Positions 1-37,878 of a DNA stretch of 37,878 bases are shown piece after piece. Under the pieces are notes generated by a model. The model worked only from the letters and a program-made list of their open reading frames with translations. It did not search any database and had not been told where the DNA came from. Source of the stretch: Promethearchaeota archaeon (GTDB taxonomy: Archaea > Asgardarchaeota > Lokiarchaeia > Sigyniarchaeales > SOKP01); assembly GCA_020344955.1 (NCBI GenBank), contig CP070831.1, forward strand, positions 2,050,456 to 2,088,333, given 5' to 3'. The position numbers were made by a program, and so were the translations under genes. Numbering within the stretch: the stretch's first letter is position 1; every line of letters begins with the position of its first letter.

Positions 1-176
1 GCATTAGAATAATGACCTCTTTTCTTAAGGAAATCGATTGCTTCAACACCATCCCTGACGATATCTATATGACTCACAATTCCTCCCTTTTGCAGGACCT
101 CTTTCGTAAGCCGAATATCTGCGGCATTATCTTCTACGAGTAAAATTTTAACTTTAATTTTCTTATATTCATTCAA
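1..176 (-). CDS. response regulator receiver domain protein, C-terminus cut by window edge
   Basis: The minus strand reads from a TTG at 174-176 with a GGTGA ribosome site six bases upstream. The visible 58 residues begin a CheY/Rcp1-type receiver domain: a hydrophobic strand followed by the acidic pocket (VEDNAADIR), then a helix and the segment DIVRDGVEAIDFLKK. The phosphoacceptor Asp lies beyond the window edge. It follows the histidine kinase gene by 12 bases in the same direction, so the two probably form a two-component pair. No output domain can be judged. The TTG start is chosen because the nearby ATG is in another frame and stops after six codons. Confidence 0.8.
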   Translation of the reverse strand, partial: MNEYKKIKVKILLVEDNAADIRLTKEVLQKGGIVSHIDIVRDGVEAIDFLKKRGHYSN

Positions 177-188
177 TATTTTTCACCA

Positions 189-1256
189 TTAAGATTTATT
201 TTTTTTTGGGAATATTGTAAAGAAGAATGTAGATCCTTTCCCAAATTCTGATTCTACCCATATCTTTCCTCCATATCGTTGGATAATTTTCTTACATATA
301 GGTAGTCCTATTCCTGTGCCAGGATACTCTTCTTTAGTGTGCAGACGGTAAAAAATGTTAAAGAGCTTATCAAAAAATTTTGACTCAATCCCAATACCAT
401 TATCTTTTACAGAGAATAACCATTCATCATTAATTTTTTTTACCCCAATATGAATTCTTGGCGGTTCCTGACTTCGAAATTTTATACTATTGCTAAGAAG
501 ATTCTGAAACAATTGTATAAATTGAGTTTTATCTACTTTTAATACTGGCATCTCATCGTAAGTTATCTCTACTCCACTTTCTTTTATTGATTCTTGTAGA
601 TTAAATATAGCATCATTTAAAATAATCTCAAGGTTGTACATTTTTGAAGGTTGAGCGTGGGTTGTGATTCTTGAATATGTTAACAGATCCTTTATAAGGG
701 TATTCATCTTTTTTGCGCCATCTGTAATAAAGTGTATAAATTCTTTACCATCTTTATCAATTTTATCCTTATAATTATCTTCTAAAAGTTGAGAGAAGCT
801 TACGATTGCTCTTAAAGGTTCTTGAAGATCATGTGATGCTACATAAGCAAATTGTTGTAAATCTTCGTTTGAACGCCTTAAATCCTCCATTATTTCATTA
901 AATTCAACTTGTCTACGCATGATATGTCCAGATAGGATGGATACTACTAATCCAACAACAATTAATGAGATTCCTCTAAGAAAATTATTTATTGTTTCTA
1001 AATTAAAAATTCCGTAATCTAAGATAATATGAAATACTATTAAAACTGCAGCTAAGAACACAGGGACAATTAAACCTTTTTTTTTCCACCATAAACATGC
1101 TAAAATTGAAGGAAAATAAAAGAAATGAGCTACTAATATAGAAGTTTTAAGGATTAATTCGAACGAGTAAATTAATAGAAATGAAATAATAATTAAAATT
1201 AAAATAATAACAATCCTCATAGTTTGCTCTTTAATTAACACTTTCATGACACTCAT
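189..1256 (-). CDS. membrane-anchored sensor histidine kinase
   Basis: The 355-residue protein has about four hydrophobic segments in the first 110 residues. A short coiled linker (about 112-135) follows, then a HisKA dimerisation helix with the H-box ASHDLQEPLR (phosphorylated His142). The HATPase domain carries the N box (QNLLSNS, N255), G1 (DNGIGI, 285-290) and G2 (GTGIGL, 313-318). There is no extracytoplasmic sensor domain of any size, so sensing is probably by the membrane segments or a partner. ATG codons at residues 1, 4 and 13 are all possible starts; the first is kept. It is transcribed with the receiver gene downstream and divergently from the receiver-AsnC regulator at 1608. The signal is unknown. 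Confidence 0.9.
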   Translation of the reverse strand: MSVMKVLIKEQTMRIVIILILIIISFLLIYSFELILKTSILVAHFFYFPSILACLWWKKKGLIVPVFLAAVLIVFHIILDYGIFNLETINNFLRGISLIVVGLVVSILSGHIMRRQVEFNEIMEDLRRSNEDLQQFAYVASHDLQEPLRAIVSFSQLLEDNYKDKIDKDGKEFIHFITDGAKKMNTLIKDLLTYSRITTHAQPSKMYNLEIILNDAIFNLQESIKESGVEITYDEMPVLKVDKTQFIQLFQNLLSNSIKFRSQEPPRIHIGVKKINDEWLFSVKDNGIGIESKFFDKLFNIFYRLHTKEEYPGTGIGLPICKKIIQRYGGKIWVESEFGKGSTFFFTIFPKKNKS

Positions 1257-1607
1257 TTCTCATATTTTATTTCAAAATCTTTCATTAAAATTTTCTAAAA
1301 AGGTAAGTAGAAATTAATAAATAAAATTGTTTATTAATAAGAATATTGTCCAATATAAAATAAATTTTATCGAATAAAAATATCTTAATTCTTAGTTCAG
1401 AAATTAAGGTTTCAGTTTATAATTATTAAAGATCACAATAATTTAATCACTAATCTTATAAATTTTCCAATTAAAAATTCGTTAAATAAAATATAAATTA
1501 AATAGTTTTTTATAATAAAATGAATATTATTCAGAAGAAGAAAAAAAGACTTGAAAAAAATTTTAAGGTCAATAATATCTAAAATAAATATTTAATGGTG
1601 ATTAATT
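1257..1607. other. divergent intergenic region, AT-rich
   Basis: About 350 bases separate the histidine kinase (minus) from the receiver-AsnC gene (plus). The stretch is almost entirely A/T and must hold the promoters of both genes. I see no coding frame or RNA gene. The one clear signal is the GGTGA at 1597-1601, which serves as ribosome site for the gene starting at 1608. Confidence 0.5.
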
Positions 1608-2489
1608 ATAGAGAATAAAAAACTCGAAATTCTCCTGATTGAGGATAATTCTGCTGATATACGTCTTATTGAAGAATTATTAAAATCTTCGGCAGATTTC
1701 AAATTTAATCTAGAATCTTATCCTCGTCTTTCTGATAGTCTAAATAAGCTGAAAACTAAGCAATTTGAGACAATTTTATTAGACTTAACTCTCCCAGACA
1801 GTGATAGAGAATCTACTTTAGAAAGGGTTTTAAACGTTACCAACAATATCCCTATAATAATTCTTACTGGGTTGGATGATAAGGAATTAGCTTTAGAATC
1901 ACTTCAAAAGGGAGCTCAAGATTATATAGTAAAAGGAGAACTTACTGGACCAACTTTAATACGATCTATATTATATGCTATTGAACGGCAAAGAATTGAA
2001 AGTGAAAAGACAAGAGAAAAAGCTTTAAAAATACAATTTGATGAAAAAGACAAAGAAATTCTTAACTACTTACAAGAAAATTACAGAATTTCATATAAAG
2101 ATTTAAGTAATAAAGTAAACTTAGCCGCAAGCACAATACACAATCGAGTGCAAAATATGATAAAGGAGGGAATAATAAAGAAATTTGATACTCTTGTAGA
2201 TCCATTTAAGGTTGGATATAAATCCATAGCAATTTTAGGACTTTCTGTTAATCCAATGAGATTAGAGGAAGTAGCAAAAAAGCTAACTGAATATGATGAT
2301 ATTCAATTCGTTGCATCATCAACTGGAGAATATAACTTATTAGTAAAAATCATTGCTATAGACGAAAAAAATCTCTGGAGATTTATTAATGATGAAATTA
2401 AAATATTAGAAGGTATTAAATCTCCAATACACGTATCGAGTTTTATAGATATTTTTAAAATGACTAATAAAGTCAATTTTAAAATCTAA
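1608..2489 (+). CDS. receiver domain fused to Lrp/AsnC-type regulator (ATA start proposed)
   Basis: The frame is open from the TGA at 1599 to the TAA at 2487-2489. Numbering from the ATA at 1608, residues 1-120 are a receiver domain with acidic pocket (E12, D13), phosphoacceptor D59 (LLDLTLPD), T87 and K109. Residues about 136-190 are an AsnC-type helix-turn-helix (FDEKDKEILNYLQEN, then RISYKDLSNKV). Residues about 195-285 are a RAM-like ligand/oligomerisation domain. No in-frame ATG, GTG or TTG exists before the TTG at 1872, which would remove most of the receiver. ATA at 1608 sits six bases after GGTGA; ATT at 1605 is the alternative. It probably converts a phosphorelay signal, perhaps from the neighbouring kinase, into DNA binding. 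Confidence 0.85.
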   Translation: MENKKLEILLIEDNSADIRLIEELLKSSADFKFNLESYPRLSDSLNKLKTKQFETILLDLTLPDSDRESTLERVLNVTNNIPIIILTGLDDKELALESLQKGAQDYIVKGELTGPTLIRSILYAIERQRIESEKTREKALKIQFDEKDKEILNYLQENYRISYKDLSNKVNLAASTIHNRVQNMIKEGIIKKFDTLVDPFKVGYKSIAILGLSVNPMRLEEVAKKLTEYDDIQFVASSTGEYNLLVKIIAIDEKNLWRFINDEIKILEGIKSPIHVSSFIDIFKMTNKVNFKI

Positions 2490-2813
2490 AAATAATTCTA
2501 ATCTTTTTCTTAATTTATCTATTTTATTTTATAGGTATAAGAAGAAAAGATTAGTTCTATTTAATCAATTATTTTAAATCAAGAACTATTTATTTTGTAA
2601 TCCTAAGGGGATTCTAAGAATAGATTTAAGGGTTGGTTTTTAAAATCTAAAATAGAACTATTCTTTTCAATAGTTATATATCACTTTTTGATATAAATAC
2701 TTTTCTATATTGACCATTTATATGTTTATAATACTATAATATAATTGGTGAATTTCGAAATAAATTCATCATTATCAATAATTAATAAAAATTAAAGAGA
2801 GGATTATTGAAAA
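2490..2813. other. intergenic region upstream of the FrhB-TrmB gene
   Basis: About 320 bases without a gene. TAGTTCT (2552-2558) and AGAACTA (2582-2588) form an inverted repeat with a 23-base gap, and AGAACTATT occurs again at 2654-2662, so this may be a repeated regulator half-site. GGTGAATTT and AAATTCATC form a second imperfect inverted repeat about 50 bases before the gene. A ribosome site (GAGAGGATT) precedes the ATG at 2814. No RNA gene is recognised. Confidence 0.4.
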
Positions 2814-4250
2814 ATGATAACTAAAGAACAAATGATTGATTATTTACAATGTGATATCTCATCTTTTGGATTTCAAGATTTGCATGATTTAGTTATAAGT
2901 AAAGAAAGTTGTATTAATTGTGGCGCTTGTTTAGCCTTATGTCCTCGTATAGGTATTAATGAAAATGGACCAAAACTCATAGATTATGACCCAGAATGCT
3001 CATTATGCTATAAATATTGTCCAAAGACTTTTTTTCCAAAAAAATTATTTGAAGAAGAAATTTTTAAAAATAAGTATTTTAATGATAGAATTTTGGGAAA
3101 TTATCAAAAGATATTAGCTGTTAAAAGTACGGATAATAAAATTTTACAGAATTCTCAAAATGGTGGAGTAGTTACAACATTACTTTGTCACGCAATAAAT
3201 ACTGGATTAGTCGATGGCGTTTTAATGGCTAAGAAAGATGAAAATTGGCATCCCGAACCTTTTGTAGCAACATCTCAGGAAGAAATAATATCCGCTGCAG
3301 GTTCCATTTATGCCATGGTACCATTATTAAGAAAATATTATGATGTGGTATATAAATATGAAATTGAAAATATTGCCTTTGTCGGATTACCTTGTCAAAT
3401 TCATGCTGTAAGAAAATTTCAACTTTGGCCTCCTCTTTCTGATAAATATGGTAAATTTAAAATAATAATTGGATTATTTTGTTCATCTAATTATTCATAT
3501 GATTCAATTTTCAATCTCACACGCGATCTAATTGGATGTTCTTTTAAAGATATCAAAAAATTTGATGTTTCACATGGTAAATTCATTTCATATTTAAAAG
3601 ATGGATCTATTAGAGAAATTTCAGTAGAAAAGACAAACAAATATCATCATTCAAGTTGTAAATATTGTAAAGATTATACCGCTAAATTTGCAGATATTTC
3701 TATCGGAAGTGTTGGTGCCCCAGATGATAATTGGAATAGTGTGATTATTCGCTCTGATCTGGGTAAAAAACTGTTTGATAGTGCTTTAAGAGATCAGAGA
3801 GTAATTCTATCGGAAAATATAGAGCCTAAAAAAATCATGAATGTTTCTAAAAGAAAAAAATTGCAATTAATAAAAACATCTGATGACATTTATGATGCTT
3901 TAAAAATATTTAATATGTCCAAATCAGCAGTAGAAATATACACAACCCTTTTATCCTTAGGAGAAGCTGATCTATATACTATAAAAGAAGTAGTAACTTT
4001 AAAACTAGAATCGATATTCAATATACTTAACACATTAAGAATGAGGAAATGGATAATTAAAAATGAAAACTCTTATCGACCGATTAGTCCTTCTCAAGTT
4101 ATTAAAAATGAGATAAATGAACTTATGAGTAAATTTCAAAACAAAATCGATCATATTAAGAAGGAAATTTTAGAAAATTTAAATACAATTTTCCTACAAA
4201 ACAATTTAATGGAATTAGAAAATCTGGACTTTATGGATATGGTCTTTTAA
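2814..4250 (+). CDS. FrhB-family flavin/Fe-S oxidoreductase fused to C-terminal TrmB-like winged helix
   Basis: This 478-residue protein opens with two ferredoxin-like cysteine groups (C33, C36, C39, C43 and C62, C65, C69). The FrhB/FpoF/FdhB fold follows, with the FAD-region motifs QNGGVVTTLL and GLPCQIHAVR and the late Cys pair SSCKYCKDYTAKFADIS. Relatives pass electrons between F420 or another carrier and Fe-S partners. From about residue 356 the sequence changes to a TrmB-type winged helix (FNMSKSAVEIYTTLLSLGEA, then a second helix pair), and then a coiled coil at about 430-470. Ordinary FrhB proteins lack such a tail. It stands alone rather than in a hydrogenase operon, which fits a redox-responsive regulator. 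That role is inference; the domain assignments are fairly secure. Confidence 0.82.
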   Translation: MITKEQMIDYLQCDISSFGFQDLHDLVISKESCINCGACLALCPRIGINENGPKLIDYDPECSLCYKYCPKTFFPKKLFEEEIFKNKYFNDRILGNYQKILAVKSTDNKILQNSQNGGVVTTLLCHAINTGLVDGVLMAKKDENWHPEPFVATSQEEIISAAGSIYAMVPLLRKYYDVVYKYEIENIAFVGLPCQIHAVRKFQLWPPLSDKYGKFKIIIGLFCSSNYSYDSIFNLTRDLIGCSFKDIKKFDVSHGKFISYLKDGSIREISVEKTNKYHHSSCKYCKDYTAKFADISIGSVGAPDDNWNSVIIRSDLGKKLFDSALRDQRVILSENIEPKKIMNVSKRKKLQLIKTSDDIYDALKIFNMSKSAVEIYTTLLSLGEADLYTIKEVVTLKLESIFNILNTLRMRKWIIKNENSYRPISPSQVIKNEINELMSKFQNKIDHIKKEILENLNTIFLQNNLMELENLDFMDMVF

Positions 4251-4328
4251 AAACTTAAGGAGGATATCTTATCATAGATCCAATTTAACAAGTGAAAAAT
4301 CTTGTCATTGAATTAAAAAAAAAAAAAT
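4251..4328. other. convergent gap with an orphan ribosome site and small hairpin
   Basis: Between two converging genes lies a strong AAGGAGGAT sequence not followed by any canonical start; ten bases on is ATA GAT CCA ATT TAA, a five-codon frame at most. A small hairpin (ACAAG, eight-base loop, CTTGT) and a run of thirteen A follow. The A run with the hairpin could end the minus-strand mtdB transcript (T-rich on that strand). The ribosome-site-like sequence may be a remnant of a lost gene. Confidence 0.35.
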
Positions 4329-6014
4329 TTAGGTGGAAATATTTATTTCTTTTCCAAATAATATCTTTTTTGCTTGTTCAAAGGCGTAATTATAGTCAAA
4401 AATTTTTTTTCCTTTTGTATTTGATGCTTCTTTTAGTATATTTGCCTCAATATTCGATTTTAAGCGCCCTAAAGCTAAAGCGCCTGTCCCAAATATAGAT
4501 GGATAAATTTCTTTATTATTGTCTTTTGGCATAAGACCTTCAATACCATAAGGAGGGACTAGATTTATATCAATAACAATTTTATCGTTTAATTTAACCA
4601 TTAAATCTTTCGATAAAATTCGTACCCCTGCAGCAGCTAAACTCCATATAATGTCTGCATCTTTTATTAATTCCAGTTTTTTTTCATCATTTGGTGCAAA
4701 AACACCAATAATTTCGGTTGCATTTTCTCCAGCTTTTTCCATCAATTCATTTGCTAGGGCTTTAATAAATTTTTCACTTGATTTTTCCCATGTTTCTACC
4801 AAATAAGTTTTACAATTTAATTTTGCCGCGATTATAGCTGCTATTCTCCCAACCGGACCTGATCCCAGAATAACGACTTTTTTGCCTTTTAAATCAAATA
4901 AATCAGATTCTTTAGCAACATCCATAGTTTTAGCAACTACAGATGAAGCTGTGGTGTGTGAACCACGAGGATCTATAATAACAGGGCATTCAAAGGGAGG
5001 TATTAATGATTTTAACACTTCTTTAGTGATTTTTTCTCCTTCTTCAACATCAGATCCACCTATAAAAAATGTTGTAGGTGCTTTTGGTTTACGTGAAAAA
5101 ATTGCATCTTGTACTAGTTTTGGTACTTGATCCTTCGTCATCTTACTAAAAGGTATAACAATGTCAAAACCAGCATCATAAGCCATATTTATATCAAATG
5201 GAGAGGCATTAGTATCAGTATCAAAGAAGTAACATATCTTTTCTAATGACTCTTTCTTTTTTACTTTAATTGGAGATAATTCAAGTATGCTTTTTCCAAT
5301 TATATTCTTAATTGAATGAGAACCTGGATTATTTATTATTTTTGCAGACCTCTTTATCTTGATTTCTTCAGCTTCAATGCCTAATTCTTCGGTTAATTTT
5401 CTTATTCCTTCAAAGTGTCTTGGATCACAGATAAACAGTGCTACTAACTTTTTTTCCATCATTTGTTTGGCAAATTTTAATATTCCCATCATCATCCAAG
5501 CTTCTCGGACTTGATATCTTATTTCATTTTCTTGAAAATCATATTCTTGCTGCAAATATTCCTTCCATAGAACCATCCTCTGAAAATCAAAATCTTCTCT
5601 CATAATTTTTTTCTTACTATTCCTTTTAGTATCTTCAATTGATTGTATTAATTGTTTTATAAGCACTCGTTGTTCCTCTAAATTTGAGGAGAGATAATTT
5701 TCTGCGTTTTCTGAAATATCTACCATTTTATATGGGATATTTTTTTCTCTAAATAGTATTTCTAATGGATCTTCAGTAGATCTTGTGTCTTCCCACCGAC
5801 TTCCTTTCTCTTCAATAGCGAAATTAGGAGTATATTTGGCAATAAGATTCTCAATTAAATTAAGATACTCCCTTGAAATCAAGTGTAAATTCCATACTAA
5901 ATCATGTTTTTTCTGTGCTGATGGCTCAAACCACCAATCTATTGGAAATTCACTTTCTATTAATATCAATCTTAGACTTTGTTTCTTTAAAGGTTTTAAC
6001 TCCAAAACTTCCAT
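4329..6014 (-). CDS. NAD(P)-dependent methylene-tetrahydromethanopterin dehydrogenase (MtdB type) with extra N-terminal domain
   Basis: Residues about 258-545 match the MtdB/MtdA fold: SPFDINMAYDAGFDIVIPF, LVQDAIFSR, FFIGGSDV, IPPFECPVI and DPRGSHTTASSVVA, then the dinucleotide loop GSGPVGR (385-390) and a Rossmann half. This enzyme oxidises or reduces methylene-H4MPT with NAD(P), unlike the F420-dependent Mtd of methanogens. Residues 1-250 are an added domain of unknown role that is repeated as a separate gene just upstream. It contains AIEEKGSRWEDTR and ALFICDPRHFEGIRKLTEELG, which faintly recall the TraB/TIKI fold, with low confidence. Its ATG overlaps the upstream stop (TAATG), with GAGGGG as ribosome site, implying translational coupling. 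Usual MtdB is about 290 residues, so this is a true fusion. Confidence 0.85.
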   Translation of the reverse strand: MEVLELKPLKKQSLRLILIESEFPIDWWFEPSAQKKHDLVWNLHLISREYLNLIENLIAKYTPNFAIEEKGSRWEDTRSTEDPLEILFREKNIPYKMVDISENAENYLSSNLEEQRVLIKQLIQSIEDTKRNSKKKIMREDFDFQRMVLWKEYLQQEYDFQENEIRYQVREAWMMMGILKFAKQMMEKKLVALFICDPRHFEGIRKLTEELGIEAEEIKIKRSAKIINNPGSHSIKNIIGKSILELSPIKVKKKESLEKICYFFDTDTNASPFDINMAYDAGFDIVIPFSKMTKDQVPKLVQDAIFSRKPKAPTTFFIGGSDVEEGEKITKEVLKSLIPPFECPVIIDPRGSHTTASSVVAKTMDVAKESDLFDLKGKKVVILGSGPVGRIAAIIAAKLNCKTYLVETWEKSSEKFIKALANELMEKAGENATEIIGVFAPNDEKKLELIKDADIIWSLAAAGVRILSKDLMVKLNDKIVIDINLVPPYGIEGLMPKDNNKEIYPSIFGTGALALGRLKSNIEANILKEASNTKGKKIFDYNYAFEQAKKILFGKEINIST

Positions 6015-6643
6015 TAATAATTCCCCTCTTGTTTTATAATTATAGATTGCATATCATAAATATTTTTAAAATCATAATTAACTACTTCAATATGAAGATC
6101 TCTTAATTGTTTAGTTATTTCTGGAAGAGATTTTTCATGGAAAAAATGAATAAGAGATATTTCTTTATGTTCAAGCCTCTTTAATAAATCTAAAACTTTT
6201 TTAACGATCCATTGTGGTTTTGTTTTTTTTTCTAAAATGCTTTTATCATAATTTAGTTCCTTTCTGAGGACTTCAATCCAGGATTTTAAATTAAGTCCTT
6301 TAAAGGAGTCTTTATTATCCATATTTCTATATTCAACTAGCAACTCTCTAATCTGCTCTTCTTTCTTGCTTATCTCTTCAAAAAGATATCCATATGCATA
6401 TTCAGGTATATCTAGCAAATGATATTCCAAGCTTAAAGCATTTAATACACTTGAAAGGTTAGAATTCTTAAATTCCTTGAAGTTCTCATTATTTATCTCA
6501 ACTGTAATAATAAGTATATTATGTAAATTTACTAATTCCTTTAAAATATCAATATGGTCGAGACTAAGACAAATGCTATCCTTATCTATTAAATATATCC
6601 TTATAATTTTATTTCTTATTTGTTTTAATTCTAAAACTTCCAT
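6014..6643 (-). CDS. free-standing paralogue of the MtdB N-terminal domain, unknown function
   Basis: This 209-residue protein starts MEVLELK, exactly like the downstream fusion, and the likeness continues over the whole length. Both have a central segment predicting long helices (LLVEYRNMDN here, LIKQLIQSIED there) and a C-terminal strand-helix unit (ISLIHFFHEKSLPEITKQL here, VALFICDPRHFEGIRKLTEE there). The CDPRH-type motif is degraded to FHEKS. It is therefore a diverged tandem duplicate without the dehydrogenase part. One-base overlap with the fusion gene suggests a fixed ratio of the two products and perhaps a hetero-oligomer. No catalytic motif is recognised. Confidence 0.75.
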   Translation of the reverse strand: MEVLELKQIRNKIIRIYLIDKDSICLSLDHIDILKELVNLHNILIITVEINNENFKEFKNSNLSSVLNALSLEYHLLDIPEYAYGYLFEEISKKEEQIRELLVEYRNMDNKDSFKGLNLKSWIEVLRKELNYDKSILEKKTKPQWIVKKVLDLLKRLEHKEISLIHFFHEKSLPEITKQLRDLHIEVVNYDFKNIYDMQSIIIKQEGNY

Positions 6644-6748
6644 TTTTTTCCATCCTTCTTGTTTTTTTATTTATCTATCTCAATAAAACTAACATAACTT
6701 CATTAGATGAATCCATTTCATCTTTCTGAGCTATGGCTTTACTTCCAA

Positions 6749-6756
6749 TTATATAA
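6749..6756 (-). promoter_or_regulatory. candidate TATA box of the mtdB operon
   Basis: TTATATAA lies about 105 bases before the minus-strand start at 6643. Transcription would begin near 6725, giving a leader of about 80 bases. The palindromic motif at 6806-6823 is about 50 bases further upstream, a position normal for an archaeal activator or operator site. The assignment rests on sequence and spacing only. Confidence 0.4.
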
Positions 6757-6767
6757 TACCCTGATTA

Positions 6768-6787
6768 GAATTTAAACAGTTTGATAA
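6768..6787 (-). promoter_or_regulatory. upstream motif shared with Sec-hdrA promoter
   Basis: GAATTTAAACAGTTTGATAA (plus strand) matches 17 of 20 bases with GAATTTAAACTATTTGACAA at 15955-15974. Both copies have the same orientation relative to a minus-strand gene, 125 and 159 bases upstream of the respective starts. A common regulator is the simple explanation. Confidence 0.45.
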
Positions 6788-6805
6788 GAAAAATTCTTGT
6801 CATTC

Positions 6806-6823
6806 TGACAAATCTATTTGTCA
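6806..6823. promoter_or_regulatory. palindromic operator candidate TGACAAAT-N2-ATTTGTCA
   Basis: This is a perfect 8-bp inverted repeat with a 2-base spacer, placed 163-180 bases upstream of the mtdB operon start. A second copy of the same half-sites lies about 110 bases further on, and shorter TGACAA/TTGTCA pairs lie before the Sec-hdrA gene. The symmetry suits a dimeric winged-helix protein. Confidence 0.5.
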
Positions 6824-6920
6824 AAAATCAATCTCAACAATTTTTGTTTTCATTGAGAATATTGAATATAATGCTTATTTACAGCAATAACTTTTTTTAA
6901 AAATTTTAATTTAAAATAAA

Positions 6921-6943
6921 ATTTGTCAAATTTTCTGACAAAT
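6921..6943. promoter_or_regulatory. second palindromic operator candidate ATTTGTCA-N7-TGACAAAT
   Basis: The same two half-sites as at 6806-6823 occur here in the opposite order with a 7-base spacer. Finding both arrangements within 140 bases makes a specific binding site more likely than chance AT-rich symmetry. Confidence 0.45.
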
Positions 6944-7249
6944 AAATATTTACGTTATTTCAATTATTTTTTGATCTTAAATAGTAATAGTAGAATAGTT
7001 GATTTTACCTTTATAAGACATTTTTACTAAAATAGCTGATTTGTTTGAATAAATTTAAGATTTTTTATTAATAGAACTAGACAAATATGTCAAGTTAAAT
7101 GTAACAAATTTGTAAATTTTCCCAATTATATTATATATTTCTATAATAATGTTAATTTATATTTACAAATCAAAAACATAATTAACTAATACTATCATTA
7201 CTTATTTTATAATTGAACTATTCTCTAACTGATAAGACCAAAATAATTA

Positions 7250-7298
7250 GATCTCCATCACACTACTACTAAAAGCTATCAACAAAGTGATGGAGATC
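7250..7298. promoter_or_regulatory. 12-bp perfect inverted repeat (hairpin or operator) upstream of hdr operon
   Basis: GATCTCCATCAC (7250-7261) and GTGATGGAGATC (7287-7298) are exact reverse complements around a 25-base loop, about 135 bases before the zinc-ribbon gene. It is G/C-richer than its surroundings. As RNA it would make a strong stem in the leader; as DNA it could be two operator half-sites. It does not resemble the SECIS elements and is not a transposon end as far as can be seen. Confidence 0.55.
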
Positions 7299-7432
7299 GA
7301 CAACTCAAAGCAAGGATTTTTAAATATGAATTACCTTTTCTATCTTAGAGATAGATCATTTTAATATAAAATTTAGAAGAAACCATAAATTTAGAAATTT
7401 TTAGTTAAAACTCAAAAAAAGGTGATGTACTC

Positions 7433-7585
7433 ATTTTAATAGAAAAGAGGGCAATAAGAGATTTTTGTAATAATTGTGGGGCAATTTTGGAGAATCAGGA
7501 CTATATATATAGACGAAGAGCTCCAAATGTTAGAACATATGTATGTTCTAAATGTGGGTATTTTGAATGGTATATCGAGGAATAG
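7433..7585 (+). CDS. small zinc-ribbon protein (ATT or ATA start)
   Basis: About 50 residues with two CxxC knuckles, CNNC and CSKC, 26 residues apart (first Cys to first Cys), rich in Arg and aromatic residues: a compact zinc ribbon of unknown partner. GGTGA at 7421-7425 is followed by no in-frame ATG, GTG or TTG. ATT at 7433 (seven-base spacing) is chosen; ATA at 7439 is the alternative. The stop lies six bases before the HdrD-like gene, so it is probably the first gene of the hdr operon. Function in translation, transcription or as a small Fe-S/Zn helper cannot be told apart. Confidence 0.65.
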   Translation: MLIEKRAIRDFCNNCGAILENQDYIYRRRAPNVRTYVCSKCGYFEWYIEE

Positions 7586-7591
7586 CTGTTT

Positions 7592-8842
7592 ATGTCATCT
7601 TATATTAATAATAAAATTAAAAATGATAATACAAAAATAAAAATTTTAGAGGAAAGCAATAAAAAAATTATTACGGCATCAAATTATTGTTATGCATGTA
7701 ATCGATGTGTAAACGTATGTCCCCTCTCACATTTAGACTTGTTTTTCCCGCGAATATTAGTAGGGGATTTAGTATTTTCTTCAACAGAAGAAATTGTAAA
7801 TAATCATAACATATGGAATTGTCTCACTTGTGGGCAATGCACAATTTATTGCCCAATGAATCAAGAGAATAATGGTATAAATATACCTAAATTAATTTTG
7901 GAATTGAGAAAGAATTTTAAAAATGATGAAACACAAATTGAAAGAATTTCTCAATGTGAAACACATAATGAAATTTTCCCTACAATTTGGAATATGATAG
8001 CTAATAATTCGATCACTCCTGATAAACTTGAATTTTTAAAGGAAAAAGGTTTAAAAACGACTGATTTTGGAGAGATTGCTTATTTTATTGGATGTTTACC
8101 TTTAATGGAAGAAATTTTTTATAATTTAGATTTAAAATATACAAATTCACCTAGTAGTATAATAAATCTACTTAATGAAGCAGATATTATTCCAGTTGTT
8201 TTAAATGAAAAATGCTGCGGACATGATATTCTATGGGGTAAGGGTGACATTGAAACTTTTAAAAAATTTGCTGAATACAACACTCATCTCTATAGAAAAG
8301 CTGGTGTAAAAACCGTTATTGTTGGATGTGCTGAAGGATATAGAACTTGGAAATTTGATTATCCCAAAATAATAGAGAACTTTGATTTTAGAGTAATGTA
8401 TTTCACTGAATTTTTTCTTGAAAAAAAAATTCTCGAAAATATTAGATTCCCTTATATTTCTGAAATTAAGGTTACATTTCATGATTCTTGTAGAATAGGA
8501 CGTTTAGCGGACAAATTATATGATAGTCCAAGAGAATTAATTAGCAAAATTCCAGGTGTGAAATTAATTGAAATGGAAAATATTAAAGATGATGCTAATT
8601 GCTGTGGTGTTTCTGCATTTTCAAATTGTAACGAATCCACACGCTTTTTAAGGCAGAATCGTATTACTGAGGCAGTTAATACTGGAGCAGATTACTTAAT
8701 AGTTCCTTGTCCTAAATGTTTAACACATTTTAACTGTTACTTAAATGAACTCTCTTTAAATAAAGAAGATAATGAATTGAGAAGCAAGATAAAGGTGGTT
8801 GATTTAGCAAGTTTTATTGGAAAATTGTTAATGTTTGTCTAG
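7592..8842 (+). CDS. hdrD: HdrD-like heterodisulfide reductase subunit (HdrC-HdrB fusion)
   Basis: The 416-residue protein begins with two [4Fe-4S] ferredoxin motifs (C33, C36, C39, C43P and C77, C80, C83, C87P) typical of HdrC. Two CCG domains follow (about 165-265 and 290-395) as in HdrB: a first set with GC, CCGH and GCAEG and a second with HDSC, NCCG and CPKC. CCG domains hold the non-cubane clusters that reduce disulfides such as CoM-S-S-CoB in methanogens. With no methanogenesis genes here the electron acceptor is unknown. It is directly followed by the tandem HdrA and MvhD, so a soluble HdrDA-MvhD complex is likely. The first CCG set is less regular than the second. Confidence 0.85.
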   Translation: MSSYINNKIKNDNTKIKILEESNKKIITASNYCYACNRCVNVCPLSHLDLFFPRILVGDLVFSSTEEIVNNHNIWNCLTCGQCTIYCPMNQENNGINIPKLILELRKNFKNDETQIERISQCETHNEIFPTIWNMIANNSITPDKLEFLKEKGLKTTDFGEIAYFIGCLPLMEEIFYNLDLKYTNSPSSIINLLNEADIIPVVLNEKCCGHDILWGKGDIETFKKFAEYNTHLYRKAGVKTVIVGCAEGYRTWKFDYPKIIENFDFRVMYFTEFFLEKKILENIRFPYISEIKVTFHDSCRIGRLADKLYDSPRELISKIPGVKLIEMENIKDDANCCGVSAFSNCNESTRFLRQNRITEAVNTGADYLIVPCPKCLTHFNCYLNELSLNKEDNELRSKIKVVDLASFIGKLLMFV

Positions 8843-8899
8843 TTCAAATTTTCAAGGTTGTGTTATCAAATTAATAAATGTAAATAAAGACCGTGGTAT

Positions 8900-11800
8900 G
8901 TGTTAAATTTGCAGAGTACTGTTTTAGTTATTGGAGGAGGAATCTCAGGGATACAGGCATCCTTAGATCTAACCAAATTAGGTTTTAAGGTATATTTAGT
9001 TGAAATTCAACCAACTATAGGAGGTACGATGGCACAATTAGATAAAATATATCCTACTCTAGATTGTAGTTTATGTATCCTAGCACCAAAAATGGTCGAT
9101 GTATATAGAAATCCAAATATTGAATTGCTTACGGTTTCTTATGTTAAAAACATTACTGGATATGCGGGGAGTTATACAATTACAATTATAAAAAACCCAA
9201 GGTATGTAAAAGAACTAATCTGTAAAGGATGTGGTGATTGTGGGAAAGTATGTCCCGTTAGAGGAATTCCTAGCGAATTTGATACAAATTTAACAACTCG
9301 AGGAGCTATCTATATTCCTTTTCCGTCATCAGTACCTCCAATATACCTTATCGATGGTAAAAAATGTTTATATTTAAATCATCAAATATGTGGACTTTGC
9401 GCTAAAGTTTGTACAATAGATGCAATAGATTTCTTACAAAAACCAGAAGAAATTACATTAAATGTCGGAGCAATTGTTATTGCTACAGGAAATAACCAGG
9501 AAATGCCAGAAAAATACAATAATTTTGCTGGTTCATCTCCAAATGTTTTATCAAGTATGCAATTTGAACGTCTTCTCTCTGCAAATGGACCTACCGGGGG
9601 AAAAATTATAATGTTAAATGAAAAAAAACCTCCTAATTCGATTGGTTTTATACAGTGTGTCGGTTCTCGAGATTTTCATCATCCTGAATGTAAAAAATAT
9701 TGTTCGGCAATATGTTGTATGAATTCGGCTAAAGAAGCAATAGTGGTTAAGGAACATAATCCAACTATCGATTGCTATATTTTTAATACGGAAATCAGAG
9801 CAAAAGGTAAAAACTTTTATGAATTTATTGAAAAAAGTAAAAATGAATATGATGTTAAATATATAAATGGACATGTTTCATATATTAAAGAAAATTTGGA
9901 TAATGGAAAATTAAGATTATATTATGAAGATATTAATGAAGGAAAAGTTGGAACTTTTGAAGCAGATATGGTAGTTTTGGCTAGTGCTTTATCACCAGCT
10001 CCTTCTTACTATGACCTTTTAAGACAACTTAAGGTAGAGTGTGATGAATTAGGATATATTCGTGAAGAAGATATAGCCTTACTTGAAAAAAAGAATGTAT
10101 TTGTAACTGGTTATTCCAAAAAACCAAATGATATTCAAATGGCCGTTGCAGAAGGTTCTGCATGCGCAGCTAAAATTAGTGAAAGATTTTATCCTTTTAG
10201 ATTCCAAAATATGAAAAAGGTAAATTACCCCTCTGAACTACCAGTACAGTTAGAGGATGAACCTCGAGTAGGTATTTTAGTTTGCCGATGTGGTATTAAT
10301 ATCGGAGGTATTGTTAATGTTTCTGAAGTCGTAGATTATGTTTCTAAATTGCCATATGTAGTACATGTTGAAGAAAATATGTATTCATGCAGTTCTGATT
10401 CCCAAGAGCGGATTAAAGAATTAATTGTTAAACATAATCTTAATAGATTTATAGTAGCTTCTTGTACTCCTCGAACACATGAACAACTTTTTAAAAATAC
10501 TCTTAGAGAGGTAGGTCTAAATCCATTTTTATTTGAATTAGTAAATATAAGAAACCAAGATTCTTGGGTCCATCAACATGAACCTGAAAAAGCTACTAAA
10601 AAAGCATGTGATTTAATTAGAATGTATTTAGGTAAGGTAATAAATTTAAAACCACTAGAAACTATTAAAGTTAAAGTTCAGCAATCAGCTTTAATAATTG
10701 GCGGTGGAATATCAGGAATTACCGCTGCTTATAATTTAGGGAATCAAGGATTTGAAGTTTACCTTTTAGATAAGAGAACTAATCTTGGTGGCAGTGCCCT
10801 TGAATTTATTGATTTATATTATGTACCTATTACTAAAAATGAAATTCTTCAAAAAATTAATGAGTTAAAAAATAAATCTAATGTTCATATTTTAATTAAC
10901 TCTGATATTGTTGATGTCCAGGGTTATGTCGGAAATTATCAGATTAAAGTCAAAAATAATTTAGAGAATTCAAAAGAACAAATCCTCAATGTGGGTACAA
11001 TAATCGTAGCCACAGGAACAAAGCAAATAAAAACAGTAAAATGGAAAGATTTAGCAGAAAAACATCCCAAGCGTATCCTAACTCAAACAGAACTAACCGC
11101 TATGAAAGATGTAGATATTCCAAAGTTTAAAGATGCTACAATAATATTATGCGTAGATCAAAGGAGAGATGGATTCAATGATGGAGATAATATAAAAACC
11201 TATTGTTCAAATATTTGTTGTGGAGTGGCATTAAAAAATATTGAAAAACTAATAAATATCAATCCTAATGCGCAAATTCACATTTTATATAGAGAATTTC
11301 AATTTACAGATTTAAATGCTGAAAATCTATGTCGAGGGCTTCGGAAAAATGCAACTTATGAGAGATATCGATCGATAGATGATATAAAAATTAGTGATGA
11401 AAAAGATCACTTCCATCTTAAATATAAAAATATAAGCGCTCAAACAGATATTGAGTACAATACAGATTTATTAATATTAGCTACTCCTAACGTCCCTGTA
11501 GAAGATACTGAAAAATTAGCAAAGTTATTAAAAGTAACAACAAATAAAGATGGATTTTTCTTAGAAGCTGATGCAAAGCTTAGACCAATAGATTTTGCTA
11601 CAGAAGGTATTTTTCTATGTGGAGGTGCTCATTGGCCAAAATGGATTGGAGAGAGCATTATTCAAGCTTATGCTGCTGCGGGGAGAGCAGCAATAATAAT
11701 GGCTAAAGATGAGATAGAAACTGAATGTATTACCTCATATATAAGTGAAGAAAAGTGCATAGGATGCGGTAAATGTATTGAAATTTGCCCTTATAATGCT

Positions 11801-12013
11801 ATTGAATTAATTGAAAGTCATAAAAAGATAGGTCTATACAATATAAGTTTAAGAAAATCCCAGATAATTAAAGCTCTTTGCAAAGGTTGTGGAGCTTGTA
11901 TTGCAGAATGCTCAGTTGGAGCTATTGATCAGAATTATTTTAGTAAATTTCAAATTAGCAAAATGATTGATTTATTGACTTATATAGATATGGTAGATAA
12001 TGAAGCTTTTTAA
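8900..12013 (+). CDS. hdrA: tandem HdrA (two fused HdrA modules, 1037 aa)
   Basis: Two HdrA-type FAD modules are joined in one chain. The first has VIGGGISG near the N-terminus, DCSLC (C56, C59), ferredoxin cysteines (CKGCGDCGKVCP and CGLCAKVC) and a CVGSR...CC cluster region. The second begins with the HdrA N-terminal CRCG motif (C462, C464), a second FAD loop IIGGGISG, a reduced cluster region and two C-terminal [4Fe-4S] motifs (CIGCGKCIEICP, CKGCGACIAEC). Normal HdrA has about 650 residues and forms a homodimer, so this chain looks like an asymmetric covalent dimer for flavin-based electron bifurcation. GTG at 8900 or TTG at 8909 may be the start. All cysteines aligned with the Sec positions of the 15796 gene are Cys here. 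Confidence 0.88.
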   Translation: MLNLQSTVLVIGGGISGIQASLDLTKLGFKVYLVEIQPTIGGTMAQLDKIYPTLDCSLCILAPKMVDVYRNPNIELLTVSYVKNITGYAGSYTITIIKNPRYVKELICKGCGDCGKVCPVRGIPSEFDTNLTTRGAIYIPFPSSVPPIYLIDGKKCLYLNHQICGLCAKVCTIDAIDFLQKPEEITLNVGAIVIATGNNQEMPEKYNNFAGSSPNVLSSMQFERLLSANGPTGGKIIMLNEKKPPNSIGFIQCVGSRDFHHPECKKYCSAICCMNSAKEAIVVKEHNPTIDCYIFNTEIRAKGKNFYEFIEKSKNEYDVKYINGHVSYIKENLDNGKLRLYYEDINEGKVGTFEADMVVLASALSPAPSYYDLLRQLKVECDELGYIREEDIALLEKKNVFVTGYSKKPNDIQMAVAEGSACAAKISERFYPFRFQNMKKVNYPSELPVQLEDEPRVGILVCRCGINIGGIVNVSEVVDYVSKLPYVVHVEENMYSCSSDSQERIKELIVKHNLNRFIVASCTPRTHEQLFKNTLREVGLNPFLFELVNIRNQDSWVHQHEPEKATKKACDLIRMYLGKVINLKPLETIKVKVQQSALIIGGGISGITAAYNLGNQGFEVYLLDKRTNLGGSALEFIDLYYVPITKNEILQKINELKNKSNVHILINSDIVDVQGYVGNYQIKVKNNLENSKEQILNVGTIIVATGTKQIKTVKWKDLAEKHPKRILTQTELTAMKDVDIPKFKDATIILCVDQRRDGFNDGDNIKTYCSNICCGVALKNIEKLININPNAQIHILYREFQFTDLNAENLCRGLRKNATYERYRSIDDIKISDEKDHFHLKYKNISAQTDIEYNTDLLILATPNVPVEDTEKLAKLLKVTTNKDGFFLEADAKLRPIDFATEGIFLCGGAHWPKWIGESIIQAYAAAGRAAIIMAKDEIETECITSYISEEKCIGCGKCIEICPYNAIELIESHKKIGLYNISLRKSQIIKALCKGCGACIAECSVGAIDQNYFSKFQISKMIDLLTYIDMVDNEAF

Positions 12014-12030
12014 TTTGGAGGTAATTTTTA

Positions 12031-12507
12031 TTGATAAAAGTTAAAAGGACTGGAAGTAATGGATTTGAACCGAGTATTTTAGTTTTCTGTTGTAATTGGT
12101 GCAGTTATGCTGGTGCAGATTTAGCAGGAGTTTCAAGGTTTCAATATCCGCCAAACATTAGGATTATTAGAGTCATGTGTTCTAGTAGAGTTGAGCCCAT
12201 ATTTGTTTTAAGAGCTTTTAATAATGGAATAGATGGTGTTTTAATTATTGGATGCCATATGGGCGATTGTCATTATATGAAAGGATTTGAATATACTCAG
12301 GATAGAATGCTTCACTTGAATAGATTAATTAAATATATCGGGATTGAAACAGATAGATTTCAATTGCATTCTATTTCAGCAAGTGAAGGAAAGCAATTTT
12401 CAGAGTTAATTAAAGAGTTTACAGAGAGAATTGTAGAATTGGGAGAATTAAAAATCCCAAAAAAATCAGGAATAATTGAATTAGAATATAATTGCAAGAA
12501 GAATTAA
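12031..12507 (+). CDS. mvhD: MvhD-type [2Fe-2S] electron-transfer subunit
   Basis: This 158-residue protein has the MvhD signature: FCCNWCSYAGADLAG (C20, C21, C24), VMCSSRV (C50) and IGCHMGDCHY (C75, C80). MvhD carries electrons from the hydrogenase MvhAG, or another donor, to HdrA. The start is TTG, set by GGAGGTAA ten bases upstream. It lies 17 bases after the tandem HdrA and 15 before the FrhB-like gene. The same domain occurs a second time as the C-terminus of the fusion at 17471-20020. Confidence 0.92.
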   Translation: MIKVKRTGSNGFEPSILVFCCNWCSYAGADLAGVSRFQYPPNIRIIRVMCSSRVEPIFVLRAFNNGIDGVLIIGCHMGDCHYMKGFEYTQDRMLHLNRLIKYIGIETDRFQLHSISASEGKQFSELIKEFTERIVELGELKIPKKSGIIELEYNCKKN

Positions 12508-12522
12508 AAAGAGGTAATTTAA

Positions 12523-13653
12523 ATGACTGAAACGGGATTTCAGAAACTTAAGCAAAATAAAGTAAAAAGTTTTGAAGATCTAAAAGATGAAGTAATTAAT
12601 AATAATAAATGCTGTGCATGCGGAGCTTGCATAGCATACTGTGAGAGTCAAAACTTTAATGTTATTGAGATGAATAGATATACTCCTGAGTTTAAGTCAG
12701 AAAAAAGTGTCGATAATTGTACTAAGTGCGGTGTTTGTTATTACATTTGTCCCCAAACTGATATTTTAATAAAAGAATTAAATGATACTTATTGTATTGA
12801 AGATAAAATTGGACGTATTACTAAAATCCTTGCCGCTAAAACAACAAATAATATATTAGAAAAAATTGGACAGGATGGAGGAGTTGTTTCAGCAATACTA
12901 GCACATCTATTTGAAAAACATAAAATAGATGCAGCCATTGTTTCAGAATTTAGCGATAACTTTAAACCAGTCCCAAAAATTATATTTGATAAAGAAGATT
13001 TATTCAAATCTGCAGGTACACGTTATTCTATTTCTCCTCAAATATTCCCCCTAAAAAATTTATACAACATCCCACAAAATATTCTTAATAAGAATGAAAT
13101 ATTTGATATTGACCAGCTAAGGATCGCATTTATTGGGACTCCTTGCCAATGTAGAGCTGTTAGGAAAATGAAATTTTTACTAGTGAAGCCTGCTCATGTA
13201 ATTAAATATATTATAGGTCTTTTCTGTTTTGAGAATTTTACCTATACCGAATTATATGATATTTTAAAAATAGAAACTAATGTTGAACCTACTAATATCA
13301 AAAAAACTTGGATTAAGAAGAATTTTTTTATCCAAACTAAAGATAATAAAAAATTCGAAATCAATATAAAAACTCTTAATCCCGCAGTTAGAAGTAATTG
13401 CCATGAATGTGATGAGTTCACTGGACGATTTACAGATATCAGCGTTGGGGCCTCTGGGGCTCCAGAAGGATATTCTATGTTATTAATTAGAACTGAGAAA
13501 GGTGAGAAAGTAGTAAATAATATGCTTTCAAAAGGAATAATTGAACAACTTATTGTTCCATCTAACAGAACTATTGAGTGGAAGAATAAGAAATTAGAAT
13601 GGTATAATAAATTAATTTCCTTAAAGATTGAAAATCAGATTAATAGTAACTAA
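12523..13653 (+). CDS. FrhB/FdhB-family flavoprotein with ferredoxin head
   Basis: This 376-residue protein has two N-terminal Cys clusters (CCACGACIAYC and CTKCGVCYYICP), the glycine-rich flavin segment GQDGGVVSAIL, the GTPCQCRAVRKM motif and the late pair NCHECDEF before FTDISVGASG. These define the FrhB/FpoF/FdhB family, which moves electrons between a flavin, F420 or another carrier, and Fe-S chains. It is the last gene of the hdrD-hdrA-mvhD operon, so it probably supplies or drains electrons for the Hdr complex in place of, or beside, hydrogenase. The substrate cannot be told from sequence. GAGGTAAT precedes the ATG. Confidence 0.87.
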   Translation: MTETGFQKLKQNKVKSFEDLKDEVINNNKCCACGACIAYCESQNFNVIEMNRYTPEFKSEKSVDNCTKCGVCYYICPQTDILIKELNDTYCIEDKIGRITKILAAKTTNNILEKIGQDGGVVSAILAHLFEKHKIDAAIVSEFSDNFKPVPKIIFDKEDLFKSAGTRYSISPQIFPLKNLYNIPQNILNKNEIFDIDQLRIAFIGTPCQCRAVRKMKFLLVKPAHVIKYIIGLFCFENFTYTELYDILKIETNVEPTNIKKTWIKKNFFIQTKDNKKFEINIKTLNPAVRSNCHECDEFTGRFTDISVGASGAPEGYSMLLIRTEKGEKVVNNMLSKGIIEQLIVPSNRTIEWKNKKLEWYNKLISLKIENQINSN

Positions 13654-13688
13654 TGAAAAAATTTATATCTATTATTCTCATAAATTTT

Positions 13689-13759
13689 TCTGAAAACCCT
13701 TGCAAAGGGTAAGTTTCCTCTCAACTAACATTTATTTAAGAGGATCATTCCTTTTCAGA
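13689..13759 (-). promoter_or_regulatory. candidate SECIS element in the 3' UTR of Sec-hdrA
   Basis: Directly after the hdrA stop (13760-13762) the minus-strand RNA can form an outer stem UCUGAAAA/UUUUCAGA. Inside are two hairpins: UCCUCU/AGAGGA (arms 13739-13744 and 13716-13721) with an A-rich loop, and ACCCUU-UGC-AAGGGU (13696-13710). AUGA sits on the 5' side of the first helix, as in eukaryotic SECIS cores; the 3' side has AAC where UGAC would be expected, so the core is less canonical than the copy at 35590-35660. The two elements share length (71 nt), stem order and the AAGG-type side hairpin. Both genes upstream of them carry in-frame UGA. A convergent terminator is the alternative. Confidence 0.65.
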
Positions 13760-15796
13760 TTATGTTTGATAAGGAGCTAATTCTTCAATCTTTTTCATAA
13801 TAAGTTCAACAGATTCAACATATTCTTCCTTGTAATCAACTAAAATACTACAGATCCCTTTTATCTCTTCAATTATTTGTTTATCTCTGTAATATTTGAG
13901 ATCTATTGCTCGGGCAGGGCATGATGATACACATACTCCGCAACCTTTACATTTTAAGTCATCTATTTCTGCAATATTTGCTCCATTCACTCTTATTGCC
14001 ATGTAATTGCAGATTTTTTCACATCTACGGCACGCCATACATAAATTTTCATTTACTTCAGCTATAATTAATTCTTGATTTATTGTCTCTTTGGAAAGTA
14101 AAGTAGATGCTTTACTTGCAGCAGCTAATGCCGTAGATACTGAGTAAGGAATATTCTTTGGGCCTGCAGCACAACCACATATATAGATGCCCATATTATT
14201 AGTTTCTTGAGGTTTTAGGCATCCATGAATTTCAGATAAAAAACCATTCGCATCTTTTGCTATTCCTAAAATCTCAACAATTTTCGCTGTTTTTTTAGAA
14301 GGGTTCATACCAGTAGATAAAACAATTAAATCAGTATCCATAGTAATGAAATCATTTGTTAAAGTGGAAGAAGCTGTAACTTTTATTTTTTTTGAGATAG
14401 GATCTTTTCGAATATCTCCTACTTTTCCTCGAATCATCATTATCCCTGCTTCTCTTGCTTTTCTATAATATTCTTCATTTCTTTTATCCCATGTTCTCAT
14501 ATCTATATAAAAGATAACAATTTCCATATCTGGGTATTCTTGTTTTAATAATTGAGCATTTTTAAGAGCAACATTACAACATACTCCTGAACAATAGGGA
14601 TTTCCTTTTAAAGATCTTGAACCTACACATTGAATCATAGCTACTGTTTTTGGGACTTTTCCATCAGAAATTCTATATACATGACCACCTGTTGGTCCAA
14701 CTGGACTTAACATACGTTCTAGATCTATTTGAGTAATAACATCGGGATAAATGCCATACTTATATTCGTTATTTTTCATAATTGGATATTCGTCCCATCC
14801 CGTGGCAATGATGATAGCCCCAACTTTTAAATTTATATCCTCTGAAGCCATTTCAAAGTTAATTGCCTCAGCGAGACAAGTTCTCTGACAATTTTTACAA
14901 TCAATACATATGCTCTTATCAATTATGGCAATTTTAGGTATTGCTTGAGGGAATGGTATGTAAATTGCATTTCGTTCTCCTATACCTCTGTCAAATTCAT
15001 TAGGTACTTTTATTGGACATTTTCTCGTACATAATCCACAGCCAGTACACCTATTTTCATCAATATAACGAGATTTTTTATGTATTTTTACATTATAATT
15101 TCCAGGAATACCGCTGAATTCCTTAACTTCACTAAACGTAAATAACTTTATATTTGGATGTTTTGAAGTGCTAACCATAATAGGTGCAAGAACTCATATG
15201 GCACAATCATCTGTAGGATATATTCGATCTAATTGAGCCATTTTTCCGCCAATAGTTGCTTCTTTTTCGACTAAATATACATTTATTCCTTGGTCTGCTA
15301 GATCTAAAGCTGCATTCATCCCTGCAATACCAGCACCGATAATTAACACCGATTTTTCGACTGAAACTTTTTTATAAGGTATTATTTCTAATTCCCTAGC
15401 ACGATTTATCCCCGCTTGTACTAACCTTATAGCTTTTTTAGTAGTATTTCTCTTATTTCCTGAGTGAGTAAATGAACAATGTTCACGAAGATTAACCATT
15501 TGAAAGTAATATGGATTTAATCCTGCTTGAGATAGAACTGCACGATAAGTAGGTTCATGAATTTTTGGTGTGCAAGCTGCAACAACAACCCGATTAAGGT
15601 CTAATTCTAAAATGTCGTTTTTAATAATATTTTGTCCTGGATCACTACAAGTAAAATCATTTATTCGTGAGACAATAACATTTGGTAGAGCTTCGACATA
15701 ATCTCTAATTAGATCACAATCAACAGAAGCACTAATATTAACTCCTCATCTACAAATATATACTCCTATTCGCACTATGGTCTGTATCTCAGACAT
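13760..15796 (-). CDS. hdrA: HdrA selenoprotein with two in-frame UGA (Sec17, Sec201)
   Basis: From ATG 15796 (GGTGA five bases upstream) to TAA 13760 there is one 678-residue HdrA interrupted only by TGA at 15746-15748 and 15194-15196. Both fall on conserved Cys positions: GVYICR-U-GVNI (tandem HdrA here: LVCRCGINI) and DDCAI-U-VLAP (there: DCSLCILAP). Between them lie the FAD loop IIGAGIAG and GGKMAQLDRIYPTDDC. After them come ferredoxin motifs (CTGCGLCTRKCP, CIDCKNCQRTC), the CVGSR...CSGVCC cluster region and C-terminal CMACRRCEKIC and CKGCGVCVSSCP. Length matches HdrA, so this is not a pseudogene. HdrA is a known selenoprotein in Methanococcus and Lokiarchaeota. It stands alone, convergent with the other hdr operon. 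Confidence 0.88.
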
Positions 15797-15859
15797 TTAA
15801 TTCACCTATTTAAAAGATCACCCACTATTATTAGTACTGCAACAAATTCAATGAAATTG

Positions 15860-15895
15860 AAAGTATTAAAAGATCATAATCGCTTTTAATACTTT
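15860..15895 (-). promoter_or_regulatory. 13-bp perfect hairpin in the Sec-hdrA leader
   Basis: AAAGTATTAAAAG (15860-15872) and CTTTTAATACTTT (15883-15895) pair exactly around a 10-base loop, 64-99 bases upstream of the ATG. The stem is nearly all A-U and has no G-A core, so it is a poor SECIS candidate. An attenuator, leader structure or operator is more likely. Confidence 0.5.
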
Positions 15896-15954
15896 ATTAC
15901 CTCCTATTCTGATTAAATGAAGATTTTAAGTAAATTTAAAAAATCTGATAAGAG

Positions 15955-15986
15955 GAATTTAAACTATTTGACAATATTTTTTGTCA
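15955..15986. promoter_or_regulatory. shared promoter motif plus TGACAA-N6-TTGTCA palindrome
   Basis: GAATTTAAACTATTTGACAA (15955-15974) repeats the motif at 6768-6787 with three mismatches. It runs directly into TGACAA (15969-15974), six bases, TTGTCA (15981-15986), a shorter form of the palindromes at 6806-6823 and 6921-6943. The distance to the minus-strand start (about 160-190 bases) resembles that before mtdB (about 125-180). Confidence 0.5.
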
Positions 15987-16105
15987 TTTTTTTAACTTAA
16001 TGTGCGAACCTGATCTCCCTGTGATCGTTTCCCAACAAGACATCCATTTTCTCCATAATATAAATGTGAATATCTCATCACGATATTGGTCACTTACAAA
16101 TTAAC

Positions 16106-16133
16106 ATGATCAAAAAAAGATCATATTTATATA
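16106..16133 (+). promoter_or_regulatory. ATGATC-A7-GATCAT inverted repeat abutting a TATA box
   Basis: ATGATC (16106-16111) and GATCAT (16119-16124) flank seven A residues. TTTATATA follows at 16126-16133, so transcription would begin near 16158, about 70 bases before the FrhB-like gene. The repeat lies where an archaeal upstream factor would bind. This is the best promoter candidate in the window for the 16229-22078 operon. Confidence 0.5.
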
Positions 16134-16228
16134 CTCTGACAATAATATTTATCATAGAGATCATTATGTTTATCAAAATAGTCATATGCTTTTTTCAAAA
16201 TAAAAAGAATTATAGGTGATACTTAAAA

Positions 16229-17320
16229 ATGAAAATTAAGATTTTTGAGGATTTAATTAAAGAGGTTCATGAAGTTGGGATTTGTCAGCAATGTGGTGGT
16301 TGCGTGAGTTTTTGTAATTCAATCGAAAATGAAGTCATTGACTTTAAGGAACCTAATTTACCTCCAGAATATATTAATAGAAAAAAATGTCTAGAGTGCG
16401 GTATTTGTTATTTGATTTGCCCACAAACACATTTATTGGATGAAGATCTTAATAAAACATTTAAATTTTCAGATTTTTCATTAATGCCTATAGGTTTTGT
16501 AGATAATATTTATTCATGCCAGTCAATGGATAAAGATTTCTTAAAATATGGAACAGATGGAGGAGTTGTAAATACACTTATAAATTACTTAATAGAAAAA
16601 AAAATTATAGAGGGTGCAATTGTAGCAAAAACAAAATCACCTTTCTCTAGAGAAGCTATTATTGCTAAAAGTAAAGAAGATTTAATCGATGCATCAGGTA
16701 CAAAATTGGATATATCAACTCAATTAGATACAGTCCAGAAATTCCATACATACACAAGTTCATTACCCAATTTAAGACGCTATAAATTTAGGAAATTAGC
16801 ATTCGTTGGAACTCCTTGCCAAATTTATACAATTAGATGTATGCAAAATTTGGGCATAATCCCCTCAGAGAACATAGAAATTTGCCTTGGTCTTTTTTGC
16901 TATGAGAATTTCTTTTTTGATAGAATTAAATTGAGGCAATTTGAAGAACAATTCAAAATAAAATTTAAAAATATTAAGAGAATTAACATAAAGGAAAATT
17001 TAATTATTGAGTTAAAAGATCATAAGACATCTCAAAACTTGATTAATATCTCTTTTAAAGAATTAAAAGATTATATGCGCCCTGCTTGTGAATTTTGTAA
17101 AGATTTTACTAATATTTACGCGGACATCTCTTTTGGAGGATTAGGGTCTCCAGACAAATTTACAACAGTAATCACCAGAACTAAAAAAGGGAAGGATATA
17201 ATTCATAGGATAATTAAGACTGGGATGATAAATTGCTTGAGTATTGATAGTAGCATTAAAAAAAAGATGAAAGAAAAAATTATTCAATTTTCTCAATTCA
17301 AATTAGAAAGAAATAAATAA
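16229..17320 (+). CDS. FrhB/FdhB-family flavoprotein, first gene of hydrogenase operon
   Basis: 363 residues with the same plan as the protein at 12523: two Cys clusters (CQQCGGCVSFC and CLECGICYLICP), the flavin segment GTDGGVVNTLI, VGTPCQIYTIRCMQ and the late pair ACEFCKDFTNIYADISFGG. GGTGAT nine bases upstream supports the ATG. It precedes the winged-helix/HdrA/MvhD fusion and hydrogenase genes in the same direction, with a gap of about 150 bases. It is the third FrhB-type protein in 15 kb, which suggests interchangeable electron input modules. Cofactor and substrate are unknown. Confidence 0.86.
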   Translation: MKIKIFEDLIKEVHEVGICQQCGGCVSFCNSIENEVIDFKEPNLPPEYINRKKCLECGICYLICPQTHLLDEDLNKTFKFSDFSLMPIGFVDNIYSCQSMDKDFLKYGTDGGVVNTLINYLIEKKIIEGAIVAKTKSPFSREAIIAKSKEDLIDASGTKLDISTQLDTVQKFHTYTSSLPNLRRYKFRKLAFVGTPCQIYTIRCMQNLGIIPSENIEICLGLFCYENFFFDRIKLRQFEEQFKIKFKNIKRINIKENLIIELKDHKTSQNLINISFKELKDYMRPACEFCKDFTNIYADISFGGLGSPDKFTTVITRTKKGKDIIHRIIKTGMINCLSIDSSIKKKMKEKIIQFSQFKLERNK

Positions 17321-17470
17321 ATTAAGATAAATCATCGATAGATGCTCCATAAACATTGTCTGGTAATAAACAATTACTGCTGAAATCCATTTTTTAATTT
17401 AATAGATCTTTACCCAATAAAAAATATAATAAAATTTATACGAATTTGATTGAAAAAAAGGGATTTAATA

Positions 17471-20020
17471 ATGGATATTTATTCTGTATTGTCTCACCCA
17501 TTTAGAAGAAAAATCTTGCTTCTTCTAGAAAAAGAGGGTTATATTCCCTATACTGACTTAATGGAAAAATTGGGTTTAGAAACAACAGGACAGCTAAACT
17601 TTCATCTCAAAAAAATAGGTTCATTAATAAATAAAGACAAAAAATCATATTTTCTTACTGAAGATGGTAAACGAGTACTAAAGATATTAAATCTTAACAA
17701 AAGAATTTTATCAGGAGAAAATATTGATGAGTATTTAGATTCTAAAGGAAGTGAAATAAACCGTATTGGTGTGATAATATGCAATTGTAATACTGAAATT
17801 TCGAACATAATTAATATAATAGTACTTGAAAAATACGTAAACAAACTTAGGAAGGTTGTTTCTGTAAAAGTATTTGAAAATTTATGTCAACAAAAAAATT
17901 TTGATAAAATTACACATTGGGTAAAAGATAATTTTCTAAATAAGATTGTAATAGCTGCATGTTCTCCAAGAACTCATCAACATCTTTTTAAACGAATTTT
18001 TGATGGAGTTATTGAACACGTTAATATAGAAATTGCAAATATCAGAGAACAATGTTGTTGGGTACATCAATTCGAAATAAATCAACTTGATCCCTCGCTT
18101 TCATTAGAAAAGGCAAAACTGTTAATTGAAGCAGCTATTGAACGAGTTAGTCTTCAAAAAAAAGTCAAAATTAAAAGAGTTGAAATTGAAAAGAGTACTG
18201 CAATTTTGGGAGGAGGTATAGCTGGTATATCACTTGCCTTAAACTTAGCTAGAGCGGGTATAAAGGTGTATCTGATAGAAAAATCTCCAACTTTAGGAGG
18301 TAAGGTAGCCAGATGGGATAGAATTAATAATATGGGTGACTGTTCCATATGTTTCATTTCAGAACTAATAGGTGAGCTAGTGAATGAAAAGAATGTAAAT
18401 GTTCTAACCAATACTGAAATTGAAAGTATTTCAGGAGAAGTTGGAAATTTTACACTTAATTTAATTAAAAAACCACGTTTTGTTGATACAAAGAAATGTA
18501 CGGGATGTAAACAATGCATAGAAGTTTGTAGTATTGAAAAGCCAAATCAATATGAATTTGGTTTAAATGATAGAAAAATTATTTATATCCCGTTTATCCA
18601 TTCTTATCCTTTTGTTCCTTTAATTGACGAATCAGATATTAAAAATTGTCTCAATTGTAGGATTTGTGAGCGTGCCTGTGTAAATAAAGCAATAGATCTA
18701 ACACAAAAACCAGAAAAAATTGAAATTAAAGTAGGTACTAAAGTAATAGCTATTGGTTCTGATCTTTTTTCAGAGTTGGATGAATATCGATATAACCCTC
18801 AAAATGATATAATAACATCATCTGAGTTTGAAAGAATGCTATCATCTGATGGATTTACCGAAGGAAAAATATTAAAAATTTCTGATAAAACTGTCCCAAA
18901 AACAATTTCAATTATTCAATATGTAGGACCTATTGATCATCAACATACACTTCAAAATATCCTCGCATTAAAATATTTAAATTATATTGAAGTAAAAAAT
19001 CCAAAATGCAAAGTTAACATATTTTACGATTTAAGTAAGATAGGAAAAAAAGATGACTTTTTAATGAGATCCATGGATTCCAGATTGCATTACTCAAATA
19101 AAATAAAAATTATCGAAAAAGACCATCAAAAGATAGTAAGAGTGGATTCAAAAGAGTATCCTAGCGATTTAATTGTGCTCAATCAAACATTAGTACCAAA
19201 TGAAGATTTGAAAGCATTTCGCAAAACAATGGATTTCACATTAGATGATTATGGTTTTATGAGTGAAGAAACCTTAGCATCAGGAATATATGGGGTTGGA
19301 ACTATATTTGGACCATTAGATTATAAATCTACTATTTCAACAGTTAATAATTCAGCAATTAAAATCATTTCACTACTCTCTAAAGATTATTTGATTGCTG
19401 AGTTTAGTGGAATTGAAATCGAAGAAGAGAAATGCGGTTTATGTGGATTGTGTTCAAAAATTTGTCCTTATAATGCAATTACAATAGAAACTGAAAAAGT
19501 AAGTATAGATAAATTTAAATGTAAGGGTTGTGGTACATGTGCGAGTATATGTCCTACAAATGCAATTGATTTAAACATAGATAATTCTGAGAAGATTATA
19601 AAATCTATTGAAATTTTTTCGAAATTTAGAACGCAACCTAAAATTATTGCATTTTGTTGTCGGTCTTGTGGTTATGCTGCTGCTGATGATGCTGGTCTCA
19701 AGAAGATCTCATATAATCCAAATATTTTCATTTTAAGTGTTCCGTGCACTGGTCGTATAGATACAAATTTCATAATTAAAGCCTTTGAGCTTGGTTTCGA
19801 TGGAGTAATGGTAATAGGTTGTAGAAAAAATGCATGTCGATATATTGATGGAGTGGAAAAAGTGGAAAAAAAAATATTGTTATTAAAAAACATTATCCCA
19901 ACAGAATACCGTGAACGAATAATTCTCACACATATGAATGCAGTTGAAGGTAATAAGTTTGCTGAGGTTGCTAATAAATTTTATAAAAAATTATTAGAGG
20001 AGGTTAAATTTGAAACATAG
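17471..20020 (+). CDS. winged-helix / HdrA / MvhD triple fusion
   Basis: About 849 residues from the ATG at 17471 (AAGGGA ahead of it; TTG at 17450 would add seven). Residues 1-75 are an ArsR-like winged helix (LSHPFRRKILLLLEKEG, then QLNFHLKKI). An HdrA follows: IICNC, FAD loop ILGGGIAGIS, GDCSIC, ferredoxin clusters CTGCKQCIEVC and CLNCRICERAC, and late CGLCGLCSKICP and CKGCGTCASICP. The last 120 residues are MvhD (FCCRSCGYAAAD, VPCTGR, IGCRKNACRY). The CVGSR...CC region of other HdrAs is replaced by QYVGPIDHQHT without cysteines, so one cluster is lost. It overlaps the hydrogenase small subunit gene by 11 bases. It is likely to receive electrons from hydrogenase; the DNA-binding head suggests redox-dependent transcription control. 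Confidence 0.85.
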   Translation: MDIYSVLSHPFRRKILLLLEKEGYIPYTDLMEKLGLETTGQLNFHLKKIGSLINKDKKSYFLTEDGKRVLKILNLNKRILSGENIDEYLDSKGSEINRIGVIICNCNTEISNIINIIVLEKYVNKLRKVVSVKVFENLCQQKNFDKITHWVKDNFLNKIVIAACSPRTHQHLFKRIFDGVIEHVNIEIANIREQCCWVHQFEINQLDPSLSLEKAKLLIEAAIERVSLQKKVKIKRVEIEKSTAILGGGIAGISLALNLARAGIKVYLIEKSPTLGGKVARWDRINNMGDCSICFISELIGELVNEKNVNVLTNTEIESISGEVGNFTLNLIKKPRFVDTKKCTGCKQCIEVCSIEKPNQYEFGLNDRKIIYIPFIHSYPFVPLIDESDIKNCLNCRICERACVNKAIDLTQKPEKIEIKVGTKVIAIGSDLFSELDEYRYNPQNDIITSSEFERMLSSDGFTEGKILKISDKTVPKTISIIQYVGPIDHQHTLQNILALKYLNYIEVKNPKCKVNIFYDLSKIGKKDDFLMRSMDSRLHYSNKIKIIEKDHQKIVRVDSKEYPSDLIVLNQTLVPNEDLKAFRKTMDFTLDDYGFMSEETLASGIYGVGTIFGPLDYKSTISTVNNSAIKIISLLSKDYLIAEFSGIEIEEEKCGLCGLCSKICPYNAITIETEKVSIDKFKCKGCGTCASICPTNAIDLNIDNSEKIIKSIEIFSKFRTQPKIIAFCCRSCGYAAADDAGLKKISYNPNIFILSVPCTGRIDTNFIIKAFELGFDGVMVIGCRKNACRYIDGVEKVEKKILLLKNIIPTEYRERIILTHMNAVEGNKFAEVANKFYKKLLEEVKFET

Positions 20021-20762
20021 ATTTATAATAATATCTCTAACCTCTTGTAGTGGATGCATCTCTTCTCTTATTTCGCTAGATATTTTTCCACAATTCCTTG
20101 AAAGAACCAAAATTATATATTTCCCCTTTATTTCTGATACAAAAAATATTGAAGAATGTGATATTTGTTTAGTTGAAGGATGTATTTCTGAAGAAAATCA
20201 AATACCTATCCTTCGAAAAATTCGAAAACATGCAAAAAAAATATATGCATTAGGAACTTGTGCTTGTTTTGGGGGAATTCTAAGTCTATCAGAAGTGAAA
20301 CTTCCAAAACCGATTTCAAGTTATATTGAAATTGATGGGATTATTCCAGGTTGTCCACCACCTACGAAACTTTTTGGAAATTGTCTTATAAGACTAGTTG
20401 AAAATAAAGAAATAGAACTCTCTAAAAAAAACATGTGTGGCGGATGCCCAGTAAGAGGGAATATGAAAATTAATTCAAATATAGATATCTGGAAAATTGC
20501 TCCAAATCCGGAAGAGATTAAAATTGATGAGGAAAACTCTGAATGTTTTTTAGAAAACGGTGTTTTATGTTTAGGGCCAATTACGCGAGATGGGTGTGAA
20601 CATAAGTGTATTAAGATGGGACTTCCTTGTGAAGGTTGTATAGGACCAGTATCAAAAGATTTTACTTCTAATATTGTTAACTATTTGAGTTTGATAAATT
20701 TATCTCAAGAACTTAAAAATTATTCGGGTATCTTTTATCGATTCTCGAAACCAAAATTGTAG
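20010..20762 (+). CDS. mvhG: [NiFe]-hydrogenase small subunit (MvhG type)
   Basis: 250 residues. The proximal [4Fe-4S] ligands are visible: CSGC (C13, C16), EGC (C58), GTCAC (C84, C86) and PGCPPP (C115). Further clusters are suggested by CGGCPVR (C143, C146) and C187, C196, C200, C207, C210. The start is TTG inside the end of the preceding gene with GAGGAGG ahead, so translation is coupled to the HdrA/MvhD fusion. The large subunit follows within a dozen bases. The protein has no Tat signal, so the enzyme is cytoplasmic, as expected of group 3 hydrogenases. Group assignment below that level is uncertain. Confidence 0.88.
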   Translation: MKHRFIIISLTSCSGCISSLISLDIFPQFLERTKIIYFPFISDTKNIEECDICLVEGCISEENQIPILRKIRKHAKKIYALGTCACFGGILSLSEVKLPKPISSYIEIDGIIPGCPPPTKLFGNCLIRLVENKEIELSKKNMCGGCPVRGNMKINSNIDIWKIAPNPEEIKIDEENSECFLENGVLCLGPITRDGCEHKCIKMGLPCEGCIGPVSKDFTSNIVNYLSLINLSQELKNYSGIFYRFSKPKL

Positions 20763-20773
20763 GGGTGATGGAA

Positions 20774-22078
20774 ATGTTAAAAGTCATTGAAGTTTGTAGA
20801 CGCATTGAAGGACATGGAGACATAAAAATTTTAATTCAAAATGATGAAATTTCTTTAGTTAATTTTGAATTTAAAATTTATAGGGATTTTGAAAAAATCT
20901 TAATTGGTAAGAAATTATTAGATCTTCCAAAAATTGTCTCTAGAATATGTGGATTATGTTATGCTTCTCAAGCAATTGCTAGTTGTAAAGCAATTGAAGA
21001 TTTATATAATATCGAGGTTTCAGAACAAGTAATACTTTTAAGACGTCTTATAATGGCAAGTGAATTAATTAAATCCCATTCTATGAATTTCTTTTTCCAA
21101 ACTTTACCAGATCTATTAAGACTTTTTGATATTACCCAGAAAACCGCAACTGCTTATGATTTGATTAATTATAATCATCAATTAACAACAAATATATATG
21201 AATTAATTAAAATTGGAGTTGATATCAATAATTTGTTTGGAGGTAGATCTATCCATTTAATTTCTCTTATCCCTGGTGGAATTATTTATTCACCTTCGAA
21301 AAAAAAAATTTTAATAGCTAAAAAAAAATTTCAAAAAGCTTTATTAAATTTAGAATGGATTATTGATAAATTCATTGAATTGTTTTCTCATCAACAACCA
21401 CCTAAAGAATTTGATGCTCCAAAACTCATTTATCTTGGTCTGTCCAATTATAAAAATTATGATCGTTACTCTGGTAGGTTATCACTCAAAGAGGATAATA
21501 AAAATATGGTAGAATTTGATAAACACAATTATTTTTCCTTTTTTGGTAAGGAACCTGATTTACGTGGAATTGACTTTTATTTTGATAATAAAAATAATGT
21601 GATTGTTGGACCTTTTAGTCGGCACAATTTTATCGATAATCACTATAAAGATGAGATTCAGACATACTTTGAATATTTTGATAAACAATGGAAAAATAGT
21701 ATATTATTTGCGAATTTTATCAGATTAATGGAGATGTACTTAGAAAGTTCTAAGAGTCTACAAATCTTAGATGATCCTAATTTAAACACTAAAACAGAAA
21801 TCCCCCCTCTAAATTCTATAAAAAAACTTGATGGGATCGGAGTTATTGAAGCCCCCAGAGGAATTTTATTGCATCATTATCACCTAAATAATCATAATTC
21901 TATTGAACGTGCAAAATTATTTGTTGCTACCGAGTTTAATATTCCACTAATAAATGAGATGATTACAGATTATGCTAGAGTTTTATTTGAAAAGACGGGA
22001 GATATCAATTTAATCAAAAATAATGTCCAGAGGATAATCAGGTCTTTTGATCCTTGTATTTCATGTACAACACATTGA
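20774..22078 (+). CDS. mvhA: [NiFe]-hydrogenase large subunit (MvhA-like), no C-terminal extension
   Basis: 434 residues from ATG 20774, chosen because GGGGTGA lies five bases upstream and the product then begins MLKVIEVCRRIEGHGDI, the usual start of this family. Nickel ligands are present: RICGLC (C59, C62) and DPCISCTTH (C428, C431). Two oddities: the His that normally follows the first motif (RICGxCxxxH) is Gln66, and the chain ends exactly at the final His. Most relatives have a tail there that a protease removes during nickel insertion. The stop is TGA-TAA. Partner genes are immediately upstream; no maturation genes are in the window. Confidence 0.87.
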   Translation: MLKVIEVCRRIEGHGDIKILIQNDEISLVNFEFKIYRDFEKILIGKKLLDLPKIVSRICGLCYASQAIASCKAIEDLYNIEVSEQVILLRRLIMASELIKSHSMNFFFQTLPDLLRLFDITQKTATAYDLINYNHQLTTNIYELIKIGVDINNLFGGRSIHLISLIPGGIIYSPSKKKILIAKKKFQKALLNLEWIIDKFIELFSHQQPPKEFDAPKLIYLGLSNYKNYDRYSGRLSLKEDNKNMVEFDKHNYFSFFGKEPDLRGIDFYFDNKNNVIVGPFSRHNFIDNHYKDEIQTYFEYFDKQWKNSILFANFIRLMEMYLESSKSLQILDDPNLNTKTEIPPLNSIKKLDGIGVIEAPRGILLHHYHLNNHNSIERAKLFVATEFNIPLINEMITDYARVLFEKTGDINLIKNNVQRIIRSFDPCISCTTH

Positions 22079-22174
22079 TAAAAGTCTTAAAATATTTATA
22101 CTAATCTTATAAGATTATGAAAAAATATGTTGAAATACATTTAAAAGAAATTTGTTTATTTTAAAGGTAAAAAA

Positions 22175-23521
22175 TTAAGGAAAAATACCTCTTAGTTCAA
22201 ATGCTTTAGCCAATCTTGAAATAGCAATCATATAAGCTGCTATACGAAGACTAACTTTGTTTTTCTTAGAAAGTTTATATACTTCTTCAAATGCCTTAAC
22301 AATAATAGTTTTTAACTCTTTATTAATTCTATTTATGTCCCAAAAATAACTATGGATGTCTTGAATATACTCAAAATATGAAACACAAACACCTCCTGCA
22401 TTTGCAAGGATATCTGGAATTACAATAATACCATTGTGATTCAAAATTTCATCAGCTTCTGGAGTCGTTGGTCCATTTGCACCTTCTAATACAATTTTAC
22501 ATTTTATATCATGAGCATTTATATGAGTAATTTGATTTTCTATTGCAGCTGGTATTAATATATCACAGTCTAGTGTAAGTAAATCTTCATTAGAAATGAA
22601 TTTATAATCATCATTTTTAAAATCTTTTAAATAACAATTTTTATCTCTCCATTTTAACAAGGTGCTTATATTTAAACCATCTTCATGATAAAGTCCTCCT
22701 GTAATATCTGAAAGAGCTATTACTTTGGCTCCCATATTATATAAAATCTCCGCAATGTGACCTCCAACATTTCCAAATCCTTGTACAACAACTTTTGAGT
22801 CTTTTAAATCTAAATTTAATTTAATGCATAATGATTCAAGTACATAGAATAGCCCCATTCCTGTTGCTGATTCTCTTCCAACAGATCCCCCTATTTCTAT
22901 TGGTTTTCCCGTGACTACTCCGGGGATTGCTTTGCCCTTATGCATTGAATATGTATCCATTATCCAAGCCATAACTTGAGCATTTGTATTCATGTCAGGA
23001 GCGGGTATATCTATATCTGGTCCTATAAAATTCAAGATCTCAGCAGTATATCTCCTAGTTAATCTTTCTAATTCACCTTTAGATAATTTTTTGGGATCAA
23101 CACATACACCTCCTTTTGCACCTCCAAGAGGTAAATTCAATAAACTGCATTTCCATGTCATCCAAATAGCCAATGCTTTTACTTCATTTAGATTAACATT
23201 TGGAGCAAATCTTATCCCTCCTTTTCCAGGACCACGAAGAGTTGAATGGTGAACCCGATATCCCTCAAAAATTTCTAAAGTTCCATCATCCATCATAATA
23301 GGTATTGATACAATTAAAGAACGCTCAACTTTTTTAAGATATTTCGTAATATTATTATTTAATCCCATTTTTTCTGCTACTATGTCTATTTGACTTTGTG
23401 CCATATCATACGGGTCAACGCTATCGGATAATTTTCTTTTAGCAGACTCTAAAATATCAAGATTCTTTGAAATTGATATATTCCTATCATACAAAAATTC
23501 TTCTCTTCTTTTTTTTAACAT
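22175..23521 (-). CDS. gdhA: glutamate dehydrogenase (Glu/Leu/Phe/Val family)
   Basis: The 448-residue protein interconverts glutamate with 2-oxoglutarate and ammonia using NAD(P). Diagnostic sequences are GPGKGGIRFAP (substrate site), the catalytic lysine in LPLGGAKGG (K136), PAPDMNTN and the dinucleotide loop QGFGNVGGH; it ends in the usual helical domain. An N-terminal extension of roughly 25 residues (MLKKRREEFLYDRN...) is longer than in most archaeal enzymes. A TATTTAAATA box near 23604-23613 on the minus strand could be its promoter. It converges with the hydrogenase operon and appears to be a single-gene unit. Glutamate is the most likely substrate, but leucine or valine dehydrogenase cannot be excluded. 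Confidence 0.93.
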   Translation of the reverse strand: MLKKRREEFLYDRNISISKNLDILESAKRKLSDSVDPYDMAQSQIDIVAEKMGLNNNITKYLKKVERSLIVSIPIMMDDGTLEIFEGYRVHHSTLRGPGKGGIRFAPNVNLNEVKALAIWMTWKCSLLNLPLGGAKGGVCVDPKKLSKGELERLTRRYTAEILNFIGPDIDIPAPDMNTNAQVMAWIMDTYSMHKGKAIPGVVTGKPIEIGGSVGRESATGMGLFYVLESLCIKLNLDLKDSKVVVQGFGNVGGHIAEILYNMGAKVIALSDITGGLYHEDGLNISTLLKWRDKNCYLKDFKNDDYKFISNEDLLTLDCDILIPAAIENQITHINAHDIKCKIVLEGANGPTTPEADEILNHNGIIVIPDILANAGGVCVSYFEYIQDIHSYFWDINRINKELKTIIVKAFEEVYKLSKKNKVSLRIAAYMIAISRLAKAFELRGIFP

Positions 23522-24056
23522 AATTGAATAATGTTCAGTAAATTGGAAATTTAAAATAAAGAATTAAAACAATATTTTATCATTTTATATATGGTATTGA
23601 CTTTATTTAAATATGCCGAACTTAATCCGATAAGAGACAGTGGGAAACGAAGACCATTCGAATAAAACCATTTTAAAGAAATGAATTTCATTCTAAAATT
23701 TCAGAATGATAGTTAAAATAAATGAGATTATAATTTCATAATTTTAATTTCTAAAAAGTTGAAACGAAAATTAAAAATTGTTAAAATTATGAAAATAATG
23801 CTACTAAAAATATTAATTTCTAGATTTTTTTAGAAACTAGACTAAAAATAACTACTAAGAAACACTTTAGTCATAAATAATATTATATAAGTTGATTCAA
23901 GAATTCATGAATATTTTACTTCAGGATATTAGTTTTTCTTTTTGAATGATAAATATGAGATTTATTAAGCTTAGAATCTATCTTTCAATAGCGTGAATTT
24001 TACAAAAAAAATTTTTTTTATTATATTCAAATAGTTAAATTTAGAGGTGATAAATA
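23522..24056. other. intergenic region upstream of gdhA and the DsrE-like gene
   Basis: 535 AT-rich bases. TTTCATAATTTTAA (23734-23747) and TTAAAATTATGAAA (23781-23794) are exact reverse complements with a 33-base loop. The less AT-rich stretch 23616-23665 shares the 10-mer TGGGAAACGA with the reverse strand of 16021-16035, without an evident meaning. The gdhA promoter must lie at the left and that of the DsrE-like gene at the right. No tRNA or coding frame is seen. Confidence 0.4.
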
Positions 24057-24422
24057 ATAGAGGAAAAAGAAAATCATATTTTATATGTCCAAACCAGTCA
24101 TGATCCAGAGCGACAATATTCACCATTAGTGTTAGCTCAAACAGCTAAAGCAATGGATATCAAAGCTACAGTTTATTATTTAGGGACAGGATTAAGAATC
24201 TTGAAACCTGGAGAAGCAGAAAAAATAAAACTTGGTTCTTTTCCAAGTGTAAAGGAAATGATTGATAAAACACTTGATATGGGGGTTGAAATCTTAGTTT
24301 GTGAAGCTTCAAAACGAATGCTAGGATGGGAAAAAGTAGATTTAATCCCAGGAGTTAAAATTGTTGGTGCTGCGACTTTGAATGATTTAGTATTAGAAGT
24401 AGATGCTACACAGTGGTTTTAA
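24057..24422 (+). CDS. DsrE/DsrF-like small protein (ATA start proposed)
   Basis: About 121 residues: a first strand HILYVQTSHDPERQ, a helix PLVLAQTAKAMD, strand KATVYYLGTG, a helix and a second strand EILVCEAS with the conserved-type Cys82, matching the DsrE/F sulfur-relay fold. Some members move sulfane sulfur; others are of unknown use. The reading frame has a TAA at 24051-24053 and then ATA ATA GAG; the first canonical codon is GTG at 24129, which would delete the first strand. GAGGTGA at 24044-24050 is six bases before the ATA at 24057. No sulfur genes lie nearby, so the role is open. Confidence 0.78.
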   Translation: MEEKENHILYVQTSHDPERQYSPLVLAQTAKAMDIKATVYYLGTGLRILKPGEAEKIKLGSFPSVKEMIDKTLDMGVEILVCEASKRMLGWEKVDLIPGVKIVGAATLNDLVLEVDATQWF

Positions 24423-24734
24423 ATATATCTTTTTTTTAGTTGAAAGTATTGAATATTATATGAGTAAGTTTGAGATTTTGAAGCAACCTTTAATGATTTG
24501 ATAGATGGAATTATAGAAATCGCCATAGAAAGAAAATTAGAGGACTATATAATTAAGATTAGTCCTCCAACATGTCAAATATTCCCTAATAAACTATAAA
24601 TTCTTCTATGTTAAAACATAATAGATATTGTAACCTCTCATTAAATCTGCTTAAAATATAAGAAGAATCTTTAATAACTTTATTTTATTCGAATCTTAAT
24701 TGAAATATAAAAATATATAAGAGATGATTTTAAG
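24423..24734. other. intergenic region with an 8-bp hairpin
   Basis: 312 bases. GAGGACTA (24540-24547) and TAGTCCTC (24560-24567) form a perfect stem with a 12-base loop. A short open stretch of about 40 codons around 24480-24598 ends ...PPTCQIFPNKL but lacks a start with a ribosome site and has no recognised relative, so it may be a gene fragment. GAGATGAT at the right edge is the ribosome site of the next gene. Confidence 0.4.
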
Positions 24735-25271
24735 TTGAGTCTAAAATGTAAGAGTTGTGGGAAAATAATTGAAACATTGCCAATCCAGTGTGGATCCAAT
24801 ATTATCGTCAATTCTGAAACAAGTCAATGGGGATGCTATACTGAAAGTTGTGGAATTCAGACATTCAATGAATTTCTATGCGAAAGCTGTTGTACTAATC
24901 AAAATATAATGAAAATAAACAAGAAAATAGAGAAGTTATCAATGGAAAATGAGGAATTTAATGAAGAACTAGGATTCTATAAAAGAAATTTAGTACAAAC
25001 TAAGATAAATAATTCAGATTTTAAGTACTGGGTTGAATTTGGTGAGGGAGAATTTAAGTGTGGAAAAGGTGAGCTAAACGGTGCTACCATTCTAATAACT
25101 TGTCCACAAGAGACTATGAATCATATTCTTAAGGGCACCCTAGATCCTTTTAATGAATTTCTAAATGGGGCTCTTAAGATTGAAGGTGATATTCAATATG
25201 CAGTGGTTTATTTTGATCTAATTAAATTAGCATTAGAAATCAACAATGAAATTGGAGGTATATTTTTATGA
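24735..25271 (+). CDS. zinc-ribbon protein with SCP2-like C-terminal domain
   Basis: 178 residues starting at TTG behind GAGATGAT. The first 55 residues contain many cysteines (CKSC, CGS, WGCYTESCG, CESCC), suggesting one or two zinc sites. A short coiled coil follows (about 58-85). Residues about 90-170 fit an SCP2 sterol-carrier fold: GEGEFKCGKGEL, ITCPQETMNHILKGTLDP and ALKIEGDI. SCP2 domains bind lipids or hydrophobic ligands. The stop overlaps the start of the GDPD-like gene (ATGA), so the two are translated together and probably act on related, perhaps lipid, substrates. That link is inference. Confidence 0.72.
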   Translation: MSLKCKSCGKIIETLPIQCGSNIIVNSETSQWGCYTESCGIQTFNEFLCESCCTNQNIMKINKKIEKLSMENEEFNEELGFYKRNLVQTKINNSDFKYWVEFGEGEFKCGKGELNGATILITCPQETMNHILKGTLDPFNEFLNGALKIEGDIQYAVVYFDLIKLALEINNEIGGIFL

Positions 25272-26017
25272 GCAAAACTTTTATATGGGGGCATAGAGGA
25301 GCAGGATTTACTGGTGTACAAAATACTCTCTCTTCATTTCAGAAAGCAGTTGATATGGGTGTTGATGGGATTAAAACTGAAGCAAATTTGTCAAAAGATG
25401 GTGAAATTGTTCTCTGTTTTTTTAAGAGTTTTAAAAAAAATGGAGAAGATGTGTTATTAAATAATTTGGAAATTGAAGAAATTAAAGAATACAAACTAGA
25501 AAATAACGAATCAATCCCGACTCTCCGTGAAGTTTTTAATTCACTTAAAGATTACAATATCAAGTATAATTTTGATATCAACAACCCTGAAGTAGGTATA
25601 AAAATAATTGAACTTGCAAAAGAATTTGATAAAATTCATGATATTGAGATAGCAAAATCTTCAATAAACCCTGTTTCAATCCCTGATTTTTTCTCAAAAA
25701 TTAGAAAGTTTGATAAAAAAGTAACATTAGTAAATTCAATTTTCTTAAAACATTCACCCATTAAGGAACAACATCTAGAATTAGAATCTATGAGGAGATT
25801 AAATGTCCAAGTAATAAATGTTAATTTCAATTATGCAAATTATGAATTATTTAGAAAAGTCAAAGATAGTGGATTTAAATTTTATATCTGGGGACTTCTT
25901 TTTAAAAGATCAATGAATAAATTTCTAAACATGAAATATAATGAAGAATACGTTGATGCAATGATGTCAAATTTGCCTGATAGATTAGTAAGATTACGAG
26001 ATCAAATCCAAAATTAA
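25268..26017 (+). CDS. glycerophosphodiester phosphodiesterase-like protein with altered active site
   Basis: 249 residues of the GDPD TIM-barrel family: it starts WGHRGAGFTGVQNTLSSFQKAVDMGVD and continues with KDG at 43-45 and the PTLREVF strand. In active enzymes the first strand pair carries HR, then E-x-D and a later HD. Here HR (H9, R10) and E38 remain, but the partner Asp is Asn40 and the second His motif is CFFKSF. Metal binding or catalysis may be lost or changed, so the protein may be a binding or regulatory relative. It overlaps the SCP2 gene by four bases. Confidence 0.78.
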   Translation: MSKTFIWGHRGAGFTGVQNTLSSFQKAVDMGVDGIKTEANLSKDGEIVLCFFKSFKKNGEDVLLNNLEIEEIKEYKLENNESIPTLREVFNSLKDYNIKYNFDINNPEVGIKIIELAKEFDKIHDIEIAKSSINPVSIPDFFSKIRKFDKKVTLVNSIFLKHSPIKEQHLELESMRRLNVQVINVNFNYANYELFRKVKDSGFKFYIWGLLFKRSMNKFLNMKYNEEYVDAMMSNLPDRLVRLRDQIQN

Positions 26018-26125
26018 GATAATATTTTAAATGATTCAAAATTTCTCTATGACTACAAAAAAAGCTCACTAAAATTCCCAATAGGCTTCATTAATTATTA
26101 AAAATGCTTCTATTTCAATATTAAA

Positions 26126-26175
26126 TAGTATATTTCTTATATAGTATATTTCTTATACTATATTATAAATTTATT
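26126..26175 (+). promoter_or_regulatory. two-copy 16-bp tandem repeat and TATA region of the DUF4184 gene
   Basis: TAGTATATTTCTTATA occurs twice in direct succession (26126-26141 and 26142-26157). CTATATTATAAATTT follows, a good TATA-like region about 20-25 bases before the ATG at 26185. With no ribosome site in front of the ATG, the transcript is probably leaderless. The duplicated 16-mer may be an operator or a simple slippage product. Confidence 0.45.
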
Positions 26176-26184
26176 AAAATTACA

Positions 26185-26844
26185 ATGCCCTCATCAATTT
26201 TTTCTCATCAAGCTCCTGGATTAGCTTTGAAAGTTAAATTTCCTAAGAAATTTGATGGAACAGCTTTATGCCTGGGGGCTCTTATCCCTGATTTTAATTT
26301 TATATTAGATTTCTTTTTGGATATCAATTTTTATGTGTTTACTCATAGTATAATAGGTCAGTTCTTATGGACGATTCCAATCACAATTATCGCTACTGTT
26401 ATTTTTACTCAATATATTGGACCTTTATTTGCAAAAATAACTTCCAAAAAAAGTAGATTTTATGCGCCTCTAAGATATTTTGGTGTTGACCAATGGAATC
26501 ATCTAAAAAATAAGAAATATTCAAGTAAAAATTGGTTTATAATTTGTTATTCTGCGTTAATTGGTGGAATAACACATATATTATTAGATTTCCCTGCACA
26601 TAAATATATTGTAATTTTGTACCCATGGTTTGTAGGACTTAATTTCGGATTTCTCCAATATTCCTTAATAAATTATGGTATAATAACAATCGGACCTTTC
26701 ACAATTGAAGCTAACCTTACTCTTTATAATCTTTTATGGTTTGCAGAAACAATTATTACCTTCATAATAACTCTCTGTTATCTAAGATATATTAAAAAAC
26801 ATGATCTAATTCGGATATGGTACGAGGAAATGTATCATAAATAA
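26185..26844 (+). CDS. DUF4184-like polytopic membrane protein
   Basis: 219 residues. The N-terminus MPSSIFSHQAPGLALK followed by LCLGALIPDFNF is typical of the DUF4184 membrane family, whose function is unknown. A conserved-looking His-rich element recurs (FTHSIIGQ and ITHILLDFPAH), reminiscent of metal-dependent membrane hydrolases, but this is speculative. Four to five membrane segments are visible, at about 40-60, 65-85, 120-140, 145-170 and 182-202. It appears to be a single gene with its own TATA region. Confidence 0.72.
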   Translation: MPSSIFSHQAPGLALKVKFPKKFDGTALCLGALIPDFNFILDFFLDINFYVFTHSIIGQFLWTIPITIIATVIFTQYIGPLFAKITSKKSRFYAPLRYFGVDQWNHLKNKKYSSKNWFIICYSALIGGITHILLDFPAHKYIVILYPWFVGLNFGFLQYSLINYGIITIGPFTIEANLTLYNLLWFAETIITFIITLCYLRYIKKHDLIRIWYEEMYHK

Positions 26845-26911
26845 ACATAAATCTAAATTAAATGCTTAATTTATTTTAATTAATAAAGAATGTATTTGAA
26901 AATATTATTCA

Positions 26912-28336
26912 ATGTTTGTTGAGTATTTTTATTATCTAAAAGAAAGATTACCCATAAGTATCACAGAATATATGACTTTAATGGAAGCTCTAAATCAGGG
27001 GCTTATCCATAATATGGTTGAGTTTTACTACACCTCCCGCTCAATTTTGTGCAAAAACGAGCATCATTTTGACATTTATGATATCGCTTTCGCAAATTTT
27101 TTCAAGGAGGCAATGATTAAATTTCCTGAAGATATAAAACAAGAAATCTGGGATTGGCTTAATAGAGATATAACTCTTCCAGAACTCATTGAAGGCTTAA
27201 AACTGATTTTGCGAGAATATCAGCAATACATTAACATCGAGAATCTTGAACAATTTTTAGAGGAGCTGCTGGAAAAATATGGAACTGAATTTGGTGATAG
27301 ATTATTAATTAACGCTCCAAATGAAATAAAAGATGAAATCTGGAAGTGGTTGGAAAAAAATTTAGATCTATCTGAGATGCAGGGGAGTTTTCAGGAGATG
27401 ATCAGTCAATTTTTTGATTTGGAAGAAATGCAAAAAAGATTCGAAGAATTGATGCAGATGCAAGATGAAGAACATCATGGAGGAGACCACTGGATTGGTA
27501 CTCAAGGGGCATCTCCTTTTGGGCATGGAGGTCAAAATCCAATGGGCATGAGAATAGGCGGATCTTCAGGCGCTCGAATGGCTGTACAGATAGCGCAGAA
27601 AAGAATATTCAAAGATTACAGAAAAGATATAGTTTTAGACACTAGACAAATTAAGGTAGCTTTAAAACGCCTTAAAAAACTAGAAGAAATCGGAAAAAAG
27701 GATGAATTAGACTTGGACAAAACAATAGAGAAGACTGCGAAGAACTATGGAGATATTGAAATTGTATTTGATAAAAAAAGAAAAAATAACGTTAGAATGA
27801 TTCTGTTAATGGATGTTGGAGGGAGTATGACCCCTTATGCTCATTTAGTTAATCTTCTTTTCTCTGCAGCTAATAATATGTCTCATTGGCGTGAATTTAA
27901 ATACTATTATTTCCACAACTGTATCTATGAATCACTTTATTTCAACGCTCGAAGGAATCCTGATGAAGCAATTGAATTCAACGATTTTTTAAGAAAGTAT
28001 GATAATAAACATAAAGTAGTTATTGTAGGAGATGCTGCTATGGCGAGTTGGGAGCTTACAGAGAAATATGGCTCAATCTATTATTATCATAGAAATGAAT
28101 TGCCTGGTATCTATTATGTTAAAGAAATTGCTAATCATTTTAAGAATAATGTAGTCTGGTTAAATCCTGAACTTATAAGACCAGAATGGGCGCCTTGGAC
28201 ACGAAAGATAATTTCAAGTATTATCCCAATGTTTGATTTGACTGTTGAAGGGATCGAGGAAGCTATGGATTACCTTCGAAAAGGTGGTAAAAATATGTAT
28301 ACTACGGTCCAAATGCTCAAAGGGTTAAATTACTGA
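26912..28336 (+). CDS. VWA-domain protein, CoxE-like family
   Basis: 474 residues. The first 190 are helical and rich in Glu. A Gly/His/Met-rich linker follows (about 187-220), then a helical part with FKDYRKDIVLDTRQIKVALKRL, and a VWA domain from about 295 with MIDAS-like MDVGGSM (D301, S305; the usual middle Ser is Gly) and VIVGDAAMASWEL. This layout is that of the CoxE-like VWA proteins, which normally work with a MoxR-type AAA ATPase in metal insertion or complex assembly. No MoxR gene is in the window. The start has no ribosome site and may be leaderless. Confidence 0.8.
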   Translation: MFVEYFYYLKERLPISITEYMTLMEALNQGLIHNMVEFYYTSRSILCKNEHHFDIYDIAFANFFKEAMIKFPEDIKQEIWDWLNRDITLPELIEGLKLILREYQQYINIENLEQFLEELLEKYGTEFGDRLLINAPNEIKDEIWKWLEKNLDLSEMQGSFQEMISQFFDLEEMQKRFEELMQMQDEEHHGGDHWIGTQGASPFGHGGQNPMGMRIGGSSGARMAVQIAQKRIFKDYRKDIVLDTRQIKVALKRLKKLEEIGKKDELDLDKTIEKTAKNYGDIEIVFDKKRKNNVRMILLMDVGGSMTPYAHLVNLLFSAANNMSHWREFKYYYFHNCIYESLYFNARRNPDEAIEFNDFLRKYDNKHKVVIVGDAAMASWELTEKYGSIYYYHRNELPGIYYVKEIANHFKNNVVWLNPELIRPEWAPWTRKIISSIIPMFDLTVEGIEEAMDYLRKGGKNMYTTVQMLKGLNY

Positions 28337-28361
28337 ACAAAAGTTTTCTATGTTCTAAAAT

Positions 28362-29036
28362 TTATTCTTTTAAAGCTTTTCTTTCTCTCTTTTTATCTTT
28401 CCATCTCCATCCCGTAAAATTTTTCCCTTTTTTCTCAGCATATTGTTGTAAAGCAGTTAAAATTTTTTTTTTCGTTCTTACTTTAAAATCTTTTCCTGAT
28501 TCAAATTCAAAACTCTCTTCATGTCTCACTCCCTTAAAAATCAACTTGAAATATACAAATCTAGGACCTAGTATTATGGCATCTCCTGTAGGTATTGTTG
28601 CCATTGATTCTCTTTTAGTAATTTCAATAGAATCAAATTCGGACCAATTAATTTTAAAATATGGTCTGTGTGGGACAATTATTTCAATGAATTCGTCGGT
28701 AATAATGAATTTTCTATCTATGGCAAGTCCTCGTAAATATCTTGATGCCCAAAATAAAAATCCTAATATAATTGGCCATATAATTAATAGAGCTAATATT
28801 GATAGAAGACCAAGTTCAGTAATTACGCCATATGAAACTAATATCATGAACCCAATAAAAATAAATATACAAGTTAAGCTACCATATAAAGAAAGTTTAA
28901 GATTTTCTATAATAACAAAATCTCCAGCTTTGTATTGTTTAAATTCGAAGCCACATTCCTTACAAAAGTTATCATCAGGTAAATTTATTTTACCACATTG
29001 AGGACATTTTTTTTGTGTATTAGCTGTTATACTCAT
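28362..29036 (-). CDS. zinc-ribbon membrane protein with PH-like tail
   Basis: 224 residues. A zinc ribbon (C11, C14, C25, C28; CPQC and CKEC) is followed by two membrane helices (about 53-74 and 77-102). A soluble C-terminal part follows, with alternating strands such as EFIEIIVPHRPYFKINWSEFD, resembling bacterial PH domains, and a lysine-rich end. Such zinc-ribbon/bPH proteins are common in archaea and their function is not known. It is the last gene in the minus-strand direction after the fwd genes, with a 114-base gap, so cotranscription is uncertain. Confidence 0.7.
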   Translation of the reverse strand: MSITANTQKKCPQCGKINLPDDNFCKECGFEFKQYKAGDFVIIENLKLSLYGSLTCIFIFIGFMILVSYGVITELGLLSILALLIIWPIILGFLFWASRYLRGLAIDRKFIITDEFIEIIVPHRPYFKINWSEFDSIEITKRESMATIPTGDAIILGPRFVYFKLIFKGVRHEESFEFESGKDFKVRTKKKILTALQQYAEKKGKNFTGWRWKDKKRERKALKE

Positions 29037-29150
29037 TGTTTTTAAATTGGATTATAATTCCTAAATAAATAATAAATTAGATTTAAGAAATAATAAGTAA
29101 GATTATTTAATAATTATTTGATATTTCTGTCTAATTAAGATAATATTGAA

Positions 29151-30827
29151 TTACTCAATATTTCTAAGAAATTTCTCAGGAATTGTTATTTTTAACGATT
29201 CATAGAACATAGATGAATATTTTTGATAAAATTCTTTCTTTTTCGCTATTAAAAACTCTGCTCCATCAAGTTTAGGTTTACCTTTAGACCAAAAAATTAA
29301 ACCATGGGGATCTAAGTCAATAAATTCTTCTTTTTTGATTATATTTCCTGCTTTAATTACATATTCCATATTTGACAGGGCTTTCTTTAGTTTTTGATGG
29401 TCTTTTGAAATATTAATTTCACTAACATCAATATCTAAAATATTAATATCACCATCTGCTCCTTTATCAAGATTTCCTTTAATATTTCCTAATCCTAGAG
29501 ATTTTGCGGGACTTATTCTTGTTATAGAAATAAAATCAGAGAAATTTAAAACCTTTTCATTATCATGAATAATGTTTTTTTGTAAGAACTCTTTGTTCAT
29601 TCCACTCATGAAATTTTCTCGAGCTTCAGTACTTAATAACCATGTTGCAATTTCAGGAACATCTGTAATATTAGCATAATTAGGGAAGTTTAGGGAAAAA
29701 CTAACCTGCATTTTATTTTTAACATTTAAAGCTAAATCAAGAGCATTAGCCCATAATACACAATCATGAAAATTATTTTTACTAAAATTTCTCATAGATA
29801 CGAATGAATCACCTTCGAATTCTATGGCAGATGTAATCAATTTTTTAGGATTATCTGTTATATTCTCAGTTAACATGGAGTTAATGAGACGCCTATCTGA
29901 GGTAATTAAAGGATTTACCTGATTGAAACCTATAAATGCTGTATCAATATCAAAATTTTGATTTTCATTTAAAAATTCAATGAGTCTCTTATTATCGCCA
30001 TTTTGACTATATGAATTAGCATGTGCAATGTGAAAAATTTGATCCCGCTTAAAATTTGAATTTAATCTTTGGTAAGGTTCTAAATTTAAAGACTTTATTT
30101 TTTCTAATACTGTAAAAAGATTAACATAACCTATATCACTCTCATATCCCTCAATATGAGCATGAACTGAGTGTGGCAATCCCAGTCTTTCAACACTCTT
30201 TACTAGATTTTCATAGACATCTAAAGCTGAAAAATTGTAGAGTCTTCCTGTTTTTGAGACATCTTCTTTTAATTCTCTTAAATTCCAAGTTTCATTTTCA
30301 AAAGGATTATATACTTTGAAGCCAAAACCATATGTCTTTGATAGGAGATCTGACAGAAATACTGCCATTTCATCGATTTTTCCTCTCTGAAACTCTAATT
30401 CCAAAGGCCAGAGATTACTAACATTTAATAACATTGCTTTATCGAGAACAGGCAATTGTTTAAAATTGAATATTGTATGTTTTGCTAAAGAGGGGAATAC
30501 ATTTGCTTCTAGAATGAAAGTGTATCCATTAGATATGTAATTTCTCGCAATTTTTCTTAAAGTTAATCTATTCCAAATTTCTTCAAAATTACTCTTATTT
30601 GCTCCTAATAACCGAACCCAATTAACTTGTTGAGATGCTATATGAGTATGTATATCTATAGCTGAGGGTATTACAGTTTTTCCTTTTGCAATTACTTCTC
30701 TAACATCTTTTTGATTACTGAATTTTTCTACAATTTTACCAGATTCTATTAGAATATCCTTTATTTCTCCATTGATATTATTTATAGGATCAAACACTAA
30801 TCCATTTTTTATAATCAGTTTCTCCAT
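29151..30827 (-). CDS. fwdA: formylmethanofuran dehydrogenase subunit A-like amidohydrolase (FwdA)
   Basis: 558 residues, the usual FwdA length. FwdA condenses formate made by FwdB with methanofuran at a dinuclear metal site. Visible features: the IDIHTHIA motif (H60, H62), KVYNPFENETW with the expected carboxylated lysine at K171, and the later His regions VHAHIEGYES and FHIAHANSYS. Where FwdA normally reads TTDHPNG this protein has FSLNFPNYA, so the catalytic Asp is Asn380 and the next His is Phe381; a changed or lost activity is possible. It follows FwdD by 19 bases. N-terminal KNGLVFDP and GEIKDILIESGKI are normal for the family. Confidence 0.85.
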   Translation of the reverse strand: MEKLIIKNGLVFDPINNINGEIKDILIESGKIVEKFSNQKDVREVIAKGKTVIPSAIDIHTHIASQQVNWVRLLGANKSNFEEIWNRLTLRKIARNYISNGYTFILEANVFPSLAKHTIFNFKQLPVLDKAMLLNVSNLWPLELEFQRGKIDEMAVFLSDLLSKTYGFGFKVYNPFENETWNLRELKEDVSKTGRLYNFSALDVYENLVKSVERLGLPHSVHAHIEGYESDIGYVNLFTVLEKIKSLNLEPYQRLNSNFKRDQIFHIAHANSYSQNGDNKRLIEFLNENQNFDIDTAFIGFNQVNPLITSDRRLINSMLTENITDNPKKLITSAIEFEGDSFVSMRNFSKNNFHDCVLWANALDLALNVKNKMQVSFSLNFPNYANITDVPEIATWLLSTEARENFMSGMNKEFLQKNIIHDNEKVLNFSDFISITRISPAKSLGLGNIKGNLDKGADGDINILDIDVSEINISKDHQKLKKALSNMEYVIKAGNIIKKEEFIDLDPHGLIFWSKGKPKLDGAEFLIAKKKEFYQKYSSMFYESLKITIPEKFLRNIE

Positions 30828-30846
30828 TCTAAAATTCCATAAATTT

Positions 30847-31218
30847 TTAGTCTTTAATTAAATTTAATAAATCATTTATATCTAGTACTGATTCGCTAGT
30901 AACTTCTGTATTAACTTCTATATTCTTATAAATGGGCTCATTTTTTTCAATTCCAGTGATTTGATTCGCCCAAATTGACACTGGCATTATAATAGTCCCC
31001 ATTGGAACATTCTTATTATCTATCGGCTTAATAACAACACTTCCAAAATTATTGGTTATTCTAATATTTAAGTTTGAATTAACTCGTAAGTCGCCAAAAT
31101 CCTTTGGATTCATCAAACCAATACCCAATTTTTCTTTAAGTGAATTATTATCTCCAAAAGAAAACTCCCTTAATTGGTCATTATCTACTATTCTTACGGT
31201 ATTAACAATCATTTTCAT
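30847..31218 (-). CDS. fwdD: formylmethanofuran dehydrogenase subunit D (molybdopterin-dinucleotide binding)
   Basis: About 123 residues from the ATG at 31218, seven bases after AGGTG; TTG at 31221 is also possible. The fold is the C-terminal molybdopterin-guanine-dinucleotide-binding barrel (GLMNPKDFGDLRV, SVVIKP, GTIIMPVSIWANQI), which in Fwd is a separate subunit completing the FwdB active site. It starts next to the FwdB stop, whose last codons carry its ribosome site, so the two are made in a fixed ratio. A C-terminal tail of about 25 residues has no clear role. Confidence 0.85.
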   Translation of the reverse strand: MKMIVNTVRIVDNDQLREFSFGDNNSLKEKLGIGLMNPKDFGDLRVNSNLNIRITNNFGSVVIKPIDNKNVPMGTIIMPVSIWANQITGIEKNEPIYKNIEVNTEVTSESVLDINDLLNLIKD

Positions 31219-31222
31219 CAAA

Positions 31223-32527
31223 TCACACCTTTATTAATGCCTCTAATAATTTATTGAGAATTTCCTCGTCATTATAAACTCCACTAGGGGGATTCAATAT
31301 TTTTTTTAACTCAATAGGAACATGATCTATTCGATAAACTAATCCTCCACATTCAATACCAGTTATGGCTGAAGGGAGAGTTATATCAGCTGTGTAAGAT
31401 GTCGCGGAAGCTTTATTATCTATGAGAATTATGGGTCTTTTCAATAACTTTTTACTTAATTTCGAAGGGAAATGTGAAATTGGATCAGTTCCTACAATGA
31501 TAGAACAATCAAAATCTTCTTTTTCAATTTTTGAAACAATCGTTTCTGATGTTTCAACTAACTGGTTATTTGAGAATTCTAAACTGTGATTTTTACCATA
31601 TGTTGACAAGGCGACATGATCAAATCCTGCCATATTATAATGACCACCTAACATCATTATAGACATTCGTCCTTTTTGTTGTTTTACATTGATTAGTTGG
31701 ACTAATTCAAGTAACTCCTTTACGACATCTTCATTTGATTGTGGTCTTAAAAGTCCTTGACCTACAAAAATGACTCCATTCTCAGCACCAGTTAGATGGA
31801 GTAATAATCTTTTCAAATCATCTTTATCTATCCCTGCTACACCGGTATCAGGAATACTGTTTGCTTTACAACATTCTTCTTTTAAGATACGGATTAGATC
31901 AATATCTTTACCTGTTTCAATTTGTAATGCTACGTCTCTTACACCCATGACCCCAAAAGAAGCAGTTTTTACTGGATCTATAACAATTAAGGTTTTTATT
32001 TCTCTCCCCGTCATTCTAAACTTACCCCTCGAAAAAAGAACTTTATTCAAAAGGCGTGGTATAGATTCTGCAGCATTAGCACCCCATAGTATTAATAAAT
32101 CCGCTTTATTGATAATTTCTGAAATTGTAATCATGGTAATTCCTGTTTTTTTTGAGGAATTTAAAACTTTTCCCTGGCAAATCACAGAATTCGAATCAAT
32201 AAATCCATTAATTGCTTTTGCAAGCTCAATTCCCTTTAATTGAGCTTCACAATTAACTGTTGAAAATCCATATAAAAGAGGTTTTTTAGAGTTTTTAATA
32301 ATATCTATAGCTTTATCTAAGGCTTCAGTTAATGGTACTTTAACTAATTTTCCATTTTTTTTAATTTGAGGGCTAACTATTCGATTTTTAGCGGTTACTT
32401 GGTCGAATCTCTCTTTCCCTTTCAAACATGCTCCTAAAGTCTCATCAATATACAATCCATCGCTTCTAATAATAATATCATCACATAAAAGGGAACATCC
32501 TGAACAAGTGAATCTTTTACTAACCAT
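31223..32527 (-). CDS. fwdB: formylmethanofuran dehydrogenase subunit B (catalytic, Mo/W)
   Basis: 434 residues. CSGCSLLCDD (C8, C11, C15) and GACLKG (C34) bind the [4Fe-4S] cluster. VICQGKV contains C117, the expected tungsten or molybdenum ligand, which is Sec in some methanogen FwdB proteins and Cys here. LWGANAAESIPR and later segments match the molybdopterin-binding half completed by FwdD. The enzyme reduces CO2 to formate with low-potential electrons, first step of the archaeal Wood-Ljungdahl branch, or runs in reverse. It is followed by fwdD and fwdA. Its TGA stop shows UGA still serves as a terminator in this genome. Confidence 0.9.
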   Translation of the reverse strand: MVSKRFTCSGCSLLCDDIIIRSDGLYIDETLGACLKGKERFDQVTAKNRIVSPQIKKNGKLVKVPLTEALDKAIDIIKNSKKPLLYGFSTVNCEAQLKGIELAKAINGFIDSNSVICQGKVLNSSKKTGITMITISEIINKADLLILWGANAAESIPRLLNKVLFSRGKFRMTGREIKTLIVIDPVKTASFGVMGVRDVALQIETGKDIDLIRILKEECCKANSIPDTGVAGIDKDDLKRLLLHLTGAENGVIFVGQGLLRPQSNEDVVKELLELVQLINVKQQKGRMSIMMLGGHYNMAGFDHVALSTYGKNHSLEFSNNQLVETSETIVSKIEKEDFDCSIIVGTDPISHFPSKLSKKLLKRPIILIDNKASATSYTADITLPSAITGIECGGLVYRIDHVPIELKKILNPPSGVYNDEEILNKLLEALIKV

Positions 32528-32572
32528 TTATAATTACACTTTTTGAAATAAACTTCATTATAAAATCAAAAG

Positions 32573-33040
32573 TTATACATAATCAATTTTAACAGCATCA
32601 CGAGGACAATATGTCTCACAAACACGACATTCTCTTTCTCTTCCTTCTGCTTCTATTCTTCGGCAATGTTCAATTGCTAATAATTCACATTTTCCTCCTT
32701 TAACTTGGAATAATTGATGTTTTTCGGGAGGATAATCTGGAGCTTTACCACTTAAGGTTGGAGGACAATATCTCGCATTTACGGGGCACACAGTGACACA
32801 AATTCCACATCCATCGCATAAATCATTTTCAATATCAATTCTAAGTTCTTTCTCTTTACCTTCCTCAGCCCCAATTAATTCTTTTAATTTATCGTAATCC
32901 TTCTTATATTTGGACTCTAAAAGTGGAGTACAATCATCAACTTTAACTTTACCTTGAAGTAGATCTAATGCGAAAGCCATACAAGTAGGTTTTCCACATT
33001 TCTTACAATTGGTTTTAGGTAAAAACTTGTAAAGTTCCAT
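32573..33040 (-). CDS. Fe-S protein: corrinoid/RnfB-type FeS domain plus ferredoxin clusters
   Basis: 155 residues. The N-terminus has the four-Cys FeS domain pattern found in CdhE and RnfB (C12, C15, C20, C37; NCKKCGKPTC...). A ferredoxin motif CDGCGICVTVCP follows (C75, C78, C81, C85), then single cysteines (C92, C118, C126) and a final CRVCETYCP (C138, C141, C145). It is the first gene of the minus-strand fwd set, 46 bases before fwdB, and presumably feeds electrons to FwdB in place of FwdG or FwdF. The combination is not the classic FwdG, which is shorter and lacks the FeS domain. Confidence 0.8.
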   Translation of the reverse strand: MELYKFLPKTNCKKCGKPTCMAFALDLLQGKVKVDDCTPLLESKYKKDYDKLKELIGAEEGKEKELRIDIENDLCDGCGICVTVCPVNARYCPPTLSGKAPDYPPEKHQLFQVKGGKCELLAIEHCRRIEAEGRERECRVCETYCPRDAVKIDYV

Positions 33041-33298
33041 AAAGTTACTTACTGGAATTCATAAGCACCTGAAATTGTTATTTTTCTACACTTTCCAGTA
33101 AACAATAATATTCTGGAATTTATTAATTTCTTTAGTTTATTTATTATAAATTAAATATAATAGGAATTAGAATTATAATTAAACTTTAATAAAATACCAT
33201 AAATTATTAACGAAAGAATTAAAGCAACTTATTTCTTTATCAAATTAAATATAATTAAATTATATACATCATCATAATAAGTAAAGTGAATAAATTAT

Positions 33299-34150
33299 AT
33301 GCCAGAAGAAGAAATTCCAGATATTAATTTAAGAGAAATGATGATAGACGAGCGTACTAAAAACATTAATAGAAATATGGACAAAATTAAGCATAAAATA
33401 GTGATAATATCGGGGAAAGGTGGTGTAGGGAAAACCACAGTTGCTATTAACCTCGCCATGAGTTTAGCTAGTGTAGGATTGAGAGTTGGAATTCTCGACG
33501 TAGATATAACTGGACCAAACGTCATAAAAATGCTAGGGATTAGTTCAGAACGAAAACCTAGAGTAGATGTTGATGAAAAAAAATTTTATCCTATTGATGG
33601 ACCTTTACAACTTAAAGTTATGAGTATGGCATTTTTGACTCTAACTCCTGATGAGCCAGTAATTTGGAGAGGGCCTATGAAAATGAGCGCTGTAAGACAG
33701 TTCTTAGGGGATGCTGAATGGGGTGATCTTGATTATTTAATATGTGATTTACCTCCCGGAACATCTGATGAAACTTTAGATATATTACAATTAATACCAG
33801 ATGAAAACGTGATAGTTGTTACTACTCCTCAGGAAGTAGCACTTATGGATGCTAGGAAAACTATAAAAATGGCTATGGTTATGGAAAGAAAAATCCTTGG
33901 TATAATTGAGAACATGTCTGGGTTTAACTGTCCACATTGTGGAGAATCTATCGATTTGTACCCTCCTGGTGGCGCAGAAAAAGCTAGTAAAGATTTCAAT
34001 GTACAACTATTAGGGAAAATTCCTTTTGAAACTGAAGTTAGTCAACAAGGTGATCAAGGGCTACCATTCATTTTAAAGTATCCCGACAGTAAATCCGCTA
34101 AAGCATTTAAGGAAACAGTTAAAGTAATAAGAGAACTTTTAGAAAAATAG
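33299..34150 (+). CDS. Mrp/ApbC-type P-loop ATPase for Fe-S cluster transfer
   Basis: 283 residues of the Mrp/NBP35 family. The deviant Walker A is SGKGGVGKTT (G39-T46), followed by DVDITGPN, LICDLPPGTSD and the paired cysteines NCPHCGES that bridge a cluster in the dimer. These proteins hold and deliver [4Fe-4S] clusters using ATP. The gene is divergent from the Fwd Fe-S subunit, fitting the many Fe-S proteins of the window. It has the MIP18-free short form. No N-terminal ferredoxin as in eukaryotic Nbp35 is present. Confidence 0.92.
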   Translation: MPEEEIPDINLREMMIDERTKNINRNMDKIKHKIVIISGKGGVGKTTVAINLAMSLASVGLRVGILDVDITGPNVIKMLGISSERKPRVDVDEKKFYPIDGPLQLKVMSMAFLTLTPDEPVIWRGPMKMSAVRQFLGDAEWGDLDYLICDLPPGTSDETLDILQLIPDENVIVVTTPQEVALMDARKTIKMAMVMERKILGIIENMSGFNCPHCGESIDLYPPGGAEKASKDFNVQLLGKIPFETEVSQQGDQGLPFILKYPDSKSAKAFKETVKVIRELLEK

Positions 34151-34310
34151 ACCATCTAATTTTTTTTTAAACATAAATCTTCGTTTATAATCAGTATTAA
34201 AGACCTATTTTCTAGATAATACACTAATTTTAAAATTTATTTTAAAAGGTTTTATTAACCCAAATAAACTTTAGTTACAAAGATTATTAATAATAATAAC
34301 AGGGATTATT

Positions 34311-34796
34311 ATTACTGAAGATCATAAAGGAATTAAGGGAATTGTAATTTGTGAAGAGAGTGGACAATATCTTCTTGATCTTATTTTAGATACTAAGATC
34401 AATCCTGTTCTATTATCTTCTTTTGTAGGAGCCTTAGGATTGTTCGGAGAAAACTTAGGTCGAATCGAAGAAATAAATATTAAAGGACTTGACGTCGAAA
34501 TGATTATCGTATATAAGTACAATCTAATTTTCGTAGCAATTCTTGATAAAGGGTTTGTAAAACATGGTATTAGAGATGAAGCAGAGAAATCATTGGATAT
34601 GTTCTATTCATTATATCGTAATAAAATTAAGGAAAATTGTAACGAAGTTAGTCAATTTACTTCATTTAAAAACATATTATTTACTCAAATCGAAGAATAC
34701 TTTAATAGAATTAAAGATTCTAAGAAAGAACATATTGGTGACTTCGGCTTTTTTACTGATGCTATTAAAAAATTAAGAACTAATTCAACTCATTAA
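34311..34796 (+). CDS. Roadblock/LC7-like protein (ATT start proposed)
   Basis: About 161 residues. The part IVICEESGQYLLDLIL, then a helix LLSSFVGALGLFGENLG, then strands DVEMIIVYKYN and LIFVAILDK has the order of a Roadblock domain, a family expanded in Asgard archaea where it is linked with small GTPases. A helical C-terminal extension of about 75 residues is of unknown use. After the TAG at 34272-34274 the frame has no ATG, GTG or TTG until TTG at 34440, which would remove the first strand and helix. CAGGG at 34300-34304 lies six bases before the ATT at 34311. No GTPase gene is adjacent. Confidence 0.68.
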   Translation: MTEDHKGIKGIVICEESGQYLLDLILDTKINPVLLSSFVGALGLFGENLGRIEEINIKGLDVEMIIVYKYNLIFVAILDKGFVKHGIRDEAEKSLDMFYSLYRNKIKENCNEVSQFTSFKNILFTQIEEYFNRIKDSKKEHIGDFGFFTDAIKKLRTNSTH

Positions 34797-34880
34797 AATC
34801 CTTCAATTTTTTTAAATTTATGCTCTAATAATCTTCCAAATATCAAGAATCAGAGAATATTCTAAAATATTTCAATAAGA

Positions 34881-35033
34881 TTAGAGAGAAATTTCGATTT
34901 TGATATTTTCTATGTTTTCCGGCACTCCTTTTGTAGAGTTTAAAAAGCCCTGAATTATATTAGCAAGCATCTCTTGCATAAAATCCTTCAATGGGATCGT
35001 TTTTTCATTTACCGATAATATTGCTTTTATCAT
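34881..35033 (-). CDS. 50-aa small protein of unknown function
   Basis: MIKAILSVNEKTIPLKDFMQ begins a 50-residue protein with a strand (AILSV), a helix (KDFMQEMLANIIQGFLNS) and a final strand (IENIKIEISL). The regular pattern resembles small alpha/beta proteins often seen in archaea. It is convergent with the Roadblock-like gene and divergent from the PNPOx-like gene. No strong ribosome site is seen. It is kept because the composition is protein-like and no other gene overlaps it. Confidence 0.5.
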   Translation of the reverse strand: MIKAILSVNEKTIPLKDFMQEMLANIIQGFLNSTKGVPENIENIKIEISL

Positions 35034-35120
35034 AACTAGCTTAAAACTTACCTAAATATTAAAATTGTATCTTATGTTTTATAAAGATCAAAAACAGTAT
35101 TGAAAGAGGAATTTACCACA

Positions 35121-35576
35121 ATGAAAAATAATGTTACATTCTCAGAAGCCGAGAAGGAATTTATAACCAATTTACGTGTTGCTCGCATCTCAACAATTAG
35201 TCCAGAAGATAAATATCCACATATAGTACCAATTTGTTATATTTTCCATGATGGGATCTTTTACACATCCTTAGGAAAAAATAGTAGACGAATAAAGAAT
35301 CTTAGTAAAAGGAGTGAAGTTTCATTGTTAATTGATGAATATAAAGAAGAAAATAGAAATTGGATTGTCTTAAAAGGAGTTCTTGTAAAGGTTAAGGCAA
35401 TAGTACTAAATTATACAGATAATATTGAGCAATTCATGAAAGGATGGGGGAATCTTATTGAAAAATATCCCCAGTATAAAGCCTGGGCTCATAATGATTT
35501 AACACCTACAGATCCAGATAGACGTAGAATTATGCAACTATCTCCCATAGAGAAAATCTCATGGGGTTTTTCTTAA
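35121..35576 (+). CDS. pyridoxamine 5'-phosphate oxidase-like FMN/F420-binding protein
   Basis: About 151 residues from ATG 35121, nine bases after GAGGAA; TTG at 35100 would add seven. The split-barrel fold shows in FITNLRVARISTISPEDKYPHIVPICYIF, then DGIFYTSLGKNSRRIKNL and NWIVLKGVLVKV. Members bind FMN, F420 or heme; ARI-T and PHIVP are typical of the F420/FMN group, but the cofactor is not fixed by sequence alone. It is a single gene. The downstream element at 35590-35660 belongs to the opposite strand. Confidence 0.8.
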   Translation: MKNNVTFSEAEKEFITNLRVARISTISPEDKYPHIVPICYIFHDGIFYTSLGKNSRRIKNLSKRSEVSLLIDEYKEENRNWIVLKGVLVKVKAIVLNYTDNIEQFMKGWGNLIEKYPQYKAWAHNDLTPTDPDRRRIMQLSPIEKISWGFS

Positions 35577-35589
35577 GTATTAACAATTT

Positions 35590-35660
35590 ATACCAAAACC
35601 TTCGCAAGGTTGGTCATCCTGTCACTAATATTTTATAACAGGAATCACTCCATTCGGTAT
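35590..35660 (-). promoter_or_regulatory. candidate SECIS element with a complete eukaryote-like quartet
   Basis: The minus-strand RNA has outer stem AUACC/GGUAU (35656-35660 with 35590-35594), helix UCCUGU/ACAGGA (35638-35643 with 35617-35622) and a side hairpin AACCUU-GCG-AAGGUU (35597-35611). On the 5' side UGAU (35644-35647) and on the 3' side UGAC (35613-35616) directly flank the helix, giving U-C, G-A, A-G and U-U non-Watson-Crick layers as in the eukaryotic SECIS core. The helix can be extended by U-G, A-U and U-G, leaving AAAA in the apical loop, like the eukaryotic AAR motif. It lies about 50 bases downstream of the small gene with in-frame UGA. Same architecture and length as 13689-13759. 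Confidence 0.75.
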
Positions 35661-35712
35661 TTATTTTACAACATTAAATTTTGAAAAGTTCTAGGTGATT
35701 ATTGTTAGTCAA

Positions 35713-35871
35713 TTAACCAGGTCAAGTACCCGTACCAGCAGAAAGTACACTATATATTATAACTAATGTAATTATCGTTGCTATCACTGCTATAACCGTT
35801 GCTGCAATTAGATAAATTTTAATTTTTCTTTTTCTTAATTCCTTTAATTCAGTTTCGTTTAGAGATTCCAT
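35713..35871 (-). CDS. 52-aa single-span membrane selenoprotein with Sec near the C-terminus
   Basis: From ATG 35871: a charged head (MESLNETELKELRKRKIK), one membrane helix (about 19-44) and a short tail SAGTGT, then TGA (35722-35724), Pro, Gly and TAA. If the TGA ends translation the product has 49 residues; read as Sec it ends GTGTUPG. The SECIS-like element 50 bases downstream is the reason for reading it as Sec50. The positive charges before the helix place the tail outside the cytoplasm. The plan, one span and a Gly-rich tail with Sec within three residues of the end, resembles eukaryotic SelK and SelS (GGUGR, GGUG), but homology is not claimed. The function is unknown; the exposed selenol would be reactive. 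Confidence 0.65.
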
Positions 35872-35968
35872 TTTTCTTTCAAATGTCTATATGTTTTATT
35901 AATATGTTAAGATTCAAAAGAAATAAATAAAACTTTTGGTCAATTAAAAAAAGATTTGAAAAATAAGA

Positions 35969-36970
35969 TTAAGATTTTTTTCCTTCTTTATGCTTGAAAA
36001 TTGTATAGATTCCAACTAGGATTGTAAAAAATGCAAAAAATATCCATAACAATTGAACTTGAGAAATTATTTGCTGTAATATTAAAAGTGGAAAGTAAGG
36101 TAACCATAACTCTTGTCTAATTCTTAATATTTGAACTAGTAGTTTCATTAGAATAATAAATAAAGCAATTGTATCAACTCTTAGAATTTTAATTTTCTCC
36201 TTAATATAATCAACTCTATCGTATATTGAGCCTATAATGTAGATAAATAAGAGGAAATCAATGAAAAAGGAAAAAATATCATACCCAGAACTGTCATAGA
36301 ATATGAATTCTGCTAATAAATCAACTATAAGATAAAGTACATAAAATGATGTCAATAAGTTAAAAACAGAAATGTAAGCTGCTAACTTCTTTGTAAATAT
36401 TAATCTTGTCAACACGAATGCTAGTAATAGTAATCCAATCAAAAAAAGATTAAAAAAGACTCTTGTGATACTTGGAAATCCAAAAAACCTAACTATCAAT
36501 GATGTCAGCCACCAGTTCAATAGAAAAAATCCAACAAATTCAATTATCCTTGTAAATATTCTAGACTTCTTCTTTTCGTACAAGTAATTATCGATTTTAG
36601 TAGAAGTGTCCATACAAAATTTAAAAGCGAAAAATGCTGTAATTAAGACATTTGCCAAAAATGAGATTACAAAAAAGATATTAAAACCTATTATCCAACT
36701 GAAAATCCACATAACAGGCAACGTTAAAGCTGCTGCAATTATAATTATTATCCCAATTTTTTTAAAAGAACTAAAAAGTGAGATAATTAATAAAATAAAT
36801 GTAAAACCAGCTAAAATACCAAGAAAATAAAAAAAATATCCACTAAATGTGTAATATTTAAAGATATCAAACATAACTGTAAACATTAACCAGGAAATAA
36901 TGAACAGAATAACAATAATCAGTAAAAACGTCTTTTTCGACAAACTTTTTAAACCAGAAATAAACCTCAT
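35969..36970 (-). CDS. polytopic membrane protein of unknown function
   Basis: 333 residues with about nine or ten hydrophobic segments spread over the full length, few charged loops (DTSTKIDNYLYEKKKSR, YDRVDYIKEKIK) and a lysine-rich C-terminus. I recognise no family motif, transport signature or catalytic residue pattern. It is in the same direction as the small membrane selenoprotein gene, about 100 bases upstream of it, so the two might share a transcript; this is only positional. Confidence 0.6.
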   Translation of the reverse strand: MRFISGLKSLSKKTFLLIIVILFIISWLMFTVMFDIFKYYTFSGYFFYFLGILAGFTFILLIISLFSSFKKIGIIIIIAAALTLPVMWIFSWIIGFNIFFVISFLANVLITAFFAFKFCMDTSTKIDNYLYEKKKSRIFTRIIEFVGFFLLNWWLTSLIVRFFGFPSITRVFFNLFLIGLLLLAFVLTRLIFTKKLAAYISVFNLLTSFYVLYLIVDLLAEFIFYDSSGYDIFSFFIDFLLFIYIIGSIYDRVDYIKEKIKILRVDTIALFIILMKLLVQILRIRQELWLPYFPLLILQQIISQVQLLWIFFAFFTILVGIYTIFKHKEGKKS

Positions 36971-37173
36971 ATAAAATTCACGAAGATCTGTTTAATATAA
37001 ACCTTGGTAATATCCTATATATTTATTAATTTTTTTATATTAATTTCGAAAAATTCACGTTTTTGTATAAATATAATAAGAATCTTCGTTTATCAGTTTT
37101 TAAAATATTAAAAGAATGTTTATATCCATCAACAGATTCTAAAAATTAAAAAAATATTATAGAGAAACGAAAA

Positions 37174-37806
37174 ATGTCTGAGGAACAAAAAGTTAGAAAT
37201 CGTTGGATTGTTGTTATTGGTGCTATCATGATTCAATTGGCCTTAGGCACAATATATTCATGGGGAACACTTACTATCTTTGTTAGTCCCTATTTGAATG
37301 AAATAAGAGAAGTTACAGTCTATATTTTTGGAGTAGGATTATTATCTTTTGCCATTACGATGATTTTTGCTGGTAAATTACAACAAAAATATGGTCCAAG
37401 AAATATTGCAATTCTTGGAGGAATATTAATGGGTGGAGGAGTTATTCTCTCAGCATTTATGACAACTTTTATAGGATTATTAATTACGTATGGAATTATA
37501 TTTGGGATGGGGATAGGATTTGGGTATGTGTGTCCTATAGCGTCAGCAAGTAAATGGTTTCCGGATAAAAAAGGATTTATTAATGGAATTGCAGTTGCAG
37601 GATTTGGAGCTGGATCTTTTATATTTAATTATGTGATCAAAGCACTTGCAAATCCAGGAGGTTTGGAGACTGACCATCCTAATTTTCTTTCAGCAATATC
37701 ACCAAATATTCCTCTAATGTTTATCATACTTGGAATTATATATTTAGTCCTAATAATTGGAGGAGCAATGACATTAAGTAATCCAAAGCATCCAAAATTG
37801 TGGTAG
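37174..37806 (+). CDS. MFS transporter, OFA (oxalate/formate antiporter) type, N-terminal half only
   Basis: 210 residues with six membrane segments. RWIVVIGAIMIQLALGTIYSWG, GKLQQKYGPRNIAILGG (the A-loop) and GIGFGYVCPIASASKWFPDKKG are typical of the OFA branch of the major facilitator superfamily. Full members have about 400 residues and twelve helices; this one stops with TAG after helix 6, at the central loop (LSNPKHPKLW). The frame stays open after the TAG to the window edge but does not read like helix 7. It may be a half-transporter, a pseudogene or a broken copy at a sequence edge. ATG at 37174 lacks a strong ribosome site. Confidence 0.75.
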   Translation: MSEEQKVRNRWIVVIGAIMIQLALGTIYSWGTLTIFVSPYLNEIREVTVYIFGVGLLSFAITMIFAGKLQQKYGPRNIAILGGILMGGGVILSAFMTTFIGLLITYGIIFGMGIGFGYVCPIASASKWFPDKKGFINGIAVAGFGAGSFIFNYVIKALANPGGLETDHPNFLSAISPNIPLMFIILGIIYLVLIIGGAMTLSNPKHPKLW

Positions 37807-37817
37807 TTTTATAGTTT

Positions 37818-37831
37818 GTTTACGCGTAAAC
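37818..37831. repeat. 14-base perfect palindrome after the MFS stop
   Basis: GTTTACGCGTAAAC is identical to its reverse complement and stands twelve bases after the stop of the truncated MFS gene. The following 47 bases, ending in a GGT repeat, are much richer in G/C than the rest of the window and are not assigned. Confidence 0.4.
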
Positions 37832-37878
37832 TCAAGCCCAGAAATTCCACTTTTCTCAGATGGTGGTGGTGGAACCCA

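Follow-up and report, generated by a model that had tools for sequence, protein, structure and literature searches.

A candidate family of tiny single-span membrane selenoproteins with a UGA near the C-terminus in Lokiarchaea

The Small Gene and Its Downstream Element

The window analyzed here, a stretch of 37,878 nucleotides from the genome of a Promethearchaeota archaeon, carries on its minus strand a small gene (35871..35713) whose translation, MESLNETELKELRKRKIKIYLIAATVIAVIATIITLVIIYSVLSAGTGT-U-PG-stop, comprises 52 residues if an in-frame UGA is read as selenocysteine (Sec). This UGA (35724-35722, minus strand), the proposed codon for Sec at residue 50, is preceded by 49 codons, and only Pro and Gly separate it from a TAA (35715-35713, minus strand), the proposed real stop. 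Residues 1-18 form a charged head and residues about 19-43 a membrane helix, followed by the tail SAGTGT-U-PG; on the plus strand at 35713-35871, no corresponding gene was seen. An earlier note, made from the sequence alone, had described a 52-residue gene with a charged head, one helix and the ending SAGTGT-UGA-Pro-Gly-stop, and a SECIS-like element about 50 bases past the TAA; both descriptions held, with the addition of the strand, which it had left unstated.

About 95 nt upstream, and in the same direction, lies a gene for a 333-aa protein (35969..36970, minus strand) that has 10-12 hydrophobic segments and belongs to no known family. It ends in TAA, contains no in-frame UGA, and keeps its place approximately 50-100 nt upstream in nine loci of the genus; its AlphaFold model is poor (pLDDT 45), and a partnership with the small selenoprotein is conceivable but unproven. 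On the plus strand, an MFS transporter ORF of 210 aa (37174-37806) has about half the usual length, which could reflect either truncation of the gene or a protein of half size. The window also encodes a known type of selenoprotein, hdrA (13760..15499, minus strand), with an in-frame UGA (..TDDCAI-U-VLAP..), and thereby holds internal evidence for the use of Sec by this genome.

The element downstream of the small gene (35662-35585, minus strand) starts 51 nt past the TAA and folds as a three-way junction. It consists of a lower stem (ACCGAA/UUUUGGU), a kink-turn core with its 5' half GUGA at 35645..35648 (minus strand, from a pattern scan) and the 3' GA at 35615-35614, a 9-bp upper stem, an A-rich apical loop of 9 nt (AAAAUAUUA), and a second hairpin (ACCUU-GCG-AAGGU) on the 3' side. 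The eSECIS-like element of the Asgard archaea is defined by an [A/G]UGA..[G/A]A core, an upper stem of 7-15 bp and an apical loop of 8-20 nt with adenines (PMC11227280), all of which the window element meets with GUGA/GA, 9 bp and 9 nt; GUGA is the rarer form of the core in the family described below. Folded in isolation (72 nt), it gives a centroid structure with the three-way junction of the hdrA/vhuD-derived plan and a z score of -2.3 versus shuffled sequences, of which 3 of 200 were equally stable. Rfam at its gathering thresholds reported nothing in the window.

To identify the element by comparison, we used a covariance model (R1) trained solely on 22 elements in the 3'UTRs of hdrA and vhuD, known selenoproteins, of the genus, including that of the window hdrA (13683..13762, minus strand), which has the same plan. 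The alignment of these training elements supports the three-way junction, with the lower stem, the kink-turn with upper stem and A-rich loop, and the small 3'-side hairpin. The model matches the window element with 55.8 bits, a score among the best of the family. Throughout the 3.34-Mb genome R1 has eight matches, with the window element ranking fourth. Four of the matches belong to the window hdrA and to three loci of the hdrA/vhuD type, one of which has masked sequence; the others lie at the window small gene, at another small membrane gene, at a gene with two UGAs side by side, and at a vhuU-like gene. A readable gene containing a UGA precedes seven of the eight elements; ahead of the remaining one, the sequence is partly masked by N. 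R1 gave no match on eight decoy loci, and no comparable hairpin was found within 250 nt after any of 41 ordinary UGA-ended ORFs (0/41). It should be noted that the published Asgard model comprises a core, upper stem, apical loop, internal loop and lower stem, without an extra hairpin in its text (PMC11227280); the second 3'-side hairpin, conserved in the SECIS elements of this genus (window 35585-35662 and 13683-13762) and supported by covariation, is not mentioned there.

Homologous Loci and the Residues around the UGA

The first homologues, short ORFs of the same layout, came from a simple protein search against 58 related genomes; with profile searches of the class and phylum and inspection of the loci, the family grew to 46 homologous loci in 44 lokiarchaeal genomes from at least six genera. 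The UGA ends the ORF in all 46 loci, and the second in-frame stop is a TAA in 35 of them; among ordinary long ORFs from the same loci, UGA is the stop in 41 of 318 (13%). UGA as a genome-wide sense codon was ruled out, as ordinary genes end in UGA. Profile matches from other Asgard classes fall within long ORFs, where they have the appearance of unrelated membrane segments, so that the family is apparently limited to one class of Lokiarchaea. Neither Pfam nor NCBIfam contains a family matching the small protein (only subthreshold matches to membrane helices were seen), a scan of the window protein against genome contigs, from which records of its own genome were possibly excluded, returned no relative, and no phage relative was found. 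The neighbors of the main subfamily differ per genus and are kept only within a genus; the window copy shares its gene order with eight other genomes of its genus, and its ORF is intact. A common origin of all 46 loci is unproven, given that the proteins are short (about 50 residues) and mostly membrane helix, and that their neighbors differ between genera.

A SECIS-type element was detected in all 46 loci by pattern or model. R1 matches 41 loci (that of the window and 40 others) at E < 2e-5, directly past the UGA; four loci of one genus (g7) share the core in a hairpin that R1 does not match, and one further locus (f4) is a weak match. In the alignment of the family elements, both partners vary in 18 of 19 base pairs and pairing is kept in 94.7% of the cells, which none of 500 shuffles equaled; as a caution, the rows, one of them from hdrA, had been fitted to the model. 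The read-through frame mostly stops at TAA, between a few and about 35 nt ahead of the SECIS core.

The codons past the UGA were compared likewise. A Cys occurs at +2 in 26 of the 46 loci and within +1 to +4 in 38, typically as GGG-U-x-C, against an expectation of 2% per position for a Cys codon from base composition; the patterns seen are UAC, UGC, ULC, UPC, USC, UCC, UPSTC and UC-stop. This enrichment just after the UGA indicates that the codons beyond it are under selection in the family. Two loci place the Cys ahead of the Sec (GCGUGG), and six, among them the window copy with its tail TGTUPG, have no Cys before or after it; such Cys-free tails recur, as UPG in two relatives and as UG-stop in two others. 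Most members have an extension of 13-33 residues. Residues beyond U-x-C number from 0 to about 30 and are only weakly conserved, with a pooled pN/pS of 0.75 past the UGA versus 0.36 before it, which leads us to place the functional end at U-x-C and to regard the remainder as a spacer of variable length; a synonymous/nonsynonymous coding test of the long extensions was ambiguous, and we do not claim a function for the tail beyond U-x-C.

Taken together, the near-terminal UGA of the family is very likely read as Sec, on comparative evidence only. For the window copy itself, we consider a functional selenoprotein gene with the UGA read as Sec to be likely; this again is comparative evidence, resting on the SECIS element, the invariant UGA and the synteny with better-preserved relatives, and there are no expression or proteomic data. 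The suggestion in the earlier note of an undescribed membrane selenoprotein with near-terminal Sec is thus supported, and its placement among the archaeal relatives of eukaryotes held, since the relatives are Asgard archaea, the named matches being "Candidatus Lokiarchaeota." It had further stated that homologues without conservation past the UGA, or without the downstream element, would refute the idea, and neither was the case (Cys at +1 to +4 in 38/46, element in 46/46). A Cys-for-Sec form, which it had proposed to look for, was not found among the homologues in the 227 Asgard genomes searched. The Sec within three residues of the end, also claimed, holds for the window copy, where it is third from the end, and for a few others; it does not hold for most homologues.

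Selenocysteine Machinery, Topology, and Possible Function

The genome encodes SepSecS (E 1.6e-115), and a tRNA with the anticodon UCA lies 0.2 kb from it, with a score under the Rfam gathering threshold. This tRNA-like gene (G000:C1:1145218-1145292, minus strand, G000 being the genome of the window) has a 5' half atypical for a tRNA and was missed by ARAGORN. SepSecS, the UCA tRNA candidate and the other selenoprotein genes support, by comparison, the use of Sec by this genome; SelB, PSTK and SelD were not covered.

Several further UGA-containing genes were seen alongside R1 elements. A protein of 165 residues (G000:C1:2539809-2540303, plus strand) has two adjacent in-frame UGAs (HAD-UU-ADVMKE) with an R1 SECIS directly after it; it belongs to no known Pfam/NCBIfam family, an upstream Cys is invariant in seven aligned sequences, and, of the 83 genomes of the class, 61 contain matches, nearly every one of which has two or more UGAs. 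These proteins may represent an undescribed tandem-Sec family. A third small single-span ORF (G000:C1:239276-239377, minus strand) is UGA-ended (..KSEACPP-U-SSKG..) and has an R1 SECIS of 40.5 bits. At two loci (about 6568, plus strand; about 6414 and about 6883, plus strand), small two-span proteins have a UGA just past the first span (..TGVVA-U-GRI.., ..SGIWVVS-U-GEI.., ..SGLMA-U-GTQ..), followed by an R1 SECIS, and could be another type of membrane selenoprotein.

The topology of the small protein is predicted from sequence. The head is net positive in 33 of the 35 first members (the two others score zero), and the tail lacks K/R in 30 of 35, so that by the positive-inside rule the Sec end is predicted to lie outside the cell, as the earlier note had read from the charge pattern. 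A sister single-span type (G000:C1 about 572247-572540, plus strand, and further loci) was observed with a C-x-U or C-x4-U tail and an R1 SECIS; its tails include ..GDCDLPI-U.. and ..DDDCF-U... A CcdA-like gene is convergent with the sister subfamily gene in three genomes (G000, G003 and G006), is decayed in G012, and was not found in G015 and G009. CcdA proteins pass electrons across the membrane to outer thiols. The CcdA-like protein keeps both expected Pro-Cys motifs (TPC, IPC) in three genomes; its Pfam score is below the curated cut-off, and it is the sole DsbD-type match in the window's genome, where VKOR was not found. A search of gene neighborhoods found no conserved enzyme neighbor for the main subfamily.

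We propose that the lokiarchaeal eSECIS-like element in the 3'UTR of the mRNA would direct the insertion of Sec at the near-terminal UGA, with termination two codons on at the TAA. The product would be a single-span membrane protein whose short positive head faces the cytoplasm and whose one helix leads to a short, Gly-rich tail on the outside; this tail would end in the Sec, usually paired with a partner Cys (U-x-C). A stop at the UGA would cost only the end of the tail, and the activity thus presumably resides in the selenol. In terms of function, which is inferred, the tail may act as a membrane-tethered, outward-facing redox arm (a Sec/Cys selenenylsulfide) by which surface disulfides or peroxides would be reduced, with the electrons supplied by a carrier in the membrane, for which the only CcdA-like protein of the genome is one candidate. 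As CcdA moves electrons to outer thiols and adjoins the sister subfamily, such a surface selenol/thiol arm is our best guess, one that could equally well prove wrong. The link to CcdA concerns the sister subfamily and is not shown for the window gene; the genes are convergent, and the carrier is absent or decayed in some genomes. More tentative still, and in our judgment rather more doubtful than probable, is the wider idea that Lokiarchaea hold an overlooked set of such proteins (the U-x-C single-span type, the C-x-U subfamily by the CcdA-like carrier, and the two-span type), in which outer-surface selenol arms would be fed electrons through the membrane.

One rival reading is that translation of a small membrane protein simply stops at the UGA, with the hairpin serving as a transcription terminator or belonging to another gene. 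In its favor, just two codons follow the UGA in the window copy, the second hairpin with its U-rich 3' side resembles a terminator, and the end of a convergent gene lies 8 nt away from the element. However, the UGA is invariant in 46 of 46 loci and U-x-C is conserved, the element fits the hdrA/vhuD SECIS model with a full kink-turn and A-rich loop, and no other gene lies on the minus strand between UGA and element, the upstream gene being TAA-ended and free of in-frame UGAs; we therefore regard this explanation as very unlikely. It is also unlikely, if less so, that the family is real and the window copy is decaying, with the Cys and a good part of its tail gone and its use perhaps ended. The tail TGTUPG without Cys, the GUGA core and the lack of a long tail would fit with decay, but the strong SECIS score, the intact ORF, the synteny with eight other genomes of the genus and the recurrence of Cys-free tails argue against it.

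Two further alternatives accept the selenoprotein and differ in what it is. The Sec/Cys pair might serve at the membrane surface to bind or deliver selenium or a soft metal instead of taking part in thiol redox, which remains possible, if unlikely: The U-x-C, C-x-U and UCC tails might act as soft-metal chelators, and the main subfamily has no conserved enzyme neighbor. Against this, the motif is short and stands alone, with at most one partner Cys, the acidic Gly-rich tail offers no His or more Cys, and a CcdA-like thiol electron carrier adjoins the sister subfamily. True kinship with eukaryotic SELENOK/SELENOS, in turn, could be argued from the single span, the Gly-rich tail and the Sec third from the end in the window copy; layout, not sequence similarity, is also what unites SELENOK and SELENOS (PMC10650576). 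This seems very unlikely, given the lack of a Pfam match, the opposite predicted membrane orientation, the absence of a long basic cytosolic tail, and an Asgard survey without any eukaryote-specific selenoprotein family (PMC11227280). A membrane-anchored selenoprotein with a surface redox arm remains our preferred reading.

Comparison with Known Selenoproteins

Seven selenoprotein families have been published for the Asgard archaea, namely SelD, FrhA/VhuU, HdrA, FrhD/VhuD, Prx-like, AhpF-N-like and DsbA-like (PMC11227280). The small family is missing from these and from the 2026 review of prokaryotic selenoproteins as searched (PMC13188914); the 2016 Lokiarchaeota paper was outside this comparison. 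It shares with the seven families the Sec machinery and the eSECIS-like class, to the extent that a model trained on HdrA and VhuD finds the window element, but those families are soluble enzymes or subunits found by homology to known selenoproteins. Having no known homologue and no Cys form, the small family could not have been found by a homology-based survey, and it is invisible to gene finders. We conclude that this is a previously unreported family of tiny membrane-anchored proteins, widespread in Lokiarchaea, and that the known counts of Asgard selenoproteins are too low. As the Asgard selenoproteome has been used to trace the passage of Sec coding to eukaryotes (PMC11227280), it matters that the seven-family list is incomplete; the covariance model offers a direct route to the remaining selenoprotein genes.

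The definition of SELENOK and SELENOS comprises a single N-terminal span, a positively charged, Gly/Pro-rich tail in the cytosol, and a Sec at the second or third position from the end; SELENOS also forms a selenylsulfide with a Cys (PMC10650576). The window protein resembles them in its single N-terminal span, its Gly-rich tail, the Sec third from the C-terminus and the kink-turn SECIS in the 3'UTR; it differs in being at most about half their size and in a neutral or acidic tail that is predicted outside, and most members of the family have U-x-Cys and a longer extension. With no match to a Pfam selenoprotein family and no detectable homology to SELENOK/SELENOS, and with a different charge and predicted membrane side, we do not file it under them; the SelK/SelS-like plan suggested in the earlier note thus held for layout only and failed as homology. 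On the comparative evidence, membrane selenoproteins with near-terminal Sec exist among the archaeal relatives of eukaryotes, and surface selenol arms, if true, would give Sec a role that is not known from archaea and would parallel, independently, the single-span ER selenoproteins of eukaryotes.

Two other systems invite comparison. With the extracytoplasmic thiol proteins driven by CcdA/DsbD, the family shares a membrane-tethered outer thiol or selenol, and its sister subfamily adjoins a CcdA-like gene; it differs from them in lacking a thioredoxin fold, and the link is not shown for the window gene. Thioredoxin reductase has a C-terminal GCUG arm. The small protein similarly places a Sec and, in the family, a neighboring Cys on a flexible, Gly-containing C-terminal arm, but here the arm sits on a membrane anchor with no enzyme domain attached, providing a small, testable case of a Sec acting alone, outside a thioredoxin-type fold.
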